DNA from: Rhodothermales bacterium
GTDB lineage: Bacteria > Bacteroidota > Rhodothermia > Rhodothermales > BA12
Direction of reading: 5' to 3'
DNA length: 49,580 nucleotides
NCBI GenBank assembly: GCA_014879465.1
Contig: JACSSA010000095.1
Span: forward strand, 1-49,580
Shown here: piece after piece, positions 1 to 49,580 of the stretch
Position numbering within the stretch: the stretch's first letter is position 1
How the letters are laid out: each line of letters begins with the position of its first letter
Translations under genes and position numbers: made by a program
Notes under the pieces: generated by a model
The model's database searches: none
What the model saw: the letters and a program-made list of their open reading frames with translations, nothing else
What the model was told of the DNA's origin: nothing

Positions 1-2
1 GC

Positions 3-965
3 AACCTCTATGTGATGAATCAAGGCGAGGCGACGGTCTCGGTGCTCGATCCCGAAACCGGGACGCTCACCAAGACGATCCGCCTGCCCGACCTCGGCTT
101 CTCGGCCACCGCCAAGCCGCATTTCGCCGTGTTCGATCCCGACGGATCGGCGTGGTACCTCAGCCTGATCGGCGAGAACAAGGTCGTCAAGTTCAACGCC
201 GAAGATGCGGTGGTGGGGCAGGTCACAACCAGCCAGCCGGGTATGCTCGCGTTGGGGAGCGGGGCCGCCGCCGGGCAACTGGCCGTCTCCCGAAGCCTCT
301 CGGCGGTGAACCCGCCCGCGAGCGTCGCCGTCGTCGACCGCGCGGCGATGCAGGTGCTTGAAGAGCGCCCCATTCCCGGCCCGCATCCGCACGCTCTCGG
401 AAGTGCCGACGGGCGGTTCTTCACGGCCAGCCTGCGCCAGAACGTGCTGGTGGCGCTTCGCCCCGACGGCACGAGCGCGACCACGTCGGTTGACGACGTC
501 GATCAGGGCTTTGCGCACCTCGCCGTCGCCCCCGACCACCAGCGCCTCGCCGTCTCTGCCGACCTCACCGGCCTCGTCCACATCTTCCGCATCCAAACCG
601 ATGGATCGCTTGCGTCCGAGGGCGCGGTCTCGACCGGTGGGCGACCGTGGCACAGCCACTTCTCGGAGGACGGTGCGAAGCTGTACGTCCCGCTCTACCA
701 AGCCAACGCCGTGGCCGTGGTGGACGTCGCCACCCGGACGGTCGTCAAAACCATCACGGGCAACGGCCTTGCCAACCCGTATACGGCGATGCTCAGCCCC
801 GACGGTGCGACGCTCTACGTCTCCAACGCCAACCTCAACGGCGCGTACACGGCCAGCACCAACGGCACGGTCGTGTGGATCGACACGGCCACGGACACGA
901 TTGCTCGCGTGGTCGAGGTGGGGCGCTCCCCCACGGGCCTTGCGATGATGGGGACGCACCATTGA
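3..965 (+). CDS. YVTN-type beta-propeller protein, 5' end cut by window
   Basis: The reading frame is open to the left edge (the bases before the first GTG/ATG read N-L-Y-V in frame and fit a propeller strand), so the true start lies outside. About 320 residues are visible. Repeating strands such as LYVMNQGEATVSVLD, LYVPLYQANAVAVVDVATR and LYVSNANLNG, each followed by a T-x-T/V-I strand, are the hallmark of the YVTN/cytochrome D1-like beta-propeller family, usually secreted or periplasmic. No enzyme motif is visible, so the role is unassigned; such proteins often serve as binding scaffolds. It overlaps the next gene by four bases (TTGA), which suggests translational coupling and a shared transcript with the FG-GAP protein. 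Confidence 0.8.
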   Translation, partial: NLYVMNQGEATVSVLDPETGTLTKTIRLPDLGFSATAKPHFAVFDPDGSAWYLSLIGENKVVKFNAEDAVVGQVTTSQPGMLALGSGAAAGQLAVSRSLSAVNPPASVAVVDRAAMQVLEERPIPGPHPHALGSADGRFFTASLRQNVLVALRPDGTSATTSVDDVDQGFAHLAVAPDHQRLAVSADLTGLVHIFRIQTDGSLASEGAVSTGGRPWHSHFSEDGAKLYVPLYQANAVAVVDVATRTVVKTITGNGLANPYTAMLSPDGATLYVSNANLNGAYTASTNGTVVWIDTATDTIARVVEVGRSPTGLAMMGTHH

Positions 966-2983
966 TTCGCGCCGCCCTCGCCGCCGCCCTTGCGCTGCTG
1001 CCGCTTGCCGTGCACGCGCAGCCGTCGTTCCGACGCGAAGTCGATCCCTTCGCTGTGCTCGACAGCGTCGGAACGCGCTTCGCCCAGCCGTTTCTCGGCG
1101 GCTACGCTCGCCCACGCCCGCATCTCGTCGACCTCGACGGCGACCTGGACTTCGACCTCGTCGTGCAGGAGGCGACCGGGCGGGCCACGCGCTTCGAGAA
1201 CATGGGCGGCGGGGCCTTTGCGCACCGCACCGACCGCTTCCTCGACGGTCTCGGCGCGTTCGAGTGGCTTCGGTTCGTCCGATTCGACAACGACCCGTAC
1301 CCCGACCTGCTGCTCGAACAGCCGCTCGGCTATGTGCAGGCGTGGCGCGGAACGGCCACGGGCGCGTTCGAGCAGGTGGCCGACACCGTGCGCCTTGCCA
1401 CCGGACGCCCGGCGTTCGTGGACCGCCAGAACCTTCCCGCCGTGGCCGACCTTACCGGCGACGGACGCCTCGATATGCTGTACGCCGCCGTTGACGGCGG
1501 CCTCGTCTTTTTCGAGGGCACGACGCCCGAACCCAGCGGCGCGCCGCGCTTTCTCGCGCCCGTCGAGCCGTACCAAGGCATCCACATCGTCGGCGAGTTC
1601 GGCAAAGATGCGGGCACGCGCCACGGGGCCAGCGCCCTCGCGCTGCACGACGTGGACGGCGACGGCGACCTCGACTTGCTCTGGGGCGACTTCTTCAACG
1701 CCTCCTTCTACCTTGTCCGCAACGACGGCACGCCGCAAACGCCGAGGCTCGTGGTTTCCGGCAACCGTTTTCCCGCCGCGCTTCCGTTCGTCTCCTCCGG
1801 CTTCAACGCACCCGCGTTTGGCGACCTCTCGGGAGACGGACGCGCCGACCTCGTCGTGGGCGTGGTGGGCGGATCGTTCGGCCAGAACCGCACCGCCGAT
1901 CCGCCGCTGTTTCGCTTCGACGGACGCGCCGCGCCCGGCACGTTCGCCGCGCCCGTTCCGCTGCTCTCCACGCTCGATCTGGGAGACGGGGCCGTGCCTG
2001 CCGTCGCCGACTTCGACGACGATGGTGTCCCCGACCTGATCGCGGGTACGACCCAAGGACGGCTGCGTGCGTTCGTTAATATTGGCAACACGCTGCGCCC
2101 CGTCTGGCAGCCCGTCGCGCTCGATGTGCCGTTTGATCCGAACCGCTACGCCGCCGCGCCGACGATTGCCGATCTCGATGGCGATGGGCAGGCCGACCTC
2201 GTCGTGGGTGCGTTCGACGGCACGGCCCGCTGGCTCCGCCGCACCGGCGCGTTCCGGTTTGAAGACGGCGGCGTGCTCGTGCAGCCGCCTCGCGCCCAGC
2301 GTCTGCGCCCGGCTCTCGGCGATGTGGACGGCGACGGCGACCTCGACCTCGTGGCGGGCGACGCAGGAGGGCGGACGTTCGTCTACCGCAACACCGGTAC
2401 GCGTGCAGCCCCGGCCTTCGCGCTCGTCACCGAAACCCTCGTGCCGCGCTCGCTGCTTCGCTACGCACCCGCGCTGGCCGACGTCACCGGCGACGGACGC
2501 GTCGATCTTGCGCTGGGCGTGGAGGCCACCGGCGGCGTCCGCTTCTTCACGCTTCCGTCGATCGATCGCGCCGTGCCGCTCCCCGACACGCTGGAGGCGC
2601 TGCCCGGCGCGACGCCGGCGTTTTTCGACGCCGACGGCGACGGCGACCCCGACCTGCTCGTCGGGGCGGACGGCGGCGGGTTCGTGTTCTTTCGCAACGG
2701 CGGCGCGTCGAGCGGTGCGGCGGCAGTCGTGGCTGGGGTGCATCCGCAGCCCGCCCGCACGGTGGCGCACCTCGTGCTCGCGTTGGGCACGGCGCAGACG
2801 GTCGGGGCGGAGGCGTTCGACGTGCTGGGGCGGCGCGTGGCGCGCCTGAACGAAACGCCGCTGGACGGGGGTGCGCAGACGCTCGCGTTCGACGTGTCGG
2901 CGTGGCCACCGGGCGTCTACACCGTACGCGTCACGTCCGGCGGGCAGATCGTCGCCGCGGCACGCGTCGTCGTGGTGTGGTAA
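962..2983 (+). CDS. Secreted FG-GAP/VCBS repeat protein with T9SS C-terminal sorting domain
   Basis: 673 residues if translation starts at the TTG at 962; this start puts a clean signal peptide (IRAALAAALALLPLAVHAQ) at the N-terminus and overlaps the previous stop. The body carries many D-x-D-x-D-G calcium-binding loops (for example DVDGDGDLDLLWGD) typical of FG-GAP/VCBS beta-propeller repeats. The last 80 or so residues (VLGRRVARLNETPL... to the final PGVYTVRVTSGG...VVVVW) fit a type A T9SS sorting domain, so the protein should cross the outer membrane through T9SS and be processed by PorU, encoded in this window. The binding partner is unknown. The track frame extends upstream of 962 but that part is a shadow of the propeller gene. 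Confidence 0.85.
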   Translation: MIRAALAAALALLPLAVHAQPSFRREVDPFAVLDSVGTRFAQPFLGGYARPRPHLVDLDGDLDFDLVVQEATGRATRFENMGGGAFAHRTDRFLDGLGAFEWLRFVRFDNDPYPDLLLEQPLGYVQAWRGTATGAFEQVADTVRLATGRPAFVDRQNLPAVADLTGDGRLDMLYAAVDGGLVFFEGTTPEPSGAPRFLAPVEPYQGIHIVGEFGKDAGTRHGASALALHDVDGDGDLDLLWGDFFNASFYLVRNDGTPQTPRLVVSGNRFPAALPFVSSGFNAPAFGDLSGDGRADLVVGVVGGSFGQNRTADPPLFRFDGRAAPGTFAAPVPLLSTLDLGDGAVPAVADFDDDGVPDLIAGTTQGRLRAFVNIGNTLRPVWQPVALDVPFDPNRYAAAPTIADLDGDGQADLVVGAFDGTARWLRRTGAFRFEDGGVLVQPPRAQRLRPALGDVDGDGDLDLVAGDAGGRTFVYRNTGTRAAPAFALVTETLVPRSLLRYAPALADVTGDGRVDLALGVEATGGVRFFTLPSIDRAVPLPDTLEALPGATPAFFDADGDGDPDLLVGADGGGFVFFRNGGASSGAAAVVAGVHPQPARTVAHLVLALGTAQTVGAEAFDVLGRRVARLNETPLDGGAQTLAFDVSAWPPGVYTVRVTSGGQIVAAARVVVVW

Positions 2984-3001
2984 CGGGCAATCCGGCGCAA
3001 C

Positions 3002-3030
3002 GTAGAGACGCCCCACTTGGGCGTCTCTAC
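3002..3030. terminator. 12-bp perfect inverted repeat, bidirectional terminator-like
   Basis: GTAGAGACGCCC (3002-3013) and GGGCGTCTCTAC (3019-3030) pair perfectly around a 5-base loop. It lies between the convergent FG-GAP and TPR genes, so it can end transcripts from both sides. A degenerate copy sits at 9888-9916, which suggests a dispersed repeat family rather than a one-off terminator. Confidence 0.75.
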
Positions 3031-3052
3031 CGTTCGTTGCCGCCCTTCTGGG

Positions 3053-4453
3053 TCAGAACCGCAGGCGGCGACGCAGCGCCGGGTCGGCGTAGAGGCCGGG
3101 GTAGGCGGCGCGGAAATCGTCGCGCAACGTCGGGTCAAGGCGGAAGGCGGTGTCGAGGGCGCGGACGGTGGCGTCGGTGTCGCCTGCCGCGTAAAACGCC
3201 TTGGCTTCGCGGAAATGTACGGCCGCGTTGTCCGGCGCGGCGCGGTGAGCGGCGCGGAAGGCGTCTACGGCCTCAGGGAAGCGTCCGGCCTCGAAGAGCG
3301 TGTCGGCGTAGTCGAGCCATCCGTCGCCGTTGTCCGGCTCCATCGTCACCACCTGCCGGTAGGCGTCAAGGGCGTCGGCGAGGCGTCCGGCGTTGTAGAG
3401 GCTGTCGGCGCGGGCGTAGTGGAATTCCGCGACCTCCGGGTGCAGGCCAAGCGCTGCGTCGAACGCTCGGATGGCGTCGTCGAATCGGCCTTCGGCGTCG
3501 AGGCAACAGCCAAGGCCGTAGTGGGCTTCGGCGTAGCCGCTGTCGAGCACCAGCGCGTGGCGGAAGGCCTCCATGGCCTCGCCGAGCCGCTGCTGCTCCT
3601 CGTAAGCAAGGCCGAGGTTGTAGTACGTCGCCGCGTCCGGGCCTTCGAGTTGCAGGACGCGCTCGTAGGCTTCCACGGCCTCGTCGAGCTGCCCAAGGTT
3701 AGCCAGGACGTTGCCTCGGTTGTAGTGCGCCGACGCGAACGTGTCGTCCACGGCGAGTGCAAGGTCGTAGGCGTTGAGGGCTTCGTCAAAGCGTTCGAGC
3801 CGAGTAAAGACGATGCCCTTGTTGTACCACGCATCCGCCGAATACGGCTCGTGGTCGAGGTGACGGTCGTAGGCGACGAGGCTGTCCTCGTCGCGGCCCA
3901 TCCGGTCGAGGCAGAAGCCAATTTCGTAGTAGACCTCCGGATGGTCGGGGTCGAGGTCGGCGCAGCGCTCAAACGCTTGAAGCGCCTCGTCGAGCCGGTC
4001 GGCGCGCTCGAACGTGAGGCCAAGGTTGAATAGGGCGTCTTCGTGTGTAGGTTCGAGCGCGAGGGCGTGCTCGAAGGCCTCCAGCGCCTCGTCGGTGCGG
4101 CCGAGCAGGTCGAGCGCCACGCCCCGGTTGACAATCACCTCCACGTCGTCGGGGAGGAGGGTGAGCGCCCAGTCGTAGGCCTCCAGCGCGTCGGTGTTGC
4201 GGTCGAGAGCGCCGAGCAGAATGCCGCGCCGCATCCACGCCTCGCCGTCGTGCGGGGCGCTTTCGAGCAGGCGGTCCACCACGGTCAGCGCATCGTCGTA
4301 GCGTTCTTGCTCGTAGTAAAACGAGGCAATCTCTTCGAGGTCGTGCGAGTCGAAGTACGTCGCCTCGCCGGACTCGTAGGCTGCCACGAGGTCGCGCAGG
4401 CGCTCGGCATCGGCGTCGTCGGTATCGTCGTAGTCAAAGTCGAACAGCCCCAT
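3053..4453 (-). CDS. Tetratricopeptide repeat protein
   Basis: 466 residues from the ATG at 4453 (MGLFDFDYDD). No signal peptide, an acidic N-terminus, then about eleven consecutive 34-residue TPR units recognisable by A-x-x-x-x-G-N/L-G-L and A-x-x-x-Y-x-x-A-L-x-L-x-P patterns (e.g. YYNLGLAYEEQQRLGEAMEA). TPR arrays mediate protein-protein contacts; the partner cannot be read from sequence. Upstream in-frame sequence reaching 4654 lies across the promoter and is not coding. It is transcribed away from the response regulator at 4665 and probably has its own promoter at 4541-4571. Confidence 0.85.
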   Translation of the reverse strand: MGLFDFDYDDTDDADAERLRDLVAAYESGEATYFDSHDLEEIASFYYEQERYDDALTVVDRLLESAPHDGEAWMRRGILLGALDRNTDALEAYDWALTLLPDDVEVIVNRGVALDLLGRTDEALEAFEHALALEPTHEDALFNLGLTFERADRLDEALQAFERCADLDPDHPEVYYEIGFCLDRMGRDEDSLVAYDRHLDHEPYSADAWYNKGIVFTRLERFDEALNAYDLALAVDDTFASAHYNRGNVLANLGQLDEAVEAYERVLQLEGPDAATYYNLGLAYEEQQRLGEAMEAFRHALVLDSGYAEAHYGLGCCLDAEGRFDDAIRAFDAALGLHPEVAEFHYARADSLYNAGRLADALDAYRQVVTMEPDNGDGWLDYADTLFEAGRFPEAVDAFRAAHRAAPDNAAVHFREAKAFYAAGDTDATVRALDTAFRLDPTLRDDFRAAYPGLYADPALRRRLRF

Positions 4454-4506
4454 CGGCGTGCAGAAACCGTAAGGTGGTGGGAGAGATCGAGGGAAACGAT
4501 GCGGCG

Positions 4507-4548
4507 GCGAAAGGTTGCGAAGCGTGGGCGAAAGGTTGGCCAAAGGTA
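4507..4548 (-). repeat. Three ACCTTTsGCC direct repeats over the TPR-gene promoter
   Basis: Read on the minus strand, ACCTTTGGCC, AACCTTTCGCC and AACCTTTCGCC follow each other, the last two 21 bp apart (one to two helical turns). The first copy contains the TACCTTTG box. The arrangement could be an operator array or duplication around the promoter. Confidence 0.45.
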
Positions 4549-4571
4549 GGTGGCGCACGCATCCGAAACAA
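4541..4571 (-). promoter_or_regulatory. Bacteroidetes-type promoter for the TPR gene
   Basis: On the minus strand a TTG (4571-4569) is followed 20 bases later by TACCTTTG (4548-4541), an exact match to the -7 consensus TAnnTTTG of Bacteroidetes sigma factor promoters. The TPR start codon is at 4453, leaving a leader of roughly 80 bases. Confidence 0.6.
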
Positions 4572-4664
4572 GACCGTTCCACAAACCGGATGCATAACCT
4601 CTCCCCGATGAATCCGTCGGGGGTCTTAAGCCGTTTATTTTGAACGGTCCCCACGCCTTCTTCG

Positions 4665-5282
4665 ATGTCTTCCTCCGCCCCGCTTCGGCTTGTTCTGGCC
4701 GACGATCACGCTCTGTTTCGAAGCGGGCTTCGTTCTCTGCTTGAGCGTACCCGAACGCTCGCCGTGGTGGCCGAGGCATCCAGCGGACGGGAAGCGCTTG
4801 AAGCGGTGGCGCAGCACGCCCCAGACGGCCTGGTGTTGGATGTGCATATGAAGGATATGCTGGGTACGGCGGTGATGCAGCAGCTGCGTGAGCAAGACGT
4901 CCGGGTGCGCGTGCTCGTGCTCTCGGCGCACGCCGACGTGCCGTACGTCGAGCAGATGGCGCGGGCAGGAGCAAACGGCTACGTCACCAAAGATCGTTCG
5001 CCGCTCGATATCGCCGAAGCCGTTCGGCGCGTGGTGCAGGGCGAGGAAGTGTGGCTCGTGCCGCAGCCGCTGGCCTCGCCGCTGCTGGCGCTCCACGAAC
5101 GCGAGCGCCGCGTGCTGGTGCTGCTCGCCCAAGGCCTCTCCAACGATGCCATCGCCGCAGAGGCGGGCATGGCGGAGAACACCGTCCGCAACTACCTCAC
5201 CGTCATCTACGAGAAGCTGGGCGTGGAGGGTGCACGCGAGGCCATCGCGTGGGCGTGGCGCAACCGGGTGATGGAGCCGTAA
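4665..5282 (+). CDS. NarL/FixJ-family response regulator
   Basis: 205 residues. N-terminal receiver domain (about 7-125) with the acidic pair ADD near residue 12-14, the phosphoacceptor Asp59 in GLVLDVHM, Ser/Thr position in VLSAHA and Lys109 in YVTKD. C-terminal LuxR-type helix-turn-helix (about 143-200; ERRVLVLLAQGLSNDAIAAE, then AENTVRNYLTVIYEKLGV). It is a phosphorylation-controlled transcription factor. The sensor kinase gene follows 20 bases later, so the pair is one operon. The start reads TTCGATG, without a Shine-Dalgarno. Confidence 0.93.
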   Translation: MSSSAPLRLVLADDHALFRSGLRSLLERTRTLAVVAEASSGREALEAVAQHAPDGLVLDVHMKDMLGTAVMQQLREQDVRVRVLVLSAHADVPYVEQMARAGANGYVTKDRSPLDIAEAVRRVVQGEEVWLVPQPLASPLLALHERERRVLVLLAQGLSNDAIAAEAGMAENTVRNYLTVIYEKLGVEGAREAIAWAWRNRVMEP

Positions 5283-5302
5283 CCGTTTGCCCATTCTGCC
5301 CT

Positions 5303-6427
5303 ATGCGTACGCTTACTGCTTGGATTCGCGGATTGGCCGTCGGGCTGGCCCTGCTGGCCGCCCAACCTGCTGCTACGCAGCCCACGCTTGCGCTACCGGA
5401 TTCCGCACGCCCCGACCCCGGCCAGGTCGGTTTCCGCGACTCGCTCCGTTACCACAATCCGACGCCGGGCAAGTGGGTGTTTATCTGGGTCGAACACCTC
5501 GGCAACGGGCAAGCGCGGATCGTGCGCCGGGTGGGCGATGCGCCGCCCGACACCTTTCCTACCACGACGACTGAACTGGCCTTGCTGCCCGACATCGCGA
5601 ACACGGATTCGATTGTGGTCACGCGGTTCGCGGTGGGCGTCAAGCACGGACGAGTCTTCTTCGGGGTGGAGCAGGCGTGGCCGCAGGTTCTGGCGGGCAC
5701 GTTTCTCCTGCTGCTGGTCGTCGGGGGCGGAGTGGTGCTGCGCCGCAGCCAACGCCGCGTCAAGGTTGCCGAAGCCCAGGTGGCGCAGCAGTTTCAGACG
5801 GCACTCCACGTTGAAAAAGGCCACGAGGCCGAGCGCGGCCGGCTCGCCCGCGACCTGCACGACGGACCGCTGCAAGACCTCGCCGCCGTGCGGATGCGGC
5901 TCTACTCGGCCCAGAACCTGCCGCCCGAAGTCGTCGAAACGCTCGACGAGGCGCTGGGCCACATCGCGCAGGTGCTGCGCGGCCTCACCGACGACTTGCG
6001 CACGCCCTTGCTGCACGAGGCCGGGTTGGCGACGGCGGTGGAGACGATGGCTCAGCGTCGGCATCCCGAACTGATCCTTGATCTTGGTTTCGACGATGCC
6101 GTCACGCCGCCCGATCCGCTGGGGGCAACGTGCTTCCGCATCGTGCAAGAAGCCCTTGCCAACGCCGTCCGCCATGGCGACGCCTCAAACGCCCACGTCA
6201 CGCTCGACCGCGTGAACGGCCGCTGGGATCTGGCGGTGAACGACGATGGGGGCGGCTTCGACCTTGGCGGTGATGCGCCCGACTTTGCGGCGCTGGAGAG
6301 CGAGAGCCACTTTGGCCTCGTGGGCATGCGCGAGCGCGTGCGCTTGCTTGGCGGCACGTTGGAGGTGACAAGCACGCCGGGGCAGGGCACGACGGTGCGG
6401 GCGACGCTGCCCGCCAACACGGCATAG
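5303..6427 (+). CDS. NarX-type sensor histidine kinase (HisKA_3)
   Basis: 374 residues from ATG 5303. Signal sequence (about 1-25), a short periplasmic domain of about 100 residues (contains KWVFIWVEHLGNG), one transmembrane segment near 129-146, then a coiled linker, the HisKA_3 dimerisation domain with phosphorylated His186 in ARDLHDGPLQDLAA, and an HATPase domain (ALANAVRHG N-box, NDDGGGF G1 box, FGLVGMRERV G2 box). It phosphorylates the regulator encoded just upstream. The stimulus is unknown; the short extracytoplasmic part does not match a sensor domain I recognise. A short hairpin with a run of T follows the stop. Confidence 0.92.
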   Translation: MRTLTAWIRGLAVGLALLAAQPAATQPTLALPDSARPDPGQVGFRDSLRYHNPTPGKWVFIWVEHLGNGQARIVRRVGDAPPDTFPTTTTELALLPDIANTDSIVVTRFAVGVKHGRVFFGVEQAWPQVLAGTFLLLLVVGGGVVLRRSQRRVKVAEAQVAQQFQTALHVEKGHEAERGRLARDLHDGPLQDLAAVRMRLYSAQNLPPEVVETLDEALGHIAQVLRGLTDDLRTPLLHEAGLATAVETMAQRRHPELILDLGFDDAVTPPDPLGATCFRIVQEALANAVRHGDASNAHVTLDRVNGRWDLAVNDDGGGFDLGGDAPDFAALESESHFGLVGMRERVRLLGGTLEVTSTPGQGTTVRATLPANTA

Positions 6428-6504
6428 CGCTTTTTTTTGCGCGGCGGTTCCGTAGCTCGCCGCCGCCCGGCACGTCAGGGGTGTCCACCTAACCTCCTGC
6501 TGCC

Positions 6505-6690
6505 ATGCGCACGCTTCTGCTGCTTCCGCTCCTGTCGCTCACCACCGCTGCCGCTGCCCCGCCCCCCGCGTCGCTCCCGGCGCTGACGCCTGAGGTGCAG
6601 GCCCTCGCCACCACCTCGGAGTTGCCCGAGGGCCCGTGCTGGAAGTATGTCTGCGAAGGGAGTGTCTGCGTTTGGGTCTTTCTGTGTTGA
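6505..6690 (+). CDS. Small secreted Cys-rich peptide, function unknown
   Basis: 61 residues: a convincing signal peptide (MRTLLLLPLLSLTTAAAA) and a mature part of about 43 residues that ends in CWKYVCEGSVCVWVFLC, four cysteines in 17 residues. The codon bias matches neighbouring genes, the ORF has a T-tailed hairpin terminator directly behind it (6708-6749), and it does not overlap other genes. I recognise no family. It might be a small disulfide-bonded or metal-binding exported peptide. The reality of the gene is likely but not certain. Confidence 0.55.
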   Translation: MRTLLLLPLLSLTTAAAAPPPASLPALTPEVQALATTSELPEGPCWKYVCEGSVCVWVFLC

Positions 6691-6707
6691 GTGACACGAC
6701 GACGGAC

Positions 6708-6749
6708 GCGCACGCCCGACAGCATAGGCTGCCGGGCGTGCGCGCGTTT
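6708..6749 (+). terminator. Rho-independent terminator after the small secreted peptide
   Basis: GCGCACGCCCG (6708-6718) pairs with CGGGCGTGCGC (6733-6743), followed shortly by TTT. Confidence 0.7.
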
Positions 6750-6751
6750 CG

Positions 6752-6759
6752 TACCTTCG
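6752..6759 (+). promoter_or_regulatory. TACCTTCG -7-like element before tmk
   Basis: TACCTTCG lies 30 bases before the tmk start codon and matches the recurrent TACCTTNG element of this window. I see no good TTTG partner at the expected distance. Confidence 0.4.
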
Positions 6760-6789
6760 GATCCGCTTTTCCGTCTTCGCCCCCGCCCC

Positions 6790-7425
6790 ATGTTCATCTC
6801 GTTTGAAGGCCTCGACGGCAGCGGCAAGACAACCCAGATCGAACGTCTTCACGCGCGCCTCGAAGCCGCTGGGAAGACCGTGGTGCGCGTGCGCGAACCG
6901 GGCGGCACGGCGGTCTCGGAACGCATCCGCTCGCTGCTGCTCGACCCTGATGCGCCGATTGTCCCTCGGGCCGAGCTGCTGCTCTTCTCTGCGGCCCGCG
7001 CACAGGTGTGCGACGAGATCATCCGCCCGGCTCTACGCAGCGGCGACGTGGTGATTGCCGACCGCTTCTTCGACTCCACTACGGCGTACCAAGGTGGCGG
7101 ACGCGGCCTTGCCAATCCGGATTGGCTGGGCGACTTCCATCGCTTCGTCACCGATGGCCTCGTGCCCGACCTGACCGTCTACCTCCGCCTCGACCCGGAG
7201 ACGGCGCTGGCTCGCCGCCGTGCCCGTTCGGCCACGGACGACCGGATGGAGGCTTCAGGGCAGAAGTTCTTTGACCGCGTTGCAAAGGCGTACGACACAC
7301 TGGCAGCCAGCGAACCCGAACGGTTCGTGGTGCTCAACGCCGCGCTGCCCGTCGAGGTGCTGGCCGAGGCGATTTGGAGGGACGTGCGCCGCGTGGACGG
7401 AAACCTCGGCGGGGCACGTCGGTAG
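6790..7425 (+). CDS. tmk: Thymidylate kinase
   Basis: 211 residues, the usual family length. It phosphorylates dTMP to dTDP with ATP in the cytoplasm, an essential step of dTTP synthesis. Visible motifs: P-loop FEGLDGSGKTTQ (residues 4-15), the DR(Y/F) motif in ADRFFDSTTAYQGGGR, the substrate-binding REPGGT (about 37), and a LID region with R-R-A-R-S. ATG 6790 is chosen because the family begins directly with this strand; in-frame upstream sequence belongs to the terminator and promoter. The Fur-family gene starts 22 bases after the stop. Confidence 0.95.
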   Translation: MFISFEGLDGSGKTTQIERLHARLEAAGKTVVRVREPGGTAVSERIRSLLLDPDAPIVPRAELLLFSAARAQVCDEIIRPALRSGDVVIADRFFDSTTAYQGGGRGLANPDWLGDFHRFVTDGLVPDLTVYLRLDPETALARRRARSATDDRMEASGQKFFDRVAKAYDTLAASEPERFVVLNAALPVEVLAEAIWRDVRRVDGNLGGARR

Positions 7426-7447
7426 TCCGTACGCAGTCTCCTTCCCG

Positions 7448-7930
7448 ATGGAACGCCCCTTCGTCGCCCACACCGAACAGGCCCGCGAGGTCTTTCGAAC
7501 CTTCTTGCGCGAGCGCGGGCAGCGCCAAACGCCCGAGCGCTTCGCGGTCTTGGAGGCGCTCTACCACACCGGCGACCATGTGGATGCCGACGCTCTCTAC
7601 CAGCATCTGCGCGACGAGGCGGATGCGTCGGTGAGCCGCGCCACGGTCTACAATACGCTCGACCTGCTCGTGGAAGCGGGCCTTGCCACGCGCCACCAGT
7701 TCGACGGCTCGCACGCCCGCTACGAACGCGCCTACGCCTACGCCCAGCACGACCACCTCATCTGCACCGACTGTGGGCACATCTACGAATTCTGCGACCC
7801 ACGCCTGCACGACACCCAGCAGATGATCGGCCAGATTCTCGGCTTTGCCGTGGCGCGCCATTCGCTTACCCTCTACGGCCAGTGCCGTCGTGACGCCTGC
7901 CCCAATCGCGCCGAATCCGACGACGCGTGA
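7448..7930 (+). CDS. Fur-family metal-responsive repressor
   Basis: 160 residues from ATG 7448 (context CCCGATG). N-terminal winged helix (about 15-90; RQTPERFAVLEAL, then SRATVYNTLDLLVEAGL recognition helix). C-terminal dimerisation domain with HDHLICTDCGHIYEF (His-rich regulatory site and CxxC) and a second pair, CRRDAC, typical of the structural zinc site. Fur/Zur/PerR members regulate iron, zinc or peroxide genes; the subfamily cannot be fixed from sequence alone. It lies directly behind tmk and may share its transcript. Confidence 0.9.
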   Translation: MERPFVAHTEQAREVFRTFLRERGQRQTPERFAVLEALYHTGDHVDADALYQHLRDEADASVSRATVYNTLDLLVEAGLATRHQFDGSHARYERAYAYAQHDHLICTDCGHIYEFCDPRLHDTQQMIGQILGFAVARHSLTLYGQCRRDACPNRAESDDA

Positions 7931-7976
7931 ATCTCTCCACGGTTGAGCCTTGACTTCGAGGTTTTCCACGTCGTTC

Positions 7977-8010
7977 TTTGTGTGTGGATAACCGTTTGGC
8001 TGTACCTTCC
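7977..8010 (+). promoter_or_regulatory. Promoter with embedded DnaA box
   Basis: TTTG (7977-7980) and TACCTTCC (8003-8010) are separated by 22 bases, close to the Bacteroidetes -33/-7 spacing. Between them lies TGTGGATAA (7983-7991), a perfect DnaA box in reverse orientation (TTATCCACA). A weaker box, TTTTCCACG, sits at about 7962-7970 in opposite orientation. Confidence 0.5.
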
Positions 8011-8027
8011 ATCGTCCCGTCTTCCCG

Positions 8028-8438
8028 ATGCGTCGTTTCGTCCCGCTCGCTGTGCTGCTTGGCCTCGCCGCTCCGGCGTGGGCGCAGGACGGCGTGCGCC
8101 TCGGCACCTACCGGGCGCAGATGGAAGCCAGCGCGGCGCGCATCGAGTGGCAGATGGAAGCCGAGCCGGGCGTGGTCGCGTTTGACCTGCGCCGCCGCAC
8201 CGCCACCAGCAACGGCGCGTTCGTGACCGTGGCGACGCTGCGCCCGCACGGCGCGGCGCGGATGTACGAGTATGTGGACGCGTCGCTCTACAAGGGCAAC
8301 GAGATGGCCCTCGCCGAATACCAGGTCGAGGCGACATTTGCCGGAGGCGCACGGGTCGTGCTCTTCAGCGCACCCGTCAACTACACGACCACGAGCATCC
8401 GCCGCACCTGGGGCAGCATCAAGGCGATGTTCCAGTAA
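8028..8438 (+). CDS. Secreted protein of unknown function
   Basis: 136 residues with a signal peptide (MRRFVPLAVLLGLAAPAWAQ) and a mature domain of about 115 residues rich in alternating hydrophobic residues (IEWQMEAEPGVVAFDLRRRT, VATLRPHGAARMYEYVD), suggesting a small beta-sandwich. No cysteine, no lipobox, no T9SS sorting domain. It has its own promoter (7977-8010) and is followed by a repeat rather than another gene. I do not recognise a family. Confidence 0.75.
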   Translation: MRRFVPLAVLLGLAAPAWAQDGVRLGTYRAQMEASAARIEWQMEAEPGVVAFDLRRRTATSNGAFVTVATLRPHGAARMYEYVDASLYKGNEMALAEYQVEATFAGGARVVLFSAPVNYTTTSIRRTWGSIKAMFQ

Positions 8439-8460
8439 GGGCCGGCCCTCAACGTCGAAT

Positions 8461-8544
8461 CGTGTCGTTGCGAGGAGCGAAGCGGCAACCTCGTCGTTTG
8501 AGCGCCTCAACGGCGAGACGGCTTCGCGCCGCCTGCCATGACGA
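8461..8544. repeat. REP-like palindromic intergenic repeat (GCGAGGAGCGAAGCG type)
   Basis: The left part reads GTCGTTGCGAGGAGCGAAGC and the right part mirrors it imperfectly (GAGACGGCTTCGCG, then CTGCCATGACGA). The word TTGCGAGGAGCGAAGC with a mirrored partner is a well-known dispersed intergenic repeat seen in many unrelated bacteria. It separates the secreted-protein gene from pyrR and may act as a terminator or mRNA stabiliser. Confidence 0.7.
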
Positions 8545-8558
8545 ACCCTGTTGAGGGT
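8545..8558. repeat. ACCCT...AGGGT hairpin
   Basis: ACCCT-GTTG-AGGGT. Similar short hairpins occur at 41865-41879 and 43490-43509. Confidence 0.45.
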
Positions 8559-8576
8559 AGGCTCTAAGCGCTGCCG

Positions 8577-8584
8577 TACCTTGG
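8577..8584 (+). promoter_or_regulatory. TACCTTGG -7-like element before pyrR
   Basis: TACCTTGG lies 22 bases before the pyrR start; a TTG at 8551 is 23 bases upstream of it. Confidence 0.4.
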
Positions 8585-8605
8585 CGCAGTCGATTTTTTC
8601 TGCCC

Positions 8606-9115
8606 GTGCCTGCCGTTCCGCTGCTCTCGCCCGCCCGCGTGGCCCGCACGCTCGACCGCCTCGCCTGCGAAGCCGTCGAACGCCTGCCCGACGCCTCGGC
8701 GCTCGTCGTGCTCGGCCTTGTAACCCGCGGCGACGCCCTCGCCGCCGATCTGGCACGTCGCATCGGTGCGCTTGTCGGTTGCGATGTGCCGGTGTTCGCT
8801 CTTGACGTATCGGACTTTCGCGACGACCGCCCGACGGAATCCGGCACGCGCCCGCGGCCGACGTTGGGCGTAAGCCTCGCCGGACGCGACGTGCTGCTCG
8901 TGGACGATGTGCTGCACACGGGCCGAACCGTCCGTGCTGCCCTTGACGCTGTTGTGCAGCTGGGCCGTCCGCGCTCCATTCGCCTCGCCGTACTGGTCGA
9001 TCGGGGCGGGCGCGAGTACCCGATCCAGCCCGACTTCGTGGGCCGTGTGGTGGCCGTGGACGTTGGGGCGCGGGTGGTCGTCCGCGACGATTTCTCCGTC
9101 GAGGTGCACCCGTAG
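8606..9115 (+). CDS. pyrR: PyrR-like phosphoribosyltransferase / pyrimidine attenuation regulator
   Basis: 169 residues, close to the family length of about 180. GTG start at 8606. The PRPP-binding loop VLLVDDVLHTGRTVRAALDA and the following LVDRGGREYPIQPDFVGR are diagnostic of PyrR, which has uracil phosphoribosyltransferase activity and in many bacteria senses UMP to attenuate pyr operons by RNA binding. No pyrimidine genes adjoin, so here it may mainly serve uracil salvage or act in trans. The stop lies two bases from the stop of the convergent GGQ-domain gene. Confidence 0.88.
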   Translation: MPAVPLLSPARVARTLDRLACEAVERLPDASALVVLGLVTRGDALAADLARRIGALVGCDVPVFALDVSDFRDDRPTESGTRPRPTLGVSLAGRDVLLVDDVLHTGRTVRAALDAVVQLGRPRSIRLAVLVDRGGREYPIQPDFVGRVVAVDVGARVVVRDDFSVEVHP

Positions 9116-9117
9116 CG

Positions 9118-9504
9118 CTACTCCGGCTTCCAGCGGCGGTGGGCTTTTTTCTCCGCCTGCTGGCGCTTGGCGTCTTCGCGTCGGCGGCGGCTTCCGGCCG
9201 TGGGCTTGGTCTTCTTGCGCGGCGCGTCCACATGCGCGAGCCGTTCGAGGCGGCGGCGAAGGTCGGCAAGCGCGAGGTCGCGGTTTTGCAGCTGCGACCG
9301 CTCGCGCCGCGCCACCACAACGATGCCCGTGGGCAGATGCCGCATCCGAATGCCGGTTTCCACCTTGTTGGCTCGTTGCCCGCCGCTGGTGCCCGCCCGC
9401 AGCGTGTCCACTTCCGATTGCGCCAGCAGCGCCACGTCCGGCTGCCGGGCGAAGGCGGCGTAGTCGGACGGCGAGAGCGGCGGTACGGCGTCGGGCGGTT
9501 CCAT
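9118..9504 (-). CDS. Release-factor-like protein with GGQ domain (ArfB/prfH class)
   Basis: 128 residues from ATG 9504 (context CCCCGATG). The central block TSGGQRANKVETGIRMRH (about 41-58) contains the GGQ tripeptide that triggers peptidyl-tRNA hydrolysis on the ribosome, followed by the conserved LPTGIVV and an RSQLQNRDLAL motif. The C-terminus is very basic (RKKTK...RRRR...KKAHRRWKPE), as in ribosome-rescue factors that insert a tail into the mRNA channel. There is no stop-codon recognition domain, so it probably rescues stalled ribosomes rather than terminating normally. Confidence 0.82.
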   Translation of the reverse strand: MEPPDAVPPLSPSDYAAFARQPDVALLAQSEVDTLRAGTSGGQRANKVETGIRMRHLPTGIVVVARRERSQLQNRDLALADLRRRLERLAHVDAPRKKTKPTAGSRRRREDAKRQQAEKKAHRRWKPE

Positions 9505-9577
9505 CGGGGCGCGAGGGGGGAAGGTGGAACCGAAGGCATGGCGTAGGTTCCAGCCCACCGCCTCCAACCGTCCACCG

Positions 9578-9891
9578 ATGCTTCGCCTCGCCGCCGCCGG
9601 GTTCGCCGGGATGGAAGTGCCGCTTACGCCTGGCACCGCTGGCTCTTCCACGAAACCCACCACCGCTACGACGGCGCGCACGCCCACGGCCCGTTTGAAC
9701 TCAACGACGTTTCCGTCGGGTTTGCCGCCGCGTCGATGGGGGCGATGGGGGCCGGGCGGCACGACCCGCTGGCCAGCACCGCTTTCCCGATTGGCCTCGG
9801 CGTGGCGTTCTACGGCGGCGCACACTTTGTCCTACACGGCCGCTACAAGACGGGCTTTCGACGCAAGAAAGCACCGGATGGGCGTCCGTAG
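9578..9891 (+). pseudogene. crtZ: Decayed CrtZ-like carotenoid hydroxylase (frameshift)
   Basis: Frame 2 from ATG 9578 gives LRLAAAGFAGMEV, like the first membrane helix of CrtZ beta-carotene hydroxylases; the homology then continues one frame over at about 9620 as AYAWHRWLFHETHH...GPFELNDVSVGFAAA and runs to the stop at 9889-9891. Adding one base to GAAGTGCCGC would restore E-V-A-A-Y. CrtZ carries two pairs of histidine boxes for the di-iron centre; here the first pair appears shortened (HxxxxH directly overlapping HxxHH) and the second is damaged (HFVLHG). Together this argues for a real pseudogene rather than only a sequencing error. The stop overlaps an inverted repeat. Confidence 0.65.
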
Positions 9892-9916
9892 AGGCGTCTT
9901 CTTGGGGCGTCTCTAC
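9888..9916. terminator. Degenerate copy of the GTAGAGACG inverted repeat
   Basis: GTAGAGGCG (9888-9896) pairs with CGTCTCTAC (9908-9916) with one G-U pair. It carries the crtZ remnant's stop and the methyltransferase stop, so it sits exactly between convergent genes, as does the copy at 3002-3030. Confidence 0.65.
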
Positions 9917-10512
9917 AGCGCCCGTTTGGTGCCGGCCGCCACATAGAGCGTTCCGCCGAACGTCTTGGCCGGGGCGTTTAGGTCGGTGCGCGACACGTCG
10001 TCGAGCGCGGCCTCCAGGAGTGTCCACGGGCGGCGGTTCAGGTCGGCGCGGGCGATCTTCTCCACCAGCCACGTCTGGAAGCGGCGGCGCTCGGCGTGCA
10101 CGTCCAGCAGCACGAACCGCCCGCCGGGGCGCAGCGCGTCGAGGGCGCGGGCGAAGGCGGCGTCGGGGTCGGGCAGGGCGGTGAAGGCCAGCGTGGCCAG
10201 CACCGCGTCTACGGGCGGATACGCGGCCGCCGTGGCGTCGGCGTGGACGAGCGCGGCCTCGAGGCCGAGGCGGTCGGCGCGGGCGCGGGCCTTCTTCAGC
10301 ATCCCCTCCGACGCGTCGAGGCCGACGACGCGTCCGGCTGGGCCGAGACGCTCCGCCAGCCCGTCGAAGTTTTGCCCTGTTCCGCACGCAAGGTCCAGCA
10401 CGGTCTGGCCCGGTGCCAGCCGCAGCGCGTCGAAGGCCGCCGGGCGGTACGGGCGGTAGAGCGCCTCCAACTGCGCGTCGTAGGTGTGGGCGAAGACGTC
10501 GTACCAGCGCAT
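9913..10512 (-). CDS. Class I SAM-dependent methyltransferase
   Basis: 199 residues. Methyltransferase_11/25 type fold: motif I VLDLACGTGQNFDGLAERLG (about 38-57), motif II VVGLDASEGMLKKAR, a D-A-T acidic loop (ALVHADATAAAYP) and a post-motif LRPGGRFVLLDVH. N-terminal MRWYDVFAHTYDAQLEALYR resembles UbiE/MenG-like small-molecule methyltransferases. The substrate is unknown. It ends inside the repeat at 9888-9916 and starts about 80 bases after the end of the sensor kinase on the same strand. Confidence 0.85.
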   Translation of the reverse strand: MRWYDVFAHTYDAQLEALYRPYRPAAFDALRLAPGQTVLDLACGTGQNFDGLAERLGPAGRVVGLDASEGMLKKARARADRLGLEAALVHADATAAAYPPVDAVLATLAFTALPDPDAAFARALDALRPGGRFVLLDVHAERRRFQTWLVEKIARADLNRRPWTLLEAALDDVSRTDLNAPAKTFGGTLYVAAGTKRAL

Positions 10513-10591
10513 GGGGAAAGGGCCGAAGGAAGAGGGCAAGTTAGGGACGGCGGCGTGGCTTCTGTGGAGCTCTCCCCTTGCCCCTCGGACG

Positions 10592-13500
10592 TTAGGCCTC
10601 CGACTTGGGCAGCCGCAGGGTGAAGGTCGTGCCGACGTTTTCCTCCGTCTCGAACGCAATCGTGCCGCCGGATTCTTCGACGGCTTTCTTGGCGATGGCG
10701 AGGCCGAGGCCGGTGCCGCTCGTTTTGGTGGAGAAATTGGGTTCGAAGATGCGCGGGCGCAGGGCTTCGGGGATGCCCATGCCGGTGTCCTCGACCGTAG
10801 CGACGGCGTCGGGGCCGTCTGCCATGAGCGTGACCGTGACGCGGCGCTCGTCCCGGCCGTGGGTGGCTTGCACGGCGTTTTTGACGAGGTTGATGAAGAC
10901 GCGCCGCAGCTCTTCGTGATCGGCTTCAACGAACAGCGACGTATGGGGGAGGCGAAGATCGATGGTGGCCGAGGCGTCTTCGTCATGCATCAAGTCGGCG
11001 GCCTCTTTGGCGACCGCGCGGAGGTCGAGGCGTTCGACGCGGCGTCGAGGTAGGCGTCCAAAGGCGGAGAAGTCGGACGCGATGCGGGTGAGCGCGTCGA
11101 TTTGCTCGAGCAAGGTGGTCGTGACGCGCTCGAAGAGGCGGTCGAACTTGACGGCGTCGCCGTCGTGTTGGGCGCGGCGCAGGTGCTGCACGCTGAGCTT
11201 CATCGGCGTGAGCGGGTTTTTGATCTCGTGGGCCACCTGGCGGGCCATCTCGCCCCACGCGAGCTGGCGTTCCTGCTGGGCAAGGCGCTCACGGCTCTCG
11301 GCAAGCTGCGCCTGCATCGCGTTGAAGGTGCGGCCGAGGTCGCCGATCTCGTCGCGGCTGGAGACGCGCACCGGGCGGTCAAATCGCCCGCTGCCTACGG
11401 CCTCCAGTCCTTCGCGGAGTTGGCGGACGGGCTGGGCGAGGGCGCGGGCGAGCAGGGCGGCGGTGGCGACGAGGGCGACGAGCAGCAGCAGCAGCGAGCC
11501 GAAGAGGTAGGCGAGCATCCGAGCCTGCTCTTCCTCAAACCGTTCCTGTTCGGGCAGCGTCGGGACGGCCAGTACCGCGCCGGTGCCGTCGGCGGCGTCG
11601 GGAAGGGCGCGGAAGCCTACGCGGTAGCGGAACGTGCCGAGGTAGGCATCGGCGGTGGCGAAGCGGTCGCCGTCGGCTTCGAGTCGGGCGGCGGCCTCCA
11701 CGGGTAGGCGCGGGTCGAGCAGGCCCTCGCGGGCCAGCGTGGGGCGGGTGGTGCGTACGAGCGTACGGCCTTGGTAGACGCTCAAATCCACGCCGACGCG
11801 CCGGGCGAGCGAGTCCAGCGGGACGCGGCCGAGCACGTCGGCGGCGGTTTCGCCGGGACGGGCGGCAAGCACGAGCGCGTCTTCGGTGCGCTCGAGGCTG
11901 CGTGCGAGCCAGTCGTTCACCGCCCGTTCGTTCTCGCCGGTCACCACGCGCACACCGACGAAGGCCACGGCCACCACGGCGAGGCCGCCCACAGCGAGGA
12001 AGGCGTCGAGGACGCGGTCTTGAAAGCGTACGCGGCGGTAGGGCAGCAGGCCGCGTCGTCGCCGGATGATCAGCCCGACAAGGTAAAGAACGGTGGCGAG
12101 CAGCGTGCCGGCCACGAGCACGCGCAGGCCGAAGAACAGGTGGTCGAAGACGGTGAAGGCCGGGGCACGCACCGCCACGACGGCAGGGGCATCGGCGAAG
12201 CCGGTTGCAGACGACGGGGCATGCCGGACGTAGAGGACGAGGTCGCGCCGCCCGTTGTCGGTTTCTGGGCGAAGGAGTCGTGGGGCAGCGGCGAGCGCCT
12301 GCGTCACCGCATCGTCAAGACGATAGTGGCCGAAGTCGCGGCCTTGCCCGCGCACGAGCACGCCTCCGCGAAACAGGGCGAGGGCGAAGTCGCCGGGGCC
12401 GTCGTCGGTGCCAGCGGGGAGGAGCACGCGCGGGAACGGCGTGCCGAGGCCGGTGGCCGAACGCTGCGGTGCGGCGCGGGCGGTGGCCCATCCGAGGCTG
12501 TCGGGTAGGGTGACGAGGCCGAGCGTCTGGAAACGGTCGTCCTGCTGCCGCCCGGTGAGCGGGACGATGAGCGGCGCATCGAGGCCGTCGGAACGAGCGT
12601 CGGCCATCGAGCGGAGCAGGTCGAACTCGTCGAGGTCGAACGTGTCGGCGTCGGCTCCGGGGAGCGCACCCTCGGCGTAGCGTCCGGCGAGGTGTCCGTC
12701 GTGGTCGAACACGGCCAGTCCGACTTCGTAGGTGCCGAGCGTGGCGAGCAGACCGTCGCGGGCGAGGTCGGCGGCGCGTCGGTCAAGGCGGGCGCGGCGG
12801 GCGTCGTTGGCGGGCAGCGCGAGCAGGCTTTGGACCGAATCGTCGTTGGCGGCACGGGCGAGCGTCTCGTCGAGGGCAAAGACGAGGCGCGGGTCGCCGG
12901 CGGCTTGGTCGAAGGCGCGGGCGGCGTCGTCCATCTGCACGAGCCGTTGAGCACGGAAGCCTTGGTAGAGCAGAGGGTAGAGGCCGGCAGCGAGCACGAG
13001 CAGCAGCGCCAGCACGCGCCGCACGGTGAGGCGGCTCCACGCCAGCCGGTGTGTCCAGCCGAGGGCGGCGAGGCCCGTCGCGAGCGCCACAAGCGGGAGC
13101 GCCATCGCAGGCACGCGCAGCAGCAGCGCGGCAGTGACAAACGCGGCGAGGCCCGCTGCTGCCGCGTGCGTTGGATTCGGCGCAGCGCGTCCAGCCGTCA
13201 CCGTCGCGTCTACCACAAGCACCATCGCCAGCGCGAGCACGAGCAGCGCCGCCTGTACAGCGGCGGCGAGCGGTTCAGGCATCAGCCCCGCGCGGGTGAA
13301 CAGGTCGAGTGTAGAGTCGAGCACGGAGCGTTCGGCTACACGGGCCACGCCTGCTGTGAGCGCGGCCGCCAGCACGGCGAGCGCGACCACGCGCAGCGGC
13401 GCGCGGTTCGACCGGGGGTGTGGGCGAACGCTGCGGGAGACCACAAGCGCCATCGTCAGAACGGCCAACGCCGTGAGCGCGAGGTCGCCGACCGAGCGGA

Positions 13501-14428
13501 ACAGGCCCCCAAAGCCGCCCACGGCGTAGCGCGCCGGGTCGAAGAACGGGGCCAGCGGCCCGTCGACGAGCCAGCGCCCCGGCACATCGAGGGCGAGGGC
13601 CGCGCCTCGCCCGGCAGCCACAAGCATTAGGCTTAGCACGGCGGTTGATGAGCGTCGCGCGCGCCGCGCATAAGCGAGGGCCATCGCGGCCATCCCAAGC
13701 AAGGCCAGTACGCTCCAGAACGACGCCACGTCGGCGCGGCGCTGTCGAAGGGTGCGTGCCACAGCTTCGGGGGTAGGCGGCTCAAGGCGAAGCCGCCAGC
13801 GTTCGTCGAGGCCAGGAAGCCCCGGCGAAAGCCCCTCGTCATCGAACACCAAGGCGGCACGCACATCAAACGGGCGTCCGGCGTCGGCGATGCGGTCGAA
13901 GGCGTTGAGGTAGCGGTTTTGGACGTACGGTGTGGCCCGAAGCGTCGTGGCCGTGCGCACTCGCCCGGCTACGCCTCGGCGTTCCACCACGAGCACGAGC
14001 CGCCCGTCGGGCGTCTCTGCGAGCGCGGGCGACGTTTGGGACAGCGTCTGTGGAATCGTTGCTCCACGCCAAACCACCAGCGTCGTATCGCGCCAGATCT
14101 CCACGTCGGGGGGGGCGTCGAGCACGTCCGGCGATCCGGACCCGGCGTCGAGGGCAGCCACCCGGTCGAGGAGAGCATCGTCGATCTGCGCCGATGCTTC
14201 GGTGAGCGCCCGCCGCACCTCCGGATCGTCCAGCCACGCCTCGGCCTCGTGGTCAAGGCGGGCGGCCTCGGTGCGCAGCAGCCGGCCCACCGCTGCTCCG
14301 GCGTGCTCAACGCGGGCCGTGGCTTCGGGTTTTGTCTCGGCCACCGGCAGCCGCACACTCGCCCACGTCAGTGCCGCCAGCACCCCCGTGAGCAGGGTCA
14401 ACGGAAGCATCCGTCGCCACATAGGCAT
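10592..14428 (-). CDS. Very large NtrY-like membrane sensor histidine kinase
   Basis: 1278 residues from ATG 14428 (a GTG at 14452 is also possible). Layout: N-terminal membrane helix and extracytoplasmic region (about 1-230), a block of many hydrophobic segments (about 240-510), a second extracytoplasmic region, two further helices (about 740-830), a third extracytoplasmic part, then a membrane helix followed by HAMP (ALAQPVRQLREGLEAVGSG), a HisKA domain with predicted phospho-His1067 in QVAHEIKNPLTPMKLSVQHL and an HATPase with FINLVKNAVQA, VEDTGMGIP and TGLGLAIAKK. The E-I-K-N-P-L-T-P motif is NtrY/NtrB-like. It is far longer than typical kinases (400-800) and no response regulator adjoins it. 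The DUF4783 gene lies just upstream on the same strand. Confidence 0.88.
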   Translation of the reverse strand: MPMWRRMLPLTLLTGVLAALTWASVRLPVAETKPEATARVEHAGAAVGRLLRTEAARLDHEAEAWLDDPEVRRALTEASAQIDDALLDRVAALDAGSGSPDVLDAPPDVEIWRDTTLVVWRGATIPQTLSQTSPALAETPDGRLVLVVERRGVAGRVRTATTLRATPYVQNRYLNAFDRIADAGRPFDVRAALVFDDEGLSPGLPGLDERWRLRLEPPTPEAVARTLRQRRADVASFWSVLALLGMAAMALAYARRARRSSTAVLSLMLVAAGRGAALALDVPGRWLVDGPLAPFFDPARYAVGGFGGLFRSVGDLALTALAVLTMALVVSRSVRPHPRSNRAPLRVVALAVLAAALTAGVARVAERSVLDSTLDLFTRAGLMPEPLAAAVQAALLVLALAMVLVVDATVTAGRAAPNPTHAAAAGLAAFVTAALLLRVPAMALPLVALATGLAALGWTHRLAWSRLTVRRVLALLLVLAAGLYPLLYQGFRAQRLVQMDDAARAFDQAAGDPRLVFALDETLARAANDDSVQSLLALPANDARRARLDRRAADLARDGLLATLGTYEVGLAVFDHDGHLAGRYAEGALPGADADTFDLDEFDLLRSMADARSDGLDAPLIVPLTGRQQDDRFQTLGLVTLPDSLGWATARAAPQRSATGLGTPFPRVLLPAGTDDGPGDFALALFRGGVLVRGQGRDFGHYRLDDAVTQALAAAPRLLRPETDNGRRDLVLYVRHAPSSATGFADAPAVVAVRAPAFTVFDHLFFGLRVLVAGTLLATVLYLVGLIIRRRRGLLPYRRVRFQDRVLDAFLAVGGLAVVAVAFVGVRVVTGENERAVNDWLARSLERTEDALVLAARPGETAADVLGRVPLDSLARRVGVDLSVYQGRTLVRTTRPTLAREGLLDPRLPVEAAARLEADGDRFATADAYLGTFRYRVGFRALPDAADGTGAVLAVPTLPEQERFEEEQARMLAYLFGSLLLLLVALVATAALLARALAQPVRQLREGLEAVGSGRFDRPVRVSSRDEIGDLGRTFNAMQAQLAESRERLAQQERQLAWGEMARQVAHEIKNPLTPMKLSVQHLRRAQHDGDAVKFDRLFERVTTTLLEQIDALTRIASDFSAFGRLPRRRVERLDLRAVAKEAADLMHDEDASATIDLRLPHTSLFVEADHEELRRVFINLVKNAVQATHGRDERRVTVTLMADGPDAVATVEDTGMGIPEALRPRIFEPNFSTKTSGTGLGLAIAKKAVEESGGTIAFETEENVGTTFTLRLPKSEA

Positions 14429-14492
14429 CGGCGGGATGGCGGGCACGGGCACGGTAAAAAGGTCAAGATAGCCGGGTGCGGGCAGGCCCCGG

Positions 14493-14921
14493 TCATTCGA
14501 GGCGGCCGCGTTCGATACGCACTTCGCGCAGGGTGCGGCGAGCCGTTCCAGACATCAGCACGCGCACCACATACGTCTCGCCGTCGCTAACGTAGCGCCC
14601 AGAGGCAAAGAGTGCCTCACCGCCGGTTTCGCGAGGGTAATCGAGAGCGAACCGGTCGGCCGGATGGTCGCGAAAGAAGCGGGCGAAGACGTGCCGAGCC
14701 TGTTCACGGCTGTACACACGGCTGTCGCCGTCGAGCGACACCAGCACGCGGTCGGCGAGACCTTGGGCGAGGGCGTCAGCGTCGCCGCGCTGCATAGCCG
14801 AGGAAAAGGCGGCGAAGGGCGAAACCGTCGTCTGGGCCACCGCGGGGCGTATCGCGACGGTCAAAGCCGTCGCCGGAACGACGGTCAGCAGCGCGAGCAG
14901 GCGAAGGACGCGGAGCGGCAT
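14493..14921 (-). CDS. DUF4783-type secreted protein
   Basis: 142 residues with a signal peptide (about 1-29, ending AVAQ). The mature domain (VSPFAAFSSAMQRGDADALA, then VYSREQARHVFARFFRDHP) matches the NTF2-like DUF4783 family of Bacteroidota periplasmic proteins. The function of this family is unknown; the fold suggests a small-ligand pocket. It sits between mutL and the large sensor kinase, all on the minus strand. Confidence 0.75.
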   Translation of the reverse strand: MPLRVLRLLALLTVVPATALTVAIRPAVAQTTVSPFAAFSSAMQRGDADALAQGLADRVLVSLDGDSRVYSREQARHVFARFFRDHPADRFALDYPRETGGEALFASGRYVSDGETYVVRVLMSGTARRTLREVRIERGRLE

Positions 14922-14989
14922 GGCGGATGGCGGGCGGGTGCAGACAAAAGAAACGCAAAAACCCGTCCGTCGCGCGTACAGCTGGCCGG

Positions 14990-16840
14990 TTAGGCAAACC
15001 GTTTGGCCAGCTCGTCGGTGGAGAGGCGCACGAGCGTGGGGCGTCCGTCGGGGGCTGCCATCGGGGCTTCGCAGGCGAAGAGCTGGTCGATGAGCAGGCG
15101 CATTTCGGGCTGGGCAAGGCGCTGCCCGTGGCGAATGGCCGAGCGCCGGGCGATGGCGCGGGCGAGGGTGTCGCGGTGCGGCAGCCGCAGGCGCTCGCGA
15201 AGGGTGCGAAACTGCTCGATCAGGTCTTCAAGGATGGAGCGCTCGTCGCCGGCCCGCACGTCTGCCGGGACGCCGCGCACCACCACCGTCCGACCGGAGA
15301 AAAACTCCACCACAAAGCCGAGCGCCACGAGGTCGCCTTGCAACTCTTTGAGCAGCGCCAGATCGGGGGCGGCAGGCTCGAAGGTGTGCGGAAAGAGCAG
15401 CTGCTGCGACAGGCCGAAGCCGCTTTCCAGCGTTGCCCGGGCTTTTTCGTAGAGGATGCGCTCGTGTGCCGCCCGCTGGTCGAGCACGAGCAGGCCCGAA
15501 CGAATGGGCGTGACGATGTATGTGTCGTGCAACTGGAACAGCACGGCCTCGGGGCCAACGCCCTTGGCGTCGTGGGCGGCGTTGGCATTGGCATCGACCA
15601 GCGGAAGCATCATTTCCTCCTCCAGCACCGTTGGATCGGGTTCTGGAAGATGGACGATGCGGCCTTCAAACGACGCGTCGAGCTGTGGAAGGAGAGCGTC
15701 GGGCGTCGGGGCAGGGCCGAACATTGCCGCCGTGCCGAACGCATCGCTCGTGTGCCCCGCCGGGGCCGCGCCGAACGTGGCGGCCAGCGGGTCGGGGGGA
15801 AGCTCGGGTACGAAATCGGCATGGGCAAGGGCTTTGCGCACCACCGCCCGCACCAGCGCGTAGACGCCGCGCTCGTCGTCGAACTTGACCTCGGCCTTCG
15901 ACGGATGGACGTTCACGTCCACATGCGCCGGATCCATCTCCAAGAAGAGGGCGAAGAACGGATGCGTGCCTTCGGGGATGAGACGCTCGAAGGCGGAGGC
16001 GACGGCGTGGTCGAGGGGACGGCTTTTGACGACGCGGCGGTTGACGAAAAGAAACTGCTCGCCTCGTGACCGTTTGTGCCGCTCGGGGCGTCCGACAAAG
16101 CCTCGTATCCGCAGGTACGTCGTCGTTTCCGCCACCGGCACAAGAGCGTCGTGGAGGTCGTGCCCGAACAGGTCGGCAATGCGACGCGCGAGGGCCGCAT
16201 CGTCGTCGTCGTCGGGGTTGGCCATCAGGCGGTAGACCTCGTCGTCGTCGTGCCGCAGCGTAAACGACACGCCGGGATGCGAAAGGGTGAGCGCTTGGAA
16301 GGTCTCGAGCAGGTGACGGTACTCGGTGGCCGGTGTTTTGAGGAAGGCTCGCCGAGCGGGAACGTTGAAGAACAGGTTGCGCACGGCGAGGCTGGTGCCT
16401 ACGGGAGCGCCCACCGGCTCGGCGTCGCGGGCGAGGCCGCCGTCGGCGACGACCCGTGTTCCGGCCTCGTCGGTGGCGCGTCGGGTGCGCAGTTCCACTT
16501 GGGCCACCGCAGCAATCGAGGCCAGCGCCTCGCCCCGGAAGCCGAGCGTGCCGAGCGCATCGAGGTCTTCGAGGGTGTAGAGTTTGGACGTGGCGTGGCG
16601 TCGAAACGCCTCGGCGGCGTCGCTGCGGCTCATGCCCACGCCGTCGTCCACCACCTGCACGAGCGTCGATCCGGCACCTTTGAGCAGCACGTCCACCCGT
16701 TCGGCACCGGCATCGAGGCTGTTCTCGACCAGCTCTTTGAGCGCCGATGCGGGGCGCTGCACGACCTCGCCCGCCGCAATTTTGTTGGCGAGCGCGTCGG
16801 GCATCACGCGGATCAGACGGTCGCCATCAAACACGGACAC
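14990..16840 (-). CDS. mutL: DNA mismatch repair protein MutL
   Basis: 616 residues from GTG 16840 (GTG 16834 also possible); further upstream in-frame sequence is intergenic. MutL couples MutS mismatch recognition to strand incision. N-terminal GHKL ATPase: ANKIAAGEVVQRPASALKEL, VENSLDAGA, DDGVGMSRS, TLGFRGEALASI. C-terminal dimerisation/nuclease domain: the metal-binding endonuclease motif, normally D-Q-H-A-x2-E-x4-E, reads DQRAAHERILYE at about residue 454, with Arg for His; the C-terminal partner motif reads PDGRPTLVRL where many have P-H/R-G-R-P. Nicking activity may therefore be altered. The gene lies downstream of cdsA. Confidence 0.93.
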   Translation of the reverse strand: MSVFDGDRLIRVMPDALANKIAAGEVVQRPASALKELVENSLDAGAERVDVLLKGAGSTLVQVVDDGVGMSRSDAAEAFRRHATSKLYTLEDLDALGTLGFRGEALASIAAVAQVELRTRRATDEAGTRVVADGGLARDAEPVGAPVGTSLAVRNLFFNVPARRAFLKTPATEYRHLLETFQALTLSHPGVSFTLRHDDDEVYRLMANPDDDDDAALARRIADLFGHDLHDALVPVAETTTYLRIRGFVGRPERHKRSRGEQFLFVNRRVVKSRPLDHAVASAFERLIPEGTHPFFALFLEMDPAHVDVNVHPSKAEVKFDDERGVYALVRAVVRKALAHADFVPELPPDPLAATFGAAPAGHTSDAFGTAAMFGPAPTPDALLPQLDASFEGRIVHLPEPDPTVLEEEMMLPLVDANANAAHDAKGVGPEAVLFQLHDTYIVTPIRSGLLVLDQRAAHERILYEKARATLESGFGLSQQLLFPHTFEPAAPDLALLKELQGDLVALGFVVEFFSGRTVVVRGVPADVRAGDERSILEDLIEQFRTLRERLRLPHRDTLARAIARRSAIRHGQRLAQPEMRLLIDQLFACEAPMAAPDGRPTLVRLSTDELAKRFA

Positions 16841-16925
16841 CGGCAGCAGGGGAAGGTTCGTTCGGTGAACGACGTCTTCGGCGGTTCGTTGCGCGTTGCC
16901 GAAAGTGGAAGCGCCGCCGAAGGCT

Positions 16926-17792
16926 TTACCAGCCCAGCCAGAGGGCGAACACGACGTAGGCCAGCGGGACGGCCACGAGCATCGCGTCGAAGCGGTCGAG
17001 GAAGCCGCCGTGGCCGGGAAGCAGGTGCCCCGAGTCTTTGACGCCCGCGGCTCGTTTGAGTCGGCTTTCGGCAAGGTCGCCCAGTTGGCTGACGATCCCG
17101 GCGGCGAGCGCGGCCAGCAGCATCGCGCCCCACGGCACGCTCGGCAGCACGCCCGACGCTTTGAACGCCGCCGCGGCCGCCACCGCCCCAAGGGCTCCGC
17201 CGATGGAGCCTTCCACCGTCTTCTTGGGCGAGACCTTGGGGGCGAGCGGGTGCTTTCCGAACGCCCGTCCCGTGTAGTAGGCCACCGTGTCGGTGGCGAA
17301 GACGAGCGTCATCACGGCCATCGTCAGCCAAAAGCCCTCGCCGCCACGGGCGAGCGCGTCGCCATCAAAGGCCCGCGCGGCGTCGAGGCGCAGCGGGAGC
17401 AGCATCGCCAAAAGGAGCGTCGGGTAGACGATGCCTCCGGCGGTGGCGGCAAGGTCGAGCACCGGATGCGAGCGTTCGTCGCGGAACGGGACGGTGCAGA
17501 GCGCGGCAACAACGACGGCGATGCCAAGGGTTTCGGCAGGCGGCCAGATGGCGCGTGCGGCCAGAAGCCCCCCGGCCACGAGGCCGAGGCGGGTCATCGG
17601 GTTGGTGCCTGCGGCGCGGCAGAGGACGTAGAATTCGGCCTGTGCGAGCACGCAAATCGCCACGACAAACGCCGCAAACGCGTAGCCACCAGCCCATGTG
17701 GCTGCCACGACGAGCGGCAGGGCCACCAGCGCCGTTAGCACGCGGGTCGTACTGGACGGCCGAGCCGGAGAAGGGGCTGCCGCGTCGTTCAT
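16926..17792 (-). CDS. cdsA: Phosphatidate cytidylyltransferase
   Basis: 288 residues, typical length. An integral membrane enzyme with about eight hydrophobic segments that makes CDP-diacylglycerol from phosphatidate and CTP, the branch point of phospholipid synthesis. The C-terminal signature is visible: SPKKTVEGSIGGALGA, then SQLGDLAESRLKRAAGVKDS and LPGHGGFLDRFDA. Its start overlaps the stop of the upstream DUF2007-like gene by four bases (ATGA), so the two are translationally coupled. Confidence 0.95.
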   Translation of the reverse strand: MNDAAAPSPARPSSTTRVLTALVALPLVVAATWAGGYAFAAFVVAICVLAQAEFYVLCRAAGTNPMTRLGLVAGGLLAARAIWPPAETLGIAVVVAALCTVPFRDERSHPVLDLAATAGGIVYPTLLLAMLLPLRLDAARAFDGDALARGGEGFWLTMAVMTLVFATDTVAYYTGRAFGKHPLAPKVSPKKTVEGSIGGALGAVAAAAAFKASGVLPSVPWGAMLLAALAAGIVSQLGDLAESRLKRAAGVKDSGHLLPGHGGFLDRFDAMLVAVPLAYVVFALWLGW

Positions 17793-18163
17793 GCCGCCGG
17801 TGCGTCGTCGTCGGGCACGTCCAGCGAAATGGACTCGCTGCCGCTGTCGGTTCGGGCCTCGTTCTCCGGTGTGGTGGCGTCCGGGGCGAGCGGGTCGGCG
17901 GCGAGTGCGGCCGCTTCAAGTTCGTCGTCGGAGGGGGCGGGCGTGGCGATGAGGGCGCGGGCCTCGTCGGCGTAGGCCTTGGGCACCATCACATGCACCT
18001 GCGCCAACTCGCCTACGGTGAGGTTGAAGGCGTGGTCGCGCTGGGTGTGGACGACCGCCGCAATCCCGGCATCGGCGAGGCGGTCGCGCACGAGATCGGC
18101 CTCGTAGTCGGTCGTGGTCGAGAAGACCGAGATCCAGTCTTCGGCGGTGTAGGGCGTGTCCAT
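17789..18163 (-). CDS. DUF2007-like putative signal-transducing protein
   Basis: 124 residues from ATG 18163 (context CCCCGATG). N-terminal alpha/beta domain (WISVFSTTTDYEADLVRDRL, then AGIAAVVHTQRDHAF and VHVMVPKAYADEARALI) matches the DUF2007 'putative prokaryotic signal transducing protein' family, which resembles a P-II-like/ACT fold. The C-terminal 45 residues are acidic and low-complexity, without predicted structure. It is coupled to cdsA by a four-base overlap; a role in phospholipid control is possible but is inference only. Confidence 0.75.
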   Translation of the reverse strand: MDTPYTAEDWISVFSTTTDYEADLVRDRLADAGIAAVVHTQRDHAFNLTVGELAQVHVMVPKAYADEARALIATPAPSDDELEAAALAADPLAPDATTPENEARTDSGSESISLDVPDDDAPAA

Positions 18164-18203
18164 CGGGGAAGGAGAAAAAGCAGGAGGGAAGGCCAACTGG
18201 AAG

Positions 18204-19091
18204 TTACGCGGCGGGAGCGGCATCTGTCGCAGTGAGTTGGCGAAGCGCCCAGATCGTCACGACCATCCCGGGCACGACCAGCCAAGCGCCGCCGGGCAGC
18301 GTGCCGGGGTCGAAGCCGCGCCACGCCAACACAATCAGCGCCGCATTGTAGGCGAAGTGCGCCGCGACGGCCGGGCGCAGGCGCTGCGTCGTCCAGACGG
18401 CGTAGGCGAGATACATGCCCACCACGGTGAGTGGCAGCAGGTGCGTGAAGCGCAGGTGATAGAGGCCAAAGGCAAAGCCCGATAGCACAACGGCGCTCGC
18501 GGCCGTGCCGCCCGCTTCGAGGCGGCGCTGCACATAGCCGCGAAAGAACAGCTCTTCGCAGACGGCCGGGACGACGGCCAAGAGCAGCAGGTTTACCGCG
18601 AGCGGGCCGGAGGAGAGGACGGTGGAGAACAGCGCCTCCTGCACCGCGTCGGCTTCGCGCAGGTCGTTGGGCATCGGCAGCGCCGCGTTGAGTCGTCCAA
18701 GCAGCTGGACGAGCGGCAGCAGCCCCATAATGCCCACCATAGCCCAGCCAGCGCCTCGCCACGGTGCGCCGGCGTCGTTTTCAAGGCGGAGGTAGCGAGG
18801 GGGCGTCGTGTCCTCGTGCGCCGCCAGCCACCACGCAAACGCGCCGAGACCGCCGATCTGCCCGATGGCGTTCGCGGCGAACACCGGCCAGGCGTAGGCG
18901 TGCGTGTCGCGGTCGAGCGCAATCGCTTGGAATGCCGCACTGCCCCAGAGGTCGTAGAACACGCCCATCAGCAGGAGCAGCGCAACGGTGTAGACGATTC
19001 GGTAGGCTACTATGCCGCCCACGATTAGGGGCACCACCCCACGTCGGGGGCGACGGGCGGAAGCGTCGAAAGGCAGGACGGGAGGAGGCAC
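18204..19091 (-). CDS. CPBP-family intramembrane metalloprotease
   Basis: 295 residues from GTG 19091; the reading frame continues upstream through the tRNA gene but that cannot be coding. Around seven membrane segments. The Abi/CPBP motifs are present: EELFFRGYVQRR (EExxxR), FGLYHLRFTH (FxxxH) and AHFAYNAALIVLA (HxxxN). Members process prenylated or membrane peptides, and some act in bacteriocin self-immunity; the substrate is unknown. The start is uncertain because no ATG exists in the N-terminal part. Confidence 0.8.
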   Translation of the reverse strand: MPPPVLPFDASARRPRRGVVPLIVGGIVAYRIVYTVALLLLMGVFYDLWGSAAFQAIALDRDTHAYAWPVFAANAIGQIGGLGAFAWWLAAHEDTTPPRYLRLENDAGAPWRGAGWAMVGIMGLLPLVQLLGRLNAALPMPNDLREADAVQEALFSTVLSSGPLAVNLLLLAVVPAVCEELFFRGYVQRRLEAGGTAASAVVLSGFAFGLYHLRFTHLLPLTVVGMYLAYAVWTTQRLRPAVAAHFAYNAALIVLAWRGFDPGTLPGGAWLVVPGMVVTIWALRQLTATDAAPAA

Positions 19092-19207
19092 GAACGGGGA
19101 GCAGAACGCCGCAAAATACGGCGCTCCGGTTGCGCTCCGTCGTTCAAGTGGGGCACCTGCATCGCTCCTTCGCCGGGGTTTCGCGCAGCTGGCGGTTCGC
19201 ACTGCTG

Positions 19208-19215
19208 TATATTGG
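19208..19215 (+). promoter_or_regulatory. tRNA-Arg promoter -7 element
   Basis: TATATTGG, nine bases before the tRNA 5' end, one mismatch from TAnnTTTG. No further gene follows within this transcript before the terminator at 19304. Confidence 0.5.
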
Positions 19216-19223
19216 TCGTCTGC

Positions 19224-19297
19224 GTGCCCGTAGCTCAGCTGGATAGAGCGTCGGATTCCGGTTCCGAAGGCCAGGGGTTCAAATCCCTTCGGGCACA
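19224..19297 (+). tRNA. tRNA-Arg(CCG)
   Basis: Full cloverleaf: acceptor GTGCCCG (19224-19230) with CGGGCAC (19290-19296), D-stem GCTC/GAGC, anticodon stem TCGGA/TCCGA with loop TTCCGGT and anticodon CCG at 19258-19260, T-arm AGGGG-TTCAAAT-CCCTT. Discriminator A at 19297; CCA is not encoded. It reads the CGG codon, frequent in this GC-rich genome. Confidence 0.96.
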
Positions 19298-19303
19298 CTC
19301 CCT

Positions 19304-19333
19304 GAAAACCGCCTCCCAAGGGCGGTTTTCACA
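19304..19333 (+). terminator. Terminator of tRNA-Arg
   Basis: GAAAACCGCC (19304-19313) and GGCGGTTTTC (19321-19330) form a perfect 10-bp stem; the descending arm supplies the T run. Confidence 0.8.
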
Positions 19334-19535
19334 TTTAAGGCCGCCGCGGAGCTAAAGAACAGAACGTGCGCGCTGCTGAATGGGTGTGCGAGTTGTATAC
19401 TGCAATTCGTGATGGTCGCTGCGCCTCTTTGTCTCTACAGACGCGGTCAATGCGTTCGGCTTGTTGGCTTTGAGTCGAATGCGCGTGCCGACGATCGCAG
19501 CGCTGTCCTTTCTCGCTTTGCATTCGCTTGAATCA
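19334..19535 (+). other. Intergenic region after tRNA-Arg
   Basis: About 200 bases, less GC-rich than the surroundings. The frame of the following gene stays open to 19461 but gives no convincing N-terminus. I found no copy of the tRNA 3' end, no integrase and no clear promoter here. Confidence 0.5.
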
Positions 19536-20210
19536 ATGCCCGCATCGCTCCCATCGCCTCAGTCCGATGTACAGGCGTATCGTCGCATGATGTGGAAGAT
19601 CTTCGGGATGGGCGTAGGAGGGCTGCTGTGCTTGGGATTAGCCTTATGGATGCTGACAAGGGATAAGCCGAACGTTGGCTCTACCCCAGAGACGGAAGTT
19701 CCTGCGGCCTCAGGCCTGACTCCTGTTGCTCCTGTGCCAGAGATGCCCCCAACGGTCTACACGGGTGAAGTATTTGAACTGGCCGGCGTGACAATCGGGC
19801 AGGCTTTCAAGGAGGCGCAAGCTGCCCTCCAGCCGGGGGCGACGGCGGTTGAGAACAACGGAATGCCCCCCACGATGTATGGCGAGATCTATATTCGCCC
19901 CGAAGGCCGTGTCCACATTTATTCGAACCTTTCAGAAGGCGGTGGTGGCCCTGAAAGCCGTTATGTCAGCACCATCGTCGTAGAGCGTACAGCGCCTTCG
20001 CTTGGGGTCAATAGCGTTCAATCGCTTAATGCCCAATACCGCACCTCGCTGGCGCGTCAGTTGGGGCGTGGCGATACGGAAACCCGCACGCTCGGCCCCA
20101 TCCGTATCCGGGAGACGACGTGGCAGAAAAGCAATGTCACGATCACCCTTACCTACGAAGAGGAAGACGGGAAGCCATTCTCGGCCAAAGTTAAGGCTGA
20201 GGCGTCCTGA
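19536..20210 (+). CDS. Membrane-anchored protein of unknown function
   Basis: 224 residues from ATG 19536. Cytoplasmic N-terminus of about 25 residues, one transmembrane helix (IFGMGVGGLLCLGLALWML, about 26-44), a Pro/Thr-rich linker (about 48-75) and an external domain with VYTGEVFELAGVTIGQAF and a beta-rich remainder. No signal peptidase site or known domain. Codon use is less GC-biased than in most neighbours. It lies 37 bases ahead of the next gene, with which it probably forms an operon. Confidence 0.7.
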   Translation: MPASLPSPQSDVQAYRRMMWKIFGMGVGGLLCLGLALWMLTRDKPNVGSTPETEVPAASGLTPVAPVPEMPPTVYTGEVFELAGVTIGQAFKEAQAALQPGATAVENNGMPPTMYGEIYIRPEGRVHIYSNLSEGGGGPESRYVSTIVVERTAPSLGVNSVQSLNAQYRTSLARQLGRGDTETRTLGPIRIRETTWQKSNVTITLTYEEEDGKPFSAKVKAEAS

Positions 20211-20247
20211 CCGTCGCTTTATCAAGGTCATTCGCATCGTTTGAACA

Positions 20248-21228
20248 ATGGGTTGGAGAGGCACGTTACGCGCCATCAACGCGGCCAACCGCCGCAGCGC
20301 CCGTGCGGCGGATCAACGCCGCCGTCAGATTGAGATGCACCGACGTGCGCAAGAGAAATATCACGCACGTCTAAGCGCAGACATGGAGGCCGAAGACCAC
20401 ACCCTTCTGGTCGAGCAGTTGCGCACGATGCACTGCGACTGCGGCCCGACTTGGGATTGGCAGGCGCTGGCCCGCGAAGCGCAGCCTCTTCCGCTGCCGG
20501 TTCAGCAGGAAGAGGCTGCCATGCTTCATCGTGCGATGAACTACGAGCCGTCGAGGTTGGACAAGCTGATACGGCGGTCTGAAAAGATCCGGGCACAACT
20601 TTTCGACGAGGCCAAGGCTGCTCGTGAGCGGGATGAGCAGCGGGCGGCGGCAAGCGCCTCCCATCACGCAGGGCGCGTACAGGAATGGCAGGAGCGCAAA
20701 GCCCTCGCCGAGGCCATTCTGGGCGGCGATCCCGAGGCCATGGTCGAAGTCGTTGAAGAGAACAACCCGTTTGACGAAATCGCCTTCCTTGGCAGCACCA
20801 TCGAGTTGCGCAAGAAAGAGGGCAAGTCGTTCGAGCTTGACCTGTACACGCGAGGCAGTAACGTCATTCCTACCGAGATCAAGACGGTCACGCAAGCTGG
20901 GAAACTGTCGGTGAGAAAGATGCCGGTGGGGCAGTATCAAGAGCTGTATCAAGACTATGTCTGCGGCTGTGCCTTTCGTGTGGCGCGGGAGATGTTTGCG
21001 CTCCTCTCGCTTGATGACGTGTATGTGACGGCCTACGCCGATATGCTCAATCCGGCTACTGGGCATATAGAAGAGACGCCCGTGCTGTCTGCTCAGTTTA
21101 TGCGGGCTACGTTTGAACGGCTGAGCTTTGATCGCCTTGATCCCAGCGATGCCCTCGTCAACGTTCGCCATGTGATGGACTTCAGAAAGACCAAGGGCTT
21201 CGCCCCCATCATCCCACTTGTCCCGTAG
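20248..21228 (+). CDS. Conserved protein of unknown function, coiled-coil N-terminus
   Basis: 326 residues. A basic, Arg-rich helical N-terminus (about 1-50), a conserved-looking DCGPTWDWQALA segment near 65-76, a long charged helix (about 110-165; EKIRAQLFDEAKAARERDEQ), then a compact C-terminal domain with NPFDEIAFLGSTIELR, KMPVGQYQELYQDYVCGCAF and DPSDALVNVRHVMDFRKTKG. It recalls a widely scattered family of uncharacterised bacterial proteins built like this, but I know no function. No catalytic motif is obvious; two cysteines (VCGC) stand close together. Codon bias is again weaker than the genome norm. Confidence 0.75.
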   Translation: MGWRGTLRAINAANRRSARAADQRRRQIEMHRRAQEKYHARLSADMEAEDHTLLVEQLRTMHCDCGPTWDWQALAREAQPLPLPVQQEEAAMLHRAMNYEPSRLDKLIRRSEKIRAQLFDEAKAARERDEQRAAASASHHAGRVQEWQERKALAEAILGGDPEAMVEVVEENNPFDEIAFLGSTIELRKKEGKSFELDLYTRGSNVIPTEIKTVTQAGKLSVRKMPVGQYQELYQDYVCGCAFRVAREMFALLSLDDVYVTAYADMLNPATGHIEETPVLSAQFMRATFERLSFDRLDPSDALVNVRHVMDFRKTKGFAPIIPLVP

Positions 21229-21237
21229 GTCGTTTCG

Positions 21238-21798
21238 ATGCGTTGCCTCTTCGTTCTTCTCTCGCTTCTTTTTTCTGCTGCTCCCGCATCGGCACAAACC
21301 GTGCGCATTACCGTGCAGTGCGATTTCTACGAACGCCCTTCGGTGTCGTCCACGCGCCTGGGGGGCCTTTTTCCGGGCAATACCGCCACCCGATTGGGGG
21401 CGACGGGGCGATGGCTACACCTTCGGCGCAACGGCCAGACCGGCTACGCGATGGCGTCCTGTGCTTCCGGGTCGGTAGGAAGAGCTTCGCCAAGCGCCTC
21501 TTCCCCAAACACGCCTGAGCCTCGGAGCAGCGGGAACCGGGTGTACCGCGTGGGCCCACGCGGCGGCTGCTACTACGTCAACGCCCAAGGGCGGCGGGTG
21601 AACACCTCCCGCACGAATTGCGGACTTCCAGCCCGGACCGCGGCCCCGTCGCGGACACGTTCCACGTCCCGTTCACGCTCCCGTCGGTCCTACTCGAGCG
21701 GGCGCAGCGGCTACATCACCGGCCCGCGTGGCGGGTGCTACTACATCAACAGCAACGGCAACAAGACGTACGTCGACCATTCGTACTGCGGTCGGTAA
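21238..21798 (+). CDS. Secreted SH3-like protein with duplicated GPRGGCYY module
   Basis: 186 residues from ATG 21238. Signal peptide (about 1-19, ending ASAQ), an SH3b-like domain (about 20-75; ITVQCDFYERPSVSSTRLGG with GRWLHLRRNGQTGY), a Ser/Pro linker, and two copies of a 25-residue module: VGPRGGCYYVNAQGRRVNTS at about 103-122 and TGPRGGCYYINSNGNKTYVD at about 161-180, each closed by a Cys. The module resembles the 'PBCV-specific basic adaptor' domain, known from algal viruses and scattered bacteria. The two copies are joined by an Arg/Ser-rich stretch. A cell-surface or wall-binding role is inferred. Confidence 0.8.
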   Translation: MRCLFVLLSLLFSAAPASAQTVRITVQCDFYERPSVSSTRLGGLFPGNTATRLGATGRWLHLRRNGQTGYAMASCASGSVGRASPSASSPNTPEPRSSGNRVYRVGPRGGCYYVNAQGRRVNTSRTNCGLPARTAAPSRTRSTSRSRSRRSYSSGRSGYITGPRGGCYYINSNGNKTYVDHSYCGR

Positions 21799-21802
21799 GC
21801 GG

Positions 21803-23326
21803 CTACCGGACGGTTTCGAGGGCGGCTTTGGCGCGCTGTTCGAGGCTCTGATGGTAATCGAACGCGCTGTCTTCGGCGAGGGCGGCGTTGAAGCGACGTC
21901 GGGCGTCGGCCTTGCGCCCAGCCTTGGCGTCGAGGGTGCCGAGGTAAAACTGCGACCACGGCGCGTAGCCCGCGAGCGCGTCGGGGCCGGGAGCGGCAAG
22001 AACCGCTTCGAAGGCGCGGCGAGCGTCGGCGGCGCGCCCGGCATCGTCGGCAAGGGTGCGGCCCAGCCGGTAGTTGGCCTCGGCACGGTTGGCGGGCGTG
22101 GCGTCGGGGCGAGCGAGGACGGCGCGGAATCCCGCTTCGGCGTCGACGGTGCGGTGGTCTTCGTAGGCGCTTTCGGCCTCCAAGAGCGCCTTCTCGACGT
22201 CGGTCATGGGCGCGGCGATGAACCGGGCCGCGTAGCGCACGGCAGCCTCTTCGTTCTCGGAGATGCGGGTTTTGCGGATCTGACGAAAGACGGCAACGGC
22301 CTCGCTATGGCGTCCTTGCAGTTCAAGGGCCGTTCCAAGTGCGCGTTGGGCTTGCGCCCGCAGCGACGGCCCGCGCAGGCCGCGCAGGTACGCCCGCGCC
22401 TCGCGCTCGGCGTCGGCAGGGCGTCCGGTTTTGAGCAGCGCGTCGGCGAGGTAAAAATGGGCGAAGCGGACGGCCGCGACGTCGGGGCGGTTGCCTTGCT
22501 CGACGGTTTGGGCTAGGATGGGCAGGGCTTGCGAGGCACGCCGGTCGCCAAGCAGGGTATAGCCAAGAAGCAGCCCCGTGAGCGGGCTGGCGGGTTGGGC
22601 CGTGCGCAGCGCCTCGGCGCGGGCACGGCCGCCCTCGCGGTCGTCGCGGACGGTGAGGTCGAGGACGGCAAGGGCGAGGTTGGCCTCGGTGGCGCGGTAG
22701 GTTCCGTGTTCGGCGGCGCGAAGCATCCGCGCACGTCCACCCTCGACCGACCCTCGGAAGCCAAGCAGCCGCAAGATCGTCTGGTAGGTGCGTGGTGCCG
22801 AGCCGATGAGAAACTGGATCAGCCCGAAGCCAAGGTCGGCATCGGCCACGGACGGTGTGCCGCTGGTGGCCTTTTCGTAGCCGTTGTAGGCGTCGCGTCC
22901 AGCGAGGGCGGCGCGGAGCATCTGTTCTTTGCGGACGGCCACGAGCGCGCGAAGAAGATCGGCCTCGGCCCCCATCGTTGAGCGCCAGCGGCTGTCGGGC
23001 AGAGGAGCGAGGGCGCGGTCGAGGCTGTCGGCGCGGCGGGCGAAGACGGCGAACTGGGCGTCGTCGTCTTGCAAGAAAGCGCGGTAAAGGGCAAGATGGG
23101 CGCGCGTAAGTAGTGCCGCGGGTGCCCCGTCGGGGCGGGCCTGGAGGCGGCGCAGCACGGCCTCGGCATCGTTCAGCCGCAGGTCGATCAGCGCGGCACG
23201 ACCCTCGTCAAGCAACGCCCGCGACGAATCGGACGTCAGCAGCATCGCCGTCCCGACGGGCTGCGCAGCCAATGGGGACGCGGCGATGAACAGGGCGACG
23301 AGCAGGGCGACGGGGCGGCGGAGCAT
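21803..23326 (-). CDS. Secreted tetratricopeptide-repeat protein
   Basis: 507 residues from ATG 23326 (a TTG at 23338 is possible). Signal peptide (LVALFIAASPLAAQ), then helical repeats throughout, with clear TPR signatures in the C-terminal half (RAQAQRALGTALELQGRHSE, RAEANYRLGRTLADDAGRAA, YAPWSQFYLGTLDAKAGR). Probably a periplasmic scaffold. It ends five bases from the stop of the convergent SH3-like gene. The 116-base gap upstream separates it from the DUF92 gene, which is on the same strand. Confidence 0.82.
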   Translation of the reverse strand: MLRRPVALLVALFIAASPLAAQPVGTAMLLTSDSSRALLDEGRAALIDLRLNDAEAVLRRLQARPDGAPAALLTRAHLALYRAFLQDDDAQFAVFARRADSLDRALAPLPDSRWRSTMGAEADLLRALVAVRKEQMLRAALAGRDAYNGYEKATSGTPSVADADLGFGLIQFLIGSAPRTYQTILRLLGFRGSVEGGRARMLRAAEHGTYRATEANLALAVLDLTVRDDREGGRARAEALRTAQPASPLTGLLLGYTLLGDRRASQALPILAQTVEQGNRPDVAAVRFAHFYLADALLKTGRPADAEREARAYLRGLRGPSLRAQAQRALGTALELQGRHSEAVAVFRQIRKTRISENEEAAVRYAARFIAAPMTDVEKALLEAESAYEDHRTVDAEAGFRAVLARPDATPANRAEANYRLGRTLADDAGRAADARRAFEAVLAAPGPDALAGYAPWSQFYLGTLDAKAGRKADARRRFNAALAEDSAFDYHQSLEQRAKAALETVR

Positions 23327-23442
23327 CAAGACAGACAAGGAGGACGAGCGGAGAAACGGGAGAGGTAGTGTTGGACGTACATCGTCCAGCCTCGCGATGC
23401 CTACAAGCCCCGCGAAGGCTCACACGACCGTTGCACCGGCGG

Positions 23443-25104
23443 TCAGGGCGGGAGCGTCATCAAAAAATGGGAGAGATCCAAAAAGGACGCCACCAACGCC
23501 CCGACGAGCGTGGCGGCGAAGTTCACCGTGTCGTTGGTCATCCAGCGCCAGCCGCCCGCCGGTTCGTTGGGGAGGCCATCGGTGGTGGGTTTTTCGGTGA
23601 GCGTGCCGTCTGCGCAGCGGAAGCGCCGCTGCACCGTCGCGCCAAGCAGGCTGTCGAACAGCGATCCGGCGAGGCCTGCTGCGAGCGCCACGGCCGTCCA
23701 TGCCGCGAACGTGCGGAGCGGATGCGCTGCCACCGCTCCGAGTTGTCCGAACGTGACCGAGCCTGCAAACGGCACCGCCGCCTCCAAGCGGATCATCGCC
23801 AACCCGATCCACGCGAGCGTCCCGACGACCGCCGCCCCGGCCAGCCCGCCGAGCAGCCCGGCTGCGGAAATGCCACCGGACGTTCCGGCGGGTACCTTCC
23901 GTCCGGTCGTCACGAGCCTCGGCATGCCGCCGAAGCGCGTGCCGATCTCCGTGCCCCAGGTGTCGGCGGCGGCGGCGGCGAACGCGCCCACCCACGCGAC
24001 GAGCACCAGCGGCCCGTGCCCAAGGGCAAGCGCGACAGCGGCCACGAAGCCGTTGGCGGCCACCTGCGCGGCGTCGCGGCGGTGGCCCTTTTCGGCGATG
24101 GCGTCGACGGAGGCGTTGCGGCGGCGGTTCCATCGCGAGAGCAGGCTGGAGAGCACGAAAAAGCCCGCGCCGGAGAGCAGGTAGGCCCAACTTCCGACTT
24201 CCAGCACCAGCCACGCAAACAGCCCGGCGGCCACGGCTCCGCTGCCGGAAAGCCAGCGCAGCCGGTACGCCGCGCCCGCAAACGCCAGTGCGCCGACGAC
24301 CGGCATCCAGGCCCACGCCGCATCGGGGAGTTGGTGTGCCATCGTTGTCAGCGCGAAGTAGCCGCCAAGCACAACGAACAGGTTGTCCCAGCCGCGTCGC
24401 CCCAGCCATTCGCAGGCCGTCGCGACGGCGGCCGCGGCGGCGGCGTGGGCGAGCAGCGGCGGGTAGAGCGGCCCGACGCCGTCTCCATTCGTGGCAAGTC
24501 GCGGTGCAACCGGCCCGCCTTGCGACGCTTGCCAGAGGATCAGCCCGGCAAGACTTGTGGCGAAGGCGACGACGAAGAACGCGGCGGAGCCGGCCCACGA
24601 CTTTGCGCCGCCGTGCCCGTAACGTCGCCCGAAGGCTCCGGCCACCGGATCGGCCAGTGCGAGGATCGTCCACGCTATCGTCCACGCGGTGGCGGTAAAC
24701 CCGGTGGTGCGTGGTTCAAACAGCACAAAGGCGAAGACGAGCGCCAGCGGCATGGCCACCGTGCCGTAGCTGGCGGGGCGGGCGGCGTGGAGCGCGTCGA
24801 GCTTGCGGTGCCGGATGGCCCAGAGGTTGACGGCGGCGAAGACGAGCGCAAGGGTCATTGGGCCGAGCGGCGAGGCGAACAGCCACGGCACCGCGGCCAC
24901 GGCGAGCGCCGTCAGGACGTGGACGAACGTCCGTGTAGCATCGGCCGAGACGCCGTTTTGGCGCAGCAGCATGGCTACGGCCACGAGCAGGCCAAGCCCT
25001 GCACCCATCGCGAGCGTCAGCGCGGCGTCGCCGTAGGGCCACAGGGGCATTAGAGGGCCTGTGTATTCCAGCGCGTACCCGTGCAGCAGGCTTGGGAGCG
25101 TCAT
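23443..25104 (-). CDS. Fused prenol kinase-like / DUF92 (VTE6-like) membrane protein
   Basis: 553 residues, about 14 membrane segments. The N-terminal half (about 50-200) has the features of the CTP-dependent dolichol/phytol kinase family (VTE5/SEC59): RxxxH in ATRTFVHVLTALA, LALADPVAGAFGRRYG and KSWAGSAAFF. The C-terminal half (about 280-553) is DUF92, the family of plant VTE6 phytyl-phosphate kinase: RRDAAQVAANGFVAA, AAAADTWGTEIGTRFGG, TTGRKVPAGTSGGISAAG. In plants and cyanobacteria the two act in sequence, turning phytol to phytyl-diphosphate; here they are in one chain. Substrate is inferred, likely a prenyl alcohol. The start overlaps the stop of the upstream TlpA-like gene (ATGA). Confidence 0.8.
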   Translation of the reverse strand: MTLPSLLHGYALEYTGPLMPLWPYGDAALTLAMGAGLGLLVAVAMLLRQNGVSADATRTFVHVLTALAVAAVPWLFASPLGPMTLALVFAAVNLWAIRHRKLDALHAARPASYGTVAMPLALVFAFVLFEPRTTGFTATAWTIAWTILALADPVAGAFGRRYGHGGAKSWAGSAAFFVVAFATSLAGLILWQASQGGPVAPRLATNGDGVGPLYPPLLAHAAAAAAVATACEWLGRRGWDNLFVVLGGYFALTTMAHQLPDAAWAWMPVVGALAFAGAAYRLRWLSGSGAVAAGLFAWLVLEVGSWAYLLSGAGFFVLSSLLSRWNRRRNASVDAIAEKGHRRDAAQVAANGFVAAVALALGHGPLVLVAWVGAFAAAAADTWGTEIGTRFGGMPRLVTTGRKVPAGTSGGISAAGLLGGLAGAAVVGTLAWIGLAMIRLEAAVPFAGSVTFGQLGAVAAHPLRTFAAWTAVALAAGLAGSLFDSLLGATVQRRFRCADGTLTEKPTTDGLPNEPAGGWRWMTNDTVNFAATLVGALVASFLDLSHFLMTLPP

Positions 25105-25790
25105 CGCACCGCAAGGTTCGGCGCGAGCGGCCCGGCCACCAGCGTTTCGAACTCTTCGCGGCTCCGCGCGCCCACCTCCTTGGCCACGATCGTGCCCTCG
25201 CGGTCGATCACGAACGTCGTCGGCAAGTAGTCCAGTCCACCCGCCATCGGCCCCGTGAGCGCCTCCGGCCCGCTCACCCGCCCGACGGTCGTGCGCAGCG
25301 GCAGCTCGCGCAGGAAGGCCCGGACGGTGTCGGCAGGCTCTTGCGTGAGCGTGAGCACGACGAGGCCCAGCGGCGCGAGCTTGTCGTTCAGGTCCGAGAG
25401 CGCGGGGAGTTCGTGGCGGCACGGGCCACACCACGTCGCCCAAAAGTTGACAAGCACGACCTTGCCGCGCAGGTCGGCGAGCGACTCGGTGCTTCCGTCG
25501 AGCAGCGTATAGCGAAGATCGGGGGCCGGGGTGTTGGGCGTGGCCGACGCCACCGGGTCGGTTCCGGCGGGCGCGGGCGGGCGTTCGCCGGCGGCAAGGT
25601 CGGGCACGGCCGGGGGCCGGGTTGCTTGCCACACCAATGCCGTCCCTACGAGCATCAGCGCCGCCGCGAGCACCGTTTCGAGGCGCGGAATCCGCCCAGA
25701 CGTGCGGGCCGTCCGCAACGCAAACGCGAGAAGTGCGGCCCCGGCTACGACGAGCACGGCGGAGAGGGCAAAGACGAAGGCAGGCGACAT
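25101..25790 (-). CDS. TlpA-like membrane-anchored thiol-disulfide oxidoreductase
   Basis: 229 residues from ATG 25790. Two N-terminal membrane segments (about 4-24 and 38-55), a Pro/Ala linker, then a thioredoxin fold of the TlpA/ResA type (about 88-229) with the redox pair C121-C124 in VNFWATWCGPCRHELPAL, the cis-Pro loop LDYLPTTFVIDREG and typical ADLRGKVV. It should reduce or oxidise disulfides outside the cytoplasmic membrane, for example in cytochrome c maturation. Coupled by a four-base overlap to the prenol kinase gene. Confidence 0.9.
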   Translation of the reverse strand: MSPAFVFALSAVLVVAGAALLAFALRTARTSGRIPRLETVLAAALMLVGTALVWQATRPPAVPDLAAGERPPAPAGTDPVASATPNTPAPDLRYTLLDGSTESLADLRGKVVLVNFWATWCGPCRHELPALSDLNDKLAPLGLVVLTLTQEPADTVRAFLRELPLRTTVGRVSGPEALTGPMAGGLDYLPTTFVIDREGTIVAKEVGARSREEFETLVAGPLAPNLAVR

Positions 25791-25945
25791 ACGGCGAGAG
25801 GCAAGAATGGAAGTGCGAACGTCGGACGCCATTTGGAACGTGGCCCTTGCCCTTGGTTCCAGCCCGAAGCCCGCACGCCCCCGTCCGCCGAAGCCGACAG
25901 GGGCGCGAAGCACAACCGAAAGCTGGAAACCAGCGCCCGACGGCC

Positions 25946-27112
25946 TTACCGGTTCAGCGCAATCAGCAGCGAGAAGCGCAGTGTCCGGTCAAGCGGCGAG
26001 TCGGTGCCGAGGCCGTAGATGTACGAGAAATCTGCCCCCACAATGTTGTAGCGCAAGCCTGCGCCGAGCGTGAGGAACTTGCGGTTGCCGTTGTACGGAT
26101 TCTCGTAGAAGCCGCCCATGCGCATCGCAAAGAGCTGGTTGTACCAGTATTCGAGGCCACCGCCGATGGTGATCTGCTGCAGCGCCGACACCTGCTCGGG
26201 CGCTTGGGCACCGCTGCCGTCGATGTCTACGGTGAGCGTCTTCCAGCTGGAGAAGAGTGCCTTGAAGGGCGAGTCCACGGTCGTCACGCGCTGGTCGAGC
26301 GAGCCGTTGCCGTCGCTGTCCACCGAGTCGGACGTGACGTGGTAGAGCTGCTTGTTGAAGTCGACAAGGGCGTTGACGCGGTTGAACTCGTCGAGATCAA
26401 ACGTTGCGCCGAGGCCGAAGCGGAGGTTGGTCGGGATCGGGTTGTCGCTGCCCGCTTGGCCGGTGTAGTTGATCGTAGAGCCGAAGTTGGCGAGGTTCGC
26501 GCCCGCCCGGAACGTCGTGTTCATGCCGCCCATGTCGAAAGGTTTGGAGCGGTAGATCGCGCCAAGGTCCACGGCGAAGGCCGTGCCGGGTTTGTAGGTC
26601 TGGCCGCCCACGGTCGTGCCGGAGGCAAGGTCGGAGTTGATGTAGCGCACCGCGCCGCCAAGGGCGAGGTTGTTGGACATCTCTTTGCCGTACGAGAGGC
26701 CGATGGCGAGGTCTCTCGACTGGATGGGGTCGCCGATTTCCGTGCCGTTTTCGTCGGTCGGTTGGAATTCGCCGAGGTCGAAGTAGGTGATGTGCGCGCC
26801 GAGGGTGCCGAGCTTGCCCATGTTGTACTTGACGACGCCGTACTGGAAGGAAAGCCCCGCGTCGAACTGGGGAAGCCACTTCGAGTAGGTCAGGCCGAAC
26901 TCGGTGCCGCGCTGAAAGCCGAGGCCGGCAGGGTTCCAAAAGGCCGCGTTGGCGTTGTCGGCAAGCGCCACGCCCGCGTTGCCCATGCCGGCGGCGCGGC
27001 TGTCGGGTTCGATCTGGAGGAACAGGACGGAGGCCCCGCCCACTTGGGCGAGCGCCGCCGGAGCGGCCAGCAACGAGAGGGCGGCAAGGCCGGTGCGAAG
27101 GGAACGGGTCAT
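25946..27112 (-). CDS. porV: T9SS outer-membrane shuttle protein PorV
   Basis: 388 residues with a signal peptide (about 1-22, ALAQ). An outer-membrane beta-barrel of the FadL-like UPF0164/PorV family: the N-terminal plug begins FLQIEPDSRAAGMGNAGVAL and NANAAFWNPAGLGF, which are diagnostic, and the chain ends on an aromatic-containing strand (LRFSLLIALNR). PorV carries T9SS substrates from the translocon to the PorU sortase. It follows porU by 44 bases on the same strand, the classic arrangement in Bacteroidota. Confidence 0.93.
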   Translation of the reverse strand: MTRSLRTGLAALSLLAAPAALAQVGGASVLFLQIEPDSRAAGMGNAGVALADNANAAFWNPAGLGFQRGTEFGLTYSKWLPQFDAGLSFQYGVVKYNMGKLGTLGAHITYFDLGEFQPTDENGTEIGDPIQSRDLAIGLSYGKEMSNNLALGGAVRYINSDLASGTTVGGQTYKPGTAFAVDLGAIYRSKPFDMGGMNTTFRAGANLANFGSTINYTGQAGSDNPIPTNLRFGLGATFDLDEFNRVNALVDFNKQLYHVTSDSVDSDGNGSLDQRVTTVDSPFKALFSSWKTLTVDIDGSGAQAPEQVSALQQITIGGGLEYWYNQLFAMRMGGFYENPYNGNRKFLTLGAGLRYNIVGADFSYIYGLGTDSPLDRTLRFSLLIALNR

Positions 27113-27156
27113 GAGAACAGGACGAGGAAGGGTCAAAAGCAAGAGAACGTGTTCGG

Positions 27157-30100
27157 TCATCGGACGATGGCAAGGCGTTCGATAGCCTCGGCGGTTTGGG
27201 CCGTACCGTCGTCGTGGGTAGCAGTCACGCGAACGCGGTAGAGGTATACACCGGGAGATAGCAGAGACCCATCGGCGTCGCGCCCGTCCCACCGAACCGT
27301 TACACGCCGCGACGCCAGCGTGCCGCCGGGCAGCACCTCGTCGGTGTCGAACGCCCGCACGAGGCGTCCAGCGAGCGTGAACACGCGCACATCGGCGGTG
27401 GCGGTGGTTCCGGCGGGGAGGTTGTGTTCGAAGGCGATGCGTGTGGGGCCGGTCGTCGGGTTGGGGAAGTTGGCGACGCGGGCAAGCGCGAGACGTTCGG
27501 CTTCGGCGACGGAAAAGTCGAGGCTTGTCTCGCCGGAGTTGCCTACCGGATCCCATGCCCGCACGGTCAGCTGTCCTGCGCCGTCGGGCAGCTCCGGCAA
27601 CCGGTACACGACCTCGCCGGTCTGGTAGCCTCCGGTGGCGCGGTAGAACGGGGCGAGGTTGACGGCCTTTGTCTGGCCGCCGACGGTGTAGGTGAGCAAC
27701 AGCTCGTGGCCTACGCCAGAGCCCAGGTTGATGCCGCTCTGGTCGGTGAGGCGGACGATCAGCGTGGACGTGCGGCCGATCACGCCGCCGGAGACGAACG
27801 TGGTGTCGCCGAGGTAGGCGCGCAGGCGCGGGCCTTCGTTGTCGGCGATGGGGTTGGGGTTGGAGCCGCCCACACGCACCGTGCTTGTCTCGCCTGCTCC
27901 ATCGGTCTGGTTGCCTTGTACATACGCGGCGATGCGGCCGCGGCGGTTGGCGTAAGCGATGTCGCGGGGGACGACGAACTGCGCGGTGAACCGCCCGCCC
28001 GTCACCGGCACCTCGCCGCGCCACATCCGCTCGGAGACGGTGTAGGTGGGCGAGAGGAAATACTGGCGGTACGGAATGGCCACCTGCCGGTCGGCATCGT
28101 AGGCGGTGACGGTGGCCGTGCCGGAGAACGACGGCAGCGGGTTGCCCCGTGGGTCGCGCACGGAGCCGGTGACCGTCACGAGATCAAGTGCGCGTAGCGG
28201 CACGGCGAGGCTGTCGGCGAGCGAATCGGGAATGGCCGTTACGTCCACGCCGTTCACCGTTTCGATGATCGCTTCCAACGGTGGCAAACCGAAGCGCAGC
28301 GACGGGTCGCCAAGGAGGTTGAACTTGCGCCCGTTGTCCTGGTAGCCAACGGCGTACTGCTTGGTGATCAGGATGGCGTCGCCGAGGCGCGGCGGTAGCC
28401 CGGTGGTTGTGTCGCGGCGGACGAGTTCGAGGTTGAAGCGCCGGTTCAAGCCGGGGTTGAGGTTCGTCGAGTCGCCGGAGGTGTAAACGAGCCGCAGCGT
28501 CGAGAAGGCCGCGATAGCTCCTCCTGCTGAAGCGGTGGTGACGAGTTCGGCGGCGGACTGCCGGTTGTCGATGTCCCACCGCCCAAACGAGCAAGTGGCC
28601 GTCACAAACACGGGGAGCCGGTCGAGGTTGTCGAGCAGGCCAATGTCTTCGCGGGAGAACAGCGTTTCGTCGGCGAGGGCGTTGGGGCTGCCGTGGCCGC
28701 TGTAGTTGAACACCAGCGTGCCGTCGTTGAGCGCGTCAAGGATGGTCTGATGCGCGACCGGCACGGTATAGCGCACGCTGTACTGGCGGGCGTAGTTCAT
28801 CGCGTAGATCTTGCGCAGGTTCAGCTCCGGCGTCTGCGTCTCCACGATGTCACCCACATCGTTGGCGTTCTTGGCGTGCAGGTCGTTGTCGGTGGCGGAG
28901 CCGCTGGAGCCGCGCGGCCCGTCGTCGGCGGCGAGGGTGTACTGCGTGCGCCACGCGCCGTGGCGCTGCGGGTCTTCGTAGGCTTGGATTTTTGCCACAA
29001 CGGCCTCGGCGTCGACGCGGGTCTGGACGTTGAGTCGCCCGATGCCGATGTCCACGCGCTCGGTCACGCCGCTGCTGTACGACCATGTCCCCTCGTTCTC
29101 GTCGAGCAGGCCGAAGTAGTCGTCGGAGGTGTAGGAGGAGAGCGGGCTGAACGTCTCTTCGGTTTCGAAGGGCGGAATCCAGTTGGCCAGAAGCGTCTCG
29201 CCGCTGCTGCCGATGCGGCGGAAGTTGAAGTGGCCGTCGCCGAAGAACAGCGCGTAGCGCAGGCCGCGTGTGCCCGGCGCGGCACGAAGGTAGAGCATGC
29301 GCAGGAAATCGCGGAAGGCGCGCGGATCGGCGATGCCGCCGCCGAACTCGTTGGCGATGGCCTCGGCGGTGGCGACCTCGACGCGCAGCCCTTCGGCGCG
29401 GCGCAGCGCGGCGAGCTGCTCGGCGTAGGCGCGGAACGTGTCGGGCACGACGACGACGAGATCCGGAGGCGTAGCGATACCGTGCAGGTTTTGGGCTGCC
29501 ACGCGCTGGGCCGTGCCGGTAAGCCGCCGTGCGCCCGCGTCCACAAACGCGACGAGTTCGCGTGCGCCGCCGTCGGTTTGCACGCGGTAGCTGCTGCCGA
29601 CGGCTTGGACGGCCAGCCGAACCGGACGCAGCGGGTCGGTCACGTCCCACACGTCGGGGGCAGCGGCAAACCCGGCGAGGGCGTAGGACGCGGCGCTGCC
29701 GTCGGCGAGCGTGGCCCAGCGGAGGTAGCCGCTGGAGGCTGTGAGCGTTTGCGGGTAGAAGGCGCGCAGCCAATCGAACGCCAGCTTGTTGTCGCTCCCC
29801 GCGTAGGTGCCAAAGCGCCCGGTGAGCGCGCCCGTGCCCGACGGCGCGAAGGCAAACGCGGTGATGAGCGGGTTGGCCACTGCGGACTCGGCGCTGGCCG
29901 AGACCGCTCCAAACCCGCTGGCCTCGTGGAAAACGGTGCCGCCTTGCTCGAACCGCACGGTGGCCGCAGGGGAAAAGGCAAGCGTGCGCACGACCGAGCG
30001 GGCCACGACATTGATCGCGCCGCCCGCGTAGCCCGTCAAATCGGACAGGCTCAGAAGGGTGAACGCGCTTCCGGGGTCTTGCGGGACGCTCGTCCACGTC

Positions 30101-31140
30101 AGGCCCGATCCGGCGTCTTTCGACCAGTTGATCACGTCGAAATCACGGACGGCCCGCCCGGTGGCGGTGGTCGCATCGGCCATGGACAGGCCGGGGAAGG
30201 CCGCCTGCGTCAGCGTTGCCGTGGGCGCTTCGCCGATCTTGAGGTAGACGTAGGTCTGCGTCGAATACGGATTGGTGGTGTGCGCCCACGCGCCGCGTTC
30301 GGCGCGCCAGGTGACCGGGCCTTGCAAAAAGAACGTCACACCGTCGGCGTCGGCAAACGAGCCGTCGCCGCCGCCGGCCACCCGCGTCGGCACCTCGATG
30401 AGGTCGGCCTCGCGAGAATCGGCGTTGGCGGCGGGCACAGGGCGTCCACCGTTGTGGAAGACGCGGATGCGGGCCGGGTCGATGCTGGTGGGGGTCAGGC
30501 CCATCGCGCGTAATGCCTGCGCGTCGAGGCGATAGATGCCTTCCTCGGTCACCGGAATCTTGAAGACCGTTCCGTCGGCCAACACGCTTTTCGTGACGGC
30601 GAGGTGCGGAAACGGAACCGCCACGTCCGCGCCTGTGCGCACGCTGGTCGCCCGGCGCGTCGCCGTGCCGTAGCGGACGTTTAGCACCAGCCTCCGGTAG
30701 CGGGTGAGGCGCTGCGTGGCGTCGTCGTAGGTGAGCATCCGGGCCGTGAGGTCGGCCACAGGACGCCCGCGAAACAGGCCCGCCGTGCCAAGACGGGCGG
30801 CAGAACCGGCAAGGCTGACGGCGGCGTCGGGGGCGGCAGACAGCGTGAGGCTTTCGGTTTCGGCGCTCTCCACCGCAAGCGTTGGCGTGGCGAGGCCGGG
30901 CAGGTCGAGCAGGTCGGCAGCCTCCACATCGGCACCCAGCGTCCGGGCCGTCTCGGCGGTGAGGACGCGCACGCGTGCGGCTTCAACGGACGTGGCCAGC
31001 GGCGCGGGCCAGTCTACCGTGACGGCGAGGCGGACGCCTTCGGCGGTGCGTTCCAGCACCTGCACCCGGGCCGTCTGGCCGAGGGCCGACGTGGGTGCGA
31101 GGCACGCAAGCGCAAGCAGAACGTGGATCGTTCGACGCAT
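27157..31140 (-). CDS. porU: T9SS C-terminal signal peptidase/sortase PorU
   Basis: 1327 residues, as in the family (1150-1350). Signal peptide (about 1-21). A long beta-rich N-terminal part, then a gingipain-like C25 protease domain with catalytic His816 in FNYSGHGSPNALADETLF and Cys850 in VFVTATCSFGRWD, preceded by GIGRLNVQTRVDAEAVVAKI. The C-terminus carries its own sorting-domain-like region (NFPNPTTGPTRIAF, then SPGVYLYRVRV), as in Porphyromonas PorU. It cleaves the C-terminal sorting domain of T9SS cargo and joins the cargo to the cell surface. It heads the porU-porV operon. Confidence 0.94.
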   Translation of the reverse strand: MRRTIHVLLALACLAPTSALGQTARVQVLERTAEGVRLAVTVDWPAPLATSVEAARVRVLTAETARTLGADVEAADLLDLPGLATPTLAVESAETESLTLSAAPDAAVSLAGSAARLGTAGLFRGRPVADLTARMLTYDDATQRLTRYRRLVLNVRYGTATRRATSVRTGADVAVPFPHLAVTKSVLADGTVFKIPVTEEGIYRLDAQALRAMGLTPTSIDPARIRVFHNGGRPVPAANADSREADLIEVPTRVAGGGDGSFADADGVTFFLQGPVTWRAERGAWAHTTNPYSTQTYVYLKIGEAPTATLTQAAFPGLSMADATTATGRAVRDFDVINWSKDAGSGLTWTSVPQDPGSAFTLLSLSDLTGYAGGAINVVARSVVRTLAFSPAATVRFEQGGTVFHEASGFGAVSASAESAVANPLITAFAFAPSGTGALTGRFGTYAGSDNKLAFDWLRAFYPQTLTASSGYLRWATLADGSAASYALAGFAAAPDVWDVTDPLRPVRLAVQAVGSSYRVQTDGGARELVAFVDAGARRLTGTAQRVAAQNLHGIATPPDLVVVVPDTFRAYAEQLAALRRAEGLRVEVATAEAIANEFGGGIADPRAFRDFLRMLYLRAAPGTRGLRYALFFGDGHFNFRRIGSSGETLLANWIPPFETEETFSPLSSYTSDDYFGLLDENEGTWSYSSGVTERVDIGIGRLNVQTRVDAEAVVAKIQAYEDPQRHGAWRTQYTLAADDGPRGSSGSATDNDLHAKNANDVGDIVETQTPELNLRKIYAMNYARQYSVRYTVPVAHQTILDALNDGTLVFNYSGHGSPNALADETLFSREDIGLLDNLDRLPVFVTATCSFGRWDIDNRQSAAELVTTASAGGAIAAFSTLRLVYTSGDSTNLNPGLNRRFNLELVRRDTTTGLPPRLGDAILITKQYAVGYQDNGRKFNLLGDPSLRFGLPPLEAIIETVNGVDVTAIPDSLADSLAVPLRALDLVTVTGSVRDPRGNPLPSFSGTATVTAYDADRQVAIPYRQYFLSPTYTVSERMWRGEVPVTGGRFTAQFVVPRDIAYANRRGRIAAYVQGNQTDGAGETSTVRVGGSNPNPIADNEGPRLRAYLGDTTFVSGGVIGRTSTLIVRLTDQSGINLGSGVGHELLLTYTVGGQTKAVNLAPFYRATGGYQTGEVVYRLPELPDGAGQLTVRAWDPVGNSGETSLDFSVAEAERLALARVANFPNPTTGPTRIAFEHNLPAGTTATADVRVFTLAGRLVRAFDTDEVLPGGTLASRRVTVRWDGRDADGSLLSPGVYLYRVRVTATHDDGTAQTAEAIERLAIVR

Positions 31141-31309
31141 CGTTTGGGGCTAACCCCCTGTTTCCGTTAACCGTTGGAAGAAGAGCCGCGAGACGCGGCA
31201 GTGCGGTAACGAGAAGGCGATAGGCGTACGAACAGGCAGAGACGACAGAAACAGGCGGGCAAGCCGTGGTATCGGCAGGATACGTCGCAACGTAACGTTT
31301 GGCTCCCGT

Positions 31310-31996
31310 TTAGGTGCCAAACGGTGGATCAAGCAGCCGCCAGCCGTACCACGCCGCCGCCGAACGGTACGGGCGAAACGCCTCGCCGCGCTCGCGAAGC
31401 TGCTTGGGCGTGAGATCGGGCGCGTCCCACAGCCGGGCGTAAGCAAGGCGCACGGCGTAGTCGTCCACGGGCCACACGTCGGGGCGTCCGAGGGTGAAGA
31501 GCAGCAGCATCTCGACCGTCCACGGCCCGACGCCACGCACCAAGACGAGCCGTCGGATCACGGCCTCGTCGTCGAGCGCGTGCAGGTCGTCCAAGCTCGG
31601 AACCGTCCCCTCCATCGTCTTGCGGGCGAGGTCGTGCACGGCAGCCGTTTTGGCCCGCGACAGGCCGCACGCCCGCAACGCTTCTTCCGGCTGGTTGAGC
31701 AGGGCAGCCGGGTCGGACGCGCCGCCTTCGGGGGTGCCGAGTGCCGCCAGCACGCGCCCGTGGATGGTGGCGGCGGCTTTGCCGTTGAGTTGTTGGTAGC
31801 AAATGGCCCGCAGCAGCGCATCGAAGGGCGTGCCGCCGCGGGGGACGTACGACGGCGGCCCCACGGCCTCTACGATGGGCACGAGGCGCGGCTCCACGGT
31901 CACGAGATGGCGGGCGGCGGCGGCAGGGTCGTAGCCGAGCGGCACGGCTCCCGCGCCCAAGGTCGCCGAGCGTTCGGGCATCGGGGCGTCAGGCAT
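31310..31996 (-). CDS. DNA-3-methyladenine glycosylase (AlkA-like HhH-GPD)
   Basis: 228 residues from ATG 31996 (ATG 31981 is also plausible). Helix-hairpin-helix glycosylase: AICYQQLNGKAAATIHGRV (about 65-83), the hairpin LVLVRGVGPWTVEMLLLF (about 148-165) with the catalytic Asp in VWPVDDYAVRLAYARLW. It removes alkylated bases and starts base-excision repair. The first start overlaps the stop of the 78-residue gene upstream by eight bases, so the two are translated from one mRNA. Confidence 0.92.
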   Translation of the reverse strand: MPDAPMPERSATLGAGAVPLGYDPAAAARHLVTVEPRLVPIVEAVGPPSYVPRGGTPFDALLRAICYQQLNGKAAATIHGRVLAALGTPEGGASDPAALLNQPEEALRACGLSRAKTAAVHDLARKTMEGTVPSLDDLHALDDEAVIRRLVLVRGVGPWTVEMLLLFTLGRPDVWPVDDYAVRLAYARLWDAPDLTPKQLRERGEAFRPYRSAAAWYGWRLLDPPFGT

Positions 31997-32225
31997 GGGG
32001 GGCGAGGGTTCCTCGCAGGTCCGAGAGCGCCCGCAGCGCGGCCGCCAGGTCTTGCGACGCCTCAGCAAGGTCGGCGATGGAGGTTTTTACGAGGTCGTCG
32101 AAGTCGTAGGAGGGTGCGACTTCGGCGAGCAGCTGGGCGTTGCCGGCGATCACCGCCAGCGAGCCCCGGGCATCGTGGAGCATCTGGCGAAGACCGGCGT
32201 CCAGTCGGTCAAAACGGTCGTCCAT
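31989..32225 (-). CDS. Stand-alone histidine-kinase dimerisation-like mini protein
   Basis: 78 residues from ATG 32225. It consists of an H-box-like helix, LRQMLHDARGSLAVIAGNAQ, with His17 where kinases of the HDFNN-L-x-x-I-x-G-N-A-x-L-L type are phosphorylated, then a second long helix (DLVKTSIADLAEASQDLAAA). This is the two-helix hairpin of a DHp/HisKA domain. No HATPase or receiver follows: the gene ends after the hairpin and runs into the glycosylase gene. It might be a small histidine phosphotransfer protein, a decoy dimerisation partner, or the remnant of a kinase. The frame is clean and overlaps genes as in an operon, which argues against simple decay. Confidence 0.7.
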   Translation of the reverse strand: MDDRFDRLDAGLRQMLHDARGSLAVIAGNAQLLAEVAPSYDFDDLVKTSIADLAEASQDLAAALRALSDLRGTLAPHA

Positions 32226-32248
32226 CGCGGTCGGAGAGAATGAGAGAG

Positions 32249-33091
32249 CTACCGTCCGAGTGGAGCGGTTTCGGTGGCAACGAGGCCTCGGTCGGTGCGG
32301 GCTACGCGGGCGGTTTCGGCGGCGGAGTCGTGGCCGAAGAAGAGTGTCCAGCCGGAACGCTCGGCCTCGTCGAGGAACGCAGCCTTCTCGTCCATCGTCA
32401 CGAGCGGACGCACGTCGTAGCCCATCGTCCACGCCGGGGCAAGGTGGTGCTGGGTGGGCAGCAGGTCGGCGACGTAGGCGACGGTGCCGAGGCGCTCGCC
32501 GCCGTCGACGAGCAGGATTTGTTGCGCCTCGGTGTGGCCGTCGAACGTGCGGGCTTCGATGCCGGGAAGGATCTCGCCCGGCCCGTCGTGCAGAACGAGT
32601 TGCCCCGACGCGGCCAGCGGGTCGAGGTTCTCGGCGAAAAACGAGGCGCGCTCGCGGGGGTTCGGATGCGCGGCCCAGTCCCAGTGCCGCCGCTGAACGT
32701 GGTGGCGGGCGTTGGGGAAGGTGAGCGCCAGCCGGTCGCCGTTGCGGGTGGTGCAGCCGCCGACGTGGTCGAAGTGCAGGTGGGTGAGGATCACGTCGGT
32801 CACGTCAGCGGGTGCGAAGCCGGCGGCGCGGAGCGAGCGCTCCAGCGTGGCCGTCTCGTGGTCGATGGCGTAGAGGTCGGCGAAGCGGGCGTCGTACTTG
32901 TGGCCGAGGCCGGTTTCGATGATCACCAGCCGCCCGTCGCCCTCCACGAGCAGGGAGCGCATCGCCATCGGGATGCGGTTGCGGCCGTCTGGGGCGATGC
33001 GGCGTTCCCACAGCGGACGAGGGACGACGCCGAACATGGCGCCGCCGTCGAGGCGGAACGTGCCGGTTTCGAGCGGGCGAAGCGTGTTCAT
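32249..33091 (-). CDS. Metallo-beta-lactamase-fold hydrolase
   Basis: 280 residues. Zinc-binding motif THLHFDHVGG (HxHxDH, about 103-112), then a later His in FDGHTEAQQ and a D in VAYVADLLPTQHH and a final His in LFFGHDSAAE: a full dinuclear site. The overall pattern (GVVPRPLWERRIAPD at the start, WTMGYDVRPLVTM near the end) matches quorum-quenching/AHL-lactonase-like MBL hydrolases of unknown substrate. It precedes the mini protein by 23 bases and probably forms an operon with it and the glycosylase. Confidence 0.88.
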   Translation of the reverse strand: MNTLRPLETGTFRLDGGAMFGVVPRPLWERRIAPDGRNRIPMAMRSLLVEGDGRLVIIETGLGHKYDARFADLYAIDHETATLERSLRAAGFAPADVTDVILTHLHFDHVGGCTTRNGDRLALTFPNARHHVQRRHWDWAAHPNPRERASFFAENLDPLAASGQLVLHDGPGEILPGIEARTFDGHTEAQQILLVDGGERLGTVAYVADLLPTQHHLAPAWTMGYDVRPLVTMDEKAAFLDEAERSGWTLFFGHDSAAETARVARTDRGLVATETAPLGR

Positions 33092-33128
33092 CGAGCAGGG
33101 GGAAGGCCGTACCAAAATATTCACCCCG

Positions 33129-33136
33129 GCAAGGTA
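33129..33136 (-). promoter_or_regulatory. TACCTTGC -7-like element before the MBL gene
   Basis: On the minus strand TACCTTGC lies about 38 bases before the start at 33091. Confidence 0.35.
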
Positions 33137-33207
33137 CGAAGCGGGGGAGTGGGGCGTTTTTGTTCGCCGTACGGGCGGCACAGCGTACACAAACCCTTGG
33201 AAAGCCG

Positions 33208-33215
33208 TACCTTCG
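33208..33215 (+). promoter_or_regulatory. TACCTTCG -7-like element before the secreted-protein gene
   Basis: TACCTTCG lies 33 bases before ATG 33248, in the region shared with the divergent MBL gene. The expected TTTG upstream is not clear. Confidence 0.4.
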
Positions 33216-33247
33216 CCGCCTCCATCCATCCCAATCCCTTCCTCTCC

Positions 33248-33760
33248 ATGACGCGCCTTCGTACTTTCGCGCTGCTGCTTGTCGCCCTTGCGTTTGCGCT
33301 CCCGGCGTCGGCCCAGAACGCCGCCCTGTCGGGCACCTACACCCTCAACCAGCAGGCGAGCGACAACGTGAACACGGCCATTGACGCGGCGGTGCGCCCG
33401 ATGAACGCCATCCTCCGCCCCATCGCCCGCGGCCGGCTCCGCTCCACCAACCAGCCGTACCGCCGGGTGGTGATTGCCTCGCAAGGCAGCCAGACCTCGA
33501 TCACGACCGACAGCCGCGCTGCCATCCTCACGCCGTCCAACGGCAACAGCGTCCGCTGGCGTCGCGAAGACGGTGAGACGCTCAACGTCTCGACCTCGTG
33601 GCAGGGCGACCGCCTCGTCCAGACCTTCCGCGCCGACGACGGCACGCGGGTCAATGCGTACCAGATGAACGCCAACGGCACGATGACGATGACCGTCACG
33701 ATCACGTCGGGACGGCTGCCGCGCCCGCTCACCTACCGCCTCGTCTACGACAAGCAGTAA
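33248..33760 (+). CDS. Secreted protein of unknown function
   Basis: 170 residues from ATG 33248. Signal peptide (about 1-22, ASAQ), then a domain of about 145 residues: SGTYTLNQQASDNVNTAIDA, a helical stretch and a beta-rich lipocalin-like run (RRVVIASQGSQTSITTDSRA, VNVS/TSWQGDRLVQTF, TYRLVYDK). The recurrent 'W-x-G-D-x-L-x-x-T' pattern recalls small secreted lipocalin-like domains, but I cannot assign a family. A good terminator follows. Confidence 0.75.
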   Translation: MTRLRTFALLLVALAFALPASAQNAALSGTYTLNQQASDNVNTAIDAAVRPMNAILRPIARGRLRSTNQPYRRVVIASQGSQTSITTDSRAAILTPSNGNSVRWRREDGETLNVSTSWQGDRLVQTFRADDGTRVNAYQMNANGTMTMTVTITSGRLPRPLTYRLVYDKQ

Positions 33761-33781
33761 CCGGCCCATCGGGCTCTTTCG

Positions 33782-33816
33782 CGGGCACGCTCGGATTCGT
33801 CCGGGCGTGCCCGTTT
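33782..33816 (+). terminator. Terminator after the secreted-protein gene
   Basis: CGGGCACGC (33782-33790) pairs with GCGTGCCCG (33805-33813) followed by TTT. Confidence 0.75.
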
Positions 33817-33880
33817 GCGTTCGGAGCGCTGGGAACAGGACGCCCGGTGGCGGTTCTACCGATGCCGCCTCGTTGCACCT

Positions 33881-34624
33881 ATGCCGCCGCTTTCGCAGAC
33901 CTTCGCCGTGCGCCACATCGAGTCGGGGGTGAACGGACGGCTCACCGCTCCGGCGTTCCTCGACCTCTTCCAAGAGATCGCGGGCAACGACGCCGACCGG
34001 CTTGGTTTCTCGCTCGACGCGCTCGCTCAGCGCCGCCTCACCTGGATGCTGCTGCGGCTGTTCGTCCGCTTCGACGCGCCGCTTCCTCGGCTCGGCGATG
34101 CGCTCACGCTCACGACGTGGCCGTCGGGCCACAACGGCCTCTCGGCTTGGCGCGACGCCGTCGCGGTGGACACCGACGGTCAGGCGCTGGCACGGGTGAC
34201 GACGCAGTGGGTGATCGTGGACCTCGACCGCCGCCGTCCCACGCGCCTTCCCGACGACCTCTACGGTTTCGAGCGCCCCGACCTCGGACGGCTCGACCTG
34301 GCCGACACGCCGCCTACGGCTCCGGAGACCGCGACCGACGCGGCGCAGGTGTTCGTGCGGCGCTCCGACCTCGACGCCAACCGCCACGCCAACAACGCCC
34401 GCTACGTCGAATGGGCGCTGGAGCCGCTCGCCAACGGCTTCCTCGACGCGCATCGCCTCGCCACGCTCGACGTGCTGTGGAAGGCCGAGGCCTTCCGTGG
34501 CGACCGCCTCGAGGCCATTGCCGGCCCCGACGCCTCCGGAGAGCCGCTGGCGTTTGCGCACGCTGTCGCCCACGCCGGCGGCCGCACCTCGGCGCTGGTG
34601 CGTACCCGCTGGCACACGGTCTAA
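33881..34624 (+). CDS. Acyl-ACP thioesterase (FatA/FatB-like)
   Basis: 247 residues from ATG 33881. Double hot-dog fold: VRHIESGVNGRLTAPAFLDL and FQEIAGNDADRLGFS in the first domain, TLTTWPSGHNGLSAWRDAV, then in the second domain VRRSDLDANRHANNARYVEW, which holds the catalytic N-x-H-x-N-N element of plant-type and bacterial acyl-ACP thioesterases. It releases free fatty acids from acyl carrier protein. The stop overlaps that of the convergent GNAT gene by four bases. Confidence 0.9.
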   Translation: MPPLSQTFAVRHIESGVNGRLTAPAFLDLFQEIAGNDADRLGFSLDALAQRRLTWMLLRLFVRFDAPLPRLGDALTLTTWPSGHNGLSAWRDAVAVDTDGQALARVTTQWVIVDLDRRRPTRLPDDLYGFERPDLGRLDLADTPPTAPETATDAAQVFVRRSDLDANRHANNARYVEWALEPLANGFLDAHRLATLDVLWKAEAFRGDRLEAIAGPDASGEPLAFAHAVAHAGGRTSALVRTRWHTV

Positions 34625-35208
34625 TGGGCGTTCAATCGCTCATTCAGCCGGTCGCGCACGGCGGGCCACTCGTCTTTCAAGATGGAGAAGTAGACGGTGT
34701 CGCGCAGGAAGCCGGTGTGGGTGCGGGTGTGGCGGCGGAGCGTGCCTTCTTCGACGGCTCCGAGCGCCGCGATGGCCGTGCGGGAGGGCACGTTTCGGGC
34801 ATCGGTTTTGATCTCGACGCGTTCGAGTCCGAGCGTGTCGAAGGCGTGGGCGAGCATCAAGCGCTTGGCCTCGCGGTTGACGCCGGTGCGCTGGTGGTCG
34901 CGCCCGACGAACGTCCATCCGATCTCGGCCCGTCCGTCGGGGATCGACACGTTGGCGAAGCGGGTCGAACCGATCACCGTGCCGTCGGGCAAACAGGTGG
35001 CGAACACGAGTGCCCTTCCGGCGGCCTCGTCGGCGCGGGCGAGCGCCATCCACGCGGCAAAGCCTTCGGACGTGTCGGCGGGGCGCGGGACGAACGTCCA
35101 CAACTCCGGGTCGGCTGCGGCGGCTTCGAGCGCGGCGAGGTGGCGGTCTGCGAGCGGTTCAAGCCGCACGAGTCGGCCGACGAGCGTAACGGGCGGGAAA
35201 GCGGGCAT
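34621..35208 (-). CDS. GNAT-family N-acetyltransferase (RimJ/RimL type)
   Basis: 195 residues. GNAT_3 fold: LVRLEPLADRHLAALEAAA at the start, the conserved strand IGSTRFANVSIPDGRAEIGW, the acetyl-CoA loop (GRDHQRTGVNREAKRLMLAH) and LERVEIKTDARNVPSRTAIA. Likely acetylates an amino group of a protein N-terminus, small amine or antibiotic; not determinable. A 16-bp perfect palindrome sits 22 bases before its start and may control it. Confidence 0.88.
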   Translation of the reverse strand: MPAFPPVTLVGRLVRLEPLADRHLAALEAAAADPELWTFVPRPADTSEGFAAWMALARADEAAGRALVFATCLPDGTVIGSTRFANVSIPDGRAEIGWTFVGRDHQRTGVNREAKRLMLAHAFDTLGLERVEIKTDARNVPSRTAIAALGAVEEGTLRRHTRTHTGFLRDTVYFSILKDEWPAVRDRLNERLNAH

Positions 35209-35222
35209 CGAAAAGGTGTAAC

Positions 35223-35246
35223 GACATTGATGTCAATGCATTGACA
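35223..35246 (-). promoter_or_regulatory. Palindromic operator upstream of the GNAT gene
   Basis: TGTCAATGCATTGACA at 35231-35246 is a perfect 16-bp palindrome. It overlaps a second one, GACAT-TG-ATGTC at 35223-35234, so three half-sites TGTCAATG follow each other. This looks like a dimeric repressor site (TetR, MarR or GntR style) covering the expected promoter of the GNAT gene. Confidence 0.6.
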
Positions 35247-35263
35247 AGATTCGATTTGGCCGC

Positions 35264-36457
35264 TTACAAATGGGCCGCAGCGGCGCATTTGAGGCGCATC
35301 GGGTCGAAGAGGTCGGCGTCGGCGGGGCTGGCCACGCCGCTGGCGAACTCGGCGAGCATCTGTCCCACCCGGAAGCCGTAAGCGAGGCCGTGGCCGGTGA
35401 ACCCGGCGGCGAAGTAGGCCCCCGGCAGGTCGGGGATCGGCCCCACGCTCGGCAGGCCGTCGGGCGAGAAGCCCATCGTGCCGCTCCACCGCCGCGTCAC
35501 GGCGAGGCCCTCGGCCTGCGGAAAGTGCTGGGCGAGGTAGGCGTGCAGGTCGCGCTGCAGCGCCTCGGTGACGGCGTCGTCGTAGCCGACTTCCGCCTCG
35601 GCGTGCCGGTGCCGTGCCCCGCCGAGCAGCAGTTCGCCGGTGGCTTTTTGACGCAGGTAGAAGTAGCCGTCGTGCGAATACACCGGCGCGGGGAGCCAAC
35701 ACGGACGCATCGGCTCGGTGGCGAGCATCTGCGCCCGCACGGGCCGGACGTAGGCAGAGAGCGCGGGCACGAGCTGCGGCGCGTAGGCGTTGGCCGCGAG
35801 CACGAGCGCGGCGGTGCGCACCCGGCGGCGCGGCGTTTCCAGCAGGAATCCGCCCGGTTGGGGCGCGATGTGCAGCACCGGGTGCTGCTCCTCAAGTGCT
35901 GCGCCGCTGGCTTCGGCGAGTGCTCGCACGAGCCGCACCGGGTCGAGCATGCCGCCGGTGGGTACGAGCAGGCCGCCGTAAAACCCCTTCGAAGATGTAC
36001 GCTGGGCAACATCGCCGGGGGGCAAGTAGGAGCTGGGCAGGCCTGCCTCGTACATCAGGCGGGCGGAGCGGCGGAGGCGGTCGTCTTCCTCGGGCGTGGC
36101 CGCAAGCGTGAGGCTTCCGGATGCCTCGAAGTCGAACCGTTCGGGTGGAATCGCCTCCAACAGCCCGTCGCGTGAGGCGCGGGTGACGGCCCAGAGCCGC
36201 CGCGCCCGCTCGTCGCCGTATCGCTCGACGTCGGTGGCGAAGTCGCTCGTAACGCCTTGCAGCACGAACCCGGCGTTGCGTCCGGTGGCTCCAGAGGCGA
36301 GCAGGCCGCGCTCAAACAGCGCCACGCGCAGAGCGGGGTGCTGTCGCCGGAGCCAGTACGCGGTGCTTGCGCCGACCACCCCGCCGCCTACGATGGCCAC
36401 GTCGCAGAAGCCGTCGGCGTCGCGGTGGTCGGATTGCCAGAACGAGAGCGTGGACAT
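35264..36457 (-). CDS. FAD-dependent amino-acid/amine oxidoreductase (DAO family)
   Basis: 397 residues from ATG 36457 (context CCCCGATG). N-terminal Rossmann FAD site CDVAIVGGGVVGASTAYWLR (about 18-37), then LFERGLLASGATGRNAGFV, central substrate domain, and the C-terminal SVGPIPDLPGAYFAAGFTGH with GLAYGFRVGQMLAE, all characteristic of the D-amino-acid oxidase/glycine oxidase/GlpD superfamily. It oxidises an amine such as glycine, sarcosine or a proline derivative; the exact substrate is open. It lies upstream of the GNAT gene on the same strand, separated by the palindrome. Confidence 0.88.
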   Translation of the reverse strand: MSTLSFWQSDHRDADGFCDVAIVGGGVVGASTAYWLRRQHPALRVALFERGLLASGATGRNAGFVLQGVTSDFATDVERYGDERARRLWAVTRASRDGLLEAIPPERFDFEASGSLTLAATPEEDDRLRRSARLMYEAGLPSSYLPPGDVAQRTSSKGFYGGLLVPTGGMLDPVRLVRALAEASGAALEEQHPVLHIAPQPGGFLLETPRRRVRTAALVLAANAYAPQLVPALSAYVRPVRAQMLATEPMRPCWLPAPVYSHDGYFYLRQKATGELLLGGARHRHAEAEVGYDDAVTEALQRDLHAYLAQHFPQAEGLAVTRRWSGTMGFSPDGLPSVGPIPDLPGAYFAAGFTGHGLAYGFRVGQMLAEFASGVASPADADLFDPMRLKCAAAAHL

Positions 36458-36588
36458 CGGGGGAGAGAGGTTACGGGTTGCTGGCTTCTGGCTACGGGCT
36501 TTTGGCTGTATGCTGGAGGTCTTGGGGGTCTGGCGTACAGCCTATGGTGTCTCTTCAGCGTCGTCGTTCGAACCTCGTCGCTCGCCGT
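36458..36588. other. Intergenic region with degenerate CTGGCT repeats
   Basis: About 130 bases between two minus-strand genes. Near 36478-36510 the words GGTTGCTGGCTTCTGGCTAC and GGGCTTTTGGCTG form a degenerate, roughly ten-base tandem repeat. No gene or clear terminator. Confidence 0.4.
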
Positions 36589-37566
36589 TCAGTCTTCGAC
36601 GCGCACCACAACGCGGCCCTGCACTTGCCCCTGCGTAATCGTCTCGGCCCAGCGCGGCACGTCGTCCAAGCGAATCGTCGTTGCCAGCGAGGCCAGCAGG
36701 TCGCGGTCCACCCGTTCGGCAAGGGCTTGCCACGCCTGCTGCCGCAGCGGAGCCGGGCAGGTGTTGGAGTCGATGCCGAGCAGGTTGACGCCGCGGAGGA
36801 TGAACGGAAAGACGGTGGTGACGAGGTCGGGCGACTGCGCGTTGCCGCAGGCGGCCACGCTGGTGCGTGTTTGCATCGACGCCAGCACGGCGGCGAGCGT
36901 CGCCCCGCCTACGGTATCGACCGCTCCACCCCAGCGGCTGGCTTCCAGCGGACGGTGTGTGCCCGCGCCCAGCGCGTCGCGCCCGATCACGTCGGCTGCG
37001 CCGAGGCGTTTCAGGTACGCCGGGTCTTTCCCCGACGAGGCCACGACGCGGTGCCCGGCGCGGGCGAGCAGGTGAACGGCGACGCTGCCCACGCCGCCGG
37101 ACGCGCCCGTCACGAGCACGTCGCCCGCGTCGTCGGGGTAGCCTGCGTGGTCGAGCGCCAATACAGCCAGCATCGCCGTAAAACCTGCCGTGCCGAGCGC
37201 CATCGCCTCGAAAAGCGAGAGGCCGTCGGGGAGACGAACGAGGTGCTTGGCCGAGGCGCGGGCGTGGGTGGCGAAGCCGCCCCAGCGGTTCTCGCCCGTT
37301 CCCCATCCGGTGAGGACGACGGCGTCGCCGGGCGCAAAATCCGGACTTTCGGACGTCTCGACCGTCCCAGCAAGGTCGATGCCGGGGACGAACGGAAACG
37401 CGCCGCGCACGATTTTGCCCTTGCCGGTGACGGCGAGGCCGTCTTTGTAGTTGAGGCTCGAATAGGCTACGCGGATCGTCACGTCGCCGTTGGGGAGCGC
37501 GTCGCGGTCGAAGTCGCGGATCGCGGCCGGGCCTTTCGGGCCGTCGAGGAAGAGAGCGCGGGGCAT
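36589..37566 (-). CDS. acuI: AcuI/YhdH-type acryloyl-CoA reductase (quinone oxidoreductase family)
   Basis: 325 residues, exactly the YhdH/AcuI size. A zinc-free medium-chain dehydrogenase: SSLNYKDGLAVTGKGKIVR and PFVPGIDLAGTVETS in the catalytic domain, NADPH site VLVTGASGGVGSVAVHLLAR, then FPFILRGVNLLGIDSN (the F-I-L-R-G-V-x-L-L-G-I-D-S signature of this subfamily). The best-studied members reduce acryloyl-CoA to propionyl-CoA with NADPH. Start at 37566 has context CCCCGATG and a TATCTTGA box 18 bases upstream. Confidence 0.88.
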   Translation of the reverse strand: MPRALFLDGPKGPAAIRDFDRDALPNGDVTIRVAYSSLNYKDGLAVTGKGKIVRGAFPFVPGIDLAGTVETSESPDFAPGDAVVLTGWGTGENRWGGFATHARASAKHLVRLPDGLSLFEAMALGTAGFTAMLAVLALDHAGYPDDAGDVLVTGASGGVGSVAVHLLARAGHRVVASSGKDPAYLKRLGAADVIGRDALGAGTHRPLEASRWGGAVDTVGGATLAAVLASMQTRTSVAACGNAQSPDLVTTVFPFILRGVNLLGIDSNTCPAPLRQQAWQALAERVDRDLLASLATTIRLDDVPRWAETITQGQVQGRVVVRVED

Positions 37567-37583
37567 CGGGGCGGGTATTCGTG

Positions 37584-37591
37584 TCAAGATA
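37584..37591 (-). promoter_or_regulatory. TATCTTGA -7-like element before acuI
   Basis: On the minus strand TATCTTGA is 18 bases before the acuI start; a TTTG at 37622-37619 is 27 bases further upstream, slightly too far. Confidence 0.35.
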
Positions 37592-37622
37592 CCGCGCCGG
37601 TTTGGCCGCGCGTAAACGCAAA

Positions 37623-37653
37623 GCGCCCCGGCCTGCGTCGCAGGTCGGGGCGC
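37623..37653 (-). terminator. Terminator of the lipoprotein gene
   Basis: GCGCCCCGGCCTGCG (37623-37637) and CGCAGGTCGGGGCGC (37639-37653) form a 15-bp stem with one G-U pair; on the minus strand it is followed by a T-rich tract. Confidence 0.75.
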
Positions 37654-37690
37654 GAAGGGCAAGCCTTAGGCGTCGCAGGGACGCATCGGC

Positions 37691-38092
37691 TTAGTGCTTG
37701 ACCGTGCTGTCGATCGCGGCGGCCGCGCCTTGGAGGGCGTCGGCGGCACCGGCCGCAACCGAGTCGGCGGCGGCACCGATGGCGGCACCGGCGCTGTCAA
37801 GAGCAGCACCGGTCGAGTCCATAGCCGCCTGGATGGGCGAGCTGATCTTGCTGAGGGCGGAGATCGTCGTGCCAGCGTACGTGTACGAGACGGAGTCGCC
37901 CGTGACGACTTCCACCGGCCATTCCAGCTCGTTGGAGAGCGTGTACTGGGTTTCGCCGATGGTGGCGGTCTTGGTCGTCGTGTCGAAAGCGTTGACGACA
38001 CCCTTGCCGTCGTGCGAGGCTTCCTTGCAGCCGGTGAGCGTGGCACCGCCCACGAGGGCGAGCACGGCGAGAGCGGAGACGAACTTCTTCAT
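37691..38092 (-). CDS. Small lipoprotein with Ala-rich amphipathic C-terminus
   Basis: 133 residues. Lipoprotein signal with lipobox LTGC (Cys about 22). A small beta domain follows (GVVNAFDTTTKTATIGETQY, VTGDSVSYTYAGTTISAL), then an Ala/Ser/Asp-rich helix made of short near-repeats (DSTGAALDSAGAAIGAAADS) that could lie on the membrane or form a coiled coil. No known family. The strong codon bias (mostly one codon per amino acid in the helix) suggests high expression; a strong terminator follows. Confidence 0.78.
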   Translation of the reverse strand: MKKFVSALAVLALVGGATLTGCKEASHDGKGVVNAFDTTTKTATIGETQYTLSNELEWPVEVVTGDSVSYTYAGTTISALSKISSPIQAAMDSTGAALDSAGAAIGAAADSVAAGAADALQGAAAAIDSTVKH

Positions 38093-38232
38093 CTGCTTAG
38101 GAGAGTGGTGTGAGGGGGTGAGTGATGACCATGGGCACTTCGGGTTCCCCCATCGTGCAAGGCCAAGATGCGGATTCCGAACGGGCGAATACAAGGGTTG
38201 TTGGTGTGCAAACGATGAAGCCACACAACTTT

Positions 38233-39309
38233 CTAAAAAGTCCCGGCCTTGTCCTCCGTCCTTGTTTTTGAAGGTGTTGGGAAGCCCGCGAGCCGATCAA
38301 ACCGATAGGTCAACATCGGCGCGGCCGAGTCGCCCAGTGGCTTGCCGTCGAAGCGGGCGTTTTCGCCGTCGGCGGCCACGATGAGGCGACCGTGAAGGCG
38401 CTGGGGCGCTCCGGTGCTGTCGCGCCACCCGGCGGTGAGTTCCATGACATAGCGCTGCTGGATGCGGTCGTAGCGCCAGCGGACGCCAGTGGCTTCGGGG
38501 GCGGTGCCCACCCGGTAGCGGGCCAGCGTGCGGGCAAACGCATCGGCAAGAGCTTGCACGTCGGCGAGGCGTTCGGCGCGGGAGCGGGGGGCCAAAACGA
38601 GCGTGTCGGCAGCGAGGGCCACCGATCCGGTGCGCAGTTCCACGCGCACGCGGGCGGTGTCGCCGTAAAAAAAGCGGTCGTTGAGGGCCAGCCAGAAGGC
38701 GTCATAGCCGCGCTGGCCGGGCAGAGCGACGGTGCCTGCCGCGTAGCGCAGCGGCACGTCGAGCACGCTGGGGGCGATGGCCTCGTCTACGGCAATGTGC
38801 AGACGGGCGTTGCCGGGTGTGCGGCCTCGAAGGGTCTCGTAGCCCTCGCCGTGGGCGCGCAGGCGTTCCACCCGCCACGCGAACGTGTAGGCCAGCCGGT
38901 CGGGGTCGCCGTGGGCGGGATACGTCACGTCGAGGCGGCTGCGGAAGCGTTTGGGGCTGGAGCGGAGCGCGTCCTGCGCGCAGGCGGGGGCGTGTTGCGC
39001 GGCAAAGGCGCAAACTTCGACGAGGAACGAGCTGTCGGACGGCAACTGCGCGTCGGGGAGGCGCACGAGCAGCGGGCCTGCCCCGCGAGCGCCGCCGTCG
39101 AGCACCGTGTCGCGCCCGGCAAACACCAGCACGGCGACGCTGTCCACCCGTCCGCCCGACACCGTAGGCTGAACGTAGAGCGTATCCCACCCGGCGCGAC
39201 GTAGGCCGGTGGAAGTCATTCGGAGGTTTCGCGTGCACGACGTCAGTAGTGCCGCAAAGGCCAATACGGGAACGCAGGTAAGGGCTGCCCGTCTAAACCA
39301 AGGAGTCAT
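38233..39309 (-). CDS. Lipoprotein of unknown function
   Basis: 358 residues with a lipobox (LLTSC, Cys25). The mature protein is beta-rich with regular two-strand patterns (DTLYVQPTVSGGRVDSVAVL, DFTW... style) and a C-terminal TAGWRDSTGAPQRLHGRLIV. Two cysteines lie close in VCAFAAQHAPACAQ. No catalytic or repeat motif is evident. It is divergent from hppD; the shared upstream region is only about 50 bases. No family recognised. Confidence 0.72.
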   Translation of the reverse strand: MTPWFRRAALTCVPVLAFAALLTSCTRNLRMTSTGLRRAGWDTLYVQPTVSGGRVDSVAVLVFAGRDTVLDGGARGAGPLLVRLPDAQLPSDSSFLVEVCAFAAQHAPACAQDALRSSPKRFRSRLDVTYPAHGDPDRLAYTFAWRVERLRAHGEGYETLRGRTPGNARLHIAVDEAIAPSVLDVPLRYAAGTVALPGQRGYDAFWLALNDRFFYGDTARVRVELRTGSVALAADTLVLAPRSRAERLADVQALADAFARTLARYRVGTAPEATGVRWRYDRIQQRYVMELTAGWRDSTGAPQRLHGRLIVAADGENARFDGKPLGDSAAPMLTYRFDRLAGFPTPSKTRTEDKAGTF

Positions 39310-39313
39310 AGCG

Positions 39314-39321
39314 TATCTTGG
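39314..39321 (+). promoter_or_regulatory. TATCTTGG -7-like element before hppD
   Basis: TATCTTGG, 40 bases before the hppD start; no clear TTTG partner. It also overlaps the start region of the divergent lipoprotein gene. Confidence 0.35.
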
Positions 39322-39360
39322 TTCGGAAGCGCTTTTCTACTATCCATTTCAACATCTGCC

Positions 39361-40488
39361 ATGGAAACCACCGCCCTTGCCTCGCCGACGGAAACGGAAG
39401 ACTTTCTGCCCATCAACGGTACGGATTACGTCGAGTTTTACGTTGGCAACGCCAAACAAGCGGCGCTCTACTACGCCCACTGCTTCGGCTTTGCCATCAC
39501 CGGCTACCGCGGCCCCGAAACAGGCGTCCGCGACCGGGCCAGTTACCTCCTTCAGCAAGGGAAGATTCGTTTCGTCCTCACCGCGCCCCTTCAGCCCGAA
39601 GGCGAGATCGCCGAGCACGTGCTGCTCCACGGCGACGGCGTGAAAGACCTCGCGCTTTGGGTGGACGATGCCCGCGCCGCGTTTGAGGCCACCACCAGCC
39701 GCGGCGGCGTGGTCGTCCGCAAGCCCGAGGTGCTGGAAGACGAGCACGGACAGGTTGTCGTGGCGGCCATCGGCACCTACGGCGACACCGTCCACACCTT
39801 CGTCGAGCGGAAGAACTACACCGGCCTCTTCTTGCCCGGCTTCCGCGCCTACGACAACCCGTACTTCACCGCCGAACCCATCGGCCTCAAGTACGTCGAC
39901 CACGTCGTCGGCAACGTCGGGTGGGGCGAGATGAACCGCTACGTCCAGTACTACGCCGACGTGATGGGCTTCAAAAACCTGATCTCGTTCGACGACGAGG
40001 ACATCTCGACCGAATACTCGGCGCTGATGTCCAAGGTGATGTCCAACGGCAACGAGCGCATCAAATTCCCCATCAACGAGCCTGCCGAGGGCAAGAAGAA
40101 GAGCCAGATCGAGGAGTACCTCGACTACTACCGGGGCGCGGGCGCGCAGCACATCGCCGTCGCCACCGACGACATTCTCGCCACCGTGACGGCCCTCCGC
40201 AGCCGGGGCGTCGAGTTCCTCACCGTCCCGACGACCTACTACGACGACCTCGAAGAGCGCGTCGGTAAGATCGACGAAGACCTTGCGCCGCTGGCCGAAC
40301 TGGGCATTCTGGTGGACCGCGACCCCGACGGCTACCTGCTCCAGATCTTTACCAAGCCCGTCGAAGACCGCCCGACGGTGTTCTACGAGATCATCCAGCG
40401 CAAGGGCGCGCGTTCGTTCGGCAAGGGCAACTTCAAGGCCCTCTTCGAAGCCATCGAGCGCGAGCAAGACCTGCGCGGAAACCTGTAA
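39361..40488 (+). CDS. hppD: 4-hydroxyphenylpyruvate dioxygenase
   Basis: 375 residues, typical length. Converts 4-hydroxyphenylpyruvate to homogentisate with O2 (EC 1.13.11.27) in tyrosine breakdown. Two vicinal-oxygen-chelate domains; iron ligands are visible as His181 in KYVDHVVGNV, His264 in GAQHIAVATDD and Glu343 in FYEIIQRKG. The C-terminal gate GARSFGKGNFKALFEAIERE is complete. It is followed by homogentisate dioxygenase after a structured 98-base spacer; together they form the core of the homogentisate pathway. Confidence 0.96.
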   Translation: METTALASPTETEDFLPINGTDYVEFYVGNAKQAALYYAHCFGFAITGYRGPETGVRDRASYLLQQGKIRFVLTAPLQPEGEIAEHVLLHGDGVKDLALWVDDARAAFEATTSRGGVVVRKPEVLEDEHGQVVVAAIGTYGDTVHTFVERKNYTGLFLPGFRAYDNPYFTAEPIGLKYVDHVVGNVGWGEMNRYVQYYADVMGFKNLISFDDEDISTEYSALMSKVMSNGNERIKFPINEPAEGKKKSQIEEYLDYYRGAGAQHIAVATDDILATVTALRSRGVEFLTVPTTYYDDLEERVGKIDEDLAPLAELGILVDRDPDGYLLQIFTKPVEDRPTVFYEIIQRKGARSFGKGNFKALFEAIEREQDLRGNL

Positions 40489-40581
40489 AAGGAGAGTTGA
40501 GGGTTGGGAGTAGTCAGAAGACGCCTCCCGCACGCTCTGACGACTCCCCGCAGTGCCCGCAGGGCACGTCCAACTCCCCTT
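40489..40581 (+). repeat. Nested hairpins between hppD and hmgA
   Basis: Outer arms AAGGAGAGTT (40489-40498) and AACTCCCCTT (40572-40581) pair at 9 of 10 positions. Inside, GGGAGTAGTCAGA (40506-40518) pairs with TCTGACGACTCCC (40536-40548) at 12 of 13, and GTGCCC-GCA-GGGCAC (40553-40567) forms a third hairpin. The structure fills the whole spacer right up to the hmgA start at 40587. Confidence 0.6.
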
Positions 40582-40586
40582 CGACT

Positions 40587-41852
40587 ATGCCGCACTATGT
40601 ACGGATGGGGCGCGTGCCCCACAAACGCCACACGCAATTTCCCCGCGAGGATGGCGCGCTCCACACCGAAGAGGTGATCGGAGCCGAGGGGTTTTCCGGC
40701 CTCCAAAGCCTCGCCTACCACCTGCACCCGCCCACGCTGGTGGACGACATCGGCGCGCCGGTGGATGTGCGCGTCGAGTATGTGGACGAGCCGTTCCTCC
40801 GCCACCGCCACTTCAAAGGCCTCGACGTGGCCCCGCACGGCGACTTCCTCTCGGGCCGCGTGGCGATGCTCGGCAACGACGACGTGGTGCTGTCGGTCGT
40901 CGCCCCCACCGAGGCGATGCCCGAGGACACGTTCTACCGCAACGCCTCGTGCGACGAGCTCGTGTACGTCCACGACGGCGAGGGGCGCGTCGAGACGCCG
41001 CTGGGCACGGTGCCGTTCGTGAAGGGCGACTACGTCCACATTCCCCGCACGCTCACCCAGCGTTGGGTGTTCGACGAGGGCGGCGTGCAGCCGCGGCTGT
41101 TGGTGATCGAAGCGCCGAGCGAGTTCCACCCGCCCAAGCGCTACCGCAACGGCTTCGGGCAGCTCTTGGAAAACTCGCCGTACTGCGAGCGCGACTTCCG
41201 CCCGCCCACCGAGCTTGTGACGAAGGACGAGGCCGGGCGCTTCACCGTGCTCATCAAAAAGCACGGACGGCTGTATCCGTACGTCTACCGCTATCACCCG
41301 TTCGATGTGGTCGGGTGGGACGGGCAGATGTACCCGTACGCCATCTCGATCCACGACTTCGAGCCGATCACCGGGCGCGTCCACCAGCCGCCGCCGGTGC
41401 ACCAGATGTTCGACGCGCACAACTTCGTGGTGTGCTCGTTCGTGCCGCGGCTGTTCGACTACCATCCGCAGGCCATCCCCGCGCCGTACAACCACTCGAA
41501 CATCGACTCCGACGAGGTGCTGTACTACGCCGAGGGCGATTTTATGTCGAGAAAGGGCATCCTGCGCGGGTCGTTCACGCTCCACCCCGGCGGCATCGCC
41601 CATGGCCCGCACCCCGGCACCACCGAGGCGAGCATCGGCAAGACGGAGACGCACGAGCTGGCCGTGATGGTGGACACGTTCCGCCCGCTCAAGCCGACCA
41701 AGGCCGCGCTGGGCGTGGAGGACGACACGTACGCGTTCTCGTGGCAGCCGGAGAAGCACGGCCACCCGCTCCCCGACGCCGCCCCCGTGCCGCCGGGCGC
41801 GTCCGGCGACGGCGCGATGACCAACGCCAGCCCCGCCGACGCCGCGCGGTGA
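40587..41852 (+). CDS. hmgA: Homogentisate 1,2-dioxygenase
   Basis: 421 residues from ATG 40587; in-frame sequence before it is the hairpin spacer. Cupin-type ring-cleaving enzyme (EC 1.13.11.5) converting homogentisate to maleylacetoacetate. Visible: PHYVRMGRVPHKRHTQFP start typical of bacterial HGO, the cupin block CDELVYVHDGEGRVETPLG, the active-site region NHSNIDSDEVLYYAEGDF and PGGIAHGPHPGTTE with the iron-binding His/Glu set, and a final FRPLKPTKAALGVED. The C-terminus carries an extra Pro/Ala tail of about 25 residues. No maleylacetoacetate isomerase or fumarylacetoacetase lies in the window. Confidence 0.95.
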   Translation: MPHYVRMGRVPHKRHTQFPREDGALHTEEVIGAEGFSGLQSLAYHLHPPTLVDDIGAPVDVRVEYVDEPFLRHRHFKGLDVAPHGDFLSGRVAMLGNDDVVLSVVAPTEAMPEDTFYRNASCDELVYVHDGEGRVETPLGTVPFVKGDYVHIPRTLTQRWVFDEGGVQPRLLVIEAPSEFHPPKRYRNGFGQLLENSPYCERDFRPPTELVTKDEAGRFTVLIKKHGRLYPYVYRYHPFDVVGWDGQMYPYAISIHDFEPITGRVHQPPPVHQMFDAHNFVVCSFVPRLFDYHPQAIPAPYNHSNIDSDEVLYYAEGDFMSRKGILRGSFTLHPGGIAHGPHPGTTEASIGKTETHELAVMVDTFRPLKPTKAALGVEDDTYAFSWQPEKHGHPLPDAAPVPPGASGDGAMTNASPADAAR

Positions 41853-41864
41853 ACGCCTCGGCAC

Positions 41865-41879
41865 CACCCTGACAGGGTG
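41865..41879. terminator. CACCCTG-A-CAGGGTG hairpin between convergent genes
   Basis: Perfect 7-bp arms around a single base, between the hmgA stop and the M15 gene stop. No T run. A related hairpin lies at 43490-43509, on the other side of the AT-rich gene. Confidence 0.55.
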
Positions 41880-41881
41880 CC

Positions 41882-42437
41882 TCACAGCTTGACGTAGTGC
41901 CGCAACTGGTAATGCGGCGTGTCCTTGAAGGTCTTCCACGATCCTCCCCACTCGGTCGTCTCCGGGTCGTGGTACTTGGCTACCGCCACGTACGGAGCCT
42001 GCGCCGTCTGGTACTGGCCGTTCTTGAACACGCCCACGTCCCACGCCACGCCGTGGTTGTGCAAGCTCTGGCCCGGACGCGCATTAGTGACGCGGGGGCC
42101 GGGGTTTCCCCAGCGCCCCTTGCGGAAGAGGGCGGCCTGTTCGGCGTAGGAGCGAGTGCCCGAGAGGATGCGCACGTCGTGCCCGGCGGCGATGGCTTTC
42201 GTGAGGAAGCGACGGGCGGCCTTCTGAGCCTCTGGCAGAAGCGTGGCAAGGTTGCGCTCCGACCGCGCGTCGAAGGCCGAGTTCGGCGGCGATGCGCTGG
42301 GATTCGTGGACGAAGGCGTTGTAGGCTTTGTCGGTCTTCGGCCCCCAATCGCCGTCGATAGCGGCACGGTAGAAGCCTGCGCGGGCGAGGAAGCGCTGCG
42401 CGAAGGACACATCGTCAGGGAAGAAGGGACGGCTCAT
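41882..42437 (-). pseudogene. M15 (VanY/CwlK-like) peptidoglycan endopeptidase with frameshift
   Basis: Two frames are needed. From ATG 42437 the first frame gives MSRPFFPDDVSFAQRFLARA and YRAAIDGDWGPKTDKAYNAF (a peptidoglycan-binding-like domain) to about RIAAEL. At about 42273-42282 the homology continues one frame over as FDARSERNLATLLPEAQKAA to the stop at 41882, with the M15 zinc motifs SGTRSYAEQAALFRKGRWGN, SLHNHGVAWDVGVF and PHYQLRHY. Removing one G from GAACTCGGCCTTC would join them. The enzyme family cleaves L-Ala-D-Glu or D-Ala links, as in phage endolysins. Either an inactive gene or a one-base assembly error. Confidence 0.75.
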
Positions 42438-42504
42438 ATTTTTCTGACTAAAGATTAAATATAATTAACTATAATTTTGAATACCGAAAATACGATTTAT
42501 TTAA

Positions 42505-43263
42505 TCAGCTACAATTATGAACCAACATTGAATCTAGATCTGAATTCAGGTCGTTTGTTATGCATATCGGTGAATCACTATAAGGGAAAAGTGATATTAT
42601 CATTATAGAATAAGATGAATCTGTTATGGTAGGTCCGCACGAGGTGCTGTAAGCGAATGTCCTGTCTATTCTGGTCTGTGAGCACGACTCGACAGATTTA
42701 TCGCATTCGATCCTGTTAAACGACATGCACCCTTGAATATCTATAACATGACTTGACAACATGCGTTTAGTTTTGGAATCAAATACAAATCTACCTAGAA
42801 CAAATTCGTTATTTTCTCGGCTGCAGATGCCAGAAACCCCGCCTATTTCATATGAAGGGAAATCTATCTCTGCATTTACATAAATTCTCCCTGACCTTTC
42901 TTTGGCTATAATCTTGCCTATGTGAAAAGGGCCTGGATTGTTGTATTTATAATTATCCAGATTAAAAATCTCCTTTTTAAGATTTATTCTCAAATTTTTA
43001 TTGTTGATCGTGAATACAAAAACACTATCTATTTTGTACAAATCAATACCTTTACTTGCTAGGCTATCTGAGTATGATTTATATTTACTAATCATTATGG
43101 AATCCTCGCTACTGCAAAAAATTTTTTCTATATAAGTATATGTTTCATTATTTGCGATCGGTATTTGATCGTCTGCGGATCTTGTCTTTCTGTTTGTGCA
43201 TGAAAAAAGAAACATAAGCATGAAAATGATACATATCTTCATCTTGAATATGTGATGCATCAA
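42505..43263 (-). CDS. AT-rich lipoprotein gene, recently acquired
   Basis: 252 residues from 43263, or more naturally from the ATG at 43242 (MKICIIFMLMFLFSC, lipobox with Cys). Base composition is visibly AT-rich, in sharp contrast to the GC-rich DNA on both sides, and codons such as ATA, AAA, AAT and TTA dominate. The mature protein has several cysteines (FCSSEDS, GICSRENN, GCMSFNRIECDKSVESCSQT) and repeated D-S-Y-S motifs; no family recognised. The AT-rich zone runs from about 42430 to 43400. This points to recent transfer from a low-GC Bacteroidota donor. Function unknown. Confidence 0.8.
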   Translation of the reverse strand: MMHHIFKMKICIIFMLMFLFSCTNRKTRSADDQIPIANNETYTYIEKIFCSSEDSIMISKYKSYSDSLASKGIDLYKIDSVFVFTINNKNLRINLKKEIFNLDNYKYNNPGPFHIGKIIAKERSGRIYVNAEIDFPSYEIGGVSGICSRENNEFVLGRFVFDSKTKRMLSSHVIDIQGCMSFNRIECDKSVESCSQTRIDRTFAYSTSCGPTITDSSYSIMIISLFPYSDSPICITNDLNSDLDSMLVHNCS

Positions 43264-43489
43264 GATCGGCCTGGATCAGGAGTTGAGGTTGGGTCTATCC
43301 GTTTTAGATGGATAATGGATAACCCAAAATCCACCAATCGGAACGTAAGGAACCCAAATCAAAAAGTCAAGTGTATCGTGTTGGCATCGGAAAATTCCCT
43401 GTCACGCCTCAGAGAAGATGGCCTTGCGTGCCCTTCTGGAGAACGTGTAAGGTTGGAATTTTCGGGTGCCATTTTTTTGCCCGCACGAC
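43264..43489. other. Intergenic region upstream of the AT-rich gene
   Basis: About 225 bases grading from AT-rich to GC-rich. It holds an imperfect hairpin near 43285-43325 (GGGTCTATCC... GGATAACCC) and a likely promoter for the minus-strand gene; I see no coding sequence. Confidence 0.4.
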
Positions 43490-43509
43490 AGGGTCACCCT
43501 AACAGGGTG
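43490..43509. repeat. AGGGT-C-ACCCT-AAC-AGGGT hairpin set
   Basis: Overlapping inverted repeats carrying the stop codon of the 123-residue gene. Similar to the hairpin at 41865-41879; together they flank the frameshifted M15 gene and the AT-rich gene. Confidence 0.45.
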
Positions 43510-43865
43510 GACCGCGGCACGTATCCGTGCGCCTGGTACCGTTCGACCGCCGCGCCGAGGAGGTCGGCGAGGGCGTCTTCCTGCGCCGCGTCGAGGGTTT
43601 TGAAGGCGAAGCACGACTTGCCCGTCATCCGCTTTCGGAGCGCGTCCGGCACGGCGTCGAGCAAGTCGGCATCGGTGTAGACCGGCATCAGGTGCAGCGC
43701 CACGCCCTTGGGCTTGCGCGTGACGGAGCCGAAGAACAGCGACGTCTTGTTCGTCTGGACGTGCGGCGTGTCGAGGTAGAACACGTCCGGCGTGTCGGTT
43801 TTCACGACGAGGCCGGTGGCGTGGCGTTCGAGCAGGGCGCGGAGGGTGTCGAAGGCGTCGGGCAT
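43494..43865 (-). CDS. Small conserved protein, DUF1801/YdhG-like fold suspected
   Basis: 123 residues from ATG 43865; longer frames upstream read through a repeat and are not coding. The sequence LRALLERHATGLVVKTDTPD, NKTSLFFGSVTRKPKGVALH and SCFAFKTLDAAQEDALADLL resembles small alpha/beta proteins of the DUF1801/YdhG or DUF5655 type, in which a similar K-x-S-L-F-F-G-x-V pattern occurs. Those families have no firm function. Assignment is tentative. Confidence 0.7.
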   Translation of the reverse strand: MPDAFDTLRALLERHATGLVVKTDTPDVFYLDTPHVQTNKTSLFFGSVTRKPKGVALHLMPVYTDADLLDAVPDALRKRMTGKSCFAFKTLDAAQEDALADLLGAAVERYQAHGYVPRSTLLG

Positions 43866-43920
43866 CGGTGTACCGGGAGAAGGACGCGTCCAGAGTACCG
43901 GCCCCCGCTGACAGCCCCTC

Positions 43921-43991
43921 GTCATCCCCGCGCAGGCGGGGATCCAGAGCCTCTCCGGCGCAACGGGATCCCCGATCACGTCGGGGATGAC
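43921..43991. repeat. GTCATCCCCG palindromic repeat (WIPAxAGMT type)
   Basis: GTCATCCCCG (43921-43930) and CGGGGATGAC (43982-43991) pair perfectly, with an inner palindrome around GGGGATCC and GGGATCCCC. The word CGTCATCCCCGCGCAGGCGG is a textbook dispersed repeat of many Proteobacteria; translated, it gives the spurious W-I-P-A-C-A-G-M-T peptide. It lies between two minus-strand genes. Confidence 0.8.
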
Positions 43992-44025
43992 CTATGAAAC
44001 GAGGTGACGGTCCTTCAGCCGCGTG

Positions 44026-45414
44026 TCACCACGTGCGCCGGAGCGGGTGGGCCTCGGTGTTGAACACGACGGCGTCGAGGTCGAGCGTCTGGGGCGGTGC
44101 GAAGAGCAGGTAGAAGTACTTGAACGTCTCGGCGAAAAGAAAACTCTGCTGCTCGTCAGCCTGCGCCTTCGTCACCACGCTCGCCAGCGTCGCGTAGCCC
44201 GCGTCGGTGCGGCAGTGGCGGACGAAGTCCTCGAACATCGCCGCGCCCATCTCGACGTAGCGCGGGTCGCCGGTGGCGCGGTAGAGGTAGTAGGCCGACT
44301 CCACGATTTCGGGCCGCAGCGGGTAGCCGGGGCTGGTGACGGCGTTGCTCACGTAGTCGAACCGTTCGGGTTCGATGCCGTGCAGCCGCCACATCCGGTA
44401 GGCCGAGGCTTGGAGCCGCCGCGCCCGGCCCACGTCGCCGTCGAGCACGAACACGCCGGGCAAGAAGGCGTCGAGCGCGCCGAAGGTCGTGGACGTGCGC
44501 TCGCCCGTGTCCATATCCACGACCGCGTACCAGAGCTCGCCGGGCACGCTCGTCGTGTCGGCCACGTAGCGGTGCAGCGGCCCCCGACTCGCCTCCCACA
44601 TCCGGCGGCAGTCGGGGTCGCCGAAGAGTCGGTCGCACTTCAGCAGGTACTCGTAGTACGAGTCGATGCCGCCGGAGACGTGCGAGCGCCGCCCGACGTA
44701 CTGCCCGGTGCGCACGTCGATGCGGTTGCCGACGAGCCCAAGGGCGGAGCGGGCGTCGAAGGTGGCCACGAGCGCGCGTTTGGCCGTGTCGTAAAACACC
44801 GGGTCGCCGGTGATCCGCGAGAGGGTGCCGAACTCCAGCAGCAGCGTGCCCGTCTCGGCGGGGTTGGAGGCGGAGTCGCGGACGGCTCCGGTGCGGAGGT
44901 TGACGTAGCGGTACGGGAGGCCGGTGGGCGTTTGGAAGGCCGGAAGGAGCCGTCGCCCGAGGTCGTGGGCGAGGTCGAGCATCCGCCGGTCGCCGGTGAG
45001 TTGGTAGGCCGAGAGCAGCCCGCCGAGGTGGCGGATGGTGATCTCGAAGACCTGCACGTCTTGGTCGTGGTCGAACGTCAGGTTGGCGGCAAGGAACGCC
45101 CGGACGCTGTCGGCCTCGGCATCCAGGCCCATCAGCTTCATCGTCGAGAGGGCGTCGACGGGCGTGAAGTAGATCGGCTGGGCGTACCAGTTGTGGCCGG
45201 TCTTCGAGAGCGGGCGGAGGTCGTCGTAGCCCGAGGCGTAGCGCCGGTAGCCGCGCCAGGCGTGCAGAAACTCGGCCTTCACGCGGTCGGCCAGCGCCCG
45301 CGTATCGAGGCTCGTTTGGGCCGAGGCGGCAGCGGGCGCGGTCGGACGCACCGTTTGGCAACCGGCGGTTCCAATCAGCAGGGCGAGCGCGGCAAGGCGG
45401 AGGACGGCGGACAT
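44026..45414 (-). CDS. GH47 (class I alpha-mannosidase-like) lipoprotein
   Basis: 462 residues from ATG 45414. Lipobox (IGTAGC, Cys19). The rest is the (alpha/alpha)7 barrel of glycoside hydrolase family 47: GHNWYAQPIYFTPVDALSTM, FEITIRHLGGLLSAYQLTGD (Glu124), LPYRYVNLRTG, GTLLLEFGTLSRITGD, GGIDSYYEYLLK, LRPEIVESAYYLYRATGD and SFLFAETFKYFYLLFA, closed by the calcium-binding VFNTEAHPL. GH47 enzymes are mostly eukaryotic ER/Golgi 1,2-alpha-mannosidases; bacterial members are few. It is probably anchored in a membrane facing the periplasm or outside and trims mannose-containing glycans. Confidence 0.88.
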   Translation of the reverse strand: MSAVLRLAALALLIGTAGCQTVRPTAPAAASAQTSLDTRALADRVKAEFLHAWRGYRRYASGYDDLRPLSKTGHNWYAQPIYFTPVDALSTMKLMGLDAEADSVRAFLAANLTFDHDQDVQVFEITIRHLGGLLSAYQLTGDRRMLDLAHDLGRRLLPAFQTPTGLPYRYVNLRTGAVRDSASNPAETGTLLLEFGTLSRITGDPVFYDTAKRALVATFDARSALGLVGNRIDVRTGQYVGRRSHVSGGIDSYYEYLLKCDRLFGDPDCRRMWEASRGPLHRYVADTTSVPGELWYAVVDMDTGERTSTTFGALDAFLPGVFVLDGDVGRARRLQASAYRMWRLHGIEPERFDYVSNAVTSPGYPLRPEIVESAYYLYRATGDPRYVEMGAAMFEDFVRHCRTDAGYATLASVVTKAQADEQQSFLFAETFKYFYLLFAPPQTLDLDAVVFNTEAHPLRRTW

Positions 45415-45449
45415 CGGCGCGGAGAAGGAACGCCGCACGATACGAAAAA

Positions 45450-45478
45450 CCCTGCCCGCACCGAGGATGCAGGCAGGG
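45450..45478 (-). terminator. Terminator of the FKBP gene
   Basis: CCCTGCC (45450-45456) and GGCAGGG (45472-45478) form the stem base with extra inner pairs; on the minus strand GGGTTTTTCG follows. Confidence 0.75.
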
Positions 45479-45503
45479 CAACCGACCAAACGTACGGTGG
45501 CGG

Positions 45504-46595
45504 TTACGGCAGGATCAGGCCGCCCGGAGACGTCCGTTCGCCCGGCTTCGCACCGCCACCGATCGGTTTGCCGTCGGGGCCGAGCAGCCCGGAGCCTTGC
45601 GGCGGCTGCGGCGGAAGCTGGCTCGGATCGACCGGCACGAGCAGGATGTCCATCACCACGCCGTCGGGCGTGACCTCCACGACCTGCGCCGGGAAGGTTT
45701 GGCCGTCCGGGCCGTTCATCATCAGCTGTTCGCCGACCTGCGGGTTCAGCTCCGGCGGAAGCTGCTCCTTCGGCACGGTGATGCGCTGCACCGGCGGCGG
45801 GGCCATCAGCATATCGACCACATACACGTCGTCGCGGATTTCGACCACCGTCGCCGGGAACTGGCCTTCCGGCGTGTTGAGCGTGAGGTTCTGGCCGACC
45901 TGCGGCGGCGGGCCGCCGGTAAGCTGGTCTTTGGGGATTTCGACGCGGCGCACGGGCGGCGGCGCGGCCAGCACGTCGAGCACGACCACGTCGTCGCGGA
46001 TTTCCACGACGATGGCCGGGAACGAGCCGTCGGGGGTGTTGAGCGTGATCTGCTCGCCGACCGCCGGAAGCTGAGCGCCTTCAAACTGGTCTTTCGGCAC
46101 CTCGATGCGCTGCACCTGCGGCGCTTGCGCGGCCACCTGCTGCTGGAACGCGGCGGCGTCTTCGTCGGAGAGAATCTCGACGAGCGCGATGTCGAACGTG
46201 AGGTCTTCGCCTGCGAGCGGGTGGTTGCTGTCGAGCACCGCCGAGTCGTCGGAGAGGGCGTAGATGGTGACGGGGAAGGGCTGGCCGTCGGGCGTGCCGA
46301 TCATCAGCTGGTCGCCCACCTGCGGCTCCCGGTCGGCAGGAAGATCGGCGCGCGGAACTTCCATCAGCAGGCTGTCTTGGTGCTCGCCGTAGGCGCGTTC
46401 GGCAGGAATGGTGACGGTCTTTTCGTCGCCAACGTTCATGCCGAGGACGGCGTCGTCGAAGCCGGGGATGACTTGGCCTGCGCCGACGGTAAACGTGAGC
46501 GGTTCGCGGCCTTCCGAGGAGTCGAAGACTTCGCCGCCGTCGAGCGTGCCGGTGTAGTGAATGCGGACGGTGTCGCCCGCCTTGACCTGTGCCAT
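45504..46595 (-). CDS. FKBP/SlyD-type peptidyl-prolyl isomerase with extra tandem IF-like modules
   Basis: 363 residues, about twice the usual SlyD length. Residues 1-78 and 120-145 form an FKBP domain (VRIHYTGTLDGGEVFDSS, GQVIPGFDDAVLGMNVGDEK); an insert-in-flap domain lies at about 78-128 (MEVPRADLPADREPQVGDQL, then TPDGQPFPVTIYALSDDSAV). After the FKBP fold closes near 145, three further copies of this insert follow at about 161-212, 216-266 and 269-320, each with (I/V)P-K-D/E-Q, PQVG-Q/E-x-L, (T/G)P-D/E-G-x-F-P-A and V-V-E-I/V. A Pro/Gly tail ends the protein. The isomerase part catalyses prolyl cis-trans isomerisation, and the IF domain is the chaperone part that binds unfolded protein. 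No signal peptide, so cytoplasmic. The usual His-rich metal tail of SlyD is absent. Confidence 0.9.
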   Translation of the reverse strand: MAQVKAGDTVRIHYTGTLDGGEVFDSSEGREPLTFTVGAGQVIPGFDDAVLGMNVGDEKTVTIPAERAYGEHQDSLLMEVPRADLPADREPQVGDQLMIGTPDGQPFPVTIYALSDDSAVLDSNHPLAGEDLTFDIALVEILSDEDAAAFQQQVAAQAPQVQRIEVPKDQFEGAQLPAVGEQITLNTPDGSFPAIVVEIRDDVVVLDVLAAPPPVRRVEIPKDQLTGGPPPQVGQNLTLNTPEGQFPATVVEIRDDVYVVDMLMAPPPVQRITVPKEQLPPELNPQVGEQLMMNGPDGQTFPAQVVEVTPDGVVMDILLVPVDPSQLPPQPPQGSGLLGPDGKPIGGGAKPGERTSPGGLILP

Positions 46596-46750
46596 AGAGA
46601 AAAACGTGGAATCGGGTTAGCCCACGTTGCACCGTCTACGGCCCGTTCGGTTGCGTTGCCGGCGGCGTTACGGCTTCGTACCGGCCGCGTGCCGAACTTG
46701 GACCGAGACGTCCCCGTTGTCTTGACCTCCCCGTTTATCCTGTTTCGACT

Positions 46751-47179
46751 ATGGTTCGCACCGGCTCGGCCGTCTGGAACGGCTCACTCACCGACGGCTC
46801 CGGCCGCCTCTCCACCCAAAGCGGCGCACTCGACGCGCTGCCCTACTCGTTCGGCACGCGCTTCGGCGACACGCCGGGCACCAACCCCGAGGAACTGCTC
46901 GGCGCGGCGCACGCCGCCTGCTTCTCGATGGCCCTCGCCAACGCGATGAGCAAAGCCGGGCAGCCGCCCGAAGCGGTCGAGACGACGGCGAAGGTGCACC
47001 TCGAAAAGGGTGACGCCGGGTTCTCGATTCCGAGGATCGACCTCACGACGGCCGTCTCGGCACCCGGCTTCGACGCCGAAACGTTCGACCGGTTGGCGAT
47101 GGAGACGAAACAGGGCTGCCCGGTGTCGCGGGTGCTCGCGGGCGCTGAGATCTCGCTGACGGCCACGCTCAACGGCTGA
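46751..47179 (+). CDS. OsmC/Ohr-family peroxiredoxin
   Basis: 142 residues. Two redox cysteines at C57 (AHAACFSMALA) and C123 (KQGCPVSRVL), spaced as in OsmC, with the N-terminal WNGSLTDGSGRLSTQSGALD and TNPEELLGAAHA. The family reduces organic hydroperoxides with dithiols. It is closer to OsmC (general and osmotic stress) than to Ohr. Its stop is one base from the stop of the convergent msrB. Confidence 0.92.
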   Translation: MVRTGSAVWNGSLTDGSGRLSTQSGALDALPYSFGTRFGDTPGTNPEELLGAAHAACFSMALANAMSKAGQPPEAVETTAKVHLEKGDAGFSIPRIDLTTAVSAPGFDAETFDRLAMETKQGCPVSRVLAGAEISLTATLNG

Positions 47180-47180
47180 C

Positions 47181-47576
47181 CTACGCCGCCGGCTCGAAGA
47201 CGAGGCTGGCCGAGTTGATGCAGTAGCGTAGCCCTGTCGGGCGCGGGCCGTCGTCGAAGACGTGGCCGAGGTGCGCCTTGCATGTGCCGCAGTGCACTTC
47301 GGTGCGCACCATGCCGTATTCCCGGTCTTCGGTGGTGCCGAGGTGCGCGTCCGGGAGCGGCTGGAAGAAGCTGGGCCATCCGGTGCCGCTGTCGAACTTG
47401 CTGGACGAGGCGAACAGCGGCGCGCCGCACACCACGCAGCGGTAGACGCCTTCGCGCTTCTCGTTCCAGTAGGCGTTCATGAACGGCGGCTCCGTGCCGC
47501 AGTGCTGGGTGACGTGCTGCTGCATGGCGGAGAGTTCCGCCACGCGGCAGGCGAGTTCGGGGTCGAGGTCGGGCAT
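47181..47576 (-). CDS. msrB: Peptide-methionine (R)-S-oxide reductase MsrB
   Basis: 131 residues from ATG 47576. Reduces the R form of methionine sulfoxide in proteins. Zinc cysteines C47/C50 (RCVVCG) and C96/C99 ([12 protein letters not shown]), catalytic Cys119 in [12 protein letters not shown], and the [18 protein letters not shown] signature are all present. There is no signal peptide. Convergent with the OsmC gene, an oxidative-stress neighbour. Confidence 0.95.
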
Positions 47577-47657
47577 CGGTCTACAGCGAAACGTTGAATC
47601 CTGGCGCGATGAACGGAACGAGCCGGTTTGGTTCCGACGGCTTGCCTCTGCCCGCCG

Positions 47658-47665
47658 TACCTTCC
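47658..47665 (+). promoter_or_regulatory. TACCTTCC -7-like element before the CoA-ligase gene
   Basis: TACCTTCC lies 24 bases before ATG 47689; a TTTG at 47627-47630 lies 27 bases further upstream, a bit far. Confidence 0.4.
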
Positions 47666-47688
47666 TGCACGCCCACACGCCCCGCCCG

Positions 47689-49580
47689 ATGCCTGAGTAC
47701 CCGTTCGGCCAGAAGATCGTCTACACCCCCGATCCGCAGGCGTTGGCCAACAGCCGGCTCGCCGCGTTTATGCAGCGCTATGGGGTGCTCTCGTACGCGG
47801 CGCTGCAAGAGCGTTCGACCGCTGACGTGGCGTGGTTCTGGAACGCGGTGCTCCACGATCTCGACGTGCAGTTCTACACCCCGTATACCGCCGTCTACGA
47901 AGACACCGGCGACCCGGCGTTTCCGCGCTGGTGCGTGGGCGGGGAGATGAACATCGTCCACAACCTGCTCGACAAGTGGATGGCCGACGAGGCCGCTCGG
48001 GCGCGCGTGGCGCTGCGCTGGGAGGGCGAAGAAGGCTCCACGCTCTCGCTCTCGTACGCCGACCTCAACGCCGAAGTCAGTCGCTGCGCCGCCGCCCTCC
48101 GTGCCGATGGCTTCCGGCCCGGCGACGTGGCGGGGCTGTTCATGCCGATGACGGTGGAGCTGGTCGTGGCGTTTCTGGCCGTGCTCAAGGTGGGCGGCGT
48201 GGTGCTGCCGCTCTTCTCCGGCTACGGCCCGGAGGCTATCGCTACCCGCCTTGCCGACGCCGGGGCCGCGGTGCTTTTTACCGCCGACGGGACGCTCCGG
48301 CGCGGGAAAGCCCGCCCGATGAAAGAGGTGGCCGACGAAGCCCTCCGGGCGTGCCCGTCGGTGCGGCGCGTGATTGTGCAGCAGCGGGCGGGCCTGCACG
48401 ACGTGCCGATGACGCCGGGCCGCGACGTGTTCTGGACGGACTTCGTGGCGCACCACCCGCCGTTTGCCGCCACCGAGCGCACGAGCGCCGAGGCCGTGGC
48501 CTTGCTGCTCTACACCTCCGGCACCACCGGGCAGCCCAAAGGCGTCGTCCACACCCACTGCGGGTTTCCGATCAAGGCGGCGCAGGACATGGCCCACGCG
48601 ATGGACGTGAAGCCGGGCGACACGGTCTTCTGGCTCTCGGATATGGGCTGGATGATGGGGCCGTGGCTCGTGCTCGGCACGCTTCTGCTTGGCGCGTCGA
48701 TGGTGATCTACGACGGCGCGCCCAACGCGCCCGCGTCGTATGCCGACGGCCCGGCGCGGCTCTGGGCGCTGGCCGAGCGCCACGGCGTGACGCACCTCGG
48801 CGTCTCGCCCTCGCTCGTGCGGGCGCTGATGCCCTACGGCCCAGAGCCGGTGCGCCGCGCCAACCTCGCGGCGCTGCGGGCGCTCTGCTCCACCGGAAGC
48901 CCGTGGGACCCCGATGCGTGGATGTGGGCCTTCGAGCACGTCCTCACCCGCCGCAAGCCCATCCTCAACTACTCCGGCGGCACCGAGGTGTCGGGCGGCA
49001 TTCTGTGCGGCAACCTCTTCACCCCGCTCAAACCGTGCGCCTTCTCCGGCCCTGTGCCCGGCATGGCGGCCGATGTGGTAGACGCTGCGGGGGAATCGGT
49101 ACGCGGCGAAGTCGGCGAACTCGTCGTGCACAAGCCGTGGATCGGGATGACGCGGGGCTTCTGGAACGACCCCGACGGCGAGCGCTACCGCCAGACCTAC
49201 TGGAGCCAGCACCCGGGCATCTGGACGCACGGCGACTTTGCGGCGGTGGACGAGGACGGCCTCTGGTACATCCTTGGCCGGTCCGACGATACCATCAAGG
49301 TGGCGGGCAAACGCCTTGGCCCATCGGAAGTCGAAGCCATCGTCAACCTTCATCCGGCGGTGCGCGAAAGCGTGGCTGTGGGCATCCCGGACGAGATGAA
49401 GGGCGAGGCGGTGGTCGTTTTTGCGGTGCTCGACGAAGGCGTCGAACCCTCCGACGACTTGCGTGAGGCGCTGCTCGACGCCGTCGCCGACGGCCTTGGC
49501 AGGCCGCTTCGCCCGAAAGAGGTGCGCTTCGCAACGGCCATTCCCAAGACGCGAAACGCCAAGGTGCTGCGCCGGCTCAT
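47689..49580 (+). CDS. AMP-forming acyl-CoA synthetase (acetyl/acetoacetyl-CoA synthetase-like), 3' end cut by window
   Basis: ATG 47689 (context CCCGATG); the frame is open to the end of the window, about 630 residues. Converts a short-chain acid, ATP and CoA to acyl-CoA, AMP and PPi. Motifs: N-terminal ACAS-like part ([31 protein letters not shown]), P-loop [46 protein letters not shown], and in the C-terminal domain [20 protein letters not shown] with the catalytic Lys in TRNAKVLRR at the extreme end. It resembles acetyl-CoA and acetoacetyl-CoA synthetases; which substrate is used is unclear. The shorter frames on both strands here are shadows. Confidence 0.9.

Follow-up and report, generated by a model that had tools for sequence, protein, structure and literature searches.

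A SlyD-like FKBP with three additional tandem IF domains encoded in a Rhodothermales genome

In SlyD, the IF domain, an insert in the flap of the FKBP fold, captures unfolded chains and passes them to the FKBP site. It is a model chaperone module that, among the proteins considered here, was known only as a flap insert, and the IF of E. coli SlyD cannot fold without its host domain. Can such a domain leave the flap, and what would it do in several free-standing copies? This question is raised by a gene in the window, the whole 49,580-nucleotide stretch of contig JACSSA010000095.1 (assembly GCA_014879465.1) from a Rhodothermales bacterium. The initial annotation placed at 45636-46364 a SlyD-type IF followed by three more copies of it, and this interval corresponds exactly to residues 78-320 of the ORF that heads Table 1.

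Both halves of the gene carry a coding signal (GC3 0.84 and 0.90). The order of AYG (residues 68-70), IF (74-124), NHPLAG (124-129) and LTF (132-134) identifies the canonical IF as the flap insert. The units of the tail, R1 to R3, are about 49 residues long each and recur with a period of 54 residues, joined by APPPV(R/Q)R linkers; the motif of the R1-R2 linker, L-A-A-P-P-P-V-R-R, extends over the edges of both adjoining units.

Table 1. Coordinates of the features of the SlyD-like gene in the window.
Feature	Coordinates	Strand	Basis
Whole gene: 363-aa SlyD-like FKBP with four IF domains, cytoplasmic-looking, no apparent signal peptide	45504..46595	-	ORF and profile
FKBP domain, N-terminal part, residues 1-73, with Y14, F24, D25, F35, V42, I43, Y69	46377..46595	-	Pfam FKBP_C 3.7e-24; PDB 1ix5 1e-27
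Canonical IF chaperone domain, flap insert, residues 74-124	46224..46376	-	IF profile 57.4 bits; alignable with Thermus SlyD IF
FKBP domain, C-terminal part, residues 125-143, NHPLAG motif (H125) and F134	46167..46223	-	Invariant alignment columns
Helical FKBP-tail linker, residues 144-160	46116..46166	-	Helix 144-157 in model
Extra IF unit R1, residues 161-209	45969..46115	-	33.4 bits; strands E160-167, turn, E182-187, E190-199, E203-210 (model)
R1-R2 proline-rich linker, residues 210-214	45954..45968	-	Sequence; pLDDT <50 at 211-213
Extra IF unit R2, residues 215-263	45807..45953	-	34.2 bits; predicted models
R2-R3 proline-rich linker, residues 264-268, motif L-M-A-P-P-P-V-Q-R	45792..45806	-	Sequence
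Extra IF unit R3, residues 269-318	45642..45791	-	55.8 bits
Disordered Pro/Gly-rich C-terminus, residues 327-363, last residues GGLILP	45507..45617	-	pLDDT <50 for 327-363
Terminator-like hairpin with T-run, about 25 bases past the stop codon	45449..45479	-	Position suggestive; count alone not above chance

The first 143 residues constitute a SlyD-like FKBP (Pfam FKBP_C 3.7e-24; Foldseek match to SlyD 9e-14). Their nearest PDB sequences are 1ix5 (the best), FKBP12-IF chimeras and SlyD, and the best structural matches are Thermus SlyD. All residues of the classical FKBP site (Table 1) are present; we take their roles from general FKBP knowledge, and the isomerase site is predicted to be intact. 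Neither of the corresponding NCBIfam models claims the protein, which scores 80.1 bits with PRK10737 (SlyD proper) against an equivalog cut-off of 174, and 87.8 bits with PRK15095 (the SlpA model) against 125. It also does not display the His/Cys-rich metal-binding C-terminus that serves as a criterion for SlyD proper: residues 146-363 contain no His and no Cys, which sets this tail apart from the metal-binding one of E. coli SlyD. A single IF is the usual, not a definitional, feature of SlyD-like FKBPs, and the window protein breaks this one-IF pattern.

To what family do the tail units belong? For an IF profile we used 64 distinct SlyD relatives, all from other genomes and excluding the window protein. 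It matched the latter at four places, residues 76-122 (57.4 bits), 164-207 (33.4), 218-261 (34.2) and 272-316 (55.8), and at nothing else of note; R1, R2 and R3 each cover profile positions 4-48 of 48. As the tail itself had served as bait for some of these relatives, the search was repeated with a profile of the 23 rows fetched without it, and the four units again scored 52.1, 28.4, 29.2 and 49.5 bits. Among 2,000 shuffled tails no score exceeded 9.9 bits, and among 432 other ORFs in the window none exceeded 3.6 bits. Profile-profile comparison of R1-R3 with the IFs of other genomes (hhalign) gave a probability of 99.2%, compared with at most 6.3% for 20 column-shuffled IF profiles and 0.5% for the FKBP part. 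In the reverse direction, the tail used alone as a query brought up hardly anything but the IF portion of SlyD orthologues, which it matched in 29 of 114 genomes from the order and in about 105 of 395 sampled from the phylum (best E-value 8.7e-10). Two odd matches in frames longer than 500 aa we take as chance: the G277 frame is an unrelated 545-aa ORF, and the second match in G493 is only 29 residues long. In its closeness to the IF family, R3 falls only slightly behind the canonical insert, and it shares up to 57% identity with single-IF SlyDs of other phyla.

Predicted structures lead to the same assignment. In a full-length AlphaFold2 model, for which the alignment covered the FKBP-IF part only, every tail unit adopts the strand-turn-strand-strand-strand order of the canonical IF; the strands of R1 (Table 1) may be compared with those of the true insert (E77-81, turn, E96-100, E106-114, E118-122). 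The tail has pLDDT of about 60-84 in this model, and a mean pLDDT of 83 when modeled alone. In the tail-only run, the alignment supplied IF relatives for R3 alone, which means that R1 and R2 reached the same fold without them. Foldseek superposed one copy from the tail model on the IF of E. coli SlyD with an rmsd of 1.5 Å over 45 columns, and aligned the model with SlpA at 1.6 Å and with FKBP12-IF(SlyD) at 2.0 Å, all with probability 1.00. Overall, the matches to SlyD and SlpA IFs had probabilities up to 1.00 and rmsd values of 1.5-2.2 Å over 45-47 columns, their E-values being just 0.03-0.16 because the domain is small. The nominal top match of the tail is a fibronectin model with an rmsd of 19.9 Å. 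Thus, the claim that three extra, free-standing SlyD IF domains follow the isomerase is backed by sequence profiles, profile-profile comparison and the predicted fold alike, and we regard the domain architecture as well supported.

Peptides bound to Thermus SlyD lie in a hydrophobic groove formed by V74, F79, F91, L103, V115 and F117, adding a strand to the β8-β9 hairpin (PMC5034536). The equivalent positions in R1/R2/R3 are V/I/V (V74), F/L/L (F79), I/L/L (F91), A/A/A (L103), L/V/M (V115) and V/M/I (F117), so that the groove positions are hydrophobic in every IF copy. Because R1-R3 have Ala at the L103 position and a differing β8-β9 hairpin, their affinity for clients may differ.

The similarity between the DNA of the first copies had been read in the initial annotation as a sign of recent expansion, with a repeat number that might vary. 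Neither expectation is supported. R1 and R2 share 63% identity at the protein level and 74% at the DNA level. Where they have the same residue, 23 of 31 codons are identical, little above the 19.3 that the codon usage of the gene would predict, and their dS of about 0.48 is the same as that between the IF and R1. These values place the synonymous sites near their floor, and the expansion looks not recent, with the caveat that such short units make a weak clock. R3 is up to 51% identical to the IFs of other genera and 41% identical to the IF of its own protein; being as near to the former as to the latter, it likewise suggests that the duplication is old or diverged fast. In a tree of 48 columns, in which 30 of 61 branches are open, R1-R3 group together (97/84). 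The group lies near IFs from another single family within the phylum and not clearly with its own IF. Duplication of the protein's own IF and fusion with another slyD would both be compatible with this tree, which does not distinguish between them.

As for the repeat number, 79 of the 80 IF-bearing ORFs in the fetched loci have one unit, and the window protein alone has four. Our survey of the spread took in about 1,600 distinct genomes from outside the protein's own family and outside Pseudomonadota, and is less sensitive to strongly diverged tails; within it, the tail was found in no other genome. Only single-unit matches were seen in the order (114 genomes), the class (245) and the phylum (395 sampled), and no tandem IF tail was present in samples of three other phyla (284, 301 and 250 genomes), in the family with the IF closest to R3 (279), or in plasmids, phages and viral contigs. 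A seemingly multi-unit match at 2-237 in G031 runs through a stop codon, and other matches that seemed to have more units or lie in long frames are chance or single-IF proteins. In the literature as represented by titles, abstracts and term counts, with subscription papers mostly outside this scope, we came across no description of a SlyD or FKBP with tandem or multivalent IFs. The protein gives a known family a new domain architecture, seen in a single genome to date, and selection on the tail is consequently not shown by cross-species conservation.

What might four IFs do for one isomerase? We consider it probable that the gene encodes a cytoplasmic SlyD-type prolyl isomerase-chaperone in which a duplicate of the IF arose outside the flap and later multiplied in tandem, hence its one flap IF and three free-standing IFs on flexible proline-rich linkers, and that the product works as a multivalent holdase-isomerase. 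As in Thermus SlyD, each extra IF would use strand augmentation to bind unfolded chains at extended hydrophobic stretches. Its four sites would jointly grip long or aggregation-prone clients with high avidity, through several grips on a long chain or several chains per isomerase, and prolyl bonds of the client would be fed to the single FKBP active site. The IF of E. coli SlyD alone is unfolded and those of SlpA and FKBP18 are stable in isolation (PMC11013033); given the E. coli case, stability of the free copies is plausible, not assured. A broader proposition, on which we are evenly divided, is that four IFs per isomerase make up a natural, high-avidity multivalent SlyD, and that an IF can leave the flap, fold alone and multiply as a beads-on-a-string array.

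Four other explanations were considered. That the tail consists of another small barrel (SH3, KOW, Tudor or ProQ-C type), or is an assembly artefact, is barely credible and already contradicted. The hints of a different barrel come from Pfam, where ProQ_C scores 21.0 of the required 23.3 bits and GreA_GreB, PilZ and TOBE score lower, and from low-probability Foldseek matches to Tudor (spindlin) and eIF2-gamma structures; library scans give only such sub-threshold small-barrel matches because Pfam has no IF model. KOW or SH3 repeats, the families that the initial annotation had named as the competing assignment, fit no better than IF, with SH3-like Pfam scores of at most 21 bits, below cut-off, and Tudor/SH3-like structures superposing at about 17-20 Å, whereas the IF profiles give 28-56 bits and hhalign a near-certain match, with shuffled controls far lower. 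Collapse of reads is impossible, since the units differ at 26-37% of their DNA positions. A highly improbable reading is that the tail is tolerated baggage of one lineage, duplicated neutrally with no gain of function. Its presence in a single genome agrees with this, but all three units are still open and recognisable despite synonymous sites near saturation, dN/dS among the units is about 0.56-0.65, and the hydrophobic groove has been retained in all three.

The same groove bears on whether the copies form an IF-fold scaffold for specific partner binding or self-association instead of general client grips. We think this rather unlikely: R1 and R2 have indeed drifted from the IF family (33-34 versus 57 bits), carry Ala in one of the groove positions, differ in the hairpin, and are spaced regularly by proline-rich linkers, yet hydrophobic groove positions are kept in all copies, and R3 matches the family as closely as the functional insert does (55.8 versus 57.4 bits). 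The proline-rich linkers also lie close to an isomerase, and a purification-tag linker sits inside the IF groove in a crystal of SlpA (PMC5034536). Both facts would suit autoregulation, in which the enzyme would be tuned by the tail IFs, or by the proline-rich linkers and C-terminus (APPPV, PPQPPQ), filling an FKBP or IF site in their own molecule or in an adjacent one. We find this quite improbable, as no packing of the tail on the FKBP is predicted with confidence (pTM 0.39). The multivalent holdase-isomerase is the reading that we favour.

The position of the hairpin past the stop codon suggests that the slyD-like gene may be transcribed on its own. It is flanked by a divergent OsmC-like gene and an MsrB (SelR) gene, and a GH47-family lipoprotein-like gene lies downstream. 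No conserved gene neighbourhood was found in the loci of relatives, so the context gives no pointer to a dedicated client. The GH47 gene (class I alpha-mannosidase family), of bacterial lipoprotein-like type, lies directly downstream at 44029-45489 (-), with an E-value of 7.7e-122; its listed TTG start lies close to the terminator-like hairpin, which makes the ATG near 45414 the probable true start. Farther along, adjoining genes for 4-hydroxyphenylpyruvate dioxygenase and homogentisate 1,2-dioxygenase (39361-41872, +) form a tyrosine-degradation pair. At 41882-42437 (-), PG_binding_1 and VanY/M15 peptidase domains occupy two overlapping frames of an apparently single endolysin-like gene, which hence appears frameshifted near 42270-42290, as a pseudogene, through a sequence error or by a programmed shift. 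A 252-aa lipoprotein-like ORF at 42505-43263 (-) has no Pfam match; being rich in Ser, Ile, Asn and Lys, it is probably AT-richer than the window (GC 67.5%) and perhaps foreign. At the protein level, SlyD relatives from several families of the same phylum (L017, L066, L092, L117) have short hydrophobic-proline ends, GGNIVTP (in many relatives), GSNIITP, SRIIMP and SMIIMP, and the window protein ends in GGLILP at 45504-45521 (-). Genome-wide, the pattern G-x-I-z-x-P-stop, one residue longer than the window protein's own end, showed no clear excess.

A protein with three natural free-standing copies would make it possible to test whether avidity for clients scales with copy number, whether an IF functions at a distance from the active site, and by what route domains escape their insertion sites in evolution. 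Among known systems, SlyD itself (E. coli; Thermus thermophilus 3cgm and 4odm; 2k8i) shares with the window protein the FKBP with a flap IF and the residues of the active site and NHPLAG connector, and residues 1-143 superpose and align with it; the window protein differs in adding three IF units after the FKBP and, compared with E. coli SlyD, in a tail devoid of the His/Cys metal-binding C-terminus. To our knowledge, the C-terminal extension of Methanocaldococcus jannaschii FKBP26 does not consist of IF repeats. That protein (3prb) has a SlyD-like FKBP-IF core and a C-terminal extension in common with ours, but the core alone is matched, over about residues 31-165 by sequence. SlpA, FKBP18 and MtFKBP17 (1ix5) are likewise SlyD-like and lack a metal-binding tail, but have one IF only. 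In the FKBP12-IF chimeras (5i7p, 5i7q), engineered transfer established the IF as a movable chaperone module; these are man-made and have a single IF in the flap, whereas the window protein has natural extra copies. With its four IFs, it offers a ready-made scaffold for folding catalysts, which so far have been obtained by grafting of a single IF.
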